DNA from: Campylobacteraceae bacterium
Lineage (GTDB): Bacteria; Campylobacterota; Campylobacteria; Campylobacterales; Arcobacteraceae
Direction of reading: 5' to 3'
Assembly (NCBI GenBank): GCA_013215985.1
Contig: JABSOL010000005.1
Location: 1 to 46,101 of the forward strand
DNA length: 46,101 nucleotides
The notes under the pieces were generated by a model that was not told the origin of the DNA, ran no database searches, and saw only the letters and a program-made list of their open reading frames with translations. The translations under genes were made by a program, and so were the position numbers. This document shows positions 1 to 46,101 of this stretch, one piece after another. Within the stretch, counting starts at the first letter, position 1; the number at the start of each line of letters is the position of its first letter.

Positions 1-184
1 TCTGCCAAGAGCATCGTTGGGTAGCTACGTACGGATGTGATAAGAGCTGAAAGCATCTAAGCTCGAAGCCAACTCTAAGATAAACTTTCCCTGAAGATCC
101 CAGCAAGACTAGCTGGTTGATAGGCTAGGTGTGTAAGCGTTGTAAGACGTTTAGCTGACTAGTACTAATAGATCGTTTGGCTTA
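1..184 (+). rRNA. rrl: 23S ribosomal RNA, 3' end (partial)
   Basis: The first ~184 bases match the conserved 3' end of bacterial 23S rRNA, including the segment around GTACGGATGTGATAAGAGCTG and the terminal TACTAATAGATCGTTTGGCTTA. The gene begins before the window. A 5S rRNA follows about 140 bases downstream, which is normal rrn operon order. The exact 3' end is inferred from the usual terminal sequence. Confidence 0.95.
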
Positions 185-283
185 TTTTATAATTTTACTT
201 AGGCTACTATCTTATTAAGTGTATCACTTGATAAGCAAGTGTTCATTAAAGACTTTAACAATATATTACTTATTCTATTTTTA

Positions 284-322
284 GAAGTAAGTAATAAATA
301 TTCATTGGAATGTTTATTACTT
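284..322 (+). other. 23S-5S spacer hairpin with alternative pairing arm
   Basis: AAGTAATAAATATTC (289-303) pairs with GAATGTTTATTACTT (308-322) across a 4-base loop, with one mismatch or wobble, ending just before the 5S gene. An upstream arm, TATTACTTATTC (264-275), is complementary to part of the same central strand (284-296), so two hairpins compete. It is probably a pre-rRNA processing or antitermination structure; that role is inferred. Confidence 0.5.
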
Positions 323-326
323 ATTT

Positions 327-443
327 TCTGGTGATTATAGAGAAGAGGAAATACCCAGCTCCATTTCGAACCTGGTAGTCAAGCTCTTCATCGCTGATAA
401 TACTGCAGGGTCCCCTTGACGGAAACGTAGGCCGTTGCCAGAT
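327..443 (+). rRNA. rrf: 5S ribosomal RNA
   Basis: A ~117-base segment has 5S character. Its ends are complementary (CTGGTG... and ...TTGCCAG). The internal CCCAGCTCCATTTCGAACCTGG is the standard 5S core, and GGGTCCCCTTGACGGAAACGTAGG forms the 3' arm. It lies downstream of 23S rRNA and upstream of a strong hairpin terminator. The boundaries are good to a few bases. Confidence 0.93.
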
Positions 444-457
444 TTAAGTTTTTTACA

Positions 458-508
458 AAGCTTATATGAAATTCAACTTAGTTGTTTTTTATATAAGCTT
501 TTTTTTTG
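458..508 (+). terminator. rrn operon terminator
   Basis: A perfect 10-bp stem, AAGCTTATAT (458-467) with ATATAAGCTT (491-500), is followed directly by a run of Ts. It sits just after 5S rRNA. A short CCCT/AGGG hairpin at 510-523 could act for the convergent minus-strand gene. Confidence 0.85.
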
Positions 509-532
509 CCCTTTTTTTAGGGTTTCTTTATT

Positions 533-1423
533 CTATTTATTAAAACTCATTGAAAAATTAAAATTTATTTGTTTTGAGCTAGAGAAATTATTCTCTTTTC
601 TATAAATTACTTTAGGAATGATCTCAAAATATAACCATTTTTTTAAATAAGATCTATATGTTATATCTATTTCATAATCTTCAGTTCTAATACTCTTCTT
701 TTTATTATCTCTTGTTGTATTTATTTCATAAGCAAAATAATCTTTTCTTTTCAATTTTTGAAATAAAGTTAAAGAAAAGAAAGATTGATTTAAATCTTTT
801 TCTTTAGTATATTTATATTCATAATAATTTTTAATATAAAAAGGATACTTAATATATTTTATAAAATCTATTGAACTAGTACTAACAAACTTTTCATCAC
901 TTGAATAAGTTAAGTCTTGAATAATATTTGATCTAATATTAGATTTTAGGAGATAGGATAGTTTATATCTTAAACTAAGGTATTGTTCAAGTTTTGATTT
1001 TATTTTCAATCCAGCTTTGAGATATAAAGAATTTTTTATATCAGAAATTAATTGATATTCAAGCTCAACACTTTTATCATCATTTTCACCATCATTTTTA
1101 TTATCATCAATAATGATTACCTTTAATTTTTTTTCAGTATTAGGAAGTCGTATACTAATTCTAATAATTGAATCATATTCAGTATCTTTATTTTTTTCAT
1201 GTTTACTTGAAAAACGTAAGGTTATTGCGCTTTTATTCTTTTTTGTTTTTTTTTCTTGTGTTATAAAATAGTCCAAGTTATCAGAAAAATAGACTAAATA
1301 ATCAGATATATAATTTCTTGTTTGAATAAATAAATTTATATCATTGTTTTTTTTTATATTTTTTGCATTTATGTTTAAGAATGATACATAAAGTAGTAAT
1401 ATACTAATTATTATTTTAAACAT
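533..1423 (-). CDS. Secreted protein of unknown function, possibly an outer-membrane beta-barrel
   Basis: I do not recognise this 296-residue protein. Residues 1-20 (MFKIIISILLLYVSFLNINA) form a clear Sec signal peptide. The rest is rich in Lys, Asn, Tyr and Ser. The second half shows alternating polar/aromatic stretches such as YFEIIPKVIYR and a C-terminal INFNFSMSFNK, which suggests amphipathic beta strands and possible outer-membrane insertion. An acidic Asp/Asn patch (NKNDGENDDKS) lies near residue 110. GGATA lies 4 bases before the ATG and supports the start. The gene stands alone, convergent to the rRNA operon. Function is unknown and the barrel is inferred from pattern only. Confidence 0.7.
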   Translation of the reverse strand: MFKIIISILLLYVSFLNINAKNIKKNNDINLFIQTRNYISDYLVYFSDNLDYFITQEKKTKKNKSAITLRFSSKHEKNKDTEYDSIIRISIRLPNTEKKLKVIIIDDNKNDGENDDKSVELEYQLISDIKNSLYLKAGLKIKSKLEQYLSLRYKLSYLLKSNIRSNIIQDLTYSSDEKFVSTSSIDFIKYIKYPFYIKNYYEYKYTKEKDLNQSFFSLTLFQKLKRKDYFAYEINTTRDNKKKSIRTEDYEIDITYRSYLKKWLYFEIIPKVIYRKENNFSSSKQINFNFSMSFNK

Positions 1424-1524
1424 ATTATATCCTATAACAAAGAATATAATAAAATAACTTATTTTAAGATAGATTTAAATAGTAATAATTTTTATAGAAG
1501 TTTTTTTTAAGAGAAAATTAGGCA

Positions 1525-1551
1525 TAAAAAAACCCCAATAACGGGGCCTTT
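1525..1551 (-). terminator. rpsU terminator
   Basis: On the minus strand GGCCCC-GTTATT-GGGG is followed by seven Ts, a classic intrinsic terminator about 40 bases after the rpsU stop codon. Confidence 0.85.
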
Positions 1552-1588
1552 TATATCGGAATTATACCGAATGATAGAAGGAAGTAGA

Positions 1589-1801
1589 CTACAGTCTTGC
1601 TTCGTATCTTCTAAGCATGTATAATTTTTTAAGAGCTTTTTTCTTAGCATTAATTTTTTGTTTTTTACGTATTTCAGTATTAGGTTCAAAAAATCTTCTA
1701 GCTCGAGTTTCAGTAACAATAAGATTTCTATCACATTGTTTTTTAAATCGTCTATAAGCTTCGTCAAAAGATTCGCTTTCTTTTACTTTAATTCCGGGCA
1801 C
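1589..1801 (-). CDS. rpsU: 30S ribosomal protein S21
   Basis: Small-subunit ribosomal protein S21. The sequence [21 protein letters not shown] followed by [16 protein letters not shown] and a lysine-rich [14 protein letters not shown] tail is typical of the Campylobacterota form. The ORF track begins at an upstream GTG (1810), and an ATG lies at 1807. I chose GTG at 1801 because it gives (M)PGIKV, the standard N-terminus, and a 70-residue protein of normal family length, with GGGTG upstream as a possible ribosome binding site. A TATAAT box lies about 40 bases upstream. The gene is monocistronic with its own terminator. The start is the only uncertainty. Confidence 0.93.
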
Positions 1802-1839
1802 TATCATCACCCACTTTCTGTTATAGATTTTGAAAGCAC

Positions 1840-1845
1840 ATTATA
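1840..1845 (-). promoter_or_regulatory. Candidate -10 box of rpsU
   Basis: A perfect TATAAT on the minus strand lies about 40 bases before the rpsU start. No -35 hexamer is visible, as is common for sigma-70 promoters in Campylobacterota. Confidence 0.55.
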
Positions 1846-1884
1846 ATTAAAGTTTACTTAATTTAAATTTAATTTAAAGAAGGA

Positions 1885-1890
1885 TATAAT
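1885..1890 (+). promoter_or_regulatory. Candidate -10 box of the moaC operon
   Basis: GGATATAAT lies 38 bases before the moaC ATG, divergent from the rpsU promoter. The same bases also look like a ribosome binding site and ATG of a nine-codon ORF (1889-1918), so the assignment is ambiguous. Confidence 0.45.
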
Positions 1891-1927
1891 GAAATTTACA
1901 AATATAATAGAATATTGAAGGTTTTGA

Positions 1928-2398
1928 ATGAAATTAACGCATTTAGATGAAAATGATAGACCAAAAATGGTTGATGTAAGCGAAAAGAACGAGACTACTA
2001 GAGTCGCTGTTGCTTCAGGACAGATATCTATGTCTCAAGATGCATACGATGCTATCATAGCCAACAAAACAAAAAAAGGACCTGTGATTCAAACAGCAGT
2101 GATTGCAGCTATAATGGCTGTTAAAAAGACTTCTGATTTGATTCCTATGTGTCATCCTTTACTTTTATCAGGCATTAACTGTGATATTGAAGAACTACCA
2201 GATTTACCTGGTTTTAAACTTTATGTTACTGCTAAGTTAAAAGGACAAACAGGTGTAGAAATGGAAGCCTTAACAGGTACTTCTATAGGATTATTAACTA
2301 TATATGATATGGTTAAAGCAATTGATAAATCAATGGTTATTTCTTCTATTCAATTAGAAGAGAAATCAGGTGGTAAAAGTGGAGATTTTAAAAGATAA
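1928..2398 (+). CDS. moaC: Cyclic pyranopterin monophosphate synthase (MoaC)
   Basis: Molybdenum cofactor biosynthesis protein MoaC acts with the radical-SAM enzyme MoaA to convert GTP to cyclic pyranopterin monophosphate in the cytoplasm. The 156-residue protein has normal family length and starts with the typical [18 protein letters not shown]. It carries the conserved IPMCHPL segment and the C-terminal [10 protein letters not shown] active-site signature. GAAGG lies 6 bases before the ATG. Its stop codon overlaps the start of the next gene (TAATG), so the two are translationally coupled. No other moa genes lie in the window. Confidence 0.96.
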
Positions 2399-2661
2399 TG
2401 GTAGATTTAAATAAAGAAAAATTAGTATTAGATTATCCTTGTACGTGGATGTATACAATAGTTATATTAGAAACATCAAATGCAAAAGAAATTGTAAAAG
2501 AAGTATTTGGAGATAGAGATCATAATGTGAAAGCATCAAAAGTTAGTAAAAAAGGTAAATTTAAATCTTTTTCTATTGATTTAATAGTTCATAATGATGA
2601 TGATAGAAAAACATTATATGAACTTTTAGGGGATCATGTTCATATTAAAATGGTTTTATAA
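2398..2661 (+). CDS. DUF493 family protein (HP0495-like)
   Basis: A small 87-residue cytoplasmic protein of the DUF493/YbeD-like family. It opens with LDYPCTWMYTIVILE and ends with a short alpha/beta ACT-like fold pattern (VKASKVSKKGKFKSFSIDLIV). Family members such as H. pylori HP0495 are structurally known but have no firm function in this phylum; in E. coli the related YbeD sits near lipoate genes. The start codon overlaps the moaC stop (TAATG). Family assignment comes from recognised sequence pattern; function is unknown. Confidence 0.8.
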   Translation: MVDLNKEKLVLDYPCTWMYTIVILETSNAKEIVKEVFGDRDHNVKASKVSKKGKFKSFSIDLIVHNDDDRKTLYELLGDHVHIKMVL

Positions 2662-2686
2662 GAAATAATTTTATACAATACATTCA

Positions 2687-3499
2687 ATGAATAGAAGAAA
2701 CTTCTTAAAACAAAGTAATAAACTGGCTATTGGTGCAATAGTTACTGGACTTAATGCTAAAGCAATCATTACTTCACCTGAATTAATGGTGCCCAGTGAC
2801 TCGATAATAACATCTATAAAAGAAGTTCATAAAGATGTCTTTTTACCTTCTTTATATAGAAGTCCTCTAGCTAGTGTACGAAAAAAACTCAAATTAGTTC
2901 AAAGACATGTAGGATATGGTAATTTTAATATATTATCATTTGATGATATGTTATTTATTGGAAGAAATTATTCTAAAATTGGTAAATTCTCAAAACTTGA
3001 ACTTGAATTCATAGAATCTATTTTTTATTATGATCCTAGTGTACATGGATTTTATGGAGATAGAATAACATTATCGATAACTGAAAAAATTTATAAAAAA
3101 GCTTTATATAAAGTTCCTCATTCAGGACACTATGTATATAGAGGTAAAACTCTTGATGCCTATAACCATATGAAAAAAGATATAGGTGACTCAATTATTT
3201 TAACATCAGGTGTTAGATCTGTTGTAAAACAATTAAAACTTTTTGTTGATAAACTATATTCAGTAAAAGCTAACTTAAGTTTAGCTTCTAGATCAATAGC
3301 TCCTCCTGCTTTTACTTATCACTCTATTGGAGATTTTGATATTGGTAAAAAAGGTTTTGGATATGCAAACTTTACTTCTAGATTTGCTTTAACTGATGAA
3401 TTCTTTCGTATGAAAAAACTTACGTACATAGATATGAGATATACTGTTAATAATAAAGATGGAGTTAGATATGAACCTTGGCACATTAAAACTGTTTAA
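2687..3499 (+). CDS. Tat-exported M15 family metallopeptidase (D-Ala-D-Ala carboxypeptidase-like)
   Basis: Probable periplasmic zinc peptidase acting on peptidoglycan peptides. The N-terminus NRRNFLKQ followed by a hydrophobic stretch is a twin-arginine signal. The C-terminal half has the M15/VanY signatures in order: SGVRS, then YHSIGDFDIG (a His followed six residues later by Asp, matching the SxHxxGxxxD zinc motif), then EPWHI supplying the last zinc His. Length is 270 residues. The next gene, an M14 carboxypeptidase, starts inside its 3' end, and the pairing suggests joint peptidoglycan trimming. No strong Shine-Dalgarno is seen, but this start is needed for the Tat motif. The precise bond cleaved (DD or LD) is not determined. 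Confidence 0.82.
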   Translation: MNRRNFLKQSNKLAIGAIVTGLNAKAIITSPELMVPSDSIITSIKEVHKDVFLPSLYRSPLASVRKKLKLVQRHVGYGNFNILSFDDMLFIGRNYSKIGKFSKLELEFIESIFYYDPSVHGFYGDRITLSITEKIYKKALYKVPHSGHYVYRGKTLDAYNHMKKDIGDSIILTSGVRSVVKQLKLFVDKLYSVKANLSLASRSIAPPAFTYHSIGDFDIGKKGFGYANFTSRFALTDEFFRMKKLTYIDMRYTVNNKDGVRYEPWHIKTV

Positions 3500-4835
3500 A
3501 TATATTATTTTATTTTCTCTTTTGAGTACTTTATTAAGCGCTCAAAGTTTAAGACCTTTTGATTTATTTAAAAAAGGAATAGAAGATAATAATACACTTT
3601 TAGTTATTGGTGGAATACAAGGTGATGAACCTGGTGGGTTCATGTCTGCTTCTTTAATTGTTAGTCATTATACAATCACAAAAGGTTCTGTTTGGGTTGT
3701 TCCAAATTTAAATTTTGATTCAATAATTACAAGGTCTCGTGGTAGATTTGGTGACATGAATAGAAAATTCTCAAAACTCTCAAAAAAAGATCCTGATTAC
3801 GATAATGTAGAAGCTATTAAAAAGCTAATTCAAGCTGATAATGTAAAAATGATTGTAAATCTTCATGATGGAAGTGGTTTTTATAGAAAAAATTATATTG
3901 ATAAAAATCACTCACCATATAAATGGGGACAAAGTTCAATTATTGACCAAAACAATATTAATGTCGATAAATATAGTAATTTATACGATATATCTAAAGA
4001 AGTATGTGATTATATCAATAAAAGTTTATTAAAAAAACAACACTCTTATCAAGTTAGAAATACAAAAACAAAAGATGGCGATATAGAAATGGAGAGATCC
4101 TTAACATATTTTGCTATTAATAGAGGAAAAGCAGCTTTCGCAAATGAAGCTAGTAAAGCACTTCCTGTTCATCAAAGAACATATTACCATTTGCTTGCAC
4201 TTGAAAAGTATATGGATATTATGGGCATTGAATATACTCGAAAATTTGCTCTAAAAGAAAAAGAATTAAAAAATGTTATTGATAATGACATTTATATCTC
4301 TTTTTATGATAATAAAATTAATTTACCTTTATCAAGAATCAGAAATACTATTAAATATTTTCCTTTAAATAAAAAACAGATTATGGATTTTAAAGCATCT
4401 AATCCTTTAATGGTAGTTTTAAAAAAGAAAAATGTATATGCTATTCATTATGGAAATAGAAGAGTTACAAGGTTATTTCCTGATTATTTAGAAATGTCAA
4501 ATATTAATGAAAACATAAAAGTTAAAGTGGATGGTATTTTAAAAGAAGTTAAAATTGGTTCATTATTAGAAGTCCGAAAAAACTTTTATATTTATCCTTC
4601 AAAAGATTTAAGAGTTAATGTAATTGGTTTCTCAAAAAAGTATAGAAAAAATGAAGCTGGTTTAGTAATTTCTAAAAAACAAATCAGAAAAAGATTTTCT
4701 TTAGATAAAAATGGAAAGATTTATAGAATAGAATTTTATAAGGGTAAAAAGTTTGCAGGTATGTTATTAGTTAAATTTGATAAAAATATCAAATTTGCTT
4801 TAAATACAAATGAGTTTTTTAAAAATAAGATATAG
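3471..4835 (+). CDS. pgp1: Peptidoglycan DL-carboxypeptidase Pgp1/Csd4-like (M14 family)
   Basis: Periplasmic zinc carboxypeptidase of the Pgp1 (Campylobacter jejuni) / Csd4 (H. pylori) family, which trims tripeptide stem peptides to dipeptides and sets helical cell shape. The signal peptide is MNLGTLKLFKYIILFSLLSTLLSA. GGIQGDEPGG near residue 50 holds the first two zinc ligands, with the family's unusual Gln in place of His followed by Glu. NLHDGSGFY near residue 140 supplies the His ligand. The C-terminal half probably contains the extra beta domains of Csd4. The track starts at 3459, but the ATG at 3471 has GGAG six bases upstream and begins the signal peptide. It overlaps the M15 gene by 29 bases. 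Confidence 0.9.
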   Translation: MNLGTLKLFKYIILFSLLSTLLSAQSLRPFDLFKKGIEDNNTLLVIGGIQGDEPGGFMSASLIVSHYTITKGSVWVVPNLNFDSIITRSRGRFGDMNRKFSKLSKKDPDYDNVEAIKKLIQADNVKMIVNLHDGSGFYRKNYIDKNHSPYKWGQSSIIDQNNINVDKYSNLYDISKEVCDYINKSLLKKQHSYQVRNTKTKDGDIEMERSLTYFAINRGKAAFANEASKALPVHQRTYYHLLALEKYMDIMGIEYTRKFALKEKELKNVIDNDIYISFYDNKINLPLSRIRNTIKYFPLNKKQIMDFKASNPLMVVLKKKNVYAIHYGNRRVTRLFPDYLEMSNINENIKVKVDGILKEVKIGSLLEVRKNFYIYPSKDLRVNVIGFSKKYRKNEAGLVISKKQIRKRFSLDKNGKIYRIEFYKGKKFAGMLLVKFDKNIKFALNTNEFFKNKI

Positions 4836-4853
4836 ATAGCTTAAAGCTATCTA
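4833..4853. terminator. Palindrome between convergent genes
   Basis: TAGATAGCTT-A-AAGCTATCTA is a perfect 10-bp inverted repeat that contains the stop codons of both convergent genes. T-runs are weak on both sides, so it may end transcription inefficiently. Confidence 0.45.
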
Positions 4854-5104
4854 CATAATTCGTTTTTAATTTTTTCTTGATTAAGTTTTTTAATTAAAGC
4901 TTTGTTTATTTCTTCAACTCTTGACTCTTCAACTCTAATTTCTAAAGCAATTTCAGCGTCAGAGTGACCTGATTCTTTAGAAACAAGAACTTTATATTCT
5001 TTTTTTGTTAATTTTCTTTTTAAAATTTCAATTAAATGGTCTTCACCTTTTAATTCTCCAACTAATTTTTCTATGTGTTTTTGTATAGTTTTTGTGTAAT
5101 TCAT
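4847..5104 (-). CDS. Small helix-turn-helix-like protein of unknown function
   Basis: An 85-residue, highly charged, all-helical cytoplasmic protein. The central LTKKEYKVLVSKESGHSDAEIALEIRVEESRVEEINKALIKKL resembles a sigma-70 region 4/LuxR-type helix-turn-helix, in which an LT..E..VL segment precedes a DAEIA helix, a turn and a recognition helix. DNA binding is inferred only. The track start at 5122 lies inside surE. The ATG at 5104 has AAAGG upstream and lies two bases after the surE stop, so I use it. It is the last gene of the dnaE-surE unit. I do not recognise a named family. Confidence 0.72.
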   Translation of the reverse strand: MNYTKTIQKHIEKLVGELKGEDHLIEILKRKLTKKEYKVLVSKESGHSDAEIALEIRVEESRVEEINKALIKKLNQEKIKNELCR

Positions 5105-5106
5105 GT

Positions 5107-5895
5107 TTATCCTTTTATCCAATTATCTAATGTTTTAATATCTTTATGAGATGTTAAATCCAGGTGACAAGGTGAAATTGATACATAATGATCTTTTATT
5201 GCTTCAAAATCACAATCTTTGTTTTCACTGCTTTTCCACAGTAATGGATGTAGTCCAATCCAGTAGTATTCTTCGCCTCTTGGGTTAACATGTCTATGAG
5301 TATCATTTCCATACTCTCTATGTCCAACTTTAGTAATTTTAATACCCTTACAATTAGAAGGGTCCACTTGCGGTATATTAACATTTAAAAACTTTCTACT
5401 TCCTAATGGGAAGTCATTATCGAAGATTTTCTTAGTTAAATTAACAATTGTTTCCTTTGCAAGGGCAAAATCAAAGCCAGTTTTTAGACTTTTATAGTTA
5501 TCTGTAAATACTTGAGATATCGCAATTGCAGGAATGTTTTGTAATACAGCTTCCATAGCAGCGGCTGCTGTTCCTGAATATGTAATATCTTCACCCATAT
5601 TTGAGCCTATATTAATTCCTGAAATTACTAAATCAGGTTTAAAATCTTCTTTAAATAAATTATTTAAAGATACAAATACACAATCAGTTGGAGATCCATT
5701 CTCCATTTTGTAATAATCATCATCTACACTTATCATTCTAAGAGGTTTATCTAAAGTAAGACTATGTCCACAAGCTGATTTATTAATTGCAGGTGCAACA
5801 ACTGTAATCTTTGCAAGTGGTCTAAGAGCCTCAACTAAAGCTTTAATTCCTAAAGCATCAAATCCATCATCATTTGTTATTAATATATGTTTCAT
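5107..5895 (-). CDS. surE: 5'/3'-nucleotidase SurE
   Basis: Metal-dependent nucleotidase that removes phosphate from nucleoside 5'- and 3'-monophosphates, active in the cytoplasm. The N-terminus MKHILITNDDG carries the metal-binding Asp pair (residues 9-10). NKSACGHSLTL holds the metal-binding Ser, and SGINIGSNMGEDITYSGTAAAAMEA is the typical SurE core with its metal-binding Asn. Length (262) is normal. The start ATG overlaps the dnaE stop by four bases (ATGA), showing translational coupling, and the HTH-like gene follows two bases after its stop. Confidence 0.96.
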   Translation of the reverse strand: MKHILITNDDGFDALGIKALVEALRPLAKITVVAPAINKSACGHSLTLDKPLRMISVDDDYYKMENGSPTDCVFVSLNNLFKEDFKPDLVISGINIGSNMGEDITYSGTAAAAMEAVLQNIPAIAISQVFTDNYKSLKTGFDFALAKETIVNLTKKIFDNDFPLGSRKFLNVNIPQVDPSNCKGIKITKVGHREYGNDTHRHVNPRGEEYYWIGLHPLLWKSSENKDCDFEAIKDHYVSISPCHLDLTSHKDIKTLDNWIKG

Positions 5896-8800
5896 TCTAC
5901 TATGTACGCTCCATTTAGTGATTTAATTAGATTTATTATATTTGAATGTACTTTAAACCCTGTATCTAATTCAATATCTCCAAGTTTCGACTTGATTAAA
6001 ATTTTTAATTCTCGTCTTCCTTGATTATGAGCTACGATTTCAAATAAATCATACATTATTTTTTCATTAAAAGAAAATTCAACTGCAATACATAAAGGTG
6101 GTTCAGCTAAAACTTTTGCTTTTACTTTTAGTTTTTCTTTTCGTGCATCTTTTAAAGACTCGATTTTTCTTAAGGCTATTCTAGTAAACATTTCATCTTT
6201 AGTAATTTTTACTTTAAAAGCTAGAGGTTCATCTAAATTAAAGTCTTCTTTTAATTCTTTAATTTTATCTTCAAACATCATAAGTTCGATATTCCCATGT
6301 AAATCCATAAGAGTTACAATAGCAAACTTATTACCTTTTTTAGAAATACGCTCATTTATAGTTTCTACTTTTCCAACAAATAAAGCTTCACTACCATCAG
6401 CAATTTCATCAATTTCAGAAGAAAGTGTATAGTTAATATGAGATAACTGTTCTCTGTATTCATCTAATGGATGTCCTGAAACATAAAACCCTAAAGAAGC
6501 TTTTTCAAATTCTAGAATTTCTTTAGGAGAATATTCTTCTAAAGGCTCTAAATTAATTACCATTTTAGTAATTTCTTCATCATCACCAAATAATGAACCA
6601 ACTGCTTGTTTTTTAGCTAACATTGATTTTTTTACTGTTTCAGAAATAAGCTCAATTTGTTCAATCATAGATCGTCTTGAGTTTCCAAATGCATCAAATG
6701 CACCTGATTTTGTTAAAGCTTCTATAACTCTTTTATTTACTTTACTTCCATCAATTCTTGAAATAAAGTCAGATAAATCTTTAAACTCTCCACCTTCATT
6801 TCTTGTTTGAATAATTGAATTAATAGCAACATCTCCAGCACCTTTTAAAGCACCCATCCCAAACATTACTACTTCTTTTTTATCAATTTGAATAGCTGAG
6901 AAAACTAAAAAAGATTTATTAATATCAGGTGGAAATAGTTCAATGTTTAGTCTTTTTACTTCATCTACATATTTTACAACTTTATCAGTATTATCTTTTT
7001 CAAGTGTTAATAAAGCAGCCATAAATTCTGTTGGATAATAGTTTTTTAAATATGAAGTATAAAAAGTAACCATAGCATAAGCAGCTGAATGAGATTTATT
7101 AAATCCATAACCTGCGAATTTTACAATTAAATCGAATAATTCTTCACAGTGTTCTTTCACATATCCTTTTTTAACTCCACCAAGTGCGAACTCACCTTTA
7201 AGCCTATCCATTTCTTCTTTAATTTTTTTACCCATAGCACGACGAACCAGGTCAGCCCCACCAAGTGAAAATCCACCAATAGTTTGTACAATTTGCATAA
7301 CTTGCTCTTGATAAACAATTACACCATAAGTTGGTTCAAGTATTGGAGTTAAAGGTTCAGTAAATTCATCATAAAAATAATCAATTTTAGCCCGACCGTG
7401 TTTTCTGTCAATAAAGTCATCAAGCATTCCTGATTCCATTGGACCTGGTCTATATAATGCTAATACGGCAATAATATCTTCAAAATTATCTGGTTTTAAT
7501 CTTTTACAAAGATCTTGCATACCATCTGACTCAATTTGGAATAAACCAATAGTATTTCCAGTTTGAATTAAATCATAAACACCTTTATCATTTACATCAG
7601 CTCTAATAAAGTCAATTCTTTTTCCATATCTTTTTTCAACAAGTTTATTTGCTTCTTCAATTACAGTTAGGGTTTTTAGACCCAGGAAATCGAATTTAAT
7701 TAAATCCACATCTTCTACATACTTACCATTATATTGAGTAGCAAGAGTATCAAGACCTGAGGGTTTAAATAAAGGAGTTTTATTCCATAATGGTTCATTT
7801 GAAATTACAACACCAGCTGCATGTGTTCCTGCATTTCTGTTTAGACCTTCTAATGCAAGTGCAAGCGTCCAAACTCTTTGAGCTTGTGGATCACTATCAC
7901 ATAATTCTTTGATTTTTGGCTCTTTTTCATAAGAGTCAGTAAGATTTATCCCTAATTCATCAGGAATTAGTTTAGCCATAGCATCAGCTTTTGAATAAGG
8001 CATGTCAAGAACACGTGCTACATCTCTAATTACTCCTTTTGCTAAAAGTTTACCAAAAGTAATAATTTGTGCAACATTGGCTCTTCCATATTTTTGAACA
8101 ACATAATCAATAATTTCACCACGTCTAGCTTGACAGAAATCCATATCAATATCTGGCATAGATATTCTCTCAGGGTTTAAGAATCGCTCGAATAATAATC
8201 CATAAGGCATAGGATCAATATCCGTAATTTCAAGTGAGAATGCAACTAAAGACCCAGCTGCTGAACCCCGTCCAGGTCCTACAGGAATCTTCATTTCTTT
8301 TGCAACAATTACGAAATCCCATACAATTAGCATATATCCGGGGAATTTCATATTATTAATAATGTCAATTTCTACTTGTAATCTATCTTTATATTCTTGA
8401 TGTTTTTCTTCTTTTACAATTAAAAGACGTTTTTCTAAACCTCTCCAACACTCATCAATAAATAAAACTTTATCATTTTCAAGTGAATATTCTATCTCTG
8501 GTTCAGGAAGAACTAGAGAGTGAACTTCTGCTTTATCTCTTGTAAATTTGAAATTTGGAGGAGTAGGGTTTCCTAGTTTAATTGTTAAATTGCACTTATC
8601 CGCAATTTCTTGTGTATGATGAATTGCTTCTGGAATATCAGCATAAATTTCTGATATTTGAGCAGGTGTTTTTAAATAAAACTCATGAACTGAATGTCTT
8701 AATCTATTTGGATCATCAAACAATTTATTCATTGCAATACACATAAATGCTTCATGTGCTTCTGCATCTTTTTGTTCAGAATAATGGGTATCATTTGTTG

Positions 8801-9437
8801 CTACTATTTTAATTCCAGTTTCGTGAGCAATTCTTAATAAAGGATCATCAATATAATGCTGATCAGGAATACCATGACGCATGATTTCAAGATAAAAATC
8901 ATCACCAAAAATATCTTTATATTCTAGAGCAACTTCTTTTGCTCTTTCATATCCTTTTGCACCATTTTTTACATTTCTCTCATTTTTAAGATTTAAATGC
9001 CAAGATACTTCCCCTTGCAAACATGCACCAGTACATACAAGCCCCTCAGAGTGCTCACGTAAAAGTTTTTTGTTAATTCTAGGGTAATAATAAAAACCAT
9101 GCATATAAGCTTGTGAGCTTAAGAACATAAGGTTTTTATATCCTATTTCATTTTTTGCATATAAACATAAATGGAATCTTTGTCTTGTAGATTTATCATT
9201 AATTTCATCAGCATTATGAATATAAGCTTCCATACCAATAATTGGTTTTACACCTACCGCATTCATTGCATTATAGAAATCAATTGCACCAAACATGTTT
9301 CCATGATCGGTCATAGCAACTGAAGTCATTCCCATTTCTTTAACTTTTTTTGCTAATACTTTAATTTTATTAGCGCCATCAAGAAGTGAGTATTCAGTAT
9401 GTAAATGTAAATGCGTAAATTGAGGTATGTCTGACAT
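5892..9437 (-). CDS. dnaE: DNA polymerase III subunit alpha
   Basis: Catalytic subunit of the replicative polymerase. The 1181-residue protein has the full DnaE layout. An N-terminal PHP domain (FTHLHLHTEYSLLDGANKI) comes first, followed by the polymerase palm with GPGRGSAAGSL near residue 387 and the catalytic PDIDMDF near residue 430. Next come the finger region with YQEQVMQI and RRAMGKK, a helix-hairpin-helix region with SGAFDAFG, and a C-terminal OB fold. It heads a minus-strand unit with surE and the small HTH-like gene. Upstream is a TATAATCGCGA promoter signature shared with pyrG and mnmG. No truncation or oddity is seen. Confidence 0.98.
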   Translation of the reverse strand: MSDIPQFTHLHLHTEYSLLDGANKIKVLAKKVKEMGMTSVAMTDHGNMFGAIDFYNAMNAVGVKPIIGMEAYIHNADEINDKSTRQRFHLCLYAKNEIGYKNLMFLSSQAYMHGFYYYPRINKKLLREHSEGLVCTGACLQGEVSWHLNLKNERNVKNGAKGYERAKEVALEYKDIFGDDFYLEIMRHGIPDQHYIDDPLLRIAHETGIKIVATNDTHYSEQKDAEAHEAFMCIAMNKLFDDPNRLRHSVHEFYLKTPAQISEIYADIPEAIHHTQEIADKCNLTIKLGNPTPPNFKFTRDKAEVHSLVLPEPEIEYSLENDKVLFIDECWRGLEKRLLIVKEEKHQEYKDRLQVEIDIINNMKFPGYMLIVWDFVIVAKEMKIPVGPGRGSAAGSLVAFSLEITDIDPMPYGLLFERFLNPERISMPDIDMDFCQARRGEIIDYVVQKYGRANVAQIITFGKLLAKGVIRDVARVLDMPYSKADAMAKLIPDELGINLTDSYEKEPKIKELCDSDPQAQRVWTLALALEGLNRNAGTHAAGVVISNEPLWNKTPLFKPSGLDTLATQYNGKYVEDVDLIKFDFLGLKTLTVIEEANKLVEKRYGKRIDFIRADVNDKGVYDLIQTGNTIGLFQIESDGMQDLCKRLKPDNFEDIIAVLALYRPGPMESGMLDDFIDRKHGRAKIDYFYDEFTEPLTPILEPTYGVIVYQEQVMQIVQTIGGFSLGGADLVRRAMGKKIKEEMDRLKGEFALGGVKKGYVKEHCEELFDLIVKFAGYGFNKSHSAAYAMVTFYTSYLKNYYPTEFMAALLTLEKDNTDKVVKYVDEVKRLNIELFPPDINKSFLVFSAIQIDKKEVVMFGMGALKGAGDVAINSIIQTRNEGGEFKDLSDFISRIDGSKVNKRVIEALTKSGAFDAFGNSRRSMIEQIELISETVKKSMLAKKQAVGSLFGDDEEITKMVINLEPLEEYSPKEILEFEKASLGFYVSGHPLDEYREQLSHINYTLSSEIDEIADGSEALFVGKVETINERISKKGNKFAIVTLMDLHGNIELMMFEDKIKELKEDFNLDEPLAFKVKITKDEMFTRIALRKIESLKDARKEKLKVKAKVLAEPPLCIAVEFSFNEKIMYDLFEIVAHNQGRRELKILIKSKLGDIELDTGFKVHSNIINLIKSLNGAYIVE

Positions 9438-9464
9438 TATTTATCTTTATAGAAAATTTGTATT

Positions 9465-9480
9465 ATATCGCGATTATAGC
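9465..9480 (-). promoter_or_regulatory. dnaE promoter with TATAATCGCGA signature
   Basis: On the minus strand GCTATAATCGCGATAT lies 28-43 bases before the dnaE ATG. A second TATAAT overlaps its downstream end (9462-9467). The TATAAT-CGCGA combination recurs before pyrG and, as TATAATTGCGA, before mnmG. Confidence 0.65.
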
Positions 9481-9530
9481 TAAGTAAAATTAAATACAAA
9501 CACTCCATAAAAAAGACTTTATTATACAAG

Positions 9531-10298
9531 CTATAATTTATATTCTTTAATAAAAAGTTTTAATTGTATTTGAGCTTGCTGATATCCCAAGTTATAACAT
9601 TCATCAAGATTTTTAAAAGATAAAAGCTTAAATTGTCTAAGAGCTAAGTGAGTCAAATAATAATCACTATGTTGTATAGAAAAATTAAGATTTTTATGTA
9701 AATCTTTAAATATTCTTTTTTTAATAAATTTAATAGGATTAAAATTAATTTTTCCTGTTCTTTTTCGTCTTGGCATTACATCAATACTTAGAATTTTATA
9801 ATCTTTATTTATAAAAGGTTTTACTGGAATATTATCAATTAATCCTCCATCAATTAAAGACATATTATGATAAGTTATTGGTTTGAAGAAGGGTATTAAT
9901 GCAGAAGATGCAGTACATAAATCTATTATATTACCTTTATTAAAATAATGCATTTGTTTATGTTTTATGTCATAAGCATTAATAAATACAGGTTTTTTTA
10001 TATCCTCTATGTTTTCATAAGGAAATAAGTCTTTTACAATTGTTTTATTTGCATCAATTCTCATTAGGCCTTTTTTAAAATAGTTAAATTTTATTACTTT
10101 TCTAATTTCTTTAGATTTAAATATTTTTAAAATATCATCAGTTTTTACACCAGAAGCATGTGAACATGAAATTATACTTCCAATAGAAGTTCCAGAATAA
10201 GCAGATATATTAATATTTTCTTCTTCTAAGAATTTTAAAGCACCTAAATGAAAAGCACCTTTGGCTCCTCCTCCACTTAAAACTAAAGCTAAATTCAT
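9531..10298 (-). CDS. Patatin-like phospholipase family protein
   Basis: Predicted serine lipid acyl hydrolase of the patatin/RssA type. The N-terminal LVLSGGGAKGAFHLGAL forms the oxyanion hole. YSGTSIGSI holds the nucleophile Ser in GTSIG (near residue 40), and SLIDGGLIDNIP supplies the catalytic Asp of the DGG motif near residue 155. There is no signal peptide, so it is likely cytoplasmic or peripheral on the inner membrane. The C-terminal ~80 residues are basic. It is divergent from the FlgO-like pair. The ATG at 10298 has AAAGGAAA upstream. Its physiological substrate is not known. Confidence 0.92.
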   Translation of the reverse strand: MNLALVLSGGGAKGAFHLGALKFLEEENINISAYSGTSIGSIISCSHASGVKTDDILKIFKSKEIRKVIKFNYFKKGLMRIDANKTIVKDLFPYENIEDIKKPVFINAYDIKHKQMHYFNKGNIIDLCTASSALIPFFKPITYHNMSLIDGGLIDNIPVKPFINKDYKILSIDVMPRRKRTGKINFNPIKFIKKRIFKDLHKNLNFSIQHSDYYLTHLALRQFKLLSFKNLDECYNLGYQQAQIQLKLFIKEYKL

Positions 10299-10377
10299 TT
10301 TTTTCCTTTATTTAATTATAGATAAATAAACTTTATAGGCTTATTTATATAATAAAATACAATTAATGTATTCTTTA

Positions 10378-10404
10378 GTTACTTTTCAAGAGTTTGTAAG
10401 TAAC
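10378..10404. promoter_or_regulatory. Inverted repeat upstream of the FlgO-like pair
   Basis: GTTACTT (10378-10384) and AAGTAAC (10398-10404) form a 7-bp dyad centred about 55 bases before the first FlgO-like gene. It could be an operator; no known regulator site is recognised. Confidence 0.3.
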
Positions 10405-10445
10405 ATTTAAATAAAATCTATTTAACTATGACTAAAGGGATTTAC

Positions 10446-11138
10446 ATGTTCAAATTAATAAAACAATTTTTTTTAGTGTCTTTGCTTTCATCTTTGGCTT
10501 TTTCTTTTTCAAATGCCGAGGATACAAGCTCTAAAAAATCTGGTGATTATACTTATTCGAAACAAGAAGCTGTTGATAGAGATATACAAAGAGAAATGAA
10601 TAAGGTAAAAACTGCAAAAATCAGAATGAGAGTTGCAAAAGATATGGAAGAAAATGTTACTACTCAAACAACATTAGAAAGAACTATATCTTCTTTAGCT
10701 ACACAAATGATGCAAAATAAAAAATTTACTACAAACAGACCTGTATTAATTACTTCTTTTGTAAAACTTCATAATCTTAAACAAACTACTGAATTTGGTA
10801 GACTTGTAAGTGAGAGTTTAATTAATGATTTATCTAATAGAAACTTTAATGTAATTGAATTTCGTGGTCAATTAGGTGTTTCTATAAATGCTAAAGGTGA
10901 GTATTTTTTATCAAGAAATACAAAAAAATTAAAAAGTCAAGTTGAAAATACATTTATTGTTGTAGGTACTTATTCAAGACAATATGGTAAAGTAATCGTA
11001 AATGCGAGAGTTATTGATAATGTAAGTGGACGAATTATAACTTCTGCAAGATCTACATTTAAACATGGAAAAAGAAATGATTGTGTAATTTTCAGAGATT
11101 GTAAACCACCAAGATCAATTAGAATTATTCAAGAATAA
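10446..11138 (+). CDS. FlgO-domain secreted protein
   Basis: An envelope protein of 230 residues with an N-terminal signal peptide (MFKLIKQFFLVSLLSSLAFSFSNA) and a FlgO domain in the second half. The diagnostic stretch is RPVLITSFVKLHNLKQTTEFGRLVSESLINDLSNRNFNVIEF, then YFLSRNTKKL, VVGTYSRQ and VNARVIDNVSGRIITSA. In Vibrio, FlgO is an outer-membrane protein needed for flagellar stability and motility; the role here is inferred. A helical region at about residues 35-75 precedes the domain. The track start (10428) lacks a ribosome binding site, whereas the ATG at 10446 has AAAGGG upstream and starts the signal peptide. A second FlgO-domain gene follows five bases later. Confidence 0.85.
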   Translation: MFKLIKQFFLVSLLSSLAFSFSNAEDTSSKKSGDYTYSKQEAVDRDIQREMNKVKTAKIRMRVAKDMEENVTTQTTLERTISSLATQMMQNKKFTTNRPVLITSFVKLHNLKQTTEFGRLVSESLINDLSNRNFNVIEFRGQLGVSINAKGEYFLSRNTKKLKSQVENTFIVVGTYSRQYGKVIVNARVIDNVSGRIITSARSTFKHGKRNDCVIFRDCKPPRSIRIIQE

Positions 11139-11143
11139 TAAAT

Positions 11144-11722
11144 ATGAACATAAATACAAAAAGTATTAAAACTATATTATTAAACTTAAGTCTTGTATTT
11201 ATGTTAAATTCTTGCGCCCTTTATAATAAATATAATGGAAGCACTGATTTTCAGGTAATTACAAAAAATCTTGTAGATGCTTCATATGAAAAGATGAAAA
11301 AGAACTTACTTATTAACGAAGTAGTTTTAGTATCAGATTTTGTGAACTTATCAAGATTAGAAAACCCTTCAAGATTAGGGTTTTTATTATCTGATTCATT
11401 AAAACATGAATTATCTTCTAAGAATATAATTATAAGACAGGTAGAATTTGGACGTGATTTTACAATTGGACAGCATGGCTTTAAAATGCTTACAAGAGAT
11501 CAGAAAAAAATTAATAAAAACACAGTTGATGCAGTTTCTTATGCTTTAGTAGGAACATATATGATTACAAATAAAAAACTTATTGTATTTGTTAAATTAA
11601 TTGATGTAGAAACAGGATATATTCTATCTTCATCTCAGGAACATACTTTTTTAACTCAAGAGATTATTGAGTTAGAAGCTGTTCCTAAAGTTTCTTATTC
11701 TTACGAACCATTAGTTTTATAA
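11144..11722 (+). CDS. FlgO-domain lipoprotein
   Basis: A 192-residue protein with a lipoprotein signal peptide ending in the lipobox LNSC (Cys near residue 24), so it is probably anchored in the outer membrane. The rest is a diverged FlgO domain: VLVSDFVNLSRLENPSRLGFLLSDSLKHELSSKNI, then MLTRDQKKI, ALVGTYMI and VKLIDVETGYILSSS. It starts five bases after the preceding FlgO-domain gene and is surely cotranscribed; the two look like diverged duplicates with different anchoring. Its 3' end overlaps convergent recJ by six bases. No flagellar gene lies nearby, so a motility role is inferred from family only. Confidence 0.83.
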   Translation: MNINTKSIKTILLNLSLVFMLNSCALYNKYNGSTDFQVITKNLVDASYEKMKKNLLINEVVLVSDFVNLSRLENPSRLGFLLSDSLKHELSSKNIIIRQVEFGRDFTIGQHGFKMLTRDQKKINKNTVDAVSYALVGTYMITNKKLIVFVKLIDVETGYILSSSQEHTFLTQEIIELEAVPKVSYSYEPLVL

Positions 11723-13282
11723 TATTTCTTGAATTAAGAATTGAGTTGTGCATCTGCCACGAAACTCATTCTTATTTAAAGATACAATTAAAGAGATAAC
11801 ACTTCCATCAACTTTTGTTTCACCAAACATAATAGCTTCATAATAAAAACCATCTGATTCTAAATGTAGTTTTAAATGGTTTTTTTCTCTACCAAATAAT
11901 TCTTTTTTTATAATATTAGCATCTGTTATTGTAAATATAGGTTTTAAGTTTTCTTGACCATAAGGTTCATGTTGTTCTATAAGATTTAAAAAATCCATAT
12001 CAACAGACTGAACATTTAATTCACCAATAGTTTTTGCATTAATATATAAAGCTTCGTCAGATGTTTCTAAAAACTTATTTAAATTCCTAGAAAACTCTTC
12101 TAAATTTTCAGCTTTTAAAGCCATTCCAGCAGCATTTTTATGTCCACCAAAACCTAATAAAAGATCAGAAGTAGAAGAAATCATAGTATGTAAGTTAATA
12201 TTAGAATTAGCTCTAGCACTTCCTTTAGCAATACCATTGTCTCCTACACAAAATACAAATGCTGGTCTTTTAAATGCATGGCAAAGTTTTGAAGCAACAA
12301 TTCCAATTACACCTTCGTGCCAGTTTTCATTCCAAACAACAATAACTTTATCGTTTTTGTTAATTGAATTCATAGCAGCTGTAGTAATATGATTTTGAAT
12401 AGTTTTTCTTGACTCATTTAATTCATTTAAATAATCTAAGTTATTTTGAGCAGAGAAATTATCTTTTGATAATAAAAACTCTAAAGCAATAGATGCATCT
12501 TCTAATCTTCCCGCTGAATTAAGTTTTGGAGCTATAAAAAATCCTATATCATCAGAAGTATAAATTTGTTTTGATAAAGATTCTTTTAATTGTACTAGAG
12601 CTGGTCTATTAGACTTTTTAAACATTTGCAGACCATATTTAACCATAGTATAGTTTAAACTTGTCATAGGCATAATATCAGCAACAATAGCTATACATAA
12701 TATATCCATAAACTGAGTCATTGAAATATCAAGTTCTAGTTCTTTTTTAATAGCAGCACAAAAATACCAAGCAATTTGAGCTCCACAAATTTCTTTAAAA
12801 GGAAATGTACAGTCTTTTTGTTTTGTATTAATAATTGCTAAGGCATGAGGAATTTTTTCACCAACAGTATGATGATCTGTAATAATTAAATCAATATTCT
12901 TTTTTTCTAATAAAAGTGATGCTTCATAAGCAGAAATACCATTATCAACAGTAATTACTAGGCCTTCATCTATTTCATCAACTATTTTAGGAGATAAACC
13001 ATAACCATGTTTAAATCTATTTGGAATAATATAATTTACAGGATAGTTTATTTTTCTGAAGAAATCTACCATTATAGTAGTTGAAACTACGCCATCAACA
13101 TCATAATCTCCAACAATAGTAATTTGTTCTTTATTTTGAATTGCTAATTTTACTCTAGTTGTAGCTTTTTTGATATCTTTAAATGAGTCTGGTTTAGGCA
13201 TATTAGCAAGTTTTGAATAAGGATTATTCAAATGCCTTGCTAATAATAGTTTTTCAAGAGTATCTCTTGTAATCTTTTCCAT
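11717..13282 (-). CDS. recJ: Single-stranded-DNA-specific exonuclease RecJ
   Basis: 5'-3' single-strand DNA exonuclease of the DHH superfamily, used in recombination and mismatch or base-excision repair. The DHH domain shows GDYDVDG at residues 58-64, the TVDNGISA segment near 111, and DHH at 136-138. The DHHA1 domain carries the FGGHKNAAGM motif near residue 370. A C-terminal OB-like segment follows. Length is 521, slightly short of the E. coli protein but normal for Campylobacterota. The start codon overlaps the pyrG stop (TAATG), so it is coupled to pyrG. The 3' end overlaps the convergent FlgO-like lipoprotein gene. Confidence 0.96.
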   Translation of the reverse strand: MEKITRDTLEKLLLARHLNNPYSKLANMPKPDSFKDIKKATTRVKLAIQNKEQITIVGDYDVDGVVSTTIMVDFFRKINYPVNYIIPNRFKHGYGLSPKIVDEIDEGLVITVDNGISAYEASLLLEKKNIDLIITDHHTVGEKIPHALAIINTKQKDCTFPFKEICGAQIAWYFCAAIKKELELDISMTQFMDILCIAIVADIMPMTSLNYTMVKYGLQMFKKSNRPALVQLKESLSKQIYTSDDIGFFIAPKLNSAGRLEDASIALEFLLSKDNFSAQNNLDYLNELNESRKTIQNHITTAAMNSINKNDKVIVVWNENWHEGVIGIVASKLCHAFKRPAFVFCVGDNGIAKGSARANSNINLHTMISSTSDLLLGFGGHKNAAGMALKAENLEEFSRNLNKFLETSDEALYINAKTIGELNVQSVDMDFLNLIEQHEPYGQENLKPIFTITDANIIKKELFGREKNHLKLHLESDGFYYEAIMFGETKVDGSVISLIVSLNKNEFRGRCTTQFLIQEIL

Positions 13283-14898
13283 TATTTGTTTTTAATTGCT
13301 TCTTTTACAAAATCTAAAATAATAGCATTTGGATTTTCTAATCTTGAAGTAAATTCAGGATGGAATTGAACTCCTACAAACCAAGGATGATCTTCAATTT
13401 CAACAGTTTCAATTAAACCATTAGATTCACCAGAAACAATCATTCCCGCTTTTTCTAATTGAGTTTTGTATGCTGGATTAGCTTCATAACGATGTCTATG
13501 TCTCTCAAAATAAGTTTCATTCTTACCATAAGCAGCTTGAATTTTAGAACCTTCTTTTGGATTAAATGGATATTCACCTAGTCTCATAGTTCCACCCATT
13601 GGTGATTCTTGAGTTCTAATTTGAGTTGCTCCATTTTGATCTAAGAACTCATCAATTAAATAAATTAATGGGTTTTTAGTATCTTTATCAAATTCAACTG
13701 AGTTGGCATCTTCTAAACCTAGAACATTTCTAGCAAATTCTACTACAGCTAATTGCATACCTAAACAAATTCCTAAATAAGGGATTTTATTTTCTCTTGC
13801 ATATTTAATAGCAGTAATTTTACCTTCAACACCTCTGTGTCCAAAACCACCAGCAACTAAAACAGCATCAGAATTTCCAATAATGTCATAAGCTCCAACA
13901 TCTTCTATTCTCTCAGAATCACACCAGTTAATATTAACTTTAGTATTAGTATGTGCACCTGCGTGAATTAAAGCTTCCGTTAAAGATTTATAAGATTCTT
14001 TAAGTTCTAAATATTTACCTACAAAAGCAATAGTAACTTCTGCTTGAGGAACTAAAATATTTTTAACTAAGGCATCCCATTTTGTCATATCTGGTTTAAT
14101 TGAGATATTAAAATGATCAGCTAAAGGAGTTAAAATTCCTTCTCTAATAAAGTTTAATGGAACTTGATAAATTGAATTAGCATCACTAGCTTCAATAATT
14201 GCATTTAAATCAACATCACATGACATTGCTAATTTTTTCTTTAAAGCTTTTGGTAATGGTTGTTCTGTTCTACAAACTAACATATGTGGAGTAATTCCAA
14301 TTCTTCTTAGTTCTTGAACTGAATGCTGAGTAGGTTTAGTTTTTAACTCACCAGCTGCTTTAATAAATGGAATTAATGAAACATGAATATTCATAGTTCT
14401 TGTTTTTTCTAATTCAAATCTAATTTCTCTAATTGCTTCCATAAAAGGTAAACCTTCGATATCACCAACAGTTCCACCTAATTCAACAATTAAAAAATCT
14501 TTATCATCACAGGCTGCAAAAATTCTATCTTTAATTTCATCAACAACATGAGGAATTACTTGAATAGTTTTACCTAAGTAACCACCTTGTCTCTCTCTTT
14601 TAATTACAGAAGAATAAACTTGACCAGTAGTAAAGTTATTTTTTGCACTTAAAGTAACATCAATAAATCTTTCGTAGTTACCTACATCTAAATCTGTTTC
14701 AGCACCATCTGCAGTAACAAATACTTCACCGTGTTCTAATGGACTCATTGTTCCTGGATCAACATTTAAATATGGGTCAATTTTTAACATTGAAACTTGG
14801 TAACCTGATTGTTTTAAAATTGTAGCAACTGATGCAGAAGTGATTCCTTTACCTAAAGAACTCAATACTCCACCTGTTACAAAAATGAATTTTGTCAT
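13282..14898 (-). CDS. pyrG: CTP synthase (glutamine-hydrolysing)
   Basis: Makes CTP from UTP, ATP and glutamine, the last step of pyrimidine nucleotide synthesis, in the cytoplasm. The N-terminal synthase domain begins [21 protein letters not shown] with its P-loop and has [15 protein letters not shown]. The C-terminal class I glutamine amidotransferase domain has the nucleophile Cys in GICLGMQLA (near residue 376) and the HPEF histidine/glutamate near the end. The 538-residue length is standard. It heads the pyrG-recJ unit. The ~75-base leader contains a perfect 8-bp palindrome, and the promoter shares the TATAATCGCGA signature with dnaE. Confidence 0.98.
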
Positions 14899-14936
14899 TG
14901 TGCTTACTCCGTATTTTTTTTATCTTCTTAAAACTG

Positions 14937-14954
14937 CTTTACATTTATGTAAAG
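14937..14954. promoter_or_regulatory. Palindrome in the pyrG leader
   Basis: CTTTACAT-TT-ATGTAAAG is a perfect 8-bp dyad with a 2-base centre. It lies between the inferred pyrG transcription start and the ATG. It could be a protein operator or a short RNA hairpin; no T-run follows, so it is not an intrinsic terminator. Confidence 0.45.
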
Positions 14955-14972
14955 TATACTTATGTTTTATAT

Positions 14973-14986
14973 ATTTCGCGATTATA
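14973..14986 (-). promoter_or_regulatory. pyrG promoter with TATAATCGCGA signature
   Basis: On the minus strand GGATATAATCGCGAAAT provides a perfect -10 box (14981-14986) followed by CGCGA, about 83 bases before the pyrG start. It matches the dnaE and mnmG promoters. Confidence 0.65.
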
Positions 14987-15080
14987 TCCAAATTTTGATT
15001 ATAAGGGAATAGATTATAATTTATTTTAGGCTTAATAAAGAAATAAACCCTAAATTATTATTTTTTGTAAATAAATAATT

Positions 15081-16460
15081 TTATTTAATTAATTTATCAG
15101 ATCTTGGATAAATAAATACAGCTTTTCTTAGAACTGATATTTTTCCTTCTGGATCATCTAAAGCGTAAGCTCTTAGTGTTATTGTAATTGGAGTATCTTT
15201 TGTAGCATTATCAACTAATCTTTTTTTCGTTGATAAAACTAATACTTTTCTTACAAGTTTTTTAGCACCTAAAGAAAAAGGTTTAAATCTTTTAATTACA
15301 ATATCTTTATGATCTATAATTTCTAGAGCATATCTATGTCTTTTATTTTGAGTATTTTGGAATAGTAATAAAAAGTTATTTGTAACTTCATTACCTTTTT
15401 TAATTTTATATAACTGTGTAGTTTTATTAATATTTAATAACATATATTCTTTTTTACCACCCATTGCAAATAAAAGTCCAATAATTACAAGTAAAGAAAT
15501 AGCATACATAATTGTAGATTTTCTTATAAATTGTGTTTTTTTATTGTTTTTAATTTCATTTGTACTTGACCATTGAACTAGTGAAGGTTTTCCAAGTTTA
15601 CCCATAACTGTAGTACAAGCATCAACACATTCTAAGCAGTTAATACATTCTAATTGCATTCCTTTTCTTATATCAATATGTGTAGGACATACAGATACAC
15701 AGGCTTCACAAGTAGTACATTCATCTGTTTGTTCTTCGAAGTCTTTTATATTAAATATTGTTTTTTCTTTTTTTTCGTTATATATCTTTCCACCTCTATT
15801 AGTAGAATATATTGCTTGATATGTATCATTATCATATAAAACAGATTGAACTCTTGAATAAGGACAGATATATACACAAAAGTCTTCTTTTAGTTTAACA
15901 ATATCATAAATTAAAAATGCAGTTATTCCTAAAACTATTCCAATTAACATTAGATGTTCGCTAGGATCTTGTAGATATTCAAAAAAATCTTCTGGTGGTA
16001 CAAAATACCACATTAGATTTGAAGCAGCTAAAAGAGCTAAAACAGACCATATTAAAACACCTATTACTTTTTTACTAGCATTTTGAGCTTTTGAGTAATC
16101 AGGTTCTTTTTGTTTATTTTTAATTCTTTTTAGTTTAAGTAATGTTGATTCAATAAAATCTCTATATACAACCCTAAAGATTGTTTGAGGACAGGCCCAT
16201 CCACACCAAGCACGACCTCCTAAAGCAGTAACAGCAAAAATTCCTAAGAATAATAACATTAATAAAAAAGGCAACATGTATAATTCTTGCATATCAAATG
16301 CAATACCTAATAAATGTAGTTGTTTTTTATCAAATGATAATAAAAACATATGATTTTCATTAAATGTAATAAATGGCATTATTATTGATATTATTGTAGC
16401 TAGAGCATATCCATAATATCTTTTGATTCTAAAAGGTGTTTTTTTAGCTAGTTTCTTCAT
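15081..16460 (-). CDS. ccoG: Cytochrome c oxidase accessory protein CcoG (RdxA/FixG family)
   Basis: Inner-membrane iron-sulfur protein that helps assemble cbb3-type cytochrome c oxidase, in E. coli-type systems by handling copper for CcoN. It has several membrane segments, with hydrophobic stretches near residues 15-40, 55-85, 140-160, 170-190 and 315-335. GGRAWCGWACPQTIFRVVYRDFIE and DFCVYICPYSRVQ are the family's membrane-proximal Cys motifs. Two 4Fe-4S ferredoxin motifs follow, CTTCEACVSVCP and CINCLECVDAC, then a periplasmic Ig-like C-terminal domain. Length (459) is normal. It stands alone, not beside ccoNOP or ccoI. A TATAAT box lies about 30 bases upstream. Confidence 0.95.
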   Translation of the reverse strand: MKKLAKKTPFRIKRYYGYALATIISIIMPFITFNENHMFLLSFDKKQLHLLGIAFDMQELYMLPFLLMLLFLGIFAVTALGGRAWCGWACPQTIFRVVYRDFIESTLLKLKRIKNKQKEPDYSKAQNASKKVIGVLIWSVLALLAASNLMWYFVPPEDFFEYLQDPSEHLMLIGIVLGITAFLIYDIVKLKEDFCVYICPYSRVQSVLYDNDTYQAIYSTNRGGKIYNEKKEKTIFNIKDFEEQTDECTTCEACVSVCPTHIDIRKGMQLECINCLECVDACTTVMGKLGKPSLVQWSSTNEIKNNKKTQFIRKSTIMYAISLLVIIGLLFAMGGKKEYMLLNINKTTQLYKIKKGNEVTNNFLLLFQNTQNKRHRYALEIIDHKDIVIKRFKPFSLGAKKLVRKVLVLSTKKRLVDNATKDTPITITLRAYALDDPEGKISVLRKAVFIYPRSDKLIK

Positions 16461-16733
16461 ATCCTGCCTTGGAAGTTAATTATGAAACATTATAGAGCAA
16501 ATGAACTTATACTAAGTATAAGAAAATCATAAGTAAAACTTATAATTATTTATAAATAAAAAAGTTATTTTATAATTTTAGTATGTTAATTGTAAACATT
16601 AGTTTTTAAAAGAATTATAAAATAGATTTTAATTTTAAGCATATTTTTTGATTTGTAATAAATATAATTATGAAGAGTTATAAAAAAAATTTTACAGTAT
16701 AAATTGGAAAGAATAGGGTAGGTATATTGTGAG
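16461..16733. other. AT-rich intergenic region between ccoG and mnmG
   Basis: About 270 bases without a gene. A perfect TATAAT on the minus strand (16489-16494) is the likely -10 box of ccoG, 29 bases before its start. The rest is very AT-rich with short runs such as TTATAATTATTTATAAATAAAAAAG and no ORF, RNA gene or repeat that I recognise. The hairpin near mnmG is listed separately. Confidence 0.5.
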
Positions 16734-16767
16734 AATAAGCAAAAGACTTTAAGTCTATTTGCTTATT
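16734..16767 (-). terminator. Hairpin downstream of mnmG
   Basis: AATAAGCAAA-AGACT-TTA-AGTCT-A-TTTGCTTATT forms a stem of 15 pairs with a single bulged base, seven bases after the mnmG stop. No T-run follows on the minus strand, so it may act as a 3' stabiliser or a factor-assisted terminator. Confidence 0.6.
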
Positions 16768-16774
16768 TCTAAGA

Positions 16775-18661
16775 TTATTTTTGTTTTTTTCTCAGTTCTA
16801 AATTTATGTATAAGTGAATAATATCTAAAGCTGCAGGAGTAATTCCTGAGATTTCACTTGCATTAAATAAAGTAGGTGGTCTAAACTTCTCTAGTTTTTC
16901 TACTGCTTCATTTGACAAACCTGGAATATCTTCGTATTTAAAGTTATCAGGAATTTTCATTTTAATCATATTTTTCATTTTATCAATTTGTTTTTTTTGT
17001 TTTTGAACATATCTATAATATTTAGCTTCAATAATGATTTGTTCTTTGATGTAAGTTCCTAAATCTTTTAATGAAGGTACTAAAGCATCTAAAGCATCTA
17101 CTGTTACAGTTGATCTTCCAACAATATCAAGTAATAAAACTTTATCTTTAATTCTATCTTGACCTAAAGATTCTAAAAGTTCTAAGTTTTCTTTTTTAGA
17201 AGTAAACCATTCATCTTTCATTAAATCAATAGCATCTGCAATTGTTTTAGTTTTAATTCTTACTTTTGCGATAGTTTCATCATCAATTAAACCTAATTTA
17301 TGACCATATTCACTTAATCTTACATCTGCACCTTCTTCTCTTAAAAGAAGTCTATACTCTGCACGTGATGTGAACATTCTATAAGGTTCAGTTGTACCTT
17401 TTGTAACTAAATCATCAATTAAAACTCCGATATATGCTTCATCACGTCTAAGAATAAATGGTTCTTTTCCATCAATTGCAAGAGCTGCATTAATACCAGC
17501 CATTAGACCTTGAGATGCTGCTTCTTCATAACCAGTAGTTGCATTAATTTGACCTGCATTATAAAGGTTTTTAATCTTTTTAGTTTCAAGTGTATGTTTT
17601 AATTCTGTAGGATCTACATAATCATATTCAATTGCATAACCATATCTAATGATTTTTGCATTTTCCATTCCTTTAATTGAATGAATCATATCTTTTTGAA
17701 CATCAATAGGCATTGAAGTACTTAAACCATTAATATAGTATTCAGTACACATAGCAGTTTGAGGTTCTAAAAATAATTGATGTCTATCACGTTCTGAAAA
17801 TCTATTTACTTTATCTTCAATACTTGGACAATATCGTGGGCCTGAACCTTGAATTTGACCTGTAAATAAAGGAGCTCTATCAAAGTTAGATGAAATCTTA
17901 CCGTGAGTTCCTGTATTTGTATAAGTAATATAACAAGGAAATTGTTTAGGATTAAACTCTTCTTTGTTTGTTCTAAAAGAAAAAGGTGTAGGTGTTTCGT
18001 CTCCACCATGGGATTCCATTACAGAAAAGTCTAAAGATGAACCATCAACTCTTGCAGGAGTTCCTGTTTTTAATCGTCCAACATTTAAACCTAATTCTTT
18101 AAATTGAGTTGATAAAGTAGAAGATGGTAATTCCCATGCTCTTCCTGCTTCATAAGTTTTTTCCCCAATATGAATAAGTCCTTTCATAAAAGTACCAGTT
18201 GTAATAATTACTTTTTTAGCAAAAAACTTTTCACCAAGTTTTGTTTCAACACCAGCTACTTCTAATTCATCTGTATCTTCTTTTAAAACAAGTTTTGATA
18301 CTTCATCTTGATATACTTCTAAGTTTTTCGTATTATGACAAACTTCTCTCATATATTCTCTATATCTATCCATGTCAATTTGAGCACGGCTTCCTTGAAC
18401 TGCAGCACCTTTTGAAGCATTAAGAATTCTAAATTGAATTCCTGTTGCATCAGTACATAGTCCCATTTCTCCACCAATAGCATCTAATTCTCTAACAAGA
18501 TGACCTTTAGCAAGTCCTCCAATAGCAGGATTACAAGAAGCTGCTCCGATTTGTTCTACTAACATAGTAATTAAAAGAGTTTTTTTGCCCATTCTAGCTG
18601 CTGCTAATGAAGCTTCTATTCCTGAATGACCGGCTCCAACTACAATTACATCATATTCCAT
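16775..18661 (-). CDS. mnmG: tRNA uridine-5-carboxymethylaminomethyl(34) synthesis enzyme MnmG
   Basis: FAD-dependent subunit of the MnmE-MnmG complex (GidA) that modifies the wobble uridine of several tRNAs, working on methylenetetrahydrofolate in the cytoplasm. The N-terminal Rossmann motif [21 protein letters not shown] binds [20 protein letters not shown] and [12 protein letters not shown] are GidA signatures, and [17 protein letters not shown] is the second FAD-binding motif. The C-terminal helical domain that contacts MnmE is complete. Length is 628, as expected. It is monocistronic with a ~118-base leader. The promoter has TATAATTGCGA. Confidence 0.98.
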
Positions 18662-18777
18662 TTTATCTCCATAAAATATTTTGCTCCAAAGGAGTCTAAT
18701 ATTTGTCTATTTTTATTAAAAAGAAGGTTGTTAACAAAGAATTTCTTAGTAAGGTTTTATGCAAGCTTCTTAATGTA

Positions 18778-18792
18778 TTTTCGCAATTATAG
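18778..18792 (-). promoter_or_regulatory. mnmG promoter with TATAATTGCGA signature
   Basis: On the minus strand AGCTATAATTGCGAAAA lies about 125 bases before the mnmG start, with the -10 box at 18786-18791. It is the third copy of the TATAAT(C/T)GCGA pattern in this window. Confidence 0.6.
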
Positions 18793-18854
18793 CTAATATT
18801 TCAGACTTTTAGTCTAATTTTAATATCTAATTCTTATTTGTAAGTTTATATTAT

Positions 18855-18884
18855 AAATAAAAAGCTGCTTTGAGCTTTTTATTT
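18855..18884 (-). terminator. Terminator of the first tandem chemoreceptor
   Basis: AAATAAAAAGCT and AGCTTTTTATTT pair across a 6-base loop, about ten bases after the stop codon of the chemoreceptor at 18894. The stem is AT-rich with a T-rich 3' arm. Confidence 0.7.
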
Positions 18885-18893
18885 ATTTATCAA

Positions 18894-21146
18894 TTATTTA
18901 CCAAAAAATTCTTTTGATTGAGAATCTTTAACAATTTGTTTTGCTAATCCATCTGTTTGATTAGCAATAGAATATGTTTGTGATGCAATATTTGCATTTT
19001 CTTGAGTTTGCCTATCTAAATTAGTAATTGCATCATTAATTTGTGTGATACCAGCTTCTTGTTCTCTACTTGAAGCTGAAATACTTTTAATCATTTCATC
19101 AACTGAAGTAACATTCGTTAATAATTCGCCATAACCATTAATCATTTTAGCTGTTATATCTTTTCCAAATGAAGCTTTAGAAGTTGCATTTTGAACTAAA
19201 TCTTTAATTTCTTTTGCCGCTTCTGCTGATCTACTTGCTAAATTTCTTACTTCTTGAGCTACTACAGCAAATCCTTTTCCAGCTTCTCCAGCAGTTGCCG
19301 CTTCAACTGCAGCATTAAGAGATAAAATATTTGTTTGGAAAGCAATTTTATCAATTACTGAAATAGCTTCTGTTATTAATGTTACTTGAGAAGTAATATC
19401 ATCCATTGCAGAAGAAGTCTGTTTTGCAAGATTAAGTCCATCATTTGCAGATAAAGTTAAACAATAAGAAGAGTCTGTCATATTATCAATATTTTCAGAA
19501 TTTGAAATGATAGTAGATGTAATTTCTTCTAATGCAGCTGCTGTTTCTTCCAATGATGATGCAGCTTCATTTGATGAACTATTTAATGTATCAACATTTG
19601 TGATAAGTTTTTTTGAAGCATCTTCAATTGTTAATCCTGTATTTAAAGAGTTTAATAATAAAGTTGAAATCTCTTTTCCTAAATTATTAATTGATATTTC
19701 AATTTTACCTTCAGGTTCTTCAATTTTGCATCTAAAATTATGATTTGAAAAATTGTCTAAAACATTATTGATTTTATTTAAATCTTTACCAATATTCTTT
19801 TTTAAAGTATTTATCATATTATTAAAATTATCACATAATAAGATCAGTTCTGGATTATTTGCTTTTTTGCTAATAGCATTTTCTAAATAGCCATCTTCAA
19901 CATTTTTTACAATTTGAATAACTTCATTAACTGCTTGATTATCTTTTTCTAATGAATCTTGAATTTTTCCAACATTTGAATTTATTAAATTAGCCATTTG
20001 ACCAAATTCATCATTTGATTCAATTATAATTTTTTTACTACTTGTACTTTCTTTATTTAAATAAGTAAAAAAAGAAATTAAACCATTTGAAATTAGATTT
20101 AAGTTTTTTTCTAATATCTTTGTATTATAAATTAAAACTAAAGTTATAATTAAAAAAGAAATTATTCCTGCAATAATTGCAAACCATTTAATAAATATTG
20201 CATCAGCCAAATATTCTTCTTCTTGCACACTTACAACTAAACCCCAGTTTACTCCAGTATTAGCAATTTCAAAAGGTATCAGATAATAATATGACATTTT
20301 ATTAGTGCCATGAGATAATTTCTCATACTCATAAACTTCATGATTTTGTATTTTTCTTGTAATTGCTGCTGAACTTTTATCCTTTGATACTTCCTCAATA
20401 TGTTTACCGATTAATTCTTTTTTTGGATGAGCTACAATAATACCTTCGTTTGTAATTAAAAAAGCATAACCTCTTTCATAAAGTTTAATTTTTTCTATAT
20501 TATTAGCCATTGAGTCTAAAGAAATATCAATTCCAACTGCACCTATAAATCTATTATTTTTATACATGGGTATTGAAATTGCAGTTACTAATACATTAGT
20601 TCCATTAACATTTGTAAAATATGGTTTTGTAATGAATTCTTTTCTTGCATCTTTAGCTCCATCCACCCACTCTTTTTCTGCTGATATAGGACCTAAGTCA
20701 GCAAATGAAATCTGATTATTATTTTTATAAACATAAGGTGCAAATCTACCATTTTCATCATGAGCTTTTGTATTTGCTAAATCTATATTTTTTTTGAAAA
20801 ATATTCCAGATTCAATATCCATCCAAATTCCAAGTATATAATTATTATTAGATACTAGAGTTTTCATTAAATCAAGTATTTCTTTTTTTGAATAATCTTT
20901 ATTATTAATCATAATATTATTTAAACTTGCAGCAAAACTTTTTGAAAGTACAATAGATTTACTCAAATCTTGTTCTGTTTTGTAGGCATTTGCCAAAGCT
21001 AAACTTTGAATATATTTTTGTGACATGTCTTCAGTACTTGAAAAAGATTTCTCTTCAATCAAATAGGTAGAAACAGACGTAGATAAAAAAATTATACTTA
21101 GAACTGTAAGTAATAATTTTCTTGAAAAACTCATATTTTTAATCAT
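18894..21146 (-). CDS. Methyl-accepting chemotaxis protein with dCache sensor (paralogue A)
   Basis: Inner-membrane chemoreceptor of 750 residues. TM1 (about 10-28) follows a short cytoplasmic start. A periplasmic dCache_1-type domain spans roughly 35-315, with [29 protein letters not shown] and [15 protein letters not shown]2 ([25 protein letters not shown]) follows, then a long coiled-coil region and the MCP signalling tip [48 protein letters not shown]. It ends SKEFFGK with no CheR pentapeptide. The track start (21200) is extended; ATG 21146 has AAAGGA five bases upstream. It is a tandem duplicate of the next gene, with a strongly conserved signalling half and a diverged sensor. The ligand is unknown. 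Confidence 0.95.
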
Positions 21147-21212
21147 GTAATTCCTTTTTTTGAAAATACCATAAAAATGTAGTAAAAAAATCGATTTCAA
21201 ATAAATATTATC

Positions 21213-21236
21213 AGAAAGAGCGAGAATACTCTTTCT
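21213..21236 (-). terminator. Hairpin downstream of the second tandem chemoreceptor
   Basis: AGAAAGAG and CTCTTTCT form an 8-bp stem with an 8-base loop immediately after the stop codon at 21239. Only a loose T-rich stretch follows on the minus strand. Confidence 0.5.
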
Positions 21237-21238
21237 AA

Positions 21239-23497
21239 TTATTTGCCAAAAAACTCTTTTGACTGAGAATCTTCAACAATTTGTTTAGCTAATTCATCAG
21301 TTTGATTAGCAATAGAATATGTTTGTGATGCAATATTTGCATTTTCTTGAGTTTGTCTATCTAAATTTGTAATTGCATCATTTATTTGTGTAATTCCAGA
21401 TTCTTGTTCTTTACTTGAAGCAGAAATATTTTTAATCATTTCGTCAACAGAATTCACATCTTTTAATAAATCTTGATAACCAGAAATCATTTCAGCGCTA
21501 ATATTTTTCCCATAACTTGCTTTTGCAGTTGCGTTTTGTACTAAATCTTTAATTTCTTTTGCAGCTTCTGCTGATCTGCTTGCTAAATTTCTTACTTCTT
21601 GAGCTACTACTGCAAATCCTTTACCTGCTTCTCCAGCAGTTGAAGCTTCAACGGCAGCATTAAGAGATAAAATATTTGTTTGGAAAGCAATTTTATCAAT
21701 TACTGAAATAGCTTCTGTAATTAATGTAACTTGATCAGTAATATTATCCATAGCAGATGAAGTTTCTTCTGCAAGATTTAATCCATCTTTTGCAGAAAGA
21801 GTTAAAGAATCAGATGAGATAGTCATATTATCTATATTCTCAGTATTAGAAATAATAGTAGATGTAATTTCTTCTAAAGCTGCTGCTGTTTCTTCTAATG
21901 ATGCAGCAGCTTCATTTGATGAACTATTTAATGTATCAACATTTGTGATTAGTTTTTTTGAAGCATCTTCAAGTGTTAATCCTGTATTTAAAGACTTTAA
22001 TAGTAAACTTGAAATTTCTTTACCTAAATTATTAATAGATATTTCAATTTTTCCTTCTGGATTTTCTATATTAGCTGTAAAATTATGATTTGAAAAATTG
22101 TCTAAAACAATATTGATTTTATTTAAATCTTTACCAATATTATTTTTTAAAGTATTTATCATATTATTAAAATTATCACATAATAAGATTAGTTCTGGAT
22201 TAGAAGCTTTTTTACTAATAACATTTTTTAAATATCCATTTTCAACATTTTTTACAATGTTAATAACTTCAGAAACATCCTCAATGTCTTTTTCTAATGA
22301 TTCTTGAATATTTTTTACATTAGTATTTATTAAATAAGCCATTTTACCAAATTCATCATTTGAATCAATTTTAATTTTTTCACTATTAAGGCTATCTTTA
22401 TTTAAATAAGTAAAAAATGAATTTAAACCATTTGAAATTAAATTTAAGTTTTTTTCTAATATTCTTGTATTATAAACTAAAACAAAAGAAATAATTAAAA
22501 AAGAAATAATACCAGTAATAATTGCAAACCATTTAATAAATATTGCATCTTTTAGATATTCTTCTTCCGGAACTGATACTGTTAAACCCCAATTTACTCC
22601 TGTCTTTGCAATTTCAAATGGTAGAGTATAATAATAAGACATTTTACTTGTTCCATAAGATTTTTTTTCATATTCAAATTTTTCATCATTTCTTATTTTT
22701 GAAGATAATTTTGATGAATAATTATCATCATTTATAACTTTAGAAATATCTTTTCCTAAAAATTCTTTATTTGGATGAGATATAAAGATACCTGTTGATG
22801 TTGTTAAAAAAGCATAACCACTTTTATAAACATTTATTTTAGAAATAGTTTTTGTAATAGAATCTAATGATATATTTATACCAACAGTTCCAATAAATTG
22901 GTTATTTTTATAAACAGGAACAGATATTGCTGCAACTAAAACTTTTTTTCCGTTAATTGGACTTATATATGGTTCTGTTATATATTCTTTTCCAGATACT
23001 CTTGATTTATCTACCCATGGTCTACTTGGATATGACTGTACATAACTATGTTCTAAAACAATTGAATTATCACTTCTTACTAAATATGGAACAAATCTTC
23101 CATCACTATCATGTCCATTCTTTTTTGCTAAAGATTTTTGGTTTGGAAATAAAATATTTGCATCTATTTCTAGCCAAATACCTAAAATATATGGATTTGA
23201 TTTTAATAAAGAAGTCATAATACTAATTATATTTTCTTTAGTATATGTTTGTTCTTTATTTATAAAGGTACTTAGAGATGAAGCAAAACTATATGATAAA
23301 ACAACTGATTTGTTTAAATCTTCTTTTGCTTTAAAAGTATTAGTAAAAGTCAAACTTTGAATATATTTTTGTGAAATATCCTGTGTACTAGAGAAAATTT
23401 TCTCTTCTATTAAATATGTACTAACAAATGATGATATAAAAACAATAGAAAGTATTGATAACAATAGTCTTTTTGAAAAATCTAGTTTCTTAAACAT
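21239..23497 (-). CDS. Methyl-accepting chemotaxis protein with dCache sensor (paralogue B)
   Basis: Inner-membrane chemoreceptor of 752 residues, tandem paralogue of the downstream receptor. TM1 lies near residues 10-30. The periplasmic dCache_1 domain has [35 protein letters not shown] and [15 protein letters not shown]2 ([21 protein letters not shown]) and the same MCP signalling tip follow, with one change ([12 protein letters not shown]). The end is again SKEFFGK. Compared with paralogue A the pocket region reads SRPW instead of EKEW, and GINIS instead of GIDIS, so ligand range may differ. ATG 23497 with AAAAAGGATAAAC upstream is preferred over the track start at 23530. Confidence 0.95.
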
Positions 23498-23637
23498 GTT
23501 TATCCTTTTTTTTGATATATATCTTAACAATAAAAAGTAGCAAAAAAATATAAGAAATTCTAAATGTTAGAATTCTTTAAAAAAAAGATTTTATATTTAA
23601 CACTTTTTTGGATATTATTAGAAAAAAAAGGTTTTAT

Positions 23638-24252
23638 GTGTTTACAGGATTAATACGTGAAATGGCAGAAGTTGTAAGTTTAAGTGATAGTACTTTAAGC
23701 ATTAAAGCTAGATATCAGCCAAAAATTGGAGATTCTATTGCAATCAATGGAGCTTGTTTAACAGTTATCCATCTTCGTGATGAAGGTTTTTCAGTTGAAT
23801 TATCACCAGAATCTCAAAATATATTAGCAATGGATAATTATGTAGGTAATGTTCATATTGAACCTGCTATGAAAATGGGTGATAGATTTGAAGGACATGT
23901 TGTTCAAGGACATGTAGATTGTTTGGGTACAATTGAAGAAATTAATGATAATGGTAACTCAAGTGATTATATTATCTCACTACCTCAAGAGTTTATGAAG
24001 TTTATTATTCCAAAAGGTTCAATTACAATTGATGGAGTATCTTTAACTGTAAATGAAGTTTTAAAAAACTCTTTTAGATTAACAATTATTCCACATACAA
24101 TTAAAAATACACTTTTTAATTCATATAAAAAAGGTATGTTAGTAAATATTGAAACAGATATGTTTGCTAGATATGTTTATAATATATTCAAGGGTAAAAA
24201 ATCAGATGATTTATCTTGGGATACAGTAAATGATATTATGGCTTCTTATTAG
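23638..24252 (+). CDS. ribE: Riboflavin synthase alpha chain
   Basis: Converts two molecules of 6,7-dimethyl-8-ribityllumazine to riboflavin, the last step of the pathway, in the cytoplasm. It has two lumazine-binding barrels: the first begins FTGLIREM and has INGACLTV and GHVVQGHVD, and the second has DGVSLTVNEV and IIPHTIKNT. The track starts at 23608, but riboflavin synthases begin M-FTG. The GTG at 23638 fits exactly, has AAGG six bases upstream and gives a 204-residue protein of normal size. It lies divergent from the chemoreceptors, and its 3' end overlaps mreC by 17 bases. It is not beside other rib genes. Confidence 0.94.
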   Translation: MFTGLIREMAEVVSLSDSTLSIKARYQPKIGDSIAINGACLTVIHLRDEGFSVELSPESQNILAMDNYVGNVHIEPAMKMGDRFEGHVVQGHVDCLGTIEEINDNGNSSDYIISLPQEFMKFIIPKGSITIDGVSLTVNEVLKNSFRLTIIPHTIKNTLFNSYKKGMLVNIETDMFARYVYNIFKGKKSDDLSWDTVNDIMASY

Positions 24253-25021
24253 TTTCTAATATCTCTTTTTCAATCTTTTCATAAGTATAAAAATATCTTT
24301 TTTCTCTTACTTGTGAATAAGCTTGAATAATTGCTTCTTGCATATCAGGCATTTTATTGATTTTAATTACTTTACCAACTTTTAGACCCTTATAAAAAAT
24401 ATTATCCATTCCTGAACTTATAACTTCATCTCCAATAGAAATTTTCATCCATATTGGTATATATTTAATTTTTAAATATTTTTCATCATCTTCATTTTTA
24501 TGTACAATACCTGGAGCATTGTTTTTTCCAATAAAAACAGCATAATTTGCTTTTTCATTACCATTTAATAAAGCTAAACTTCTATTATTTGATTTAACAA
24601 CTATTCCTGCAGTAAAATCATTGTCTATTAAAGCAAGTATTTTTTCAGATGTTTTATCTTTATTTAACCATACTTTTGAGAAATCATCAAATTTTACATA
24701 AGATAAAACTTTTACTAATTCAAATTTATTAATGTCTTCTTGAATTTTATTAATTTTTAATAATTGATCATAATCGTATTGATTTTTTGTATAAAGAAAT
24801 TGATATTTTTTTAGAATTTCATTCTCTTTTTTATAATCTTCAATACTTTGAGCTTGATAAAAATATTTATCTCTAAATTCTTGAAATGCATTTGCATTAT
24901 CTTGGTAAGATTCTTTAAATGAGTTAATGAAATTGAATTTTTCTACTATTAGCCTATCTATTTTAAAAATATAAGATAGGCTAAGTAAAGTAAAAAAAAG
25001 TAGAAGTACTAATTTATTCAA
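24236..25021 (-). CDS. mreC: Rod shape-determining protein MreC
   Basis: Inner-membrane protein of the elongasome that links MreB to periplasmic peptidoglycan synthesis. It has an N-terminal membrane anchor (residues 3-19, LVLLLFFTLLSLSYIF), a coiled coil at about 35-95 and two periplasmic beta domains. The beta domains contain KTSEKILALIDNDFTAGIVV and PIWMKISIGDEVISSGMDNIFYKGLKVGKV, the latter typical of MreC. Length is 261. It follows mreB by nine bases. Its 3' end overlaps ribE on the other strand. No mreD is visible downstream in this strand. Confidence 0.93.
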   Translation of the reverse strand: MNKLVLLLFFTLLSLSYIFKIDRLIVEKFNFINSFKESYQDNANAFQEFRDKYFYQAQSIEDYKKENEILKKYQFLYTKNQYDYDQLLKINKIQEDINKFELVKVLSYVKFDDFSKVWLNKDKTSEKILALIDNDFTAGIVVKSNNRSLALLNGNEKANYAVFIGKNNAPGIVHKNEDDEKYLKIKYIPIWMKISIGDEVISSGMDNIFYKGLKVGKVIKINKMPDMQEAIIQAYSQVREKRYFYTYEKIEKEILETNKKP

Positions 25022-25030
25022 ATGTTTACT

Positions 25031-26062
25031 TTATTGGTTTGATATAATTCTTAATAATGCAGGTTCATCTAAAACAGCAGAAGTACCATGAGCAACAGCT
25101 AATAAAGGTTCATCAGCAACAACAACTGGTAATTTTACAATATCAGCTATATATTTATCAATACCTCTAATTAAAGCTCCACCACCTGTTAAAGTAACAC
25201 CATTATCAACAACATCACCAGCTAAATCAGGTGGCATGTCCTCCAAAACAGATCTAATAGCAGCAACTATTTCACGTAAAGGTTCTTTAATTGCGCTTCT
25301 TACACCCTCACTACCTAGTTCAATAGTAGATAATAAACCAGAGTTATCTCTACCTTTTACTTTAACTTTTAATTCTGTGTCTAATTTAATTGCAGTACCA
25401 ATTTCAATTTTAATATTTTCAGCAGTTCTCTCACCTATATATAAATTGTAATTTTGTCTAACATAATCAATAATAGCTTTATCAAATCTATCACCAGCTA
25501 CTTTAATCGATTTAGATAAAACAAGTCCACCTAAAGATGTAACACCAACTTCAGTTGTTCCTCCACCGATATCTACAATAATATATCCAGAAGGATCAGA
25601 AACAGGAATTCCTGCTCCAATAGCAGCTGCCATTGGTTCTTCAATTAAGAATACTTCACGTGCACCTGCAGATAAAGCAGATTCTTTTACCGCTTTTCTT
25701 TCAACTTGAGTAATACCATAAGGAATACAAATAATGATTCTTGGACGAATAAAAGATTTTCTTGAATGTGCTTTTTCAATAAAATATCTAATCATTCGCT
25801 CAGTCATTTCAAAATCTGCAATAACTCCATCTTTCATAGGACGAACAGCTTGAATATTTAAAGGTGTTTTTCCTATCATTTGTTTTGCTTCTTGACCAAC
25901 TGCAAGAATTTTATCATTACCATATCTATCGTGCTGAACAGCTACAACAGAAGGTTCATTTATAATGATTCCTTTTCCTTTGATAGAAACAATTGTATTA
26001 GCAGTACCTAAATCAATCGCCATATCACTAGAAAATAAACCAATAAATTTATCTAGTATCAT
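25031..26062 (-). CDS. mreB: Rod shape-determining protein MreB
   Basis: Actin-like filament protein that guides lateral wall synthesis under the inner membrane. The 343-residue protein has the phosphate-1 motif MAIDLGTANTIV, the phosphate-2 motif IIVDIGGGTTEVGV and the adenosine motif LTGGGALIRGIDKYI. IIICIPYGITQVERKAV is also typical of MreB. The N-terminal ILDKFIGLF is a short amphipathic membrane-binding stretch. It sits in the clpX-mreB-mreC order seen widely in Campylobacterota, with 13 bases between clpX and mreB. Confidence 0.97.
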   Translation of the reverse strand: MILDKFIGLFSSDMAIDLGTANTIVSIKGKGIIINEPSVVAVQHDRYGNDKILAVGQEAKQMIGKTPLNIQAVRPMKDGVIADFEMTERMIRYFIEKAHSRKSFIRPRIIICIPYGITQVERKAVKESALSAGAREVFLIEEPMAAAIGAGIPVSDPSGYIIVDIGGGTTEVGVTSLGGLVLSKSIKVAGDRFDKAIIDYVRQNYNLYIGERTAENIKIEIGTAIKLDTELKVKVKGRDNSGLLSTIELGSEGVRSAIKEPLREIVAAIRSVLEDMPPDLAGDVVDNGVTLTGGGALIRGIDKYIADIVKLPVVVADEPLLAVAHGTSAVLDEPALLRIISNQ

Positions 26063-26075
26063 TTATATTTCCTTC

Positions 26076-27287
26076 TTAAGCTATTTTTGGTAATTTATCC
26101 TCAAGGACAACATCTTTTGTAATAGTAATTGTTTTACCTTTATAATCAGGTAAATCAAACATAATATCTAACATGATTTCTTCTAAAATTGATCTAAGAC
26201 CTCTAGCCCCAGTTTTTCTCTCAATTGCTCTTTTTGCAATTTCTAATAAAGCATCTTTTTCAAATTCTAAATTTACATCATCCATAGAGAATAATTCAAT
26301 ATATTGCTTAATTAGCGAGTTTTTAGGTTCTGTTAGGATATGTACCATATCTTCTTCAGTAATTTCATTTAAAGTAGCTAACATATGTAGTCTACCAATT
26401 AATTCTGGAATTAAACCATATTTAACTAAATCATCTGCTTCTACATGATTTAAATAATTATCATCAATTTTTATAGTTTTTTTATCTTGGTTAAAACCTA
26501 GAGTATTTGCACCATTCTTTTTATTAACGATTTCTTCTAAACCATCAAATGCTCCACCACAAATAAATAATATATTAGTAGTATCAACTTGAGTAGCTTC
26601 TTGACCTGGATGTTTTCTTCCACCTTTTGGTGGAACATTAACAACAGCCCCTTCAATGATTTTAAGCATAGCTTGTTGAACACCTTCACCAGATACATCT
26701 CTAGTAATAGATCTATTTTCACTCATTCTAGCAATTTTATCAATTTCATCAATGAAAATAATTCCACGTTCAGCTTTTTTTACATCACCATCAGCAGCTT
26801 GAACTAGTCTTGTAATAATATTTTCAACATCATCACCAACATATCCAGCTTCAGTTAAAGAAGTAGCATCAGCAATTGCTAAAGGTACATCAAGGTGTTT
26901 AGAAATAGTTTGTGCTAATAATGTTTTACCAGAACCAGTAGGTCCTATTAATAAAACATTAGATTTTTGTAGTTCAACACCATCTTTAATTTCATGTTTT
27001 CTAAAAATTCTTTTATAATGATTATAAACAGCAACAGATAATACTTTTTTAGCTTTATTTTGACCAATAATGTAATCATCTAAAATTGCTTTTAATTCTT
27101 TTGGAGTTAATAAATTAGCTTTTTCTTTATTTTTTTCCACAATAGAAGATGTTTCTTCTTCTGGATTATTCATAATTTCATGAGCTGTATTTATACAAGA
27201 TTGACAAATACACGCTTTATCTCCTGAAATTATCGGGTTTTCTTTATTATCTTCAGTTCCACAGAAATCACACTTAAGTAAACTCAT
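26076..27287 (-). CDS. clpX: ATP-dependent Clp protease ATP-binding subunit ClpX
   Basis: AAA+ unfoldase that feeds tagged proteins to ClpP. The N-terminal zinc-binding domain has Cys at residues 6, 9, 28 and 31. The AAA+ core has Walker [14 protein letters not shown], the pore loop GYVGDDVE, Walker [11 protein letters not shown] and the sensor-2 region [13 protein letters not shown]. The [27 protein letters not shown] segment is the ClpX signature. Length (403) is normal. It lies between lpxA (11 bases) and mreB and is probably cotranscribed with them. Confidence 0.97.
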
Positions 27288-27298
27288 TAAACTCTCTC

Positions 27299-28078
27299 CT
27301 ATTTTCTTGTAAAAGGAATGCCTCTTTTTGTATTTAATACAAAAGTTGCTAATTCTATTACATATTTATTATTTGTTGATTCTATTAATTCTTTCGCTAC
27401 TTCACTAAGAGGTCTACCTGATTCAAATAGTTCTTTATAAGCATTTCTAATTTCATTAATATCAGATCTCTCAAATCTTCTTCTTAAACCATTTAAGTTT
27501 AAATTCTTAAGTGTTGCATGGTTACCTTGCGCAAGACAAAATGGTGGAATATCTTGAGTTACAACAGAACCTCCACCTATCATTACATGAGAACCTAATT
27601 TACAAAATTGATGAATTGGTGTTAAACCACCAACAACAACATTATTTTCGATTTCAACATGTCCTGCTAGTGTTGCTACATTTGCAAAAACACAAGAGTT
27701 ACCAATAATTACATCATGTGCAACATGAGTATAACCCATAAACAAGTTATCATTCCCAATTCTTGTAATAGAACCACCACCTGATGTTCCTGGATTAAAA
27801 AGTGTAAATTCTCTAATCTTATTATTATCACCAATGATTAATTCTACTTTTTCGCCCGCATATTTTAGATCTTGAGGTTCAGTACCTAAAGCAGCATGTG
27901 AATAAATTTTATTATTATCACCAATAGTAGTGTAACCATCAATTACAGTATGTGAAGCAATATTATTTCCATTTCCAATTTTTACATTTGCACCAATTAT
28001 AGTATATGCACCAATTGTTACATCATCGCCTATAATTGCTCCGTCTTCTATAATTGCAGTTCTGTGAATGTTATTCAT
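27299..28078 (-). CDS. lpxA: Acyl-ACP-UDP-N-acetylglucosamine O-acyltransferase LpxA
   Basis: First enzyme of lipid A synthesis; it transfers a 3-hydroxyacyl chain from ACP to UDP-GlcNAc. The N-terminal ~185 residues are hexapeptide repeats of a left-handed beta helix ([20 protein letters not shown] and following). The catalytic His lies in the [15 protein letters not shown] stretch. The C-terminal helical domain has [25 protein letters not shown]. Length (259) is standard. fabZ lies nine bases upstream and clpX eleven bases downstream. Confidence 0.97.
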
Positions 28079-28087
28079 ATTATAAAC

Positions 28088-28531
28088 CTATTTATCAATA
28101 ATCATGGCTTTTAATTCTGCTTGTGCAACTAATTTGTCGTCAACATAAGCTTTACCATCAAGAACAATTAATGTTCCTCTTAATTTTAAAATTTCTACTT
28201 TATAAACTAATCTATCACCTGGTTTAACTGGTGCTCTAAATTTAGCTTTATCAATACTCATAAAATAAATTACTTTATTTTCTAATTCTTCTTTTGAAAG
28301 GTCATTACTTTTAAGTGCAAGAATTCCACCAGCTTGAGCCATTCCTTCAAGAATCATAACACCAGGGTAAATTGGGTGTCCTGGAAAATGACCTGTAAAT
28401 GCAGGTTCAGAAATTGAAACATTTTTAAAAGCTTCAATTCTTTTTGCTTTTTCCATACTAGTAACTCTATCTACTAATAAAAATGGGTATCTATGAGGTA
28501 AAATCTCTTGTATTTCCATAATATCTAACAT
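28088..28531 (-). CDS. fabZ: 3-hydroxyacyl-ACP dehydratase FabZ
   Basis: Dehydrates 3-hydroxyacyl-ACP in fatty acid elongation, competing with LpxA for the same substrate. The 147-residue hot-dog protein begins [17 protein letters not shown]. It carries the catalytic signature [23 protein letters not shown], with the active-site His and Glu. AGGAT upstream of the ATG is a good ribosome binding site. It sits directly before lpxA, the classic pairing in Gram-negative bacteria. Confidence 0.97.
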
Positions 28532-28564
28532 ATTATTATCCTATGTATTTTTTTAACTTTTATT

Positions 28565-28593
28565 TTATCCAAATATTTATTAGCTTTGGATAA
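28565..28593 (-). terminator. Hairpin at the lpxB stop codon
   Basis: TTATCCAAA (28565-28573) and TTTGGATAA (28585-28593) form a 9-bp stem around the lpxB stop codon. On the minus strand it is followed by an A-rich stretch rather than Ts, so it may only attenuate between lpxB and fabZ. Confidence 0.3.
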
Positions 28594-29623
28594 TTCTAGC
28601 TACATTTAAAGAAGAACCATTTTTTAAATAATCTCTTAAGATTAAAGAATTCTTTAAAAACTCTTCTGTATTCATATTTTTATAATCATTAAATAAAGAA
28701 TTTACAGTAACCTCTTCTTGTAAAAATTCATTATGAATTTTATCTTTACCCATTTTATTGAAAAAGATATTAGCAAGTCCTACATAGGGTAGTTTAACGA
28801 AAGTTCTGCCTATAAAATAATCAAGTTTTTTGGCTATATATGAAAGAGTAAATGGTGTTCCAATAATTGCAGCTTCTAATGTTGCAGTTCCAGAGCAAAT
28901 GAAAGCATACTCTGCTTGAATTAATGACTCATGAGTATCATTAGAAATTGTAAAATCTTTAAGATCACCATAGGTTTTTTGTATATATTCTTTATCAAAC
29001 TTAGAAGGAATAACTAAAACATACTCTTTATTTGGAATTTTTTTAATCAATTCTTTAAATATAGGCATTAAATTTGTAATTTCTGTTTTTCGTGAACCTG
29101 GCATAAAAACTATTTTTCCAGATTCTATATATTCTTTTTTAAAAACAGTAATTTCATCTAATAAAGGATGCCCTACATAAGATATTTTATCTTTTTGTGA
29201 ATAATAATCTTTCTCAAAAGGTAAAATTGAACATAATATATCACAAGCAGCTTCAATTTTTGGAATTCTTCCTTTTTTCCAAGCCCAAGCTTGAGGAAGA
29301 ATATAATATATGATTTCTTTTTCTGGGTATCTTTTTTTTATCTCTTTTGCAAGTGGTAAATTGAATCCAGAAGAATCCATAAGTAAAACTTTGTCTGCAT
29401 CTTTGGCCAAATCTGCCATTTCATCTTTTAATCTAAAGAAAAATGGTAGTTTTTTTAAAACATCAATAAATCCCATAACTGCTAATTGTTCTAAATCATA
29501 AGAAGCGGGACCTAATTCTTTATCAAATATCCCAAACATTTCTACATCAGATGAAAAATGTTTTTTAAGCTCTTTTAAGTGGATATTTGATGATGATTCC
29601 ATAGCGCAAACTAGAAGTTTCAT
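28580..29623 (-). CDS. lpxB: Lipid-A-disaccharide synthase LpxB
   Basis: Family 19 glycosyltransferase that joins UDP-2,3-diacylglucosamine and lipid X to form the lipid A disaccharide, peripheral on the inner membrane. Visible motifs are ESSSNIHLKELKK near the N-terminus, YYILPQAWAWKKGR, YVGHPLLDE, FMPGSRKTEI, and the C-terminal CSGTATLEAAIIGTPFTLSY that binds the nucleotide. Length is 347, slightly short of E. coli but normal here. Its start overlaps the queH stop by four bases (ATGA). Confidence 0.96.
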   Translation of the reverse strand: MKLLVCAMESSSNIHLKELKKHFSSDVEMFGIFDKELGPASYDLEQLAVMGFIDVLKKLPFFFRLKDEMADLAKDADKVLLMDSSGFNLPLAKEIKKRYPEKEIIYYILPQAWAWKKGRIPKIEAACDILCSILPFEKDYYSQKDKISYVGHPLLDEITVFKKEYIESGKIVFMPGSRKTEITNLMPIFKELIKKIPNKEYVLVIPSKFDKEYIQKTYGDLKDFTISNDTHESLIQAEYAFICSGTATLEAAIIGTPFTLSYIAKKLDYFIGRTFVKLPYVGLANIFFNKMGKDKIHNEFLQEEVTVNSLFNDYKNMNTEEFLKNSLILRDYLKNGSSLNVARIIQS

Positions 29624-30693
29624 ATTATGTCTTCTTTTACATCATCATAAATTTTTGCATCCATATGAATTTCATATTTTTCTTCAGATAATTTATCTAC
29701 TATAATAATAGGTGATAAACCATAAGGATTTTTTGTAATCTTTTGTCTTAAATTTAATTCTGCTTGAAAAGTAGGAGGACTATACATCATAGATTTTACA
29801 TTTCTATAATTTGTTCCTGCAATATCATTAAAAATATCAATTGAAATTAGTTTAATTTCATCTTTATTTAAATATGCAATATCATCTCTTTCATATTCGA
29901 TTCGACCAGATGTTTTTTTCTTACCTAAGTATGAATAACATAAAAAATATGAAGGTATTACTTCTTTTTTTATTTTTACCATAGCTGTTAATAATCTATA
30001 ATTTAAAAACTTTTGTTTAATAATTTTATATGGAATATTCTTTTTCTCTAAATCATCACGTTTGTGATATAACTCTAATCTACTCTCAATTGACTCAGGT
30101 AGAATTTGATTAGAAATAGGGTTAAACATTTCATCCATTATTTTATCTTGGTACTCTCTTTGAGGCTCTAGACCAAATAAACAACCACAGTAATTTTGTC
30201 TATAAAGTGAATGTTCTTTTACTTTTTGCCCTTGAATCATTTGTCCTTGACCAGCTCTATAATCTTTAAAAATGAATTCAACACCATGAAGTTTTTCTAA
30301 GTTAGCCCCAATTATTGCCAATTTATCTTGAGACTTTTTAGGTGAAATAAGAAGTGTTGATGTGAATTTATCATGTCCTAATTCTATTGCTTTAAGAACA
30401 GTATTTTCAAGTCTATCATCATAACAAACTGTACATCTATCTCCTTTTTCAGGTAAATGTTCAAGTCCTTTTACTTTTTTTAGCCAAGCTTCTAAATTAT
30501 ATGGACCTTCCAGTAATTCAATTCCTAATTTTTGGCATGAATAAGATACATCAAAATATCTTAATTGATATTCAGCATAAGGGTGAATGTTTGGATCATA
30601 AAAATAACCAACTAGAGTTTCGTCTGGGTATTCTTCTTGAATTCTTTCTAAAAAATAATGACTGTCTACAGAACAGCAAATATGTACTAACAA
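29620..30693 (-). CDS. queH: Epoxyqueuosine reductase QueH with a C-terminal extension
   Basis: Predicted cobalamin-independent epoxyqueuosine reductase (DUF208) for the last step of queuosine tRNA modification. Cys motifs expected for the metal and iron-sulfur sites are present: VHICCSVDS at residues 3-11, CTVCYDDR near 88 and YRQNYCGCLFG near 168. YFYDPNIHPYAEYQLR is also typical. At 357 residues it is much longer than the ~180-240 of a minimal QueH. The C-terminal ~170 residues, starting near RLELYHKRDDLEKKNIPYK, form an extra domain often present in Campylobacterota relatives, of unclear role. It overlaps lpxB by four bases. A TATAAT lies about 50 bases upstream. Confidence 0.9.
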   Translation of the reverse strand: MLVHICCSVDSHYFLERIQEEYPDETLVGYFYDPNIHPYAEYQLRYFDVSYSCQKLGIELLEGPYNLEAWLKKVKGLEHLPEKGDRCTVCYDDRLENTVLKAIELGHDKFTSTLLISPKKSQDKLAIIGANLEKLHGVEFIFKDYRAGQGQMIQGQKVKEHSLYRQNYCGCLFGLEPQREYQDKIMDEMFNPISNQILPESIESRLELYHKRDDLEKKNIPYKIIKQKFLNYRLLTAMVKIKKEVIPSYFLCYSYLGKKKTSGRIEYERDDIAYLNKDEIKLISIDIFNDIAGTNYRNVKSMMYSPPTFQAELNLRQKITKNPYGLSPIIIVDKLSEEKYEIHMDAKIYDDVKEDII

Positions 30694-30741
30694 ATTGAGC
30701 CTTTTTAATAGAAGTATTTTTACTTCGTTTTATTTACAAGT

Positions 30742-30747
30742 ATTATA
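30742..30747 (-). promoter_or_regulatory. Candidate -10 box of queH-lpxB
   Basis: A perfect TATAAT on the minus strand lies about 50 bases before the queH start in the divergent intergenic region shared with the small lipoprotein gene. Confidence 0.45.
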
Positions 30748-30781
30748 GTAAAATTCTAGACAATTTATATAAAGAGTAAAA

Positions 30782-31165
30782 ATGATTAAATATTTAAAGC
30801 TAGTTTTTATTATTTTTATATTTTCAGCTTGTTCTTCAAAACAAGTGAAAGTATCTAAAAGCGCCACTATTCTAATAAAAACACCAAATGTTAAATTTTA
30901 TGATATTGGTTTTATTAATAAATTTGAAGACTATATCCAAATTCAGATTTATTCAGTAGGAAATGTTATTTTAGATTTAAAACTATATAAAAATAGAGTT
31001 TGCAAGAGTACTTTTAAATGTATTACAAATAAAAAATTTAATAAAGAATTTTTCCATGAATCATATAAAAATGATTTTTTCAAAAAACTTTTAGAAAAGA
31101 ATGATAAAAATATTATTTTTAGAGATAAAGAGCATGGAATTTTAATTAAGATTAGAAAGAAGTAA
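30782..31165 (+). CDS. Small lipoprotein of unknown function
   Basis: A 127-residue protein with a lipoprotein signal peptide: LKLVFIIFIFSAC ends in a lipobox with Cys near residue 17, followed by SSKQ. The mature part is basic and includes ATILIKTPNVKFYDIGFINKFEDYIQIQIYSVGNVILDLKLYKNRVCKS, a likely beta-rich fold, and two further Cys (VCKSTFKC) that could form a disulfide. I do not recognise a functional family. It is monocistronic, divergent from queH, and ends in a terminator hairpin. Confidence 0.78.
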   Translation: MIKYLKLVFIIFIFSACSSKQVKVSKSATILIKTPNVKFYDIGFINKFEDYIQIQIYSVGNVILDLKLYKNRVCKSTFKCITNKKFNKEFFHESYKNDFFKKLLEKNDKNIIFRDKEHGILIKIRKK

Positions 31166-31187
31166 AAATATTTTTTACTTCTTTTTC
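31156..31187. terminator. Bidirectional terminator
   Basis: AAAGAAGTAAAAA and TTTTTTACTTCTTT form a stem of about 12 bp between the convergent lipoprotein and NDH-2-like genes, with a T-rich 3' side on the plus strand and an A-rich 5' side serving the minus strand. Confidence 0.75.
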
Positions 31188-31190
31188 TTA

Positions 31191-32396
31191 TTAAACTTTA
31201 TAAGATTTAAGTTTGTTATAACCAGCTTTTATTAATTTAAGAAGTGGTTTTCTATATGATGAAAATACGTATTTTTTAATTTCATAAGCAATTCTTCCTT
31301 CAACATGAACTAAATCATAAAGGTTACCAACTGCAAACTTTCCACCAAGAGCTATTAAAGTTCCTTCAAGTTTTGGGTCACATTTTATAAGTTTTTTCCC
31401 CTTGATATGATTTAAAATATTTTTACCTGCATTTGTTCCTGAAATTCTGGCGACTGTAACATTAGGAGGCATTAAATCACCTTTTAGATTTTTAATCTCT
31501 GCCATATCTCCAATAGCAAATATTTTTTCATCATTAGGACATTGTAAATATTCATTTACAATTATTTGACCTCTTCTATTTGTCTCTACATCTAAATGAG
31601 AAGTAATAGTAGAAGCTTCAATTCCACCTGTGAATATAATAAATGAATGATATATTTTAGTACCATTTGATAATACTAAATGGTTATCTGCACATTCTTG
31701 AAGTTTGGTATTAGTTATTACTTTAATTCCTAATGATTTAAGTCTTTTATGAGACATTGATATAAGTTTAGGGCTAAGACCTGGTAAAATAGTGTCTGAA
31801 GAACTTACAAGTGAGATATTAAGATTATCACAAGAGAAGTTCCCACGTTTAAAAAACATTTTAGAATTATATGCCATTTCAGCGGCAATTTCAACACCAG
31901 ATAAACCAGCACCAACAACTACAATATGAGTATCATCACATCTTTTTGCTTCATCTTGAATTTTTTTAAATAATTGATTCTCAAAACTTTGTTTAAAAAA
32001 CATAGCCCAGTTTAGTTTTTTAATATCATGAGCAGAATTTAGTCCAGGAATTTGTGGAGGAAAAAATGTTCTTGTACCTGCAGCCATAACTAAATAGTCA
32101 TATTCAACTATTTCTAACTCTTCTGTATAAATCTTTTTAGTCTTTTTATCTATTTTTTTTACATTTAAGTTTTTATATTCTAAATAATCATGATTAATTC
32201 CTAAACATAAAGTAGTTAAATCAATAGTAACATCTGCAATATTAGATTTATTTGCAATTAAATCATAAACTTCTGGTTGTAAATTATGGAAAGTTTGTTT
32301 ATCAATTAAAGTGATTTGTATATTTTTGTTTTTTGCCAATTCTCGTAGAGCGTAAATACCTGCATATCCACCTCCTATTATTACAACTTTTTCCAT
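31191..32396 (-). CDS. NAD(P)/FAD-dependent oxidoreductase, NDH-2 type
   Basis: Predicted type II NADH:quinone dehydrogenase-like flavoprotein, peripheral on the inner membrane. The N-terminal FAD motif is KVVIIGGGYAGIYALREL. The second Rossmann motif HIVVVGAGLSGVEIAAEMA (near residue 165) binds NAD(P)H. IFAIGDMAEI near residue 300 is the second FAD-binding site. LMPPNVTVARISGTNAGKNI resembles the quinone-side region of NDH-2, and the basic C-terminus (SSYRKPLLKLIKAGYNKLKSYKV) could bind membrane. Length is 401. A sulfide:quinone reductase is a less likely alternative, as I do not see its conserved cysteines. Confidence 0.87.
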   Translation of the reverse strand: MEKVVIIGGGYAGIYALRELAKNKNIQITLIDKQTFHNLQPEVYDLIANKSNIADVTIDLTTLCLGINHDYLEYKNLNVKKIDKKTKKIYTEELEIVEYDYLVMAAGTRTFFPPQIPGLNSAHDIKKLNWAMFFKQSFENQLFKKIQDEAKRCDDTHIVVVGAGLSGVEIAAEMAYNSKMFFKRGNFSCDNLNISLVSSSDTILPGLSPKLISMSHKRLKSLGIKVITNTKLQECADNHLVLSNGTKIYHSFIIFTGGIEASTITSHLDVETNRRGQIIVNEYLQCPNDEKIFAIGDMAEIKNLKGDLMPPNVTVARISGTNAGKNILNHIKGKKLIKCDPKLEGTLIALGGKFAVGNLYDLVHVEGRIAYEIKKYVFSSYRKPLLKLIKAGYNKLKSYKV

Positions 32397-32466
32397 AGAT
32401 TTAATCCTTTTCTCTTTTCTGGTTCATTAATCTTAATTTTATTATTAGTATTTACATCTTTATCAA

Positions 32467-32564
32467 TACAAAGATTTTATATCTTCTATATAGCTAGATT
32501 AAAATTTTTCCTTATTCTATACTTAGCTTTTTTAGGCTAATATAAAAATGCAAAAATCTTTGTA
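32467..32564. repeat. Widely spaced 12-bp inverted repeat
   Basis: TACAAAGATTTT (32467-32478) and AAAATCTTTGTA (32553-32564) are perfect complements 74 bases apart in the divergent region between the NDH-2-like gene and nfo. A smaller stem, TTAGC/GCTAA, lies between the arms (32523-32540). The role is unknown; it could be paired regulator sites or a small structured transcript. Confidence 0.35.
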
Positions 32565-32667
32565 TATTTATTTAAAAATGTATACAAATGATACTAAAAA
32601 TCAATTTATAAAAATAATCTTAACTTATTATTCTAATAAGTTTATATAATAAAAATAAGGAATTAAA

Positions 32668-33522
32668 ATGAAATATGTTGGAGCTCATGTAAGTGCTAGT
32701 GGAGGGGTTTATAATGCCTGTATTAACGCAAATGCTATTGGAGCCAAAGCATTTGCACTTTTTACTAAAAACCAAAGACAATGGAAAGTAAAAGATTTAG
32801 AAACAGATGTAATTGATAAGTGGTTTTTAGAATTAGAAAAAACTGGAGTTCAAACTAAGCATATTTTACCTCATGATTCCTATTTAATTAATTTAGGTCA
32901 TCCCCTAGTTGAAAATAGAGAAAAATCATTTGCTGCTTTTGTAGATGAAGTTCAAAGATGTGATATCTTAACTTTAGAAAAACTAAACTTTCACCCAGGA
33001 TCACATTTAAGAAAAATAAGCGAAGATGAGTGCTTAGATAATATTGCGGAGACTTTAAATAGAGTAATAGATGCAACTCCTAATTCAAAAGTAAAACTAA
33101 TTATTGAAAATACTGCAGGACAGGGTTCTAATATGGGATATAAGTTTGAGCACTTAGCACATATAATTGATAAAGTAGATGATAAAAGTAGAATGGGTGT
33201 ATGTATTGATACTTGTCATATGTTTACAGCAGGTTATGATATTAGAACTAGAGAAACTTATGATAAAACTTGGGGTGATTTTGACAAGATAGTTGGACGT
33301 GAGTATTTATTAGCTATGCACATTAATGATTCAAAACCTGAATTAGGAAGTAGAGTTGATAGACATGATTCTCTAGGTGAGGGTAAAATTGGTTGGGATG
33401 CATTTAAATTTATTATGAATGATGAAAGAATGGATGATATTCCTTTAATTTTAGAAACAATAAATGATGAAATCTGGCCAGAAGAAATAAAAGCTTTATA
33501 TGCTTTAGTTGGAAAAAATTAG
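32668..33522 (+). CDS. nfo: Endonuclease IV (AP endonuclease)
   Basis: Zinc-dependent TIM-barrel enzyme that cuts DNA 5' of abasic sites in base excision repair. The 284-residue protein begins [12 protein letters not shown]. Metal-binding segments are visible in order: [66 protein letters not shown] and LILET. AAGGAATTAAA before the ATG is a good ribosome binding site. It is a single gene on the plus strand. Confidence 0.97.
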
Positions 33523-33539
33523 AATATAAAATACTTAAA

Positions 33540-33597
33540 TTTTTCTATAAAAAAACTAATAATTTTTATAGAAAAAAGTATTATTTTATAGAAAAAA
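33540..33597. repeat. AT-rich inverted repeat after nfo
   Basis: TTTTTCTATAAAAA (33540-33553) and TTTTTATAGAAAAA (33563-33576) form a perfect 14-bp stem. A near copy, TTTTATAGAAAAAA, follows at 33585 and TTCTATAAA occurs again near 33611. It may end nfo transcription, although no T-run follows, or it may be a repeated operator. Confidence 0.5.
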
Positions 33598-33722
33598 TAA
33601 GAGATTTTCTTCTATAAATTTAAAATTCAAAATATTAATACTAAATATATAAATTTTAGAAGTCTTATAAAATTGACTATAAGTACATATTAATTACATT
33701 TTTAATGTTATTTTTATAATAT

Positions 33723-33755
33723 CTCACTTTAAACTCACTTACTTTTACTAAAATA
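33723..33755 (+). promoter_or_regulatory. Conserved direct-repeat element upstream of the first oppA
   Basis: CTCACTTTAAACTCACTT holds two CTCACT copies 11 bases apart (one helical turn), followed by ACTTTTACTAAAATAT. The same block occurs before the second oppA at nearly the same distance from its ATG. A TATAAT box lies just upstream at 33715. It is probably a regulator site or core promoter shared by both genes. Confidence 0.55.
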
Positions 33756-33782
33756 TTTCATAAACTATTTTAAAGGAATGGA

Positions 33783-35372
33783 ATGAAAATAAAAAATATG
33801 GCGAAAGCTACATTATTAGCATGTTTGTTGGCTACAAGCGCAAATGCAGCCCAAGAATTAGTAAGAGGTAATGGTGCAGAACCAGCAACTCTAGATCCTA
33901 CTTTAGGTGAGGGATCTTCTGGTACAAATGTTATGAGAGATTTATTTGAAGGTCTTATGACTATTGATTCTCAAGGAAAGGTAATTCTAGGTCAAGCTGA
34001 ATCTTATACTATTTCTGATGATAAAAAAACCTATATATTTAAAATCAGAAAAGATGCAAAATGGTCAAATGGAGATCCTGTAACTGCTAATGATTTTGAA
34101 TATGCATTTAAAAGAGGAATTAATCCCAAAACTGCAGCTAGATATTCTTGGTATTTTAAAATTCTTGGAATTAAAAATGGTGCAGATATTTTATCTGGGA
34201 AAAAAGATGTATCAACTTTAGGTGTAACATCATTAGATTCTAAAACATTAAAAATTACTTTAGGTTCTGCAATTCCATATTTTTTAATTGGATTATCTCA
34301 TATTACAACAGCACCAATTCCTAAAAAACTAGTTGAGAAATTTGGAAATGAGTGGACAAAACCTTCTAATATTATTTCAAATGGAGCTTATAAATTATCT
34401 CAATGGGTAGTTAATGAAAAAATTGTTGCTGTAAAAAATGATAATTATTATGGAGCTTCAAAAGTTCAAATTGATAAAGTTACATTCTTACCAATTTCTG
34501 ATGGAAGTACTGCATATAATAGATATCAAGCTGGTGAAATTGATTTTGTTGATTCATTACCATCTAATAAATATAAACATTTAATGAAAACTATTCCTAA
34601 TGAAGTTAAAATTTTAGAATTAATTGGAACATATTATTATGATTTAAATATGAGGAAAAAACCATTTGAGGATATTAGAGTAAGACGCGCATTATCATAT
34701 TCAATTAATAGAGAAATTATTGCTAAAAAAGTCTTAGGCACTGGTCAAAAACCTGCTTATTCTTTTACACCTGATAATATTTCTGGATTTACTCCTTTAG
34801 TTCCAGAATATGCAAAATGGTCACAAAAAGAAAGAGAAGAAAAAGCTTTAAAATTATTAAGTGAGGCAGGCTTTTCCAAATCACATCCTTTAAAATTTGA
34901 AATTTTATATAATACTAATGAATCACATAAAAGAGTCGCTTTAGCTATTTCATCTATGTGGAATAAAGTACTAAAAGGTGCAGTTAAAGTTACTTTAGTA
35001 AATCAAGAATGGAAAACATTTTTAGATGTTAAAAATGAAGGTAAATTTGAAGTGTCACGTTCTGGATGGACTGGAGATTATAATGAAGCTTCAACTATGT
35101 TAGATATTTTAACAAAAGGGCATTCATCTAATAACTCACATTATGATAATCCTTTGTATGATAAATTAATGAATGAAGCTAGAACTACTACTGGTGACAA
35201 AGCAAGAAATATCTTATACCAAAAAGTTAATTCAATGATTACTAGAGATATGCCAGTTATTCCTATCTACCAATATACTACAGCTAGATTAATTAAACCT
35301 TATGTTAAAGGTTTTCCAACAGTTAGTCCTTTAGGATTTATTTTAACAAAATATTTAAGTATTAAAAAATAG
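33783..35372 (+). CDS. oppA: Oligopeptide-binding protein OppA, copy 1
   Basis: Periplasmic solute-binding protein of the oligopeptide ABC transporter (SBP_bac_5 family). A signal peptide with likely cleavage at SANA-AQE opens the protein. The mature chain follows E. coli OppA closely: LVRGNGAEPATLDPTLGEG, RDLFEGL, AKWSNGDPVTANDFEYAFKRG, SNGAYKLSQWVVNEKIV and LVNQEWKTFLD. SGWTGDYNEASTML retains the Asp that binds the peptide amino terminus in OppA. It has no lipobox. Length is 529. It is followed by a hairpin and by a close paralogue of identical length; both precede oppBCDF. Confidence 0.95.
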   Translation: MKIKNMAKATLLACLLATSANAAQELVRGNGAEPATLDPTLGEGSSGTNVMRDLFEGLMTIDSQGKVILGQAESYTISDDKKTYIFKIRKDAKWSNGDPVTANDFEYAFKRGINPKTAARYSWYFKILGIKNGADILSGKKDVSTLGVTSLDSKTLKITLGSAIPYFLIGLSHITTAPIPKKLVEKFGNEWTKPSNIISNGAYKLSQWVVNEKIVAVKNDNYYGASKVQIDKVTFLPISDGSTAYNRYQAGEIDFVDSLPSNKYKHLMKTIPNEVKILELIGTYYYDLNMRKKPFEDIRVRRALSYSINREIIAKKVLGTGQKPAYSFTPDNISGFTPLVPEYAKWSQKEREEKALKLLSEAGFSKSHPLKFEILYNTNESHKRVALAISSMWNKVLKGAVKVTLVNQEWKTFLDVKNEGKFEVSRSGWTGDYNEASTMLDILTKGHSSNNSHYDNPLYDKLMNEARTTTGDKARNILYQKVNSMITRDMPVIPIYQYTTARLIKPYVKGFPTVSPLGFILTKYLSIKK

Positions 35373-35380
35373 TCTTAAGT

Positions 35381-35409
35381 AAACAGTTTTTCTTTAAGAA
35401 AAACTGTTT
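35381..35409 (+). terminator. Hairpin after the first oppA
   Basis: AAACAGTTTTTCTT and AAGAAAAACTGTTT form a 14-bp perfect inverted repeat nine bases after the oppA copy 1 stop. A similar structure follows copy 2. It probably limits read-through or protects the oppA 3' end. Confidence 0.65.
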
Positions 35410-35461
35410 AGATGATTATAATGAGGTATTAGTTATATAATTTATATATAACTTAAGAAAA

Positions 35462-35494
35462 CTCACTAAAAACTCACTTCATTTTACTAACATA
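35462..35494 (+). promoter_or_regulatory. Conserved direct-repeat element upstream of the second oppA
   Basis: CTCACTAAAAACTCACTT has two CTCACT copies with the same 11-base spacing as upstream of copy 1, followed by CATTTTACTAACATAT. A TATAAT (35495-35500) lies directly after, 21 bases before the oppA ATG. The element is therefore part of the duplicated unit. Confidence 0.55.
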
Positions 35495-35520
35495 TATAAT
35501 ATATTAAAACGGAGGAAACA

Positions 35521-37110
35521 ATGAAATTATTTAAAATACTTAAAGTTGCTTTATTCACATGTTTATTAATAACATCTGCAAATGCAGCCCAAGAGCTAGT
35601 TCGTGGTAATGGTTCAGAACCTGCAACACTTGATCCTACTTTAGGTGAAGGAACTCCAGGTTCAAACATAACGAGAGATTTATTTGAAGGTCTTATGACT
35701 GTTGATGTTGAAGGAAATGTTATTCCTGGTCAAGCTGAATCATATACAATTTCAGATGATAAAAAGACATATGTCTTTAAAATTAGAAAAAATGCAAAAT
35801 GGTCAAATGGCGATGATGTAACAGCAAATGATTTTGAATATGCATTTAAAAGAGGAATAGATCCTGTAACTGCCGCAAGATATTCTTGGTATTTTAAAAT
35901 TTTAGGAATTAAAAATGGTGCAGATATTTTAGCTGGTAAAAAACCTGCTTCATCTTTAGGTGTAAAATCATTAGATTCTAAAACACTTGAAATTACATTA
36001 GGTACTCCAATCCCTTATTTTATTATTGGATTATCTCATATCTCAACATCTCCAGTTCCAAAAAAACTTATTGAAAAATATGGTAAAGACTGGACTAAAC
36101 CAGCTAATATTGCTTCAAATGGACCTTATAAATTATCTCAATGGGTAGTTAATGAAAAAATTGTAGCTATTAAAAATAATTTATATTATGGAGCTAAAGA
36201 TGTAAAAATTGAGAAAGTTACATTTTTACCAATTCCTAATCAAAGTACGGAATTAAATAGATATAAAGCTGGTGAAATTGACTTATTATATGAATTACCA
36301 AAAAATAAATATAAAAATCTTATGAAAACTATTCCTAATGAAGTTAAAGTTTTAGGTAGAGTTGGAACTTATTATTATTATTTAAATATGAAGAAAAAAC
36401 CATTTGATAATGTAAAAGTAAGAAAAGCTTTATCATATGCAGTAAATAGAGATATTTTGACTCAAAAAGTTTTAGGTACTGGCGAAAAACCTGCTTATAC
36501 TTTAGTGCCTGATAATGTTTCTGGTTTTACTCAAGTATTACCATCATATGCAAAATGGACTCAAAAAGAAAGAAATGAAAAAGCTAGAGAATTATTAAAA
36601 GAAGCTGGATTTACAAAATCAAATCCATTAAAATTTGAGATCTTATATAATACAAGTGAACAACATAAAAGAAATGCTTTAGCAATTTCATCTATGTGGA
36701 GATCTGCATTTAAAGGTGCTGTTAAAGTTACTTTAATTAATCAAGAGTGGAAAACATATCTTGACGAGAAAAAAGCTGGTAATTATCAAGTATCACGTGC
36801 AGGTTGGATTGGTGATTATAATGAAGCTTCTACTATGTTAGATTTATTAACAAAAGGACATTCTTCAAATAATTCATTTTACGATAACCCTGAGTATGAT
36901 AAATTAATGAATATAGCTAGAAGTACTTCTGATGATGTAAAAAGAAATAAATTATATCAAAAAGTAGATCTTATGATTGCTGAAGATATGCCTATTATTC
37001 CTTTATTTCAATATTCAAATGCAAGACTTGTTAAACCTTATGTTGGTGGTTACCCAAAAAGTAATCCATTGGATGCAATTCTTACAAAATACTTATATAT
37101 TAAAAAATAG
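35521..37110 (+). CDS. oppA: Oligopeptide-binding protein OppA, copy 2
   Basis: Second periplasmic oligopeptide-binding protein, 529 residues, colinear with copy 1 and clearly a tandem duplicate. Signal peptide ends at SANA-AQE. Signature stretches are LVRGNGSEPATLDPTLGEGTPGSNITRDLFEGLM, SNGPYKLSQWVVNEKIV, LINQEWKTYLD and AGWIGDYNEASTML, keeping the N-terminal-amine-binding Asp. The mid region differs from copy 1 (DLLYELPKNKYKNLM versus DFVDSLPSNKYKHLM), so the peptide preference may have shifted. GGAGG lies before the ATG, a stronger ribosome binding site than that of copy 1. It has its own promoter-like region and a hairpin before oppB. Confidence 0.95.
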   Translation: MKLFKILKVALFTCLLITSANAAQELVRGNGSEPATLDPTLGEGTPGSNITRDLFEGLMTVDVEGNVIPGQAESYTISDDKKTYVFKIRKNAKWSNGDDVTANDFEYAFKRGIDPVTAARYSWYFKILGIKNGADILAGKKPASSLGVKSLDSKTLEITLGTPIPYFIIGLSHISTSPVPKKLIEKYGKDWTKPANIASNGPYKLSQWVVNEKIVAIKNNLYYGAKDVKIEKVTFLPIPNQSTELNRYKAGEIDLLYELPKNKYKNLMKTIPNEVKVLGRVGTYYYYLNMKKKPFDNVKVRKALSYAVNRDILTQKVLGTGEKPAYTLVPDNVSGFTQVLPSYAKWTQKERNEKARELLKEAGFTKSNPLKFEILYNTSEQHKRNALAISSMWRSAFKGAVKVTLINQEWKTYLDEKKAGNYQVSRAGWIGDYNEASTMLDLLTKGHSSNNSFYDNPEYDKLMNIARSTSDDVKRNKLYQKVDLMIAEDMPIIPLFQYSNARLVKPYVGGYPKSNPLDAILTKYLYIKK

Positions 37111-37119
37111 TATTAATTA

Positions 37120-37148
37120 AAAAACTTTTCCTTTAAGGAAAAGTTTTT
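37120..37148 (+). terminator. Hairpin between the second oppA and oppB
   Basis: AAAAACTTTTCCTT and AAGGAAAAGTTTTT form a perfect 14-bp inverted repeat, with T-rich sequence at the end. As in other binding-protein operons, a partial terminator here would keep OppA in excess over the permease. Confidence 0.7.
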
Positions 37149-37172
37149 ATCTTAATAAAAAAGGATAAAAAA

Positions 37173-38093
37173 TTGTTAAAGTTTATAATAAAAAGAATTT
37201 TTGTTGCTATTCCAACCTTATTGGTACTTATTAGTATATCTTTTATTCTCGTTCACTCAGCACCAGGTTCACCGTTTACAGATGATAGAGATATTGCACC
37301 TGAAATAATGAGAAGTATTGAAGCTAAATATCATTTAGATAAACCATTATATGTGCAATATGTATATTATCTAAAAGATGTGGTTACTTGGGATTTTGGA
37401 CCATCTTTTAAATATAAAGATTTTTCAATTAATGAACTTGTAAATTCTGCATTTTTAGTTTCATTGAAAATTGGATTTTGGGCATTTGCATTTGCTGTGA
37501 TAATTGGCGTCGCCTGTGGTGTGGTTGCGGCCCTAAATCAAAATACTAAAGTTGATTATATAATTATGTCCTGTGCAATGGTTGGAGTTGCAATACCTAA
37601 CTTTGTACTGGGCCCTGTATTAGTTTTAACTTTTGCAATATTCTTCAAAGTCTTACCAGCTGGTGGTTGGAATGGTGGTGGAATAGAATATATTATTTTA
37701 CCAGTTATTGCTATGAGTTTTAGATATATAGCCTCAATTGCTAGAATTATGAGAGCTTCAATGATTGAAGTACTTAATTCAAACTTTATTAGAACTGCAA
37801 AAGCTAAGGGTATGGGAAAAACTTATATTATTTTTCATCATGCATTAAGACCTTCAATTTTACCTGTTGTTTCATATATGGGACCAGCATTTGTAGGAAT
37901 TATTACAGGATCAGTAGTAATTGAGACAATTTTTGGACTTCCTGGAATTGGACAATTATTTGTAAATGGTGCTTTAAATAGAGATTATAATATGGTATTA
38001 ACTCTGACAATTATTGTTGGTGGATTAATGATTCTGTTCAATACAATTGTAGATATTTTATATGTTGTAATTGATCCTAAAATTAAATATTAA
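37173..38093 (+). CDS. oppB: Oligopeptide ABC transporter permease OppB
   Basis: Inner-membrane permease subunit of the Opp importer. The 306-residue protein follows E. coli OppB very closely: IPTLLVLISISFILVHSAPGSPFTDDR, YHLDKPLYVQYVYYLKD, DFGPSFKYKDFSINELV, the coupling-helix region NFIRTAKAKGMGKTYIIFHHALRPSILPV, and GPAFVGIITGSVVIETIFGLPGIGQLFVNGALNRDYNMV. Six membrane segments are expected. The start codon is TTG at 37173 with AAGGA eight bases upstream; MLKFIIKR matches the family N-terminus, so the TTG is believable. oppC follows within 10 bases. Confidence 0.96.
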   Translation: MLKFIIKRIFVAIPTLLVLISISFILVHSAPGSPFTDDRDIAPEIMRSIEAKYHLDKPLYVQYVYYLKDVVTWDFGPSFKYKDFSINELVNSAFLVSLKIGFWAFAFAVIIGVACGVVAALNQNTKVDYIIMSCAMVGVAIPNFVLGPVLVLTFAIFFKVLPAGGWNGGGIEYIILPVIAMSFRYIASIARIMRASMIEVLNSNFIRTAKAKGMGKTYIIFHHALRPSILPVVSYMGPAFVGIITGSVVIETIFGLPGIGQLFVNGALNRDYNMVLTLTIIVGGLMILFNTIVDILYVVIDPKIKY

Positions 38094-38103
38094 AGAATTC
38101 AAA

Positions 38104-39000
38104 ATGATGATAAGCAAAGAAAACGAAGAAGTCTTAAATGACTTAGAATTAGAAAGTAGATCGTTATTCCAAGATGCAAAAGTTAGATTTTTTAAAAATA
38201 AAGCAGCTGTATTCTCTTTATTTGTAATTTTATTTATTGTATTTATGGTTATATTTGGTCAAAGTATGTCAAGTTTTTCATATGAAGATATTGACTGGGA
38301 TTATATGCAAGAAGCTCCATCGTTTGTAAATGGGCACTTTTTTGGAACAGATGATTTAGGTAGAGATATATTTGTAAGAACACTTCAAGGTGGTAAAATA
38401 TCTTTAATGGTTGGTATTATGGGAGCTGTTGTTGCCGTATTTATTGGTGTTTTATACGGAGCACTTGCAGGATTTTTTGGTGGAAAAATAGATAATTACA
38501 TGATGAGATTTGTTGATATCTTAGCATCTTTTCCATTCATGTTTTTTGTGATTTTATTAGTTACATTTTTTGGAAGAAATATTGGTTTTATATTTGTTGC
38601 AATTGGAATGGTTTCATGGTTAGATATAGCAAGAATTGTAAGAGGTCAGACTCTAGCTTTAAAAGAAAAAGAATTTATTGAAGCTGCACATGTTTCAGGA
38701 ACTAGTGATTATAAAATTGTTACAAAACATATTATTCCAAACGTTTTAGGAATAGTAGTTGTATATGCAACGCTTTTAATTCCTAATATGATTATTTTTG
38801 AATCATTCCTTAGTTTCTTAGGTCTTGGTGTTCAAGAACCTGATACTTCTTGGGGAGCTTTAGTTAATGAAGGTTCAAAAGTTATGGATATTGCTTATTG
38901 GCAATTACTTTTCCCTGGTATGTTTTTAGTTGTTACACTGTTTTGTTTTAATTTTGTTGGTGATGGGCTAAGAGATGCTCTTGATCCAAAAGATAGATAG
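38104..39000 (+). CDS. oppC: Oligopeptide ABC transporter permease OppC
   Basis: Second inner-membrane permease subunit of the Opp importer. After an acidic N-terminal segment (ENEEVLNDLELESRSLFQDA), TM1 is AVFSLFVILFIVFMVIFG. The family stretch NGHFFGTDDLGRDIFVRTLQGGKISLMVG follows, then the coupling loop EFIEAAHVSGTSDYKIVTKHIIPNVLG and FLSFLGLGVQEPDTSWGALVNEG. The ORF track starts at a TTG inside oppB. The ATG at 38104, ten bases after the oppB stop, gives a 298-residue protein of normal size and is preferred; the neighbouring ATG at 38107 is also possible. Confidence 0.95.
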   Translation: MMISKENEEVLNDLELESRSLFQDAKVRFFKNKAAVFSLFVILFIVFMVIFGQSMSSFSYEDIDWDYMQEAPSFVNGHFFGTDDLGRDIFVRTLQGGKISLMVGIMGAVVAVFIGVLYGALAGFFGGKIDNYMMRFVDILASFPFMFFVILLVTFFGRNIGFIFVAIGMVSWLDIARIVRGQTLALKEKEFIEAAHVSGTSDYKIVTKHIIPNVLGIVVVYATLLIPNMIIFESFLSFLGLGVQEPDTSWGALVNEGSKVMDIAYWQLLFPGMFLVVTLFCFNFVGDGLRDALDPKDR

Positions 39001-39008
39001 GAGATATT

Positions 39009-39980
39009 ATGAGTTTACTTGAAGTAAGAGATTTAAGTATTAGTTTTGATACACCAGATGGTTCTGTACAAGCTGTTAATAAATTAAATTTTACAGTTGA
39101 AGAAGGTAAAACTTTAGGAATTGTGGGAGAATCGGGAAGCGGAAAATCTCAAAGTGTATTTTCTATTATGGGACTTTTAGCTAAAAATGGACACGCAAGT
39201 GGATCTGTTAAATTTAAAGGTAAAGAAATATTAAATTTGCCAGAAAAGGACTTAAATCTAATTAGATCAGAGCAAATTGCAATGATCTTCCAAGATGCAA
39301 TGACTTCTTTAAATCCATATATGAAAGTTAAAAAACAGTTAATGGAAGTTTTAATTAAACATAAAGGACTATCTTCAAAAGATGCTTTTACTGAGAGTCT
39401 TAAAATGTTAGATGCTGTTAAAATTCCAGAGTCTAAAAAAAGAATGGAAATGTACCCACATGAATTCTCAGGTGGTATGAGACAAAGATTAATGATTGCT
39501 ATGTCATTACTTTGTAATCCCAAACTTTTAATTGCTGATGAGCCTACTACTGCTTTAGATGTAACAGTGCAAGCTCAGATTTTAGCGCTTTTAAATGAAT
39601 TAAAAAAAGAATTTAATACAGGAATTATTTTAATTACTCATGATTTAGGTGTAGTTGCTGGTTCATGTGATGATGTTATGGTTATGTATGCAGGATCAAC
39701 AATGGAATATGGAACAGTTGAAGATATATTCTATGAACCTTCTCATCCTTATACAGTTTCTCTTCTTAAATCAATTCCTAAACTAAGTGATAATTTAGAG
39801 AAACTAGAAACAATACCCGGAAATCCTCCTAATATTATGAATTTACCAAAAGGCTGTGCATTTGAACAAAGATGTTATGCAGCAAAACCTGAGTGTAAAA
39901 TAGAAAGACCAGCTTTAGTTGGTTTTTCAAACAATACAAGACATAGAGCATGTTTTTCTGAAGGATTCCAAAATGTCTAG
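39009..39980 (+). CDS. oppD: Oligopeptide ABC transporter ATP-binding protein OppD
   Basis: Cytoplasmic ATPase subunit of the Opp importer. Walker A is GESGSGKSQSV, the Q-loop is IFQDAMTSLNP, the ABC signature is FSGGMRQRLMIAM, Walker B is LLIADEPTTALD and the H-loop is ITHDLGVV. The C-terminal oligopeptide-transporter extension has PHPYTVSLLKSIP-like sequence (EPSHPYTVSLLKSIP) and the PKGCAFEQRCYAAKPEC cysteine cluster that holds a 4Fe-4S site in some Opp/Dpp ATPases. AGGAG before the ATG is a strong ribosome binding site. The 3' end overlaps oppF by eight bases. Confidence 0.96.
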   Translation: MSLLEVRDLSISFDTPDGSVQAVNKLNFTVEEGKTLGIVGESGSGKSQSVFSIMGLLAKNGHASGSVKFKGKEILNLPEKDLNLIRSEQIAMIFQDAMTSLNPYMKVKKQLMEVLIKHKGLSSKDAFTESLKMLDAVKIPESKKRMEMYPHEFSGGMRQRLMIAMSLLCNPKLLIADEPTTALDVTVQAQILALLNELKKEFNTGIILITHDLGVVAGSCDDVMVMYAGSTMEYGTVEDIFYEPSHPYTVSLLKSIPKLSDNLEKLETIPGNPPNIMNLPKGCAFEQRCYAAKPECKIERPALVGFSNNTRHRACFSEGFQNV

Positions 39981-40956
39981 TGATATTATTTTAAAAGTAG
40001 AAGACTTAAGAGTTACTTTTGATATTAAATCAAATAAACACTTTTTTGACTTTGGAATAGATAAGTTAAAAGCAGTTGATGGTATTTCATTTGAATTAAA
40101 ACAAGGTGAAACTTTAGGAATTGTTGGTGAGTCTGGTTGTGGTAAATCTACTTTAGCGCGGGCTATTATAGATTTAGTTCCAAGTGCATCTGGTAAGATT
40201 ATATTTGAAGGGAAAGATTTAACTAGTATTTCTAAAAAAGAGAGATGGTTACTTAAAAAAGATATGCAAATGATTTTTCAAGATCCTTTAGCATCTTTAG
40301 ATCCTAGAATGACAATTGGTGATATCATATCAGAACCTTTATTATCATTTTTTCCAGAATTAGATAAAAAACAAAGAAAAGAAAAAGTTCTTACAATTAT
40401 GGCAAAAGTTGGTTTATTACCAAATGTTATTAATAGATATGCTCATGAATTTTCAGGTGGTCAGTGTCAAAGAATTGGAATTGCTCGTGCATTAATTACT
40501 GAACCAAAACTTATTATTTGTGATGAACCAGTTTCCGCTTTAGATGTATCTATTCAGGCACAAGTTACAAATCTACTTATGGATTTACAAAAAGAAATGA
40601 ATTTATCTTTAATCTTTATTTCTCATGATTTATCTGTAGTAAAACATATCTCAAATAAGATTTTAGTTATTTATTTAGGAAATATGGTTGAATTTGCTGA
40701 TAAAAATGAATTATTTGATAATCCTTTACATCCTTATAATAAAGCACTAATTTCTGCAGTTCCAGTTGCAGATCCACGATTAGAAAAAGCTAAAAAGATT
40801 ATATTCTTAGAAGGTGATTTACCCTCACCTATTAATCCTCCATCTGGCTGTGTATTTAGAACTAGATGTCCTAATGTTATTGAAAAGTGTTCAATAGACA
40901 AACCAGGAATTACAAAAATTAACGATAAACATATTTTACAGTGTTATAATTACTAA
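39973..40956 (+). CDS. oppF: Oligopeptide ABC transporter ATP-binding protein OppF
   Basis: Second ATPase subunit of the Opp importer, pairing with OppD. Walker A is GESGCGKSTLARA, the Q-loop IFQDPLASLDPRMTIGDII, the signature FSGGQCQRIGIARAL, Walker B LIICDEPVSALD and the H-loop ISHDLSVVKHIS. The C-terminal extension has NPLHPYNKALISAVPVADP, PSPINPPSGCVFRTRCP and further Cys. The track start (39919) lies inside oppD. The ATG at 39973 has AAGGA seven bases upstream and gives 327 residues, the usual size. It overlaps the oppD stop and is the last gene of the operon. Confidence 0.96.
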   Translation: MSSDIILKVEDLRVTFDIKSNKHFFDFGIDKLKAVDGISFELKQGETLGIVGESGCGKSTLARAIIDLVPSASGKIIFEGKDLTSISKKERWLLKKDMQMIFQDPLASLDPRMTIGDIISEPLLSFFPELDKKQRKEKVLTIMAKVGLLPNVINRYAHEFSGGQCQRIGIARALITEPKLIICDEPVSALDVSIQAQVTNLLMDLQKEMNLSLIFISHDLSVVKHISNKILVIYLGNMVEFADKNELFDNPLHPYNKALISAVPVADPRLEKAKKIIFLEGDLPSPINPPSGCVFRTRCPNVIEKCSIDKPGITKINDKHILQCYNY

Positions 40957-40993
40957 AAAATAAAGTTATAGATTTTTCTATAACTTTATTTTT
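40957..40993 (+). terminator. opp operon terminator
   Basis: AAAAATAAAGTTATAG and CTATAACTTTATTTTT form a stem of about 15 bp across a 6-base loop ending in a T-run, immediately after the oppF stop codon. Confidence 0.85.
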
Positions 40994-41198
40994 CTTACAA
41001 ATTAAATCTAATATGATCTCCTTTAATCAAACAAAATATACTAAAAATACATTAAATTTTCAATTTTAATGAATTTATTTAAGTCATTCTCTTTTTTAAT
41101 ATTTAATAATTCAACTAAATTATAACTTAATAACAAATTAAGACATTTCCTTATAAGATAATGTAACATATTATTATAAAAATATAGAAGGATGGGAC

Positions 41199-43400
41199 AT
41201 GAGTAATTTATCTATTAGAGCAAAACTTGTGATTGTCACTATTTTAACAATTATTGGGTTTATTATTTTGGTTTTATTTAATTATCAGTCAAATGCAAGG
41301 CTAGATTATTTAAATAATGTTGAATCTTCTGTTGAAAAACTACAAACAGAGATATTAAGATTAAGAAAACATGAAAAAGATTTTTTATTAAGAAAAGATC
41401 TTAAATATTTAAAACTCTTTGATAAAGGGTTTAAACAATTAGAGAATGATAGAGATATTGTAAAAAGAGAGTTTAAGAAATTAGAGCTTGATTTAAGAAA
41501 AATAAATTATTTCTATAAAATTTCTGATTCTTATAAAAAAGAGTTTAATAAACTTGTATCCTTACAAGTAGAAATTGGATTAAGCCCAAGTGAAAAATTA
41601 TATGGCAATTTAAGATCTAGTGTACATGCTGTTCAAACAGATGCAAAAAAAGATGCAAATTTTGAATTATTATCTATGATTTTTAATTTAAGAAAACTTG
41701 AAAAAGATTTTATGCTTAGAAAAGATTTAAAATATATAGGTTATTTTAAATTAGCTATGAAAGAATTATTTGAAACTACAAGATTAATTGATGAAAAACA
41801 AATAATTAATTTAAAAGATTATCAGAGTGATTTGTTAGAAATTGTAAATAAAGATGTTGAACTTGGTTTAAATGAAAAATCTGGAATTAAATCTAAATTA
41901 CATGAAATTGTTGTTGATACAGAGACTTCAATTAAAGAAATGGTAAAAAATATTAGAATTAAAATAAATAAAGAGAGTGATGAATTAGTTTTATATAATT
42001 TAAGTATTGCTGCTTTAATTATTCTTATAATTTCATTTATAATCTATTTTATTTCAAAAAATATTATATCTTCAATTAACAATTTCCAAAGTGGATTAAT
42101 TGGATTTTTCAAATATTTAAATAGAGAAGTTGATACCGTAGATGAATTAAGAATTACAGGCAAAGATGAAATAAATGCTATGGCTGTTATTATTAATGAT
42201 AATATTAAAACTATTAAAATTGATCTTGATAAGGATAAAAGTATTATTCACGAGACAATAGATGCTTTATCTAATTATGAACAAGGTGATTTTTCTTCAA
42301 AAATTAATACTAAGTCTTCTAACCCAGCATTAAATGATTTAACTGAAGTAATTAACAAAATGTCTAGAAATTTAGAGAAAAATATTGATAGTATTTTAGC
42401 TGTCTTTGAAGAGTTTGAAAAATTCGATTATACAAAACAAGTATCTACAAAAGGAATAAAAGCCCATTTAGAAAAATTAGCAATGGGTGTTAATGATTTA
42501 GGTTTAAATATTTCTACTTTATTAAAAAAATCTCTTGAAATTGGTTTAACTTTAGATGATTCATCTGATAAACTAATTACTAATGTTGATATTTTAAATA
42601 AATCTTCAACTGAAGCTGCCATGTCTTTAGAAGAAACAGCAGCAGCATTAGAAGAAGTTACGAGTACTATTATTTCAAATGCTCAAAACGTTAAAGAAAT
42701 GTCTGCATATGCTCAAGAGTTAAATGATTCTGCTAAATCGGGACAAGAATTAGCTCAAAATACAACTCAAGCTATGGAAGATATTACAAAACAAGTTACT
42801 TTTATTAATGAATCAATTTCAATTATTGATCAAATTGCTTTCCAGACAAATATTCTTTCATTGAATGCAGCCGTTGAAGCTGCTACTGCAGGAGAAGCTG
42901 GAAAAGGTTTTGCAGTAGTTGCTCAAGAAGTGAGAAACTTAGCTTCACGATCAGCAGAAGCCGCAAAAGAAATAAAAGAGTTAGTTGAGAATGCTACTAT
43001 TAAAGCTACAGAGGGAAAAAACATATCATCTGAGATGATTACAGGTTATGAATCATTATTAGAGAATATATCAAATTCTACTAAAAAAATAGAAGAAATT
43101 TCAACTGCAAGTAAAGAACAAGAAACAGCAATTACACAAATTAATGATGCTGTTAATAGACTTGATCAGCAAACGCAAGAAAATGCTGCAACTGCTGCTA
43201 AAACGCATACGATTGCTGTTGAAACTGATGTTATTGCAAAAGAAATAGTATCAGATGCAAATAGTAAAAACTTTATAGGAAAAGACTCTGTTCACGCAAT
43301 TGTAAGAGAAAGACCTGAAAAAGTAGATAAAAGTATTAGCGTACGTAAACATGAAAAAGTTGTACATACAAAAGATGATAAAGAGTGGGAAAGTTTTTAA
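41199..43400 (+). CDS. Methyl-accepting chemotaxis protein with helical sensor and CheR-type pentapeptide
   Basis: Inner-membrane chemoreceptor of 733 residues. TM1 is at about 9-28. The periplasmic part (30-265) is all helical and contains an internal repeat, [20 protein letters not shown] near residue 55 and [20 protein letters not shown] near 165, which suggests a helical bimodular (HBM-like) sensor. TM2 lies at about 267-290. The MCP tip [48 protein letters not shown] is near 545-595. A ~45-residue basic linker follows, ending in EWESF, which fits the xWxxF pentapeptide that tethers CheR or CheB. AAGGATGGGAC precedes the ATG. Ligand unknown; HBM sensors of this type often see small organic acids. 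Confidence 0.93.
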
Positions 43401-43440
43401 ATTATAAAAATATAATTTATTAATTTTCATCTTTAGTTTT

Positions 43441-43462
43441 TAGATTAGCTTTTGCTAATCTA
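43441..43462 (+). terminator. Hairpin after the HBM-type chemoreceptor
   Basis: TAGATTAGC-TTTT-GCTAATCTA is a perfect 9-bp stem about 40 bases downstream of the chemoreceptor stop. Only a short T stretch follows. Confidence 0.55.
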
Positions 43463-43528
43463 TTTAAATAGACAATAGAGATAGAATCAGTACACTTATT
43501 ATATAATAAAGGAAAATAAGGAAGTATA

Positions 43529-43882
43529 TTGATTTTATTACTATTTTTTGCACCATTTTTCATAGCTATTGGAGTTTTAGTAATGATAGATAATGCAAAC
43601 ACTCAAGAAATAGATAATTTATTTAAAAAATCTAAGTGTGAAAAAGTTTTTTATTATAAAAGCAGATATAAAAGTATTTGTGAGAATAATATTATTCTTG
43701 TTCAAAACCAATTCTCAGTGGATTTTTCTACTAATATATATATTAAATATCAAAACATCTTAAATACAAAAATAGATAATACTAACTTAGAAATTAAAAC
43801 AAAAAAAGAACTTTTCACTCTGTCTTTTGAAAAAAAAGAAGAAGTAAATGAATTTATGAAAAGTTTAGAGGATAAACAATAA
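43529..43882 (+). CDS. Small membrane-anchored protein of unknown function
   Basis: A 117-residue protein with one N-terminal membrane segment (residues 2-19, ILLLFFAPFFIAIGVLVM) and a hydrophilic, beta-rich remainder (KVFYYKSRYKSICENNIILVQNQFSVDF). I do not recognise the family. The start is a TTG with AAGGAAG five bases upstream; a TATAAT lies at 43502-43507. No other in-frame start keeps the membrane segment. Its stop codon overlaps the ATG of the AAA+ ATPase (TAATG), so the two products are probably made together and may interact; that is inference from coupling. Confidence 0.68.
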   Translation: MILLLFFAPFFIAIGVLVMIDNANTQEIDNLFKKSKCEKVFYYKSRYKSICENNIILVQNQFSVDFSTNIYIKYQNILNTKIDNTNLEIKTKKELFTLSFEKKEEVNEFMKSLEDKQ

Positions 43883-45618
43883 TGAAAAACCTAATAACAT
43901 TTATACAAAGTACTAAAGTAAAAGAAACAGAACTTTTTGCACTTTTAAAATGTAAAATACAAGAAGCAAAGTTTTTACAATATATTACAAAAGAATATAT
44001 TCAAGGTAGAGATTCACTTATGGTACTTGATATCTTATCTCAATTTTATGATATTAAAAAATTTGAACATATTGAAAAAATAGTATTAATTAAAAACTTA
44101 CTTGAACTTGGATGGATAGTTCAAAGTAATATGTTTGAGCATGTAAAACTTAGTGAAATATCAATGCTAGAGTTATTAAACTCAAGTATTACTTTATCTC
44201 CTGCATTTTTAAAGATTGTTGAAGATGGAACTTTAGATTTAGAACTACCAGAAATTAAAGAATATTCTGATCACTTAGAATACTTACAAGATCAGTTCTC
44301 AAAAATAGCTTTAGCTCAAAAACTAAAAGTTATTAAATCTTCATTTGATGAAAATGCTCCTAATATTAATAGATTAAAAACTAAATTAGATTTATTAGAT
44401 AAAAGAATTAAAGAGCGAATAGATGCTACAAAAACTGATATTATGATTGAAAACTTTTTTGATGAAAATTCTTTAGCAGATAATGAAAGAATGATATTTT
44501 TATCGCTTCTAAAAGAAGAGTATGCAAGTAGCGATGAAGGACTAAGAGATATGAACTCATTAATTGACTTAGTATCATGTGATGATTATGAGAAAATTAA
44601 ACATAGATCACTTTTAGAAGAGAGCTCTACTTTAGTATCTAATGGATTAATAGATTATGATGAAATGTTAACACCTTTTGGAGGAATATCTAGAAACTTT
44701 TTTATTCCAGAAGAAATATTATATAAAATTTCACATCCTACAAAAAAGAAAACTAGGGTAGCTAAAATTAAATTAGACTCAGTTATTAAAGAACAAAAAG
44801 TATTTGAACTTATTTCCACAAATAAAGACTTAGATGATGTTGTTTTAAACTCTAAAACAAAAGAAACGTTAAATGCTTTATTAAAACAAGTTGATAAAGA
44901 AGTTATGAATAGATTAAAAGACTGGGGAATTAAAGACAAGAAAAAAGGAATTGAAGCTAAGATTATATTTTATGGTGCTGCTGGTACTGGTAAAACTATA
45001 ACTGCTTTAGCACTTGCTAAGTCTTTAAAAAGACAGGTAATATCTTTTGACTGTTCTAAAATCTTATCTATGTATATAGGTGAGAGTGAAAAGAATGTAA
45101 GAGAAATATTTGAAAAATATAAAGAAATTAGAATTAAAACAAAAACAGAACCAATTTTATTACTTAATGAAGCTGATCAGTTTTTAAGCTCACGAGTATC
45201 TGGAACATCTACTTCTAGTGATAAAATGCATAATCAAATGCAAAATATATTCTTAGAACAAATTGAAAGATTTGATGGAATATTAATTGCAACTACAAAC
45301 TTATTAGAAAATCTTGATAAAGCATTTTCAAGAAGATTTAATTATAAAATTGAGTTTGTTAAACCAAATGAAGAACAAAGATTAGCTTTATGGAAAAAAT
45401 TAATGCCTGAGAATTTACCCTTAGAAAAAGACTTTGATTTAAGTAAATTAGCTGCTTTTGAACTAACTGGTGGACAAGTTGAGCTTATTATTAAGAATAC
45501 AGCTTATAAAGTAGCCGTAATGGAAGAAGCTATATTTACAGTTGAATTATTTAAAGAACAAATTACTAAAGAGAAAAAAGGGCAATTTGATCAAGAAACT
45601 AAAGTAGGTTTTTTCTAA
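43882..45618 (+). CDS. AAA+ ATPase with a Campylobacterota-type N-terminal domain
   Basis: A 578-residue cytoplasmic protein. Residues 1-~330 form a helical region without a recognised domain. The C-terminal AAA+ module has Walker A GAAGTGKT (364-371), the pore-like segment SMYIGESEKNVREIF, a Walker B with LLLNEADQ (Asn429 in place of the usual Asp, Glu430 kept), sensor 1 IATTNLL, an Arg-finger-like SRRF and a sensor-2 region TGGQVE. It resembles the CDC48-like ATPases of unknown role found across Campylobacterota (Cj0377 type, from memory). It is translationally coupled to the upstream membrane protein. Substrate and function are unknown. Confidence 0.88.
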   Translation: MKNLITFIQSTKVKETELFALLKCKIQEAKFLQYITKEYIQGRDSLMVLDILSQFYDIKKFEHIEKIVLIKNLLELGWIVQSNMFEHVKLSEISMLELLNSSITLSPAFLKIVEDGTLDLELPEIKEYSDHLEYLQDQFSKIALAQKLKVIKSSFDENAPNINRLKTKLDLLDKRIKERIDATKTDIMIENFFDENSLADNERMIFLSLLKEEYASSDEGLRDMNSLIDLVSCDDYEKIKHRSLLEESSTLVSNGLIDYDEMLTPFGGISRNFFIPEEILYKISHPTKKKTRVAKIKLDSVIKEQKVFELISTNKDLDDVVLNSKTKETLNALLKQVDKEVMNRLKDWGIKDKKKGIEAKIIFYGAAGTGKTITALALAKSLKRQVISFDCSKILSMYIGESEKNVREIFEKYKEIRIKTKTEPILLLNEADQFLSSRVSGTSTSSDKMHNQMQNIFLEQIERFDGILIATTNLLENLDKAFSRRFNYKIEFVKPNEEQRLALWKKLMPENLPLEKDFDLSKLAAFELTGGQVELIIKNTAYKVAVMEEAIFTVELFKEQITKEKKGQFDQETKVGFF

Positions 45619-45636
45619 AATCTATATATTAAATAT

Positions 45637-45662
45637 AAAGAAGTACTTTATAGTACTTCTTT
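45637..45662. terminator. Bidirectional terminator
   Basis: AAAGAAGTACT-TTAT-AGTACTTCTTT is a perfect 11-bp stem between the convergent AAA+ ATPase and lysine-rich genes, with T-rich flanks. Confidence 0.75.
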
Positions 45663-45666
45663 AATA

Positions 45667-45942
45667 CTATTTTTTCTTAGTTTTTTTAACATCTTTTTTT
45701 GATACTTCATTTTTGGTTTTTTTAGCTTCTATTTTTTTTCTGTCTTTTTTAATCTTTTTAACAATTTTCTCTGCAGATTTTGTAGCAATTTTTTTAGCTT
45801 CTTTTTCTTTTTTAGGTTCAGTTTTAATGACTTTTTTAATAACTTTTTTTGAAACTACTTTAAAATCTTTTTTCTTAGAGATCTTTTTAGATACTTTTAC
45901 CGCAATTTTCTCAAGTTCTTTGTTTTTTAATACTTTTGACAT
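45667..45942 (-). CDS. Lysine-rich basic protein (histone H1-like composition)
   Basis: A 91-residue protein with 39 lysines (about 43 percent) and frequent KK or KKK groups separated by Val, Ile, Ala, Ser and Glu. It has one aromatic residue (Phe), no Gly, no Cys and no signal peptide. The composition resembles histone H1-like or nucleoid-associated tails. I do not recognise a defined family. The ATG at 45942 has AAAAAGGAAACTT before it, a strong ribosome binding site, and a terminator hairpin follows the stop; both support a real gene rather than a compositional artefact. Nucleic acid binding is inferred from charge only. The opposite-strand ORF at 45713 is taken as its shadow. Confidence 0.72.
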   Translation of the reverse strand: MSKVLKNKELEKIAVKVSKKISKKKDFKVVSKKVIKKVIKTEPKKEKEAKKIATKSAEKIVKKIKKDRKKIEAKKTKNEVSKKDVKKTKKK

Positions 45943-46012
45943 AAGTTTCCTTTTTGTTTTATTTTTACCAAAAGGTAATAATATATAGTGATTATATATA
46001 TTATTATATTAA

Positions 46013-46075
46013 ATGTCAAATTTTTTTTAACAATTTTTTTTTTTAATTTGAAAAAAAAAACAAAAAAAAACTCAT
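46013..46075. other. Homopolymer A/T-tract region upstream of the lysine-rich gene
   Basis: Runs of 8-12 Ts and then 9-10 As alternate here (TTTTTTTTAAC, TTTTTTTTTTTTAATTTG, AAAAAAAAAACAAAAAAAAAC), with a TCAAATT/AATTTGA inverted repeat. Such tracts bend DNA and can vary in length by slippage. No gene is seen up to the window end. Confidence 0.5.
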
Positions 46076-46101
46076 TTTTATACATTAAAAAAACTGAAAG
46101 A

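Follow-up and report, generated by a model that had tools for sequence, protein, structure and literature searches.

A tandem CTCACT operator at a fixed distance from the -10 element upstream of oppA genes in an Arcobacteraceae bacterium, and its probable recognition by an OmpR/PhoB-type response regulator

Response regulator operators are already known as a kind of system, as in PhoB, HP1043, and DccR. The DccR motif, reportedly given by Wosten in 2010, is said to be wTTCAC-N6-TTCACw positioned over the -35 region. DccRS of Campylobacter jejuni is a two-component system; the genes that it activates encode putative proteins of the periplasm and membrane (PMC9449129; PMC7118207). For HP1043 of Helicobacter pylori, the sites are TTTAAG hexamers with a 5-bp spacer that overlap the promoter, an arrangement read as typical of activators (PMC8345958). 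KdpE sites are 6-bp repeats with a 5-bp spacer (PMC3264566), and those of Mycobacterium tuberculosis PhoP are 7-bp motifs with a strict 4-bp spacer, triple tandem motifs being bound more tightly (PMC4832192). In Sulfurospirillum, the OmpR-family response regulator PceP (RR2) has a direct repeat over the -35 box and a TANNAT -10 element (PMC7755780).

We analyzed a 46,101-nt window (the whole stretch of DNA under study) that carries two tandem oppA genes on the plus strand, oppA1 (33783..35372) and oppA2 (35521..37110), each encoding a family-5 solute-binding protein of 529 amino acids. The two proteins are 73% identical, and profile comparison placed both genes in SBP_bac_5 with OppA as the best-scoring match. 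Genes for the transporter permeases and ATPases, oppB, oppC, oppD, and oppF (37173..40956, plus strand), are presumably served by the oppA2 promoter. The first-pass annotation correctly described a CTCACT-N5-CTCACT direct repeat with an 11-bp period 43 to 44 nt before both ATGs (33783 and 35521). The operator upstream of oppA1 (33723..33739, plus strand) reads CTCACT TTAAA CTCACT, with half-sites at 33723-33728 and 33734-33739, and that upstream of oppA2 (35462..35478, plus strand) reads CTCACT AAAAA CTCACT, with half-sites at 35462-35467 and 35473-35478. A shared TTTTACTAA(A/C)ATAT block, also described in that annotation, is present at both genes, but on refinement its conserved part is mainly a predicted -10 element, TAAAAT for oppA1 (33749..33754, plus strand) and TAACAT for oppA2 (35488..35493, plus strand), each 9 nt past the second half-site. 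The longer form ACTCACT-N4-ACTCACTT occurs in both half-sites of copy 2 only, as copy 1 starts with TCTCACT. The full module is CTCACT-N5-CTCACT-N9-TANNNT, a tandem operator joined to a sigma-70-type -10 box. No good -35 hexamer was visible in either oppA promoter of the window, and the operator occupies the -35 region. A generic sigma-70 scan, which gave fewer matches than shuffled sequences, missed the oppA promoters because they are promoters without a -35 hexamer.

This architecture has the features of an OmpR/PhoB-type operator: two direct half-sites at an 11-bp period, with a third in register in one relative (G044); a sigma-70 -10 element at a fixed distance, together with overlap of the -35 region; and a linked response regulator, composed of receiver and Trans_reg_C domains, with its cognate kinase. 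Going by the motif reported for it, DccR, an OmpR-type regulator from the same phylum, is the nearest known case, with the same 11-bp period and a nearly identical half-site. However, the first base of the half-site is C here and T in DccR, the sites do not fit wTTCAC-N6-TTCACw, and the genes targeted here encode a kinase and the solute-binding proteins of nutrient transporters. HP1043 also belongs to the OmpR/PhoB family and has N5-spaced hexamers, but the hexamers here are CTCACT and do not fit the HP1043/CosR pattern TTTAAG-N5-TTTAAG; the regulators considered here also have partner kinases, while HP1043, which is essential, is an orphan whose receiver is degenerate. PhoB, KdpE, and M. tuberculosis PhoP share tandem half-sites at an 11-bp period with our module and differ in half-site sequence and regulon; the PhoP triple motif resembles the triple site in G044. 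The sites do not fit the pho box (CTGTCAT-like half-sites, phosphate regulon), as the targets here are peptide, TRAP, and kinase genes, and regulator RR251 scored 70.8 bits against the PhoB equivalog, for which the cut-off is 296.2. PceP is also from Campylobacterota, but its CTATW-N17-CTATW repeat has a 22-bp period and serves an organohalide-respiration regulon.

The repeat occurs far above chance, as a genome-wide search suggested by the first-pass annotation revealed. Three exact copies of CTCACT-N5-CTCACT are present in the same genome (G000; 2.78 Mb in 291 contigs) versus none of the reversed-pattern control, and scanning with the full module yielded six sites at 0 to 1 mismatch and none at 2, with background beginning at 3. 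These six sites are at oppA1, oppA2, dppA1, dppA2, DctP on C33, and C32:3689-3720. The third exact copy (C251:6490) precedes gene 2 of a further pair of tandem solute-binding genes, which are closest to DppA. Gene 1 of this pair is preceded by a one-mismatch copy (C251:4719), which lies in the intergenic region separating that gene from a divergently oriented kinase and response regulator; the transporter operon on C251 also includes an Xaa-Pro dipeptidase. Another one-mismatch copy, at C33:1869, is immediately flanked by a kinase/regulator pair on one side and a DctP TRAP gene on the other. The cluster of this DctP gene (L010:1923-7454; orthologous loci L158 and L159) includes genes for the 5-oxoprolinase PxpA, PxpB, and a PxpC-like protein, which suggests a pyroglutamate TRAP system. 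In relatives, a CTCACT-N5-CACACT module is found at PxpA as well.

Across 104 Arcobacter-family genomes (about 250 Mb), we found 60 exact repeats versus 9 matches to the reversed-pattern control, a control rate that predicts far fewer than one match per 46-kb window. Forty-eight of the 60 were positioned as promoter elements: 23 before DctP (the TRAP solute-binding gene), mostly directly downstream of a regulator gene; 14 before the kinase gene of a kinase-regulator operon; 6 before oppA; and 5 before dppA (dipeptide-binding), divergent from a kinase-regulator pair. The other 12, about as many as the control background, were rejected as background, with 8 lying within coding sequences and 4 in intergenic but misplaced positions that by inspection lacked a -10 element at offset 9. 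Among 46 distinct sites, 44 had a TANNNT starting exactly 9 nt past the second half-site; at each of the other offsets between 0 and 21, the motif was seen in 5 of the 46 or fewer. On inspection, the two sites that deviated were a chance, non-promoter match in G089 and, in the G044 triple site, the outer repeat. A close relative of the response regulator was present in all 30 genomes with a promoter-positioned site, and none of the 45 genomes without such a relative had one (Fisher p about 1e-9, kinship ignored). The kinase-regulator-box-DctP arrangement also occurs in another family (G370).

Two regulators in the same genome are linked to the operator. One, on C251 (L008:2088-2768), is encoded with its kinase (2761-4626) divergently to the two tandem dipeptide-binding genes, which have this operator too, and its paralogue on C33 (L010:1156-1863) lies beside the TRAP/5-oxoprolinase cluster, again with the same operator. 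The regulators combine a Response_reg receiver with a Trans_reg_C winged helix, and the kinases contain dCache_2 and HATPase_c domains. While kinase-regulator genes are linked to the operator at the dpp and TRAP loci, the window has no response regulator gene adjoining oppA, and regulation of oppA would thus occur in trans. Family half-sites follow CTCAC-N6-CTCAC as CTCACT or CTCACC, rarely CTTACT, and regulators linked to these boxes in the dpp and TRAP groups have the recognition helix MS..ALKTFIK, rarely MT, as assigned by alignment. Cases with MT include G060 in the TRAP group (helix MTMSALKT; boxes CTCACT-CTCACC and CTCACT-CACACT) and G078 in the dpp group (helix MTTSALKT; box CCTACT-CTTACC). 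Many TRAP loci were sampled because of their exact boxes, and CTCAC boxes were also found at G033, G038, G060, G068, and G071, which were sampled via the regulator.

Half-site sequence is associated with helix class in other paralogues as well. Regulators adjoining AGCS carrier, aspartate ammonia-lyase, and asparaginase genes (the AspA/AlsT-linked paralogues, loci L262-L299) have the helix MT.HALKS; their boxes, for example CACACT-N5-CATACT, match the CTCAC boxes in period, -10 spacing, and position. A further paralogue group combines the helix MTQ[DN]ALKT with CACACT-type boxes. The regulator tree places the dpp group as sister to the AspA/AlsT group rather than to the TRAP group; half-site therefore tends to track the helix over overall similarity. 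It is possible, though less likely than not, that a group of duplicated Arcobacteraceae response regulators became nutrient-specific switches by changes in the first turn of the helix and in half-site positions 1 to 3, keeping the period, -10 distance, and promoter position, and that peptide- and pyroglutamate-linked regulators still share an operator, so that peptide uptake would respond to two sensors. With helix and half-site differing between groups while the geometry stays fixed, these paralogues offer a natural data set on how DNA specificity changes after duplication, and only a few proteins would be needed to test predictions made from sequence. Beside more distant response regulators of the same genome, solute-binding genes are preceded by other 11-bp direct repeats (AGATACA-N4-AGATACA, TTGAAAC-N4-TTGAAAC, and TGCTAT; L048 C239, L058 C19, and L055 C29), which are probably the operators of those regulators.

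Taken with its position and linkage, the element is in our view very probably the operator of an OmpR/PhoB-type response regulator, paired with a dCache kinase, that activates peptide uptake. In the mechanism that we propose, the periplasmic dCache sensor domain of the membrane kinase would read a nutrient signal, and the kinase would phosphorylate the regulator. The regulator would then bind as a head-to-tail dimer over the -35 region, with one subunit per CTCACT half-site and the subunits 11 bp apart, and would bring sigma-70 RNA polymerase to the -10 box starting 9 nt downstream, turning on oppA1 and oppA2-BCDF. The likeliest acting regulator is the dpp-linked one on C251, and the C33 regulator, whose recognition helix is very similar and whose operator is the same, may share the site. 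Indeed, it is quite possible, if short of probable, that the oppA promoters are under the TRAP/5-oxoprolinase-linked C33 regulator, or under both regulators, rather than under the C251 regulator alone: the half-site and the MS..ALKT helix class are common to both, and relatives of both are found in all four oppA-bearing genomes. On plausibility, however, the dpp-linked regulator is the better substrate fit for peptides, since it serves a transporter of the family to which OppA belongs (SBP_bac_5).

The first-pass annotation had proposed either a common activator or repressor or a dedicated promoter type. The idea of one regulator shared by the two oppA copies is supported, and more specifically the site can be read as an OmpR/PhoB-type operator overlapping the -35 region, carried also by orthologues and by unrelated transporter and kinase genes. 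A repressor that binds the site and occludes the -35 region, which the operator does cover, is improbable, as the operator-to--10 layout resembles that of the activators PhoB and HP1043, the two window promoters have no good -35 hexamer, and the strict 9-nt spacing to the -10 element would be needed for contact between an activator and polymerase but not for simple occlusion. Use of the CTCACT box by a regulator outside this response regulator group, such as a CosR/HP1043-like orphan, is more doubtful still; direct repeats with an 11-bp period are widespread in the OmpR/PhoB family, but in many genomes the box directly follows the response regulator gene or precedes its kinase gene, and its sequence varies with the regulator paralogue group. 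The dedicated promoter type does not hold up, since there is nothing unusual about the -10 element and the half-sites upstream of it differ between paralogous regulators; the same two points rule out a dedicated sigma factor.

Absence of the repeat from oppA orthologues had been set beforehand as grounds for abandoning its regulatory interpretation, and the repeat was present in G003, G044, and G001. This oppA was found in just 4 of the 104 family genomes, so that the comparison covers four genomes and few lineages, and all six oppA genes in these genomes, including single-copy orthologues, carry the module. In G003, which is nearly the same species, both oppA copies have the operator. The single oppA of G044, from another genus, has three in-register half-sites, CTCACT-AATAA-CTCACT-AATAA-CTCACT (L162:5360-5387), with TAAAGT at 9 nt, suggesting room for a third regulator subunit. 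The single oppA of G001 has CTCAGA-N5-CTCACT, with a degenerate first half-site, and TACAAT at 9 nt. That the repeat is a by-product of the oppA tandem duplication with no regulatory role can practically be dismissed: the identity of oppA1 and oppA2, along with some alignable upstream sequence, means that the window copies are not independent, but the single-copy orthologues in G044 and G001 carry the element, which is thus independent of tandem duplication, and it precedes unrelated genes (DctP, kinase, and dppA) across 30 genomes with the -10 spacing fixed, ruling out recent duplication as its cause.

A literature search, with most subscription literature outside its reach, found no paper describing the operator or its regulon, and the regulon appears to be undescribed. 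The A. butzleri genome paper lists 78 two-component genes, for which comparison with other bacteria predicts little of kinase function (PMC2147049). With the regulatory reading of the CTCACT module, a likely regulator can be assigned, along with an operator and a -10 element, to a group of nutrient-uptake promoters in a family rich in two-component systems.

The oppA genes themselves may have a foreign origin. Compared with named genomes, OppA matched almost only gammaproteobacterial OppA and one 99% identical Arcobacteraceae metagenome-assembled genome, these matches being left out of the promoter comparison. Besides that near-identical genome, the named relatives that come nearest are proteins of Endozoicomonas, 52% identical (window 33783-40956); together with the rarity of this oppA, this hints at horizontal transfer. 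A chemoreceptor gene follows oppF (window 41199-43400), likewise in G003, and is missing at that spot in G001. The C32 copy of the module (L009:3689-3720, minus strand) has a perfect TATAAT and lies about 130 bp upstream of an NMT1/SBP_bac_3/PAS/GGDEF fusion gene, through which a link of the regulon to c-di-GMP is possible.
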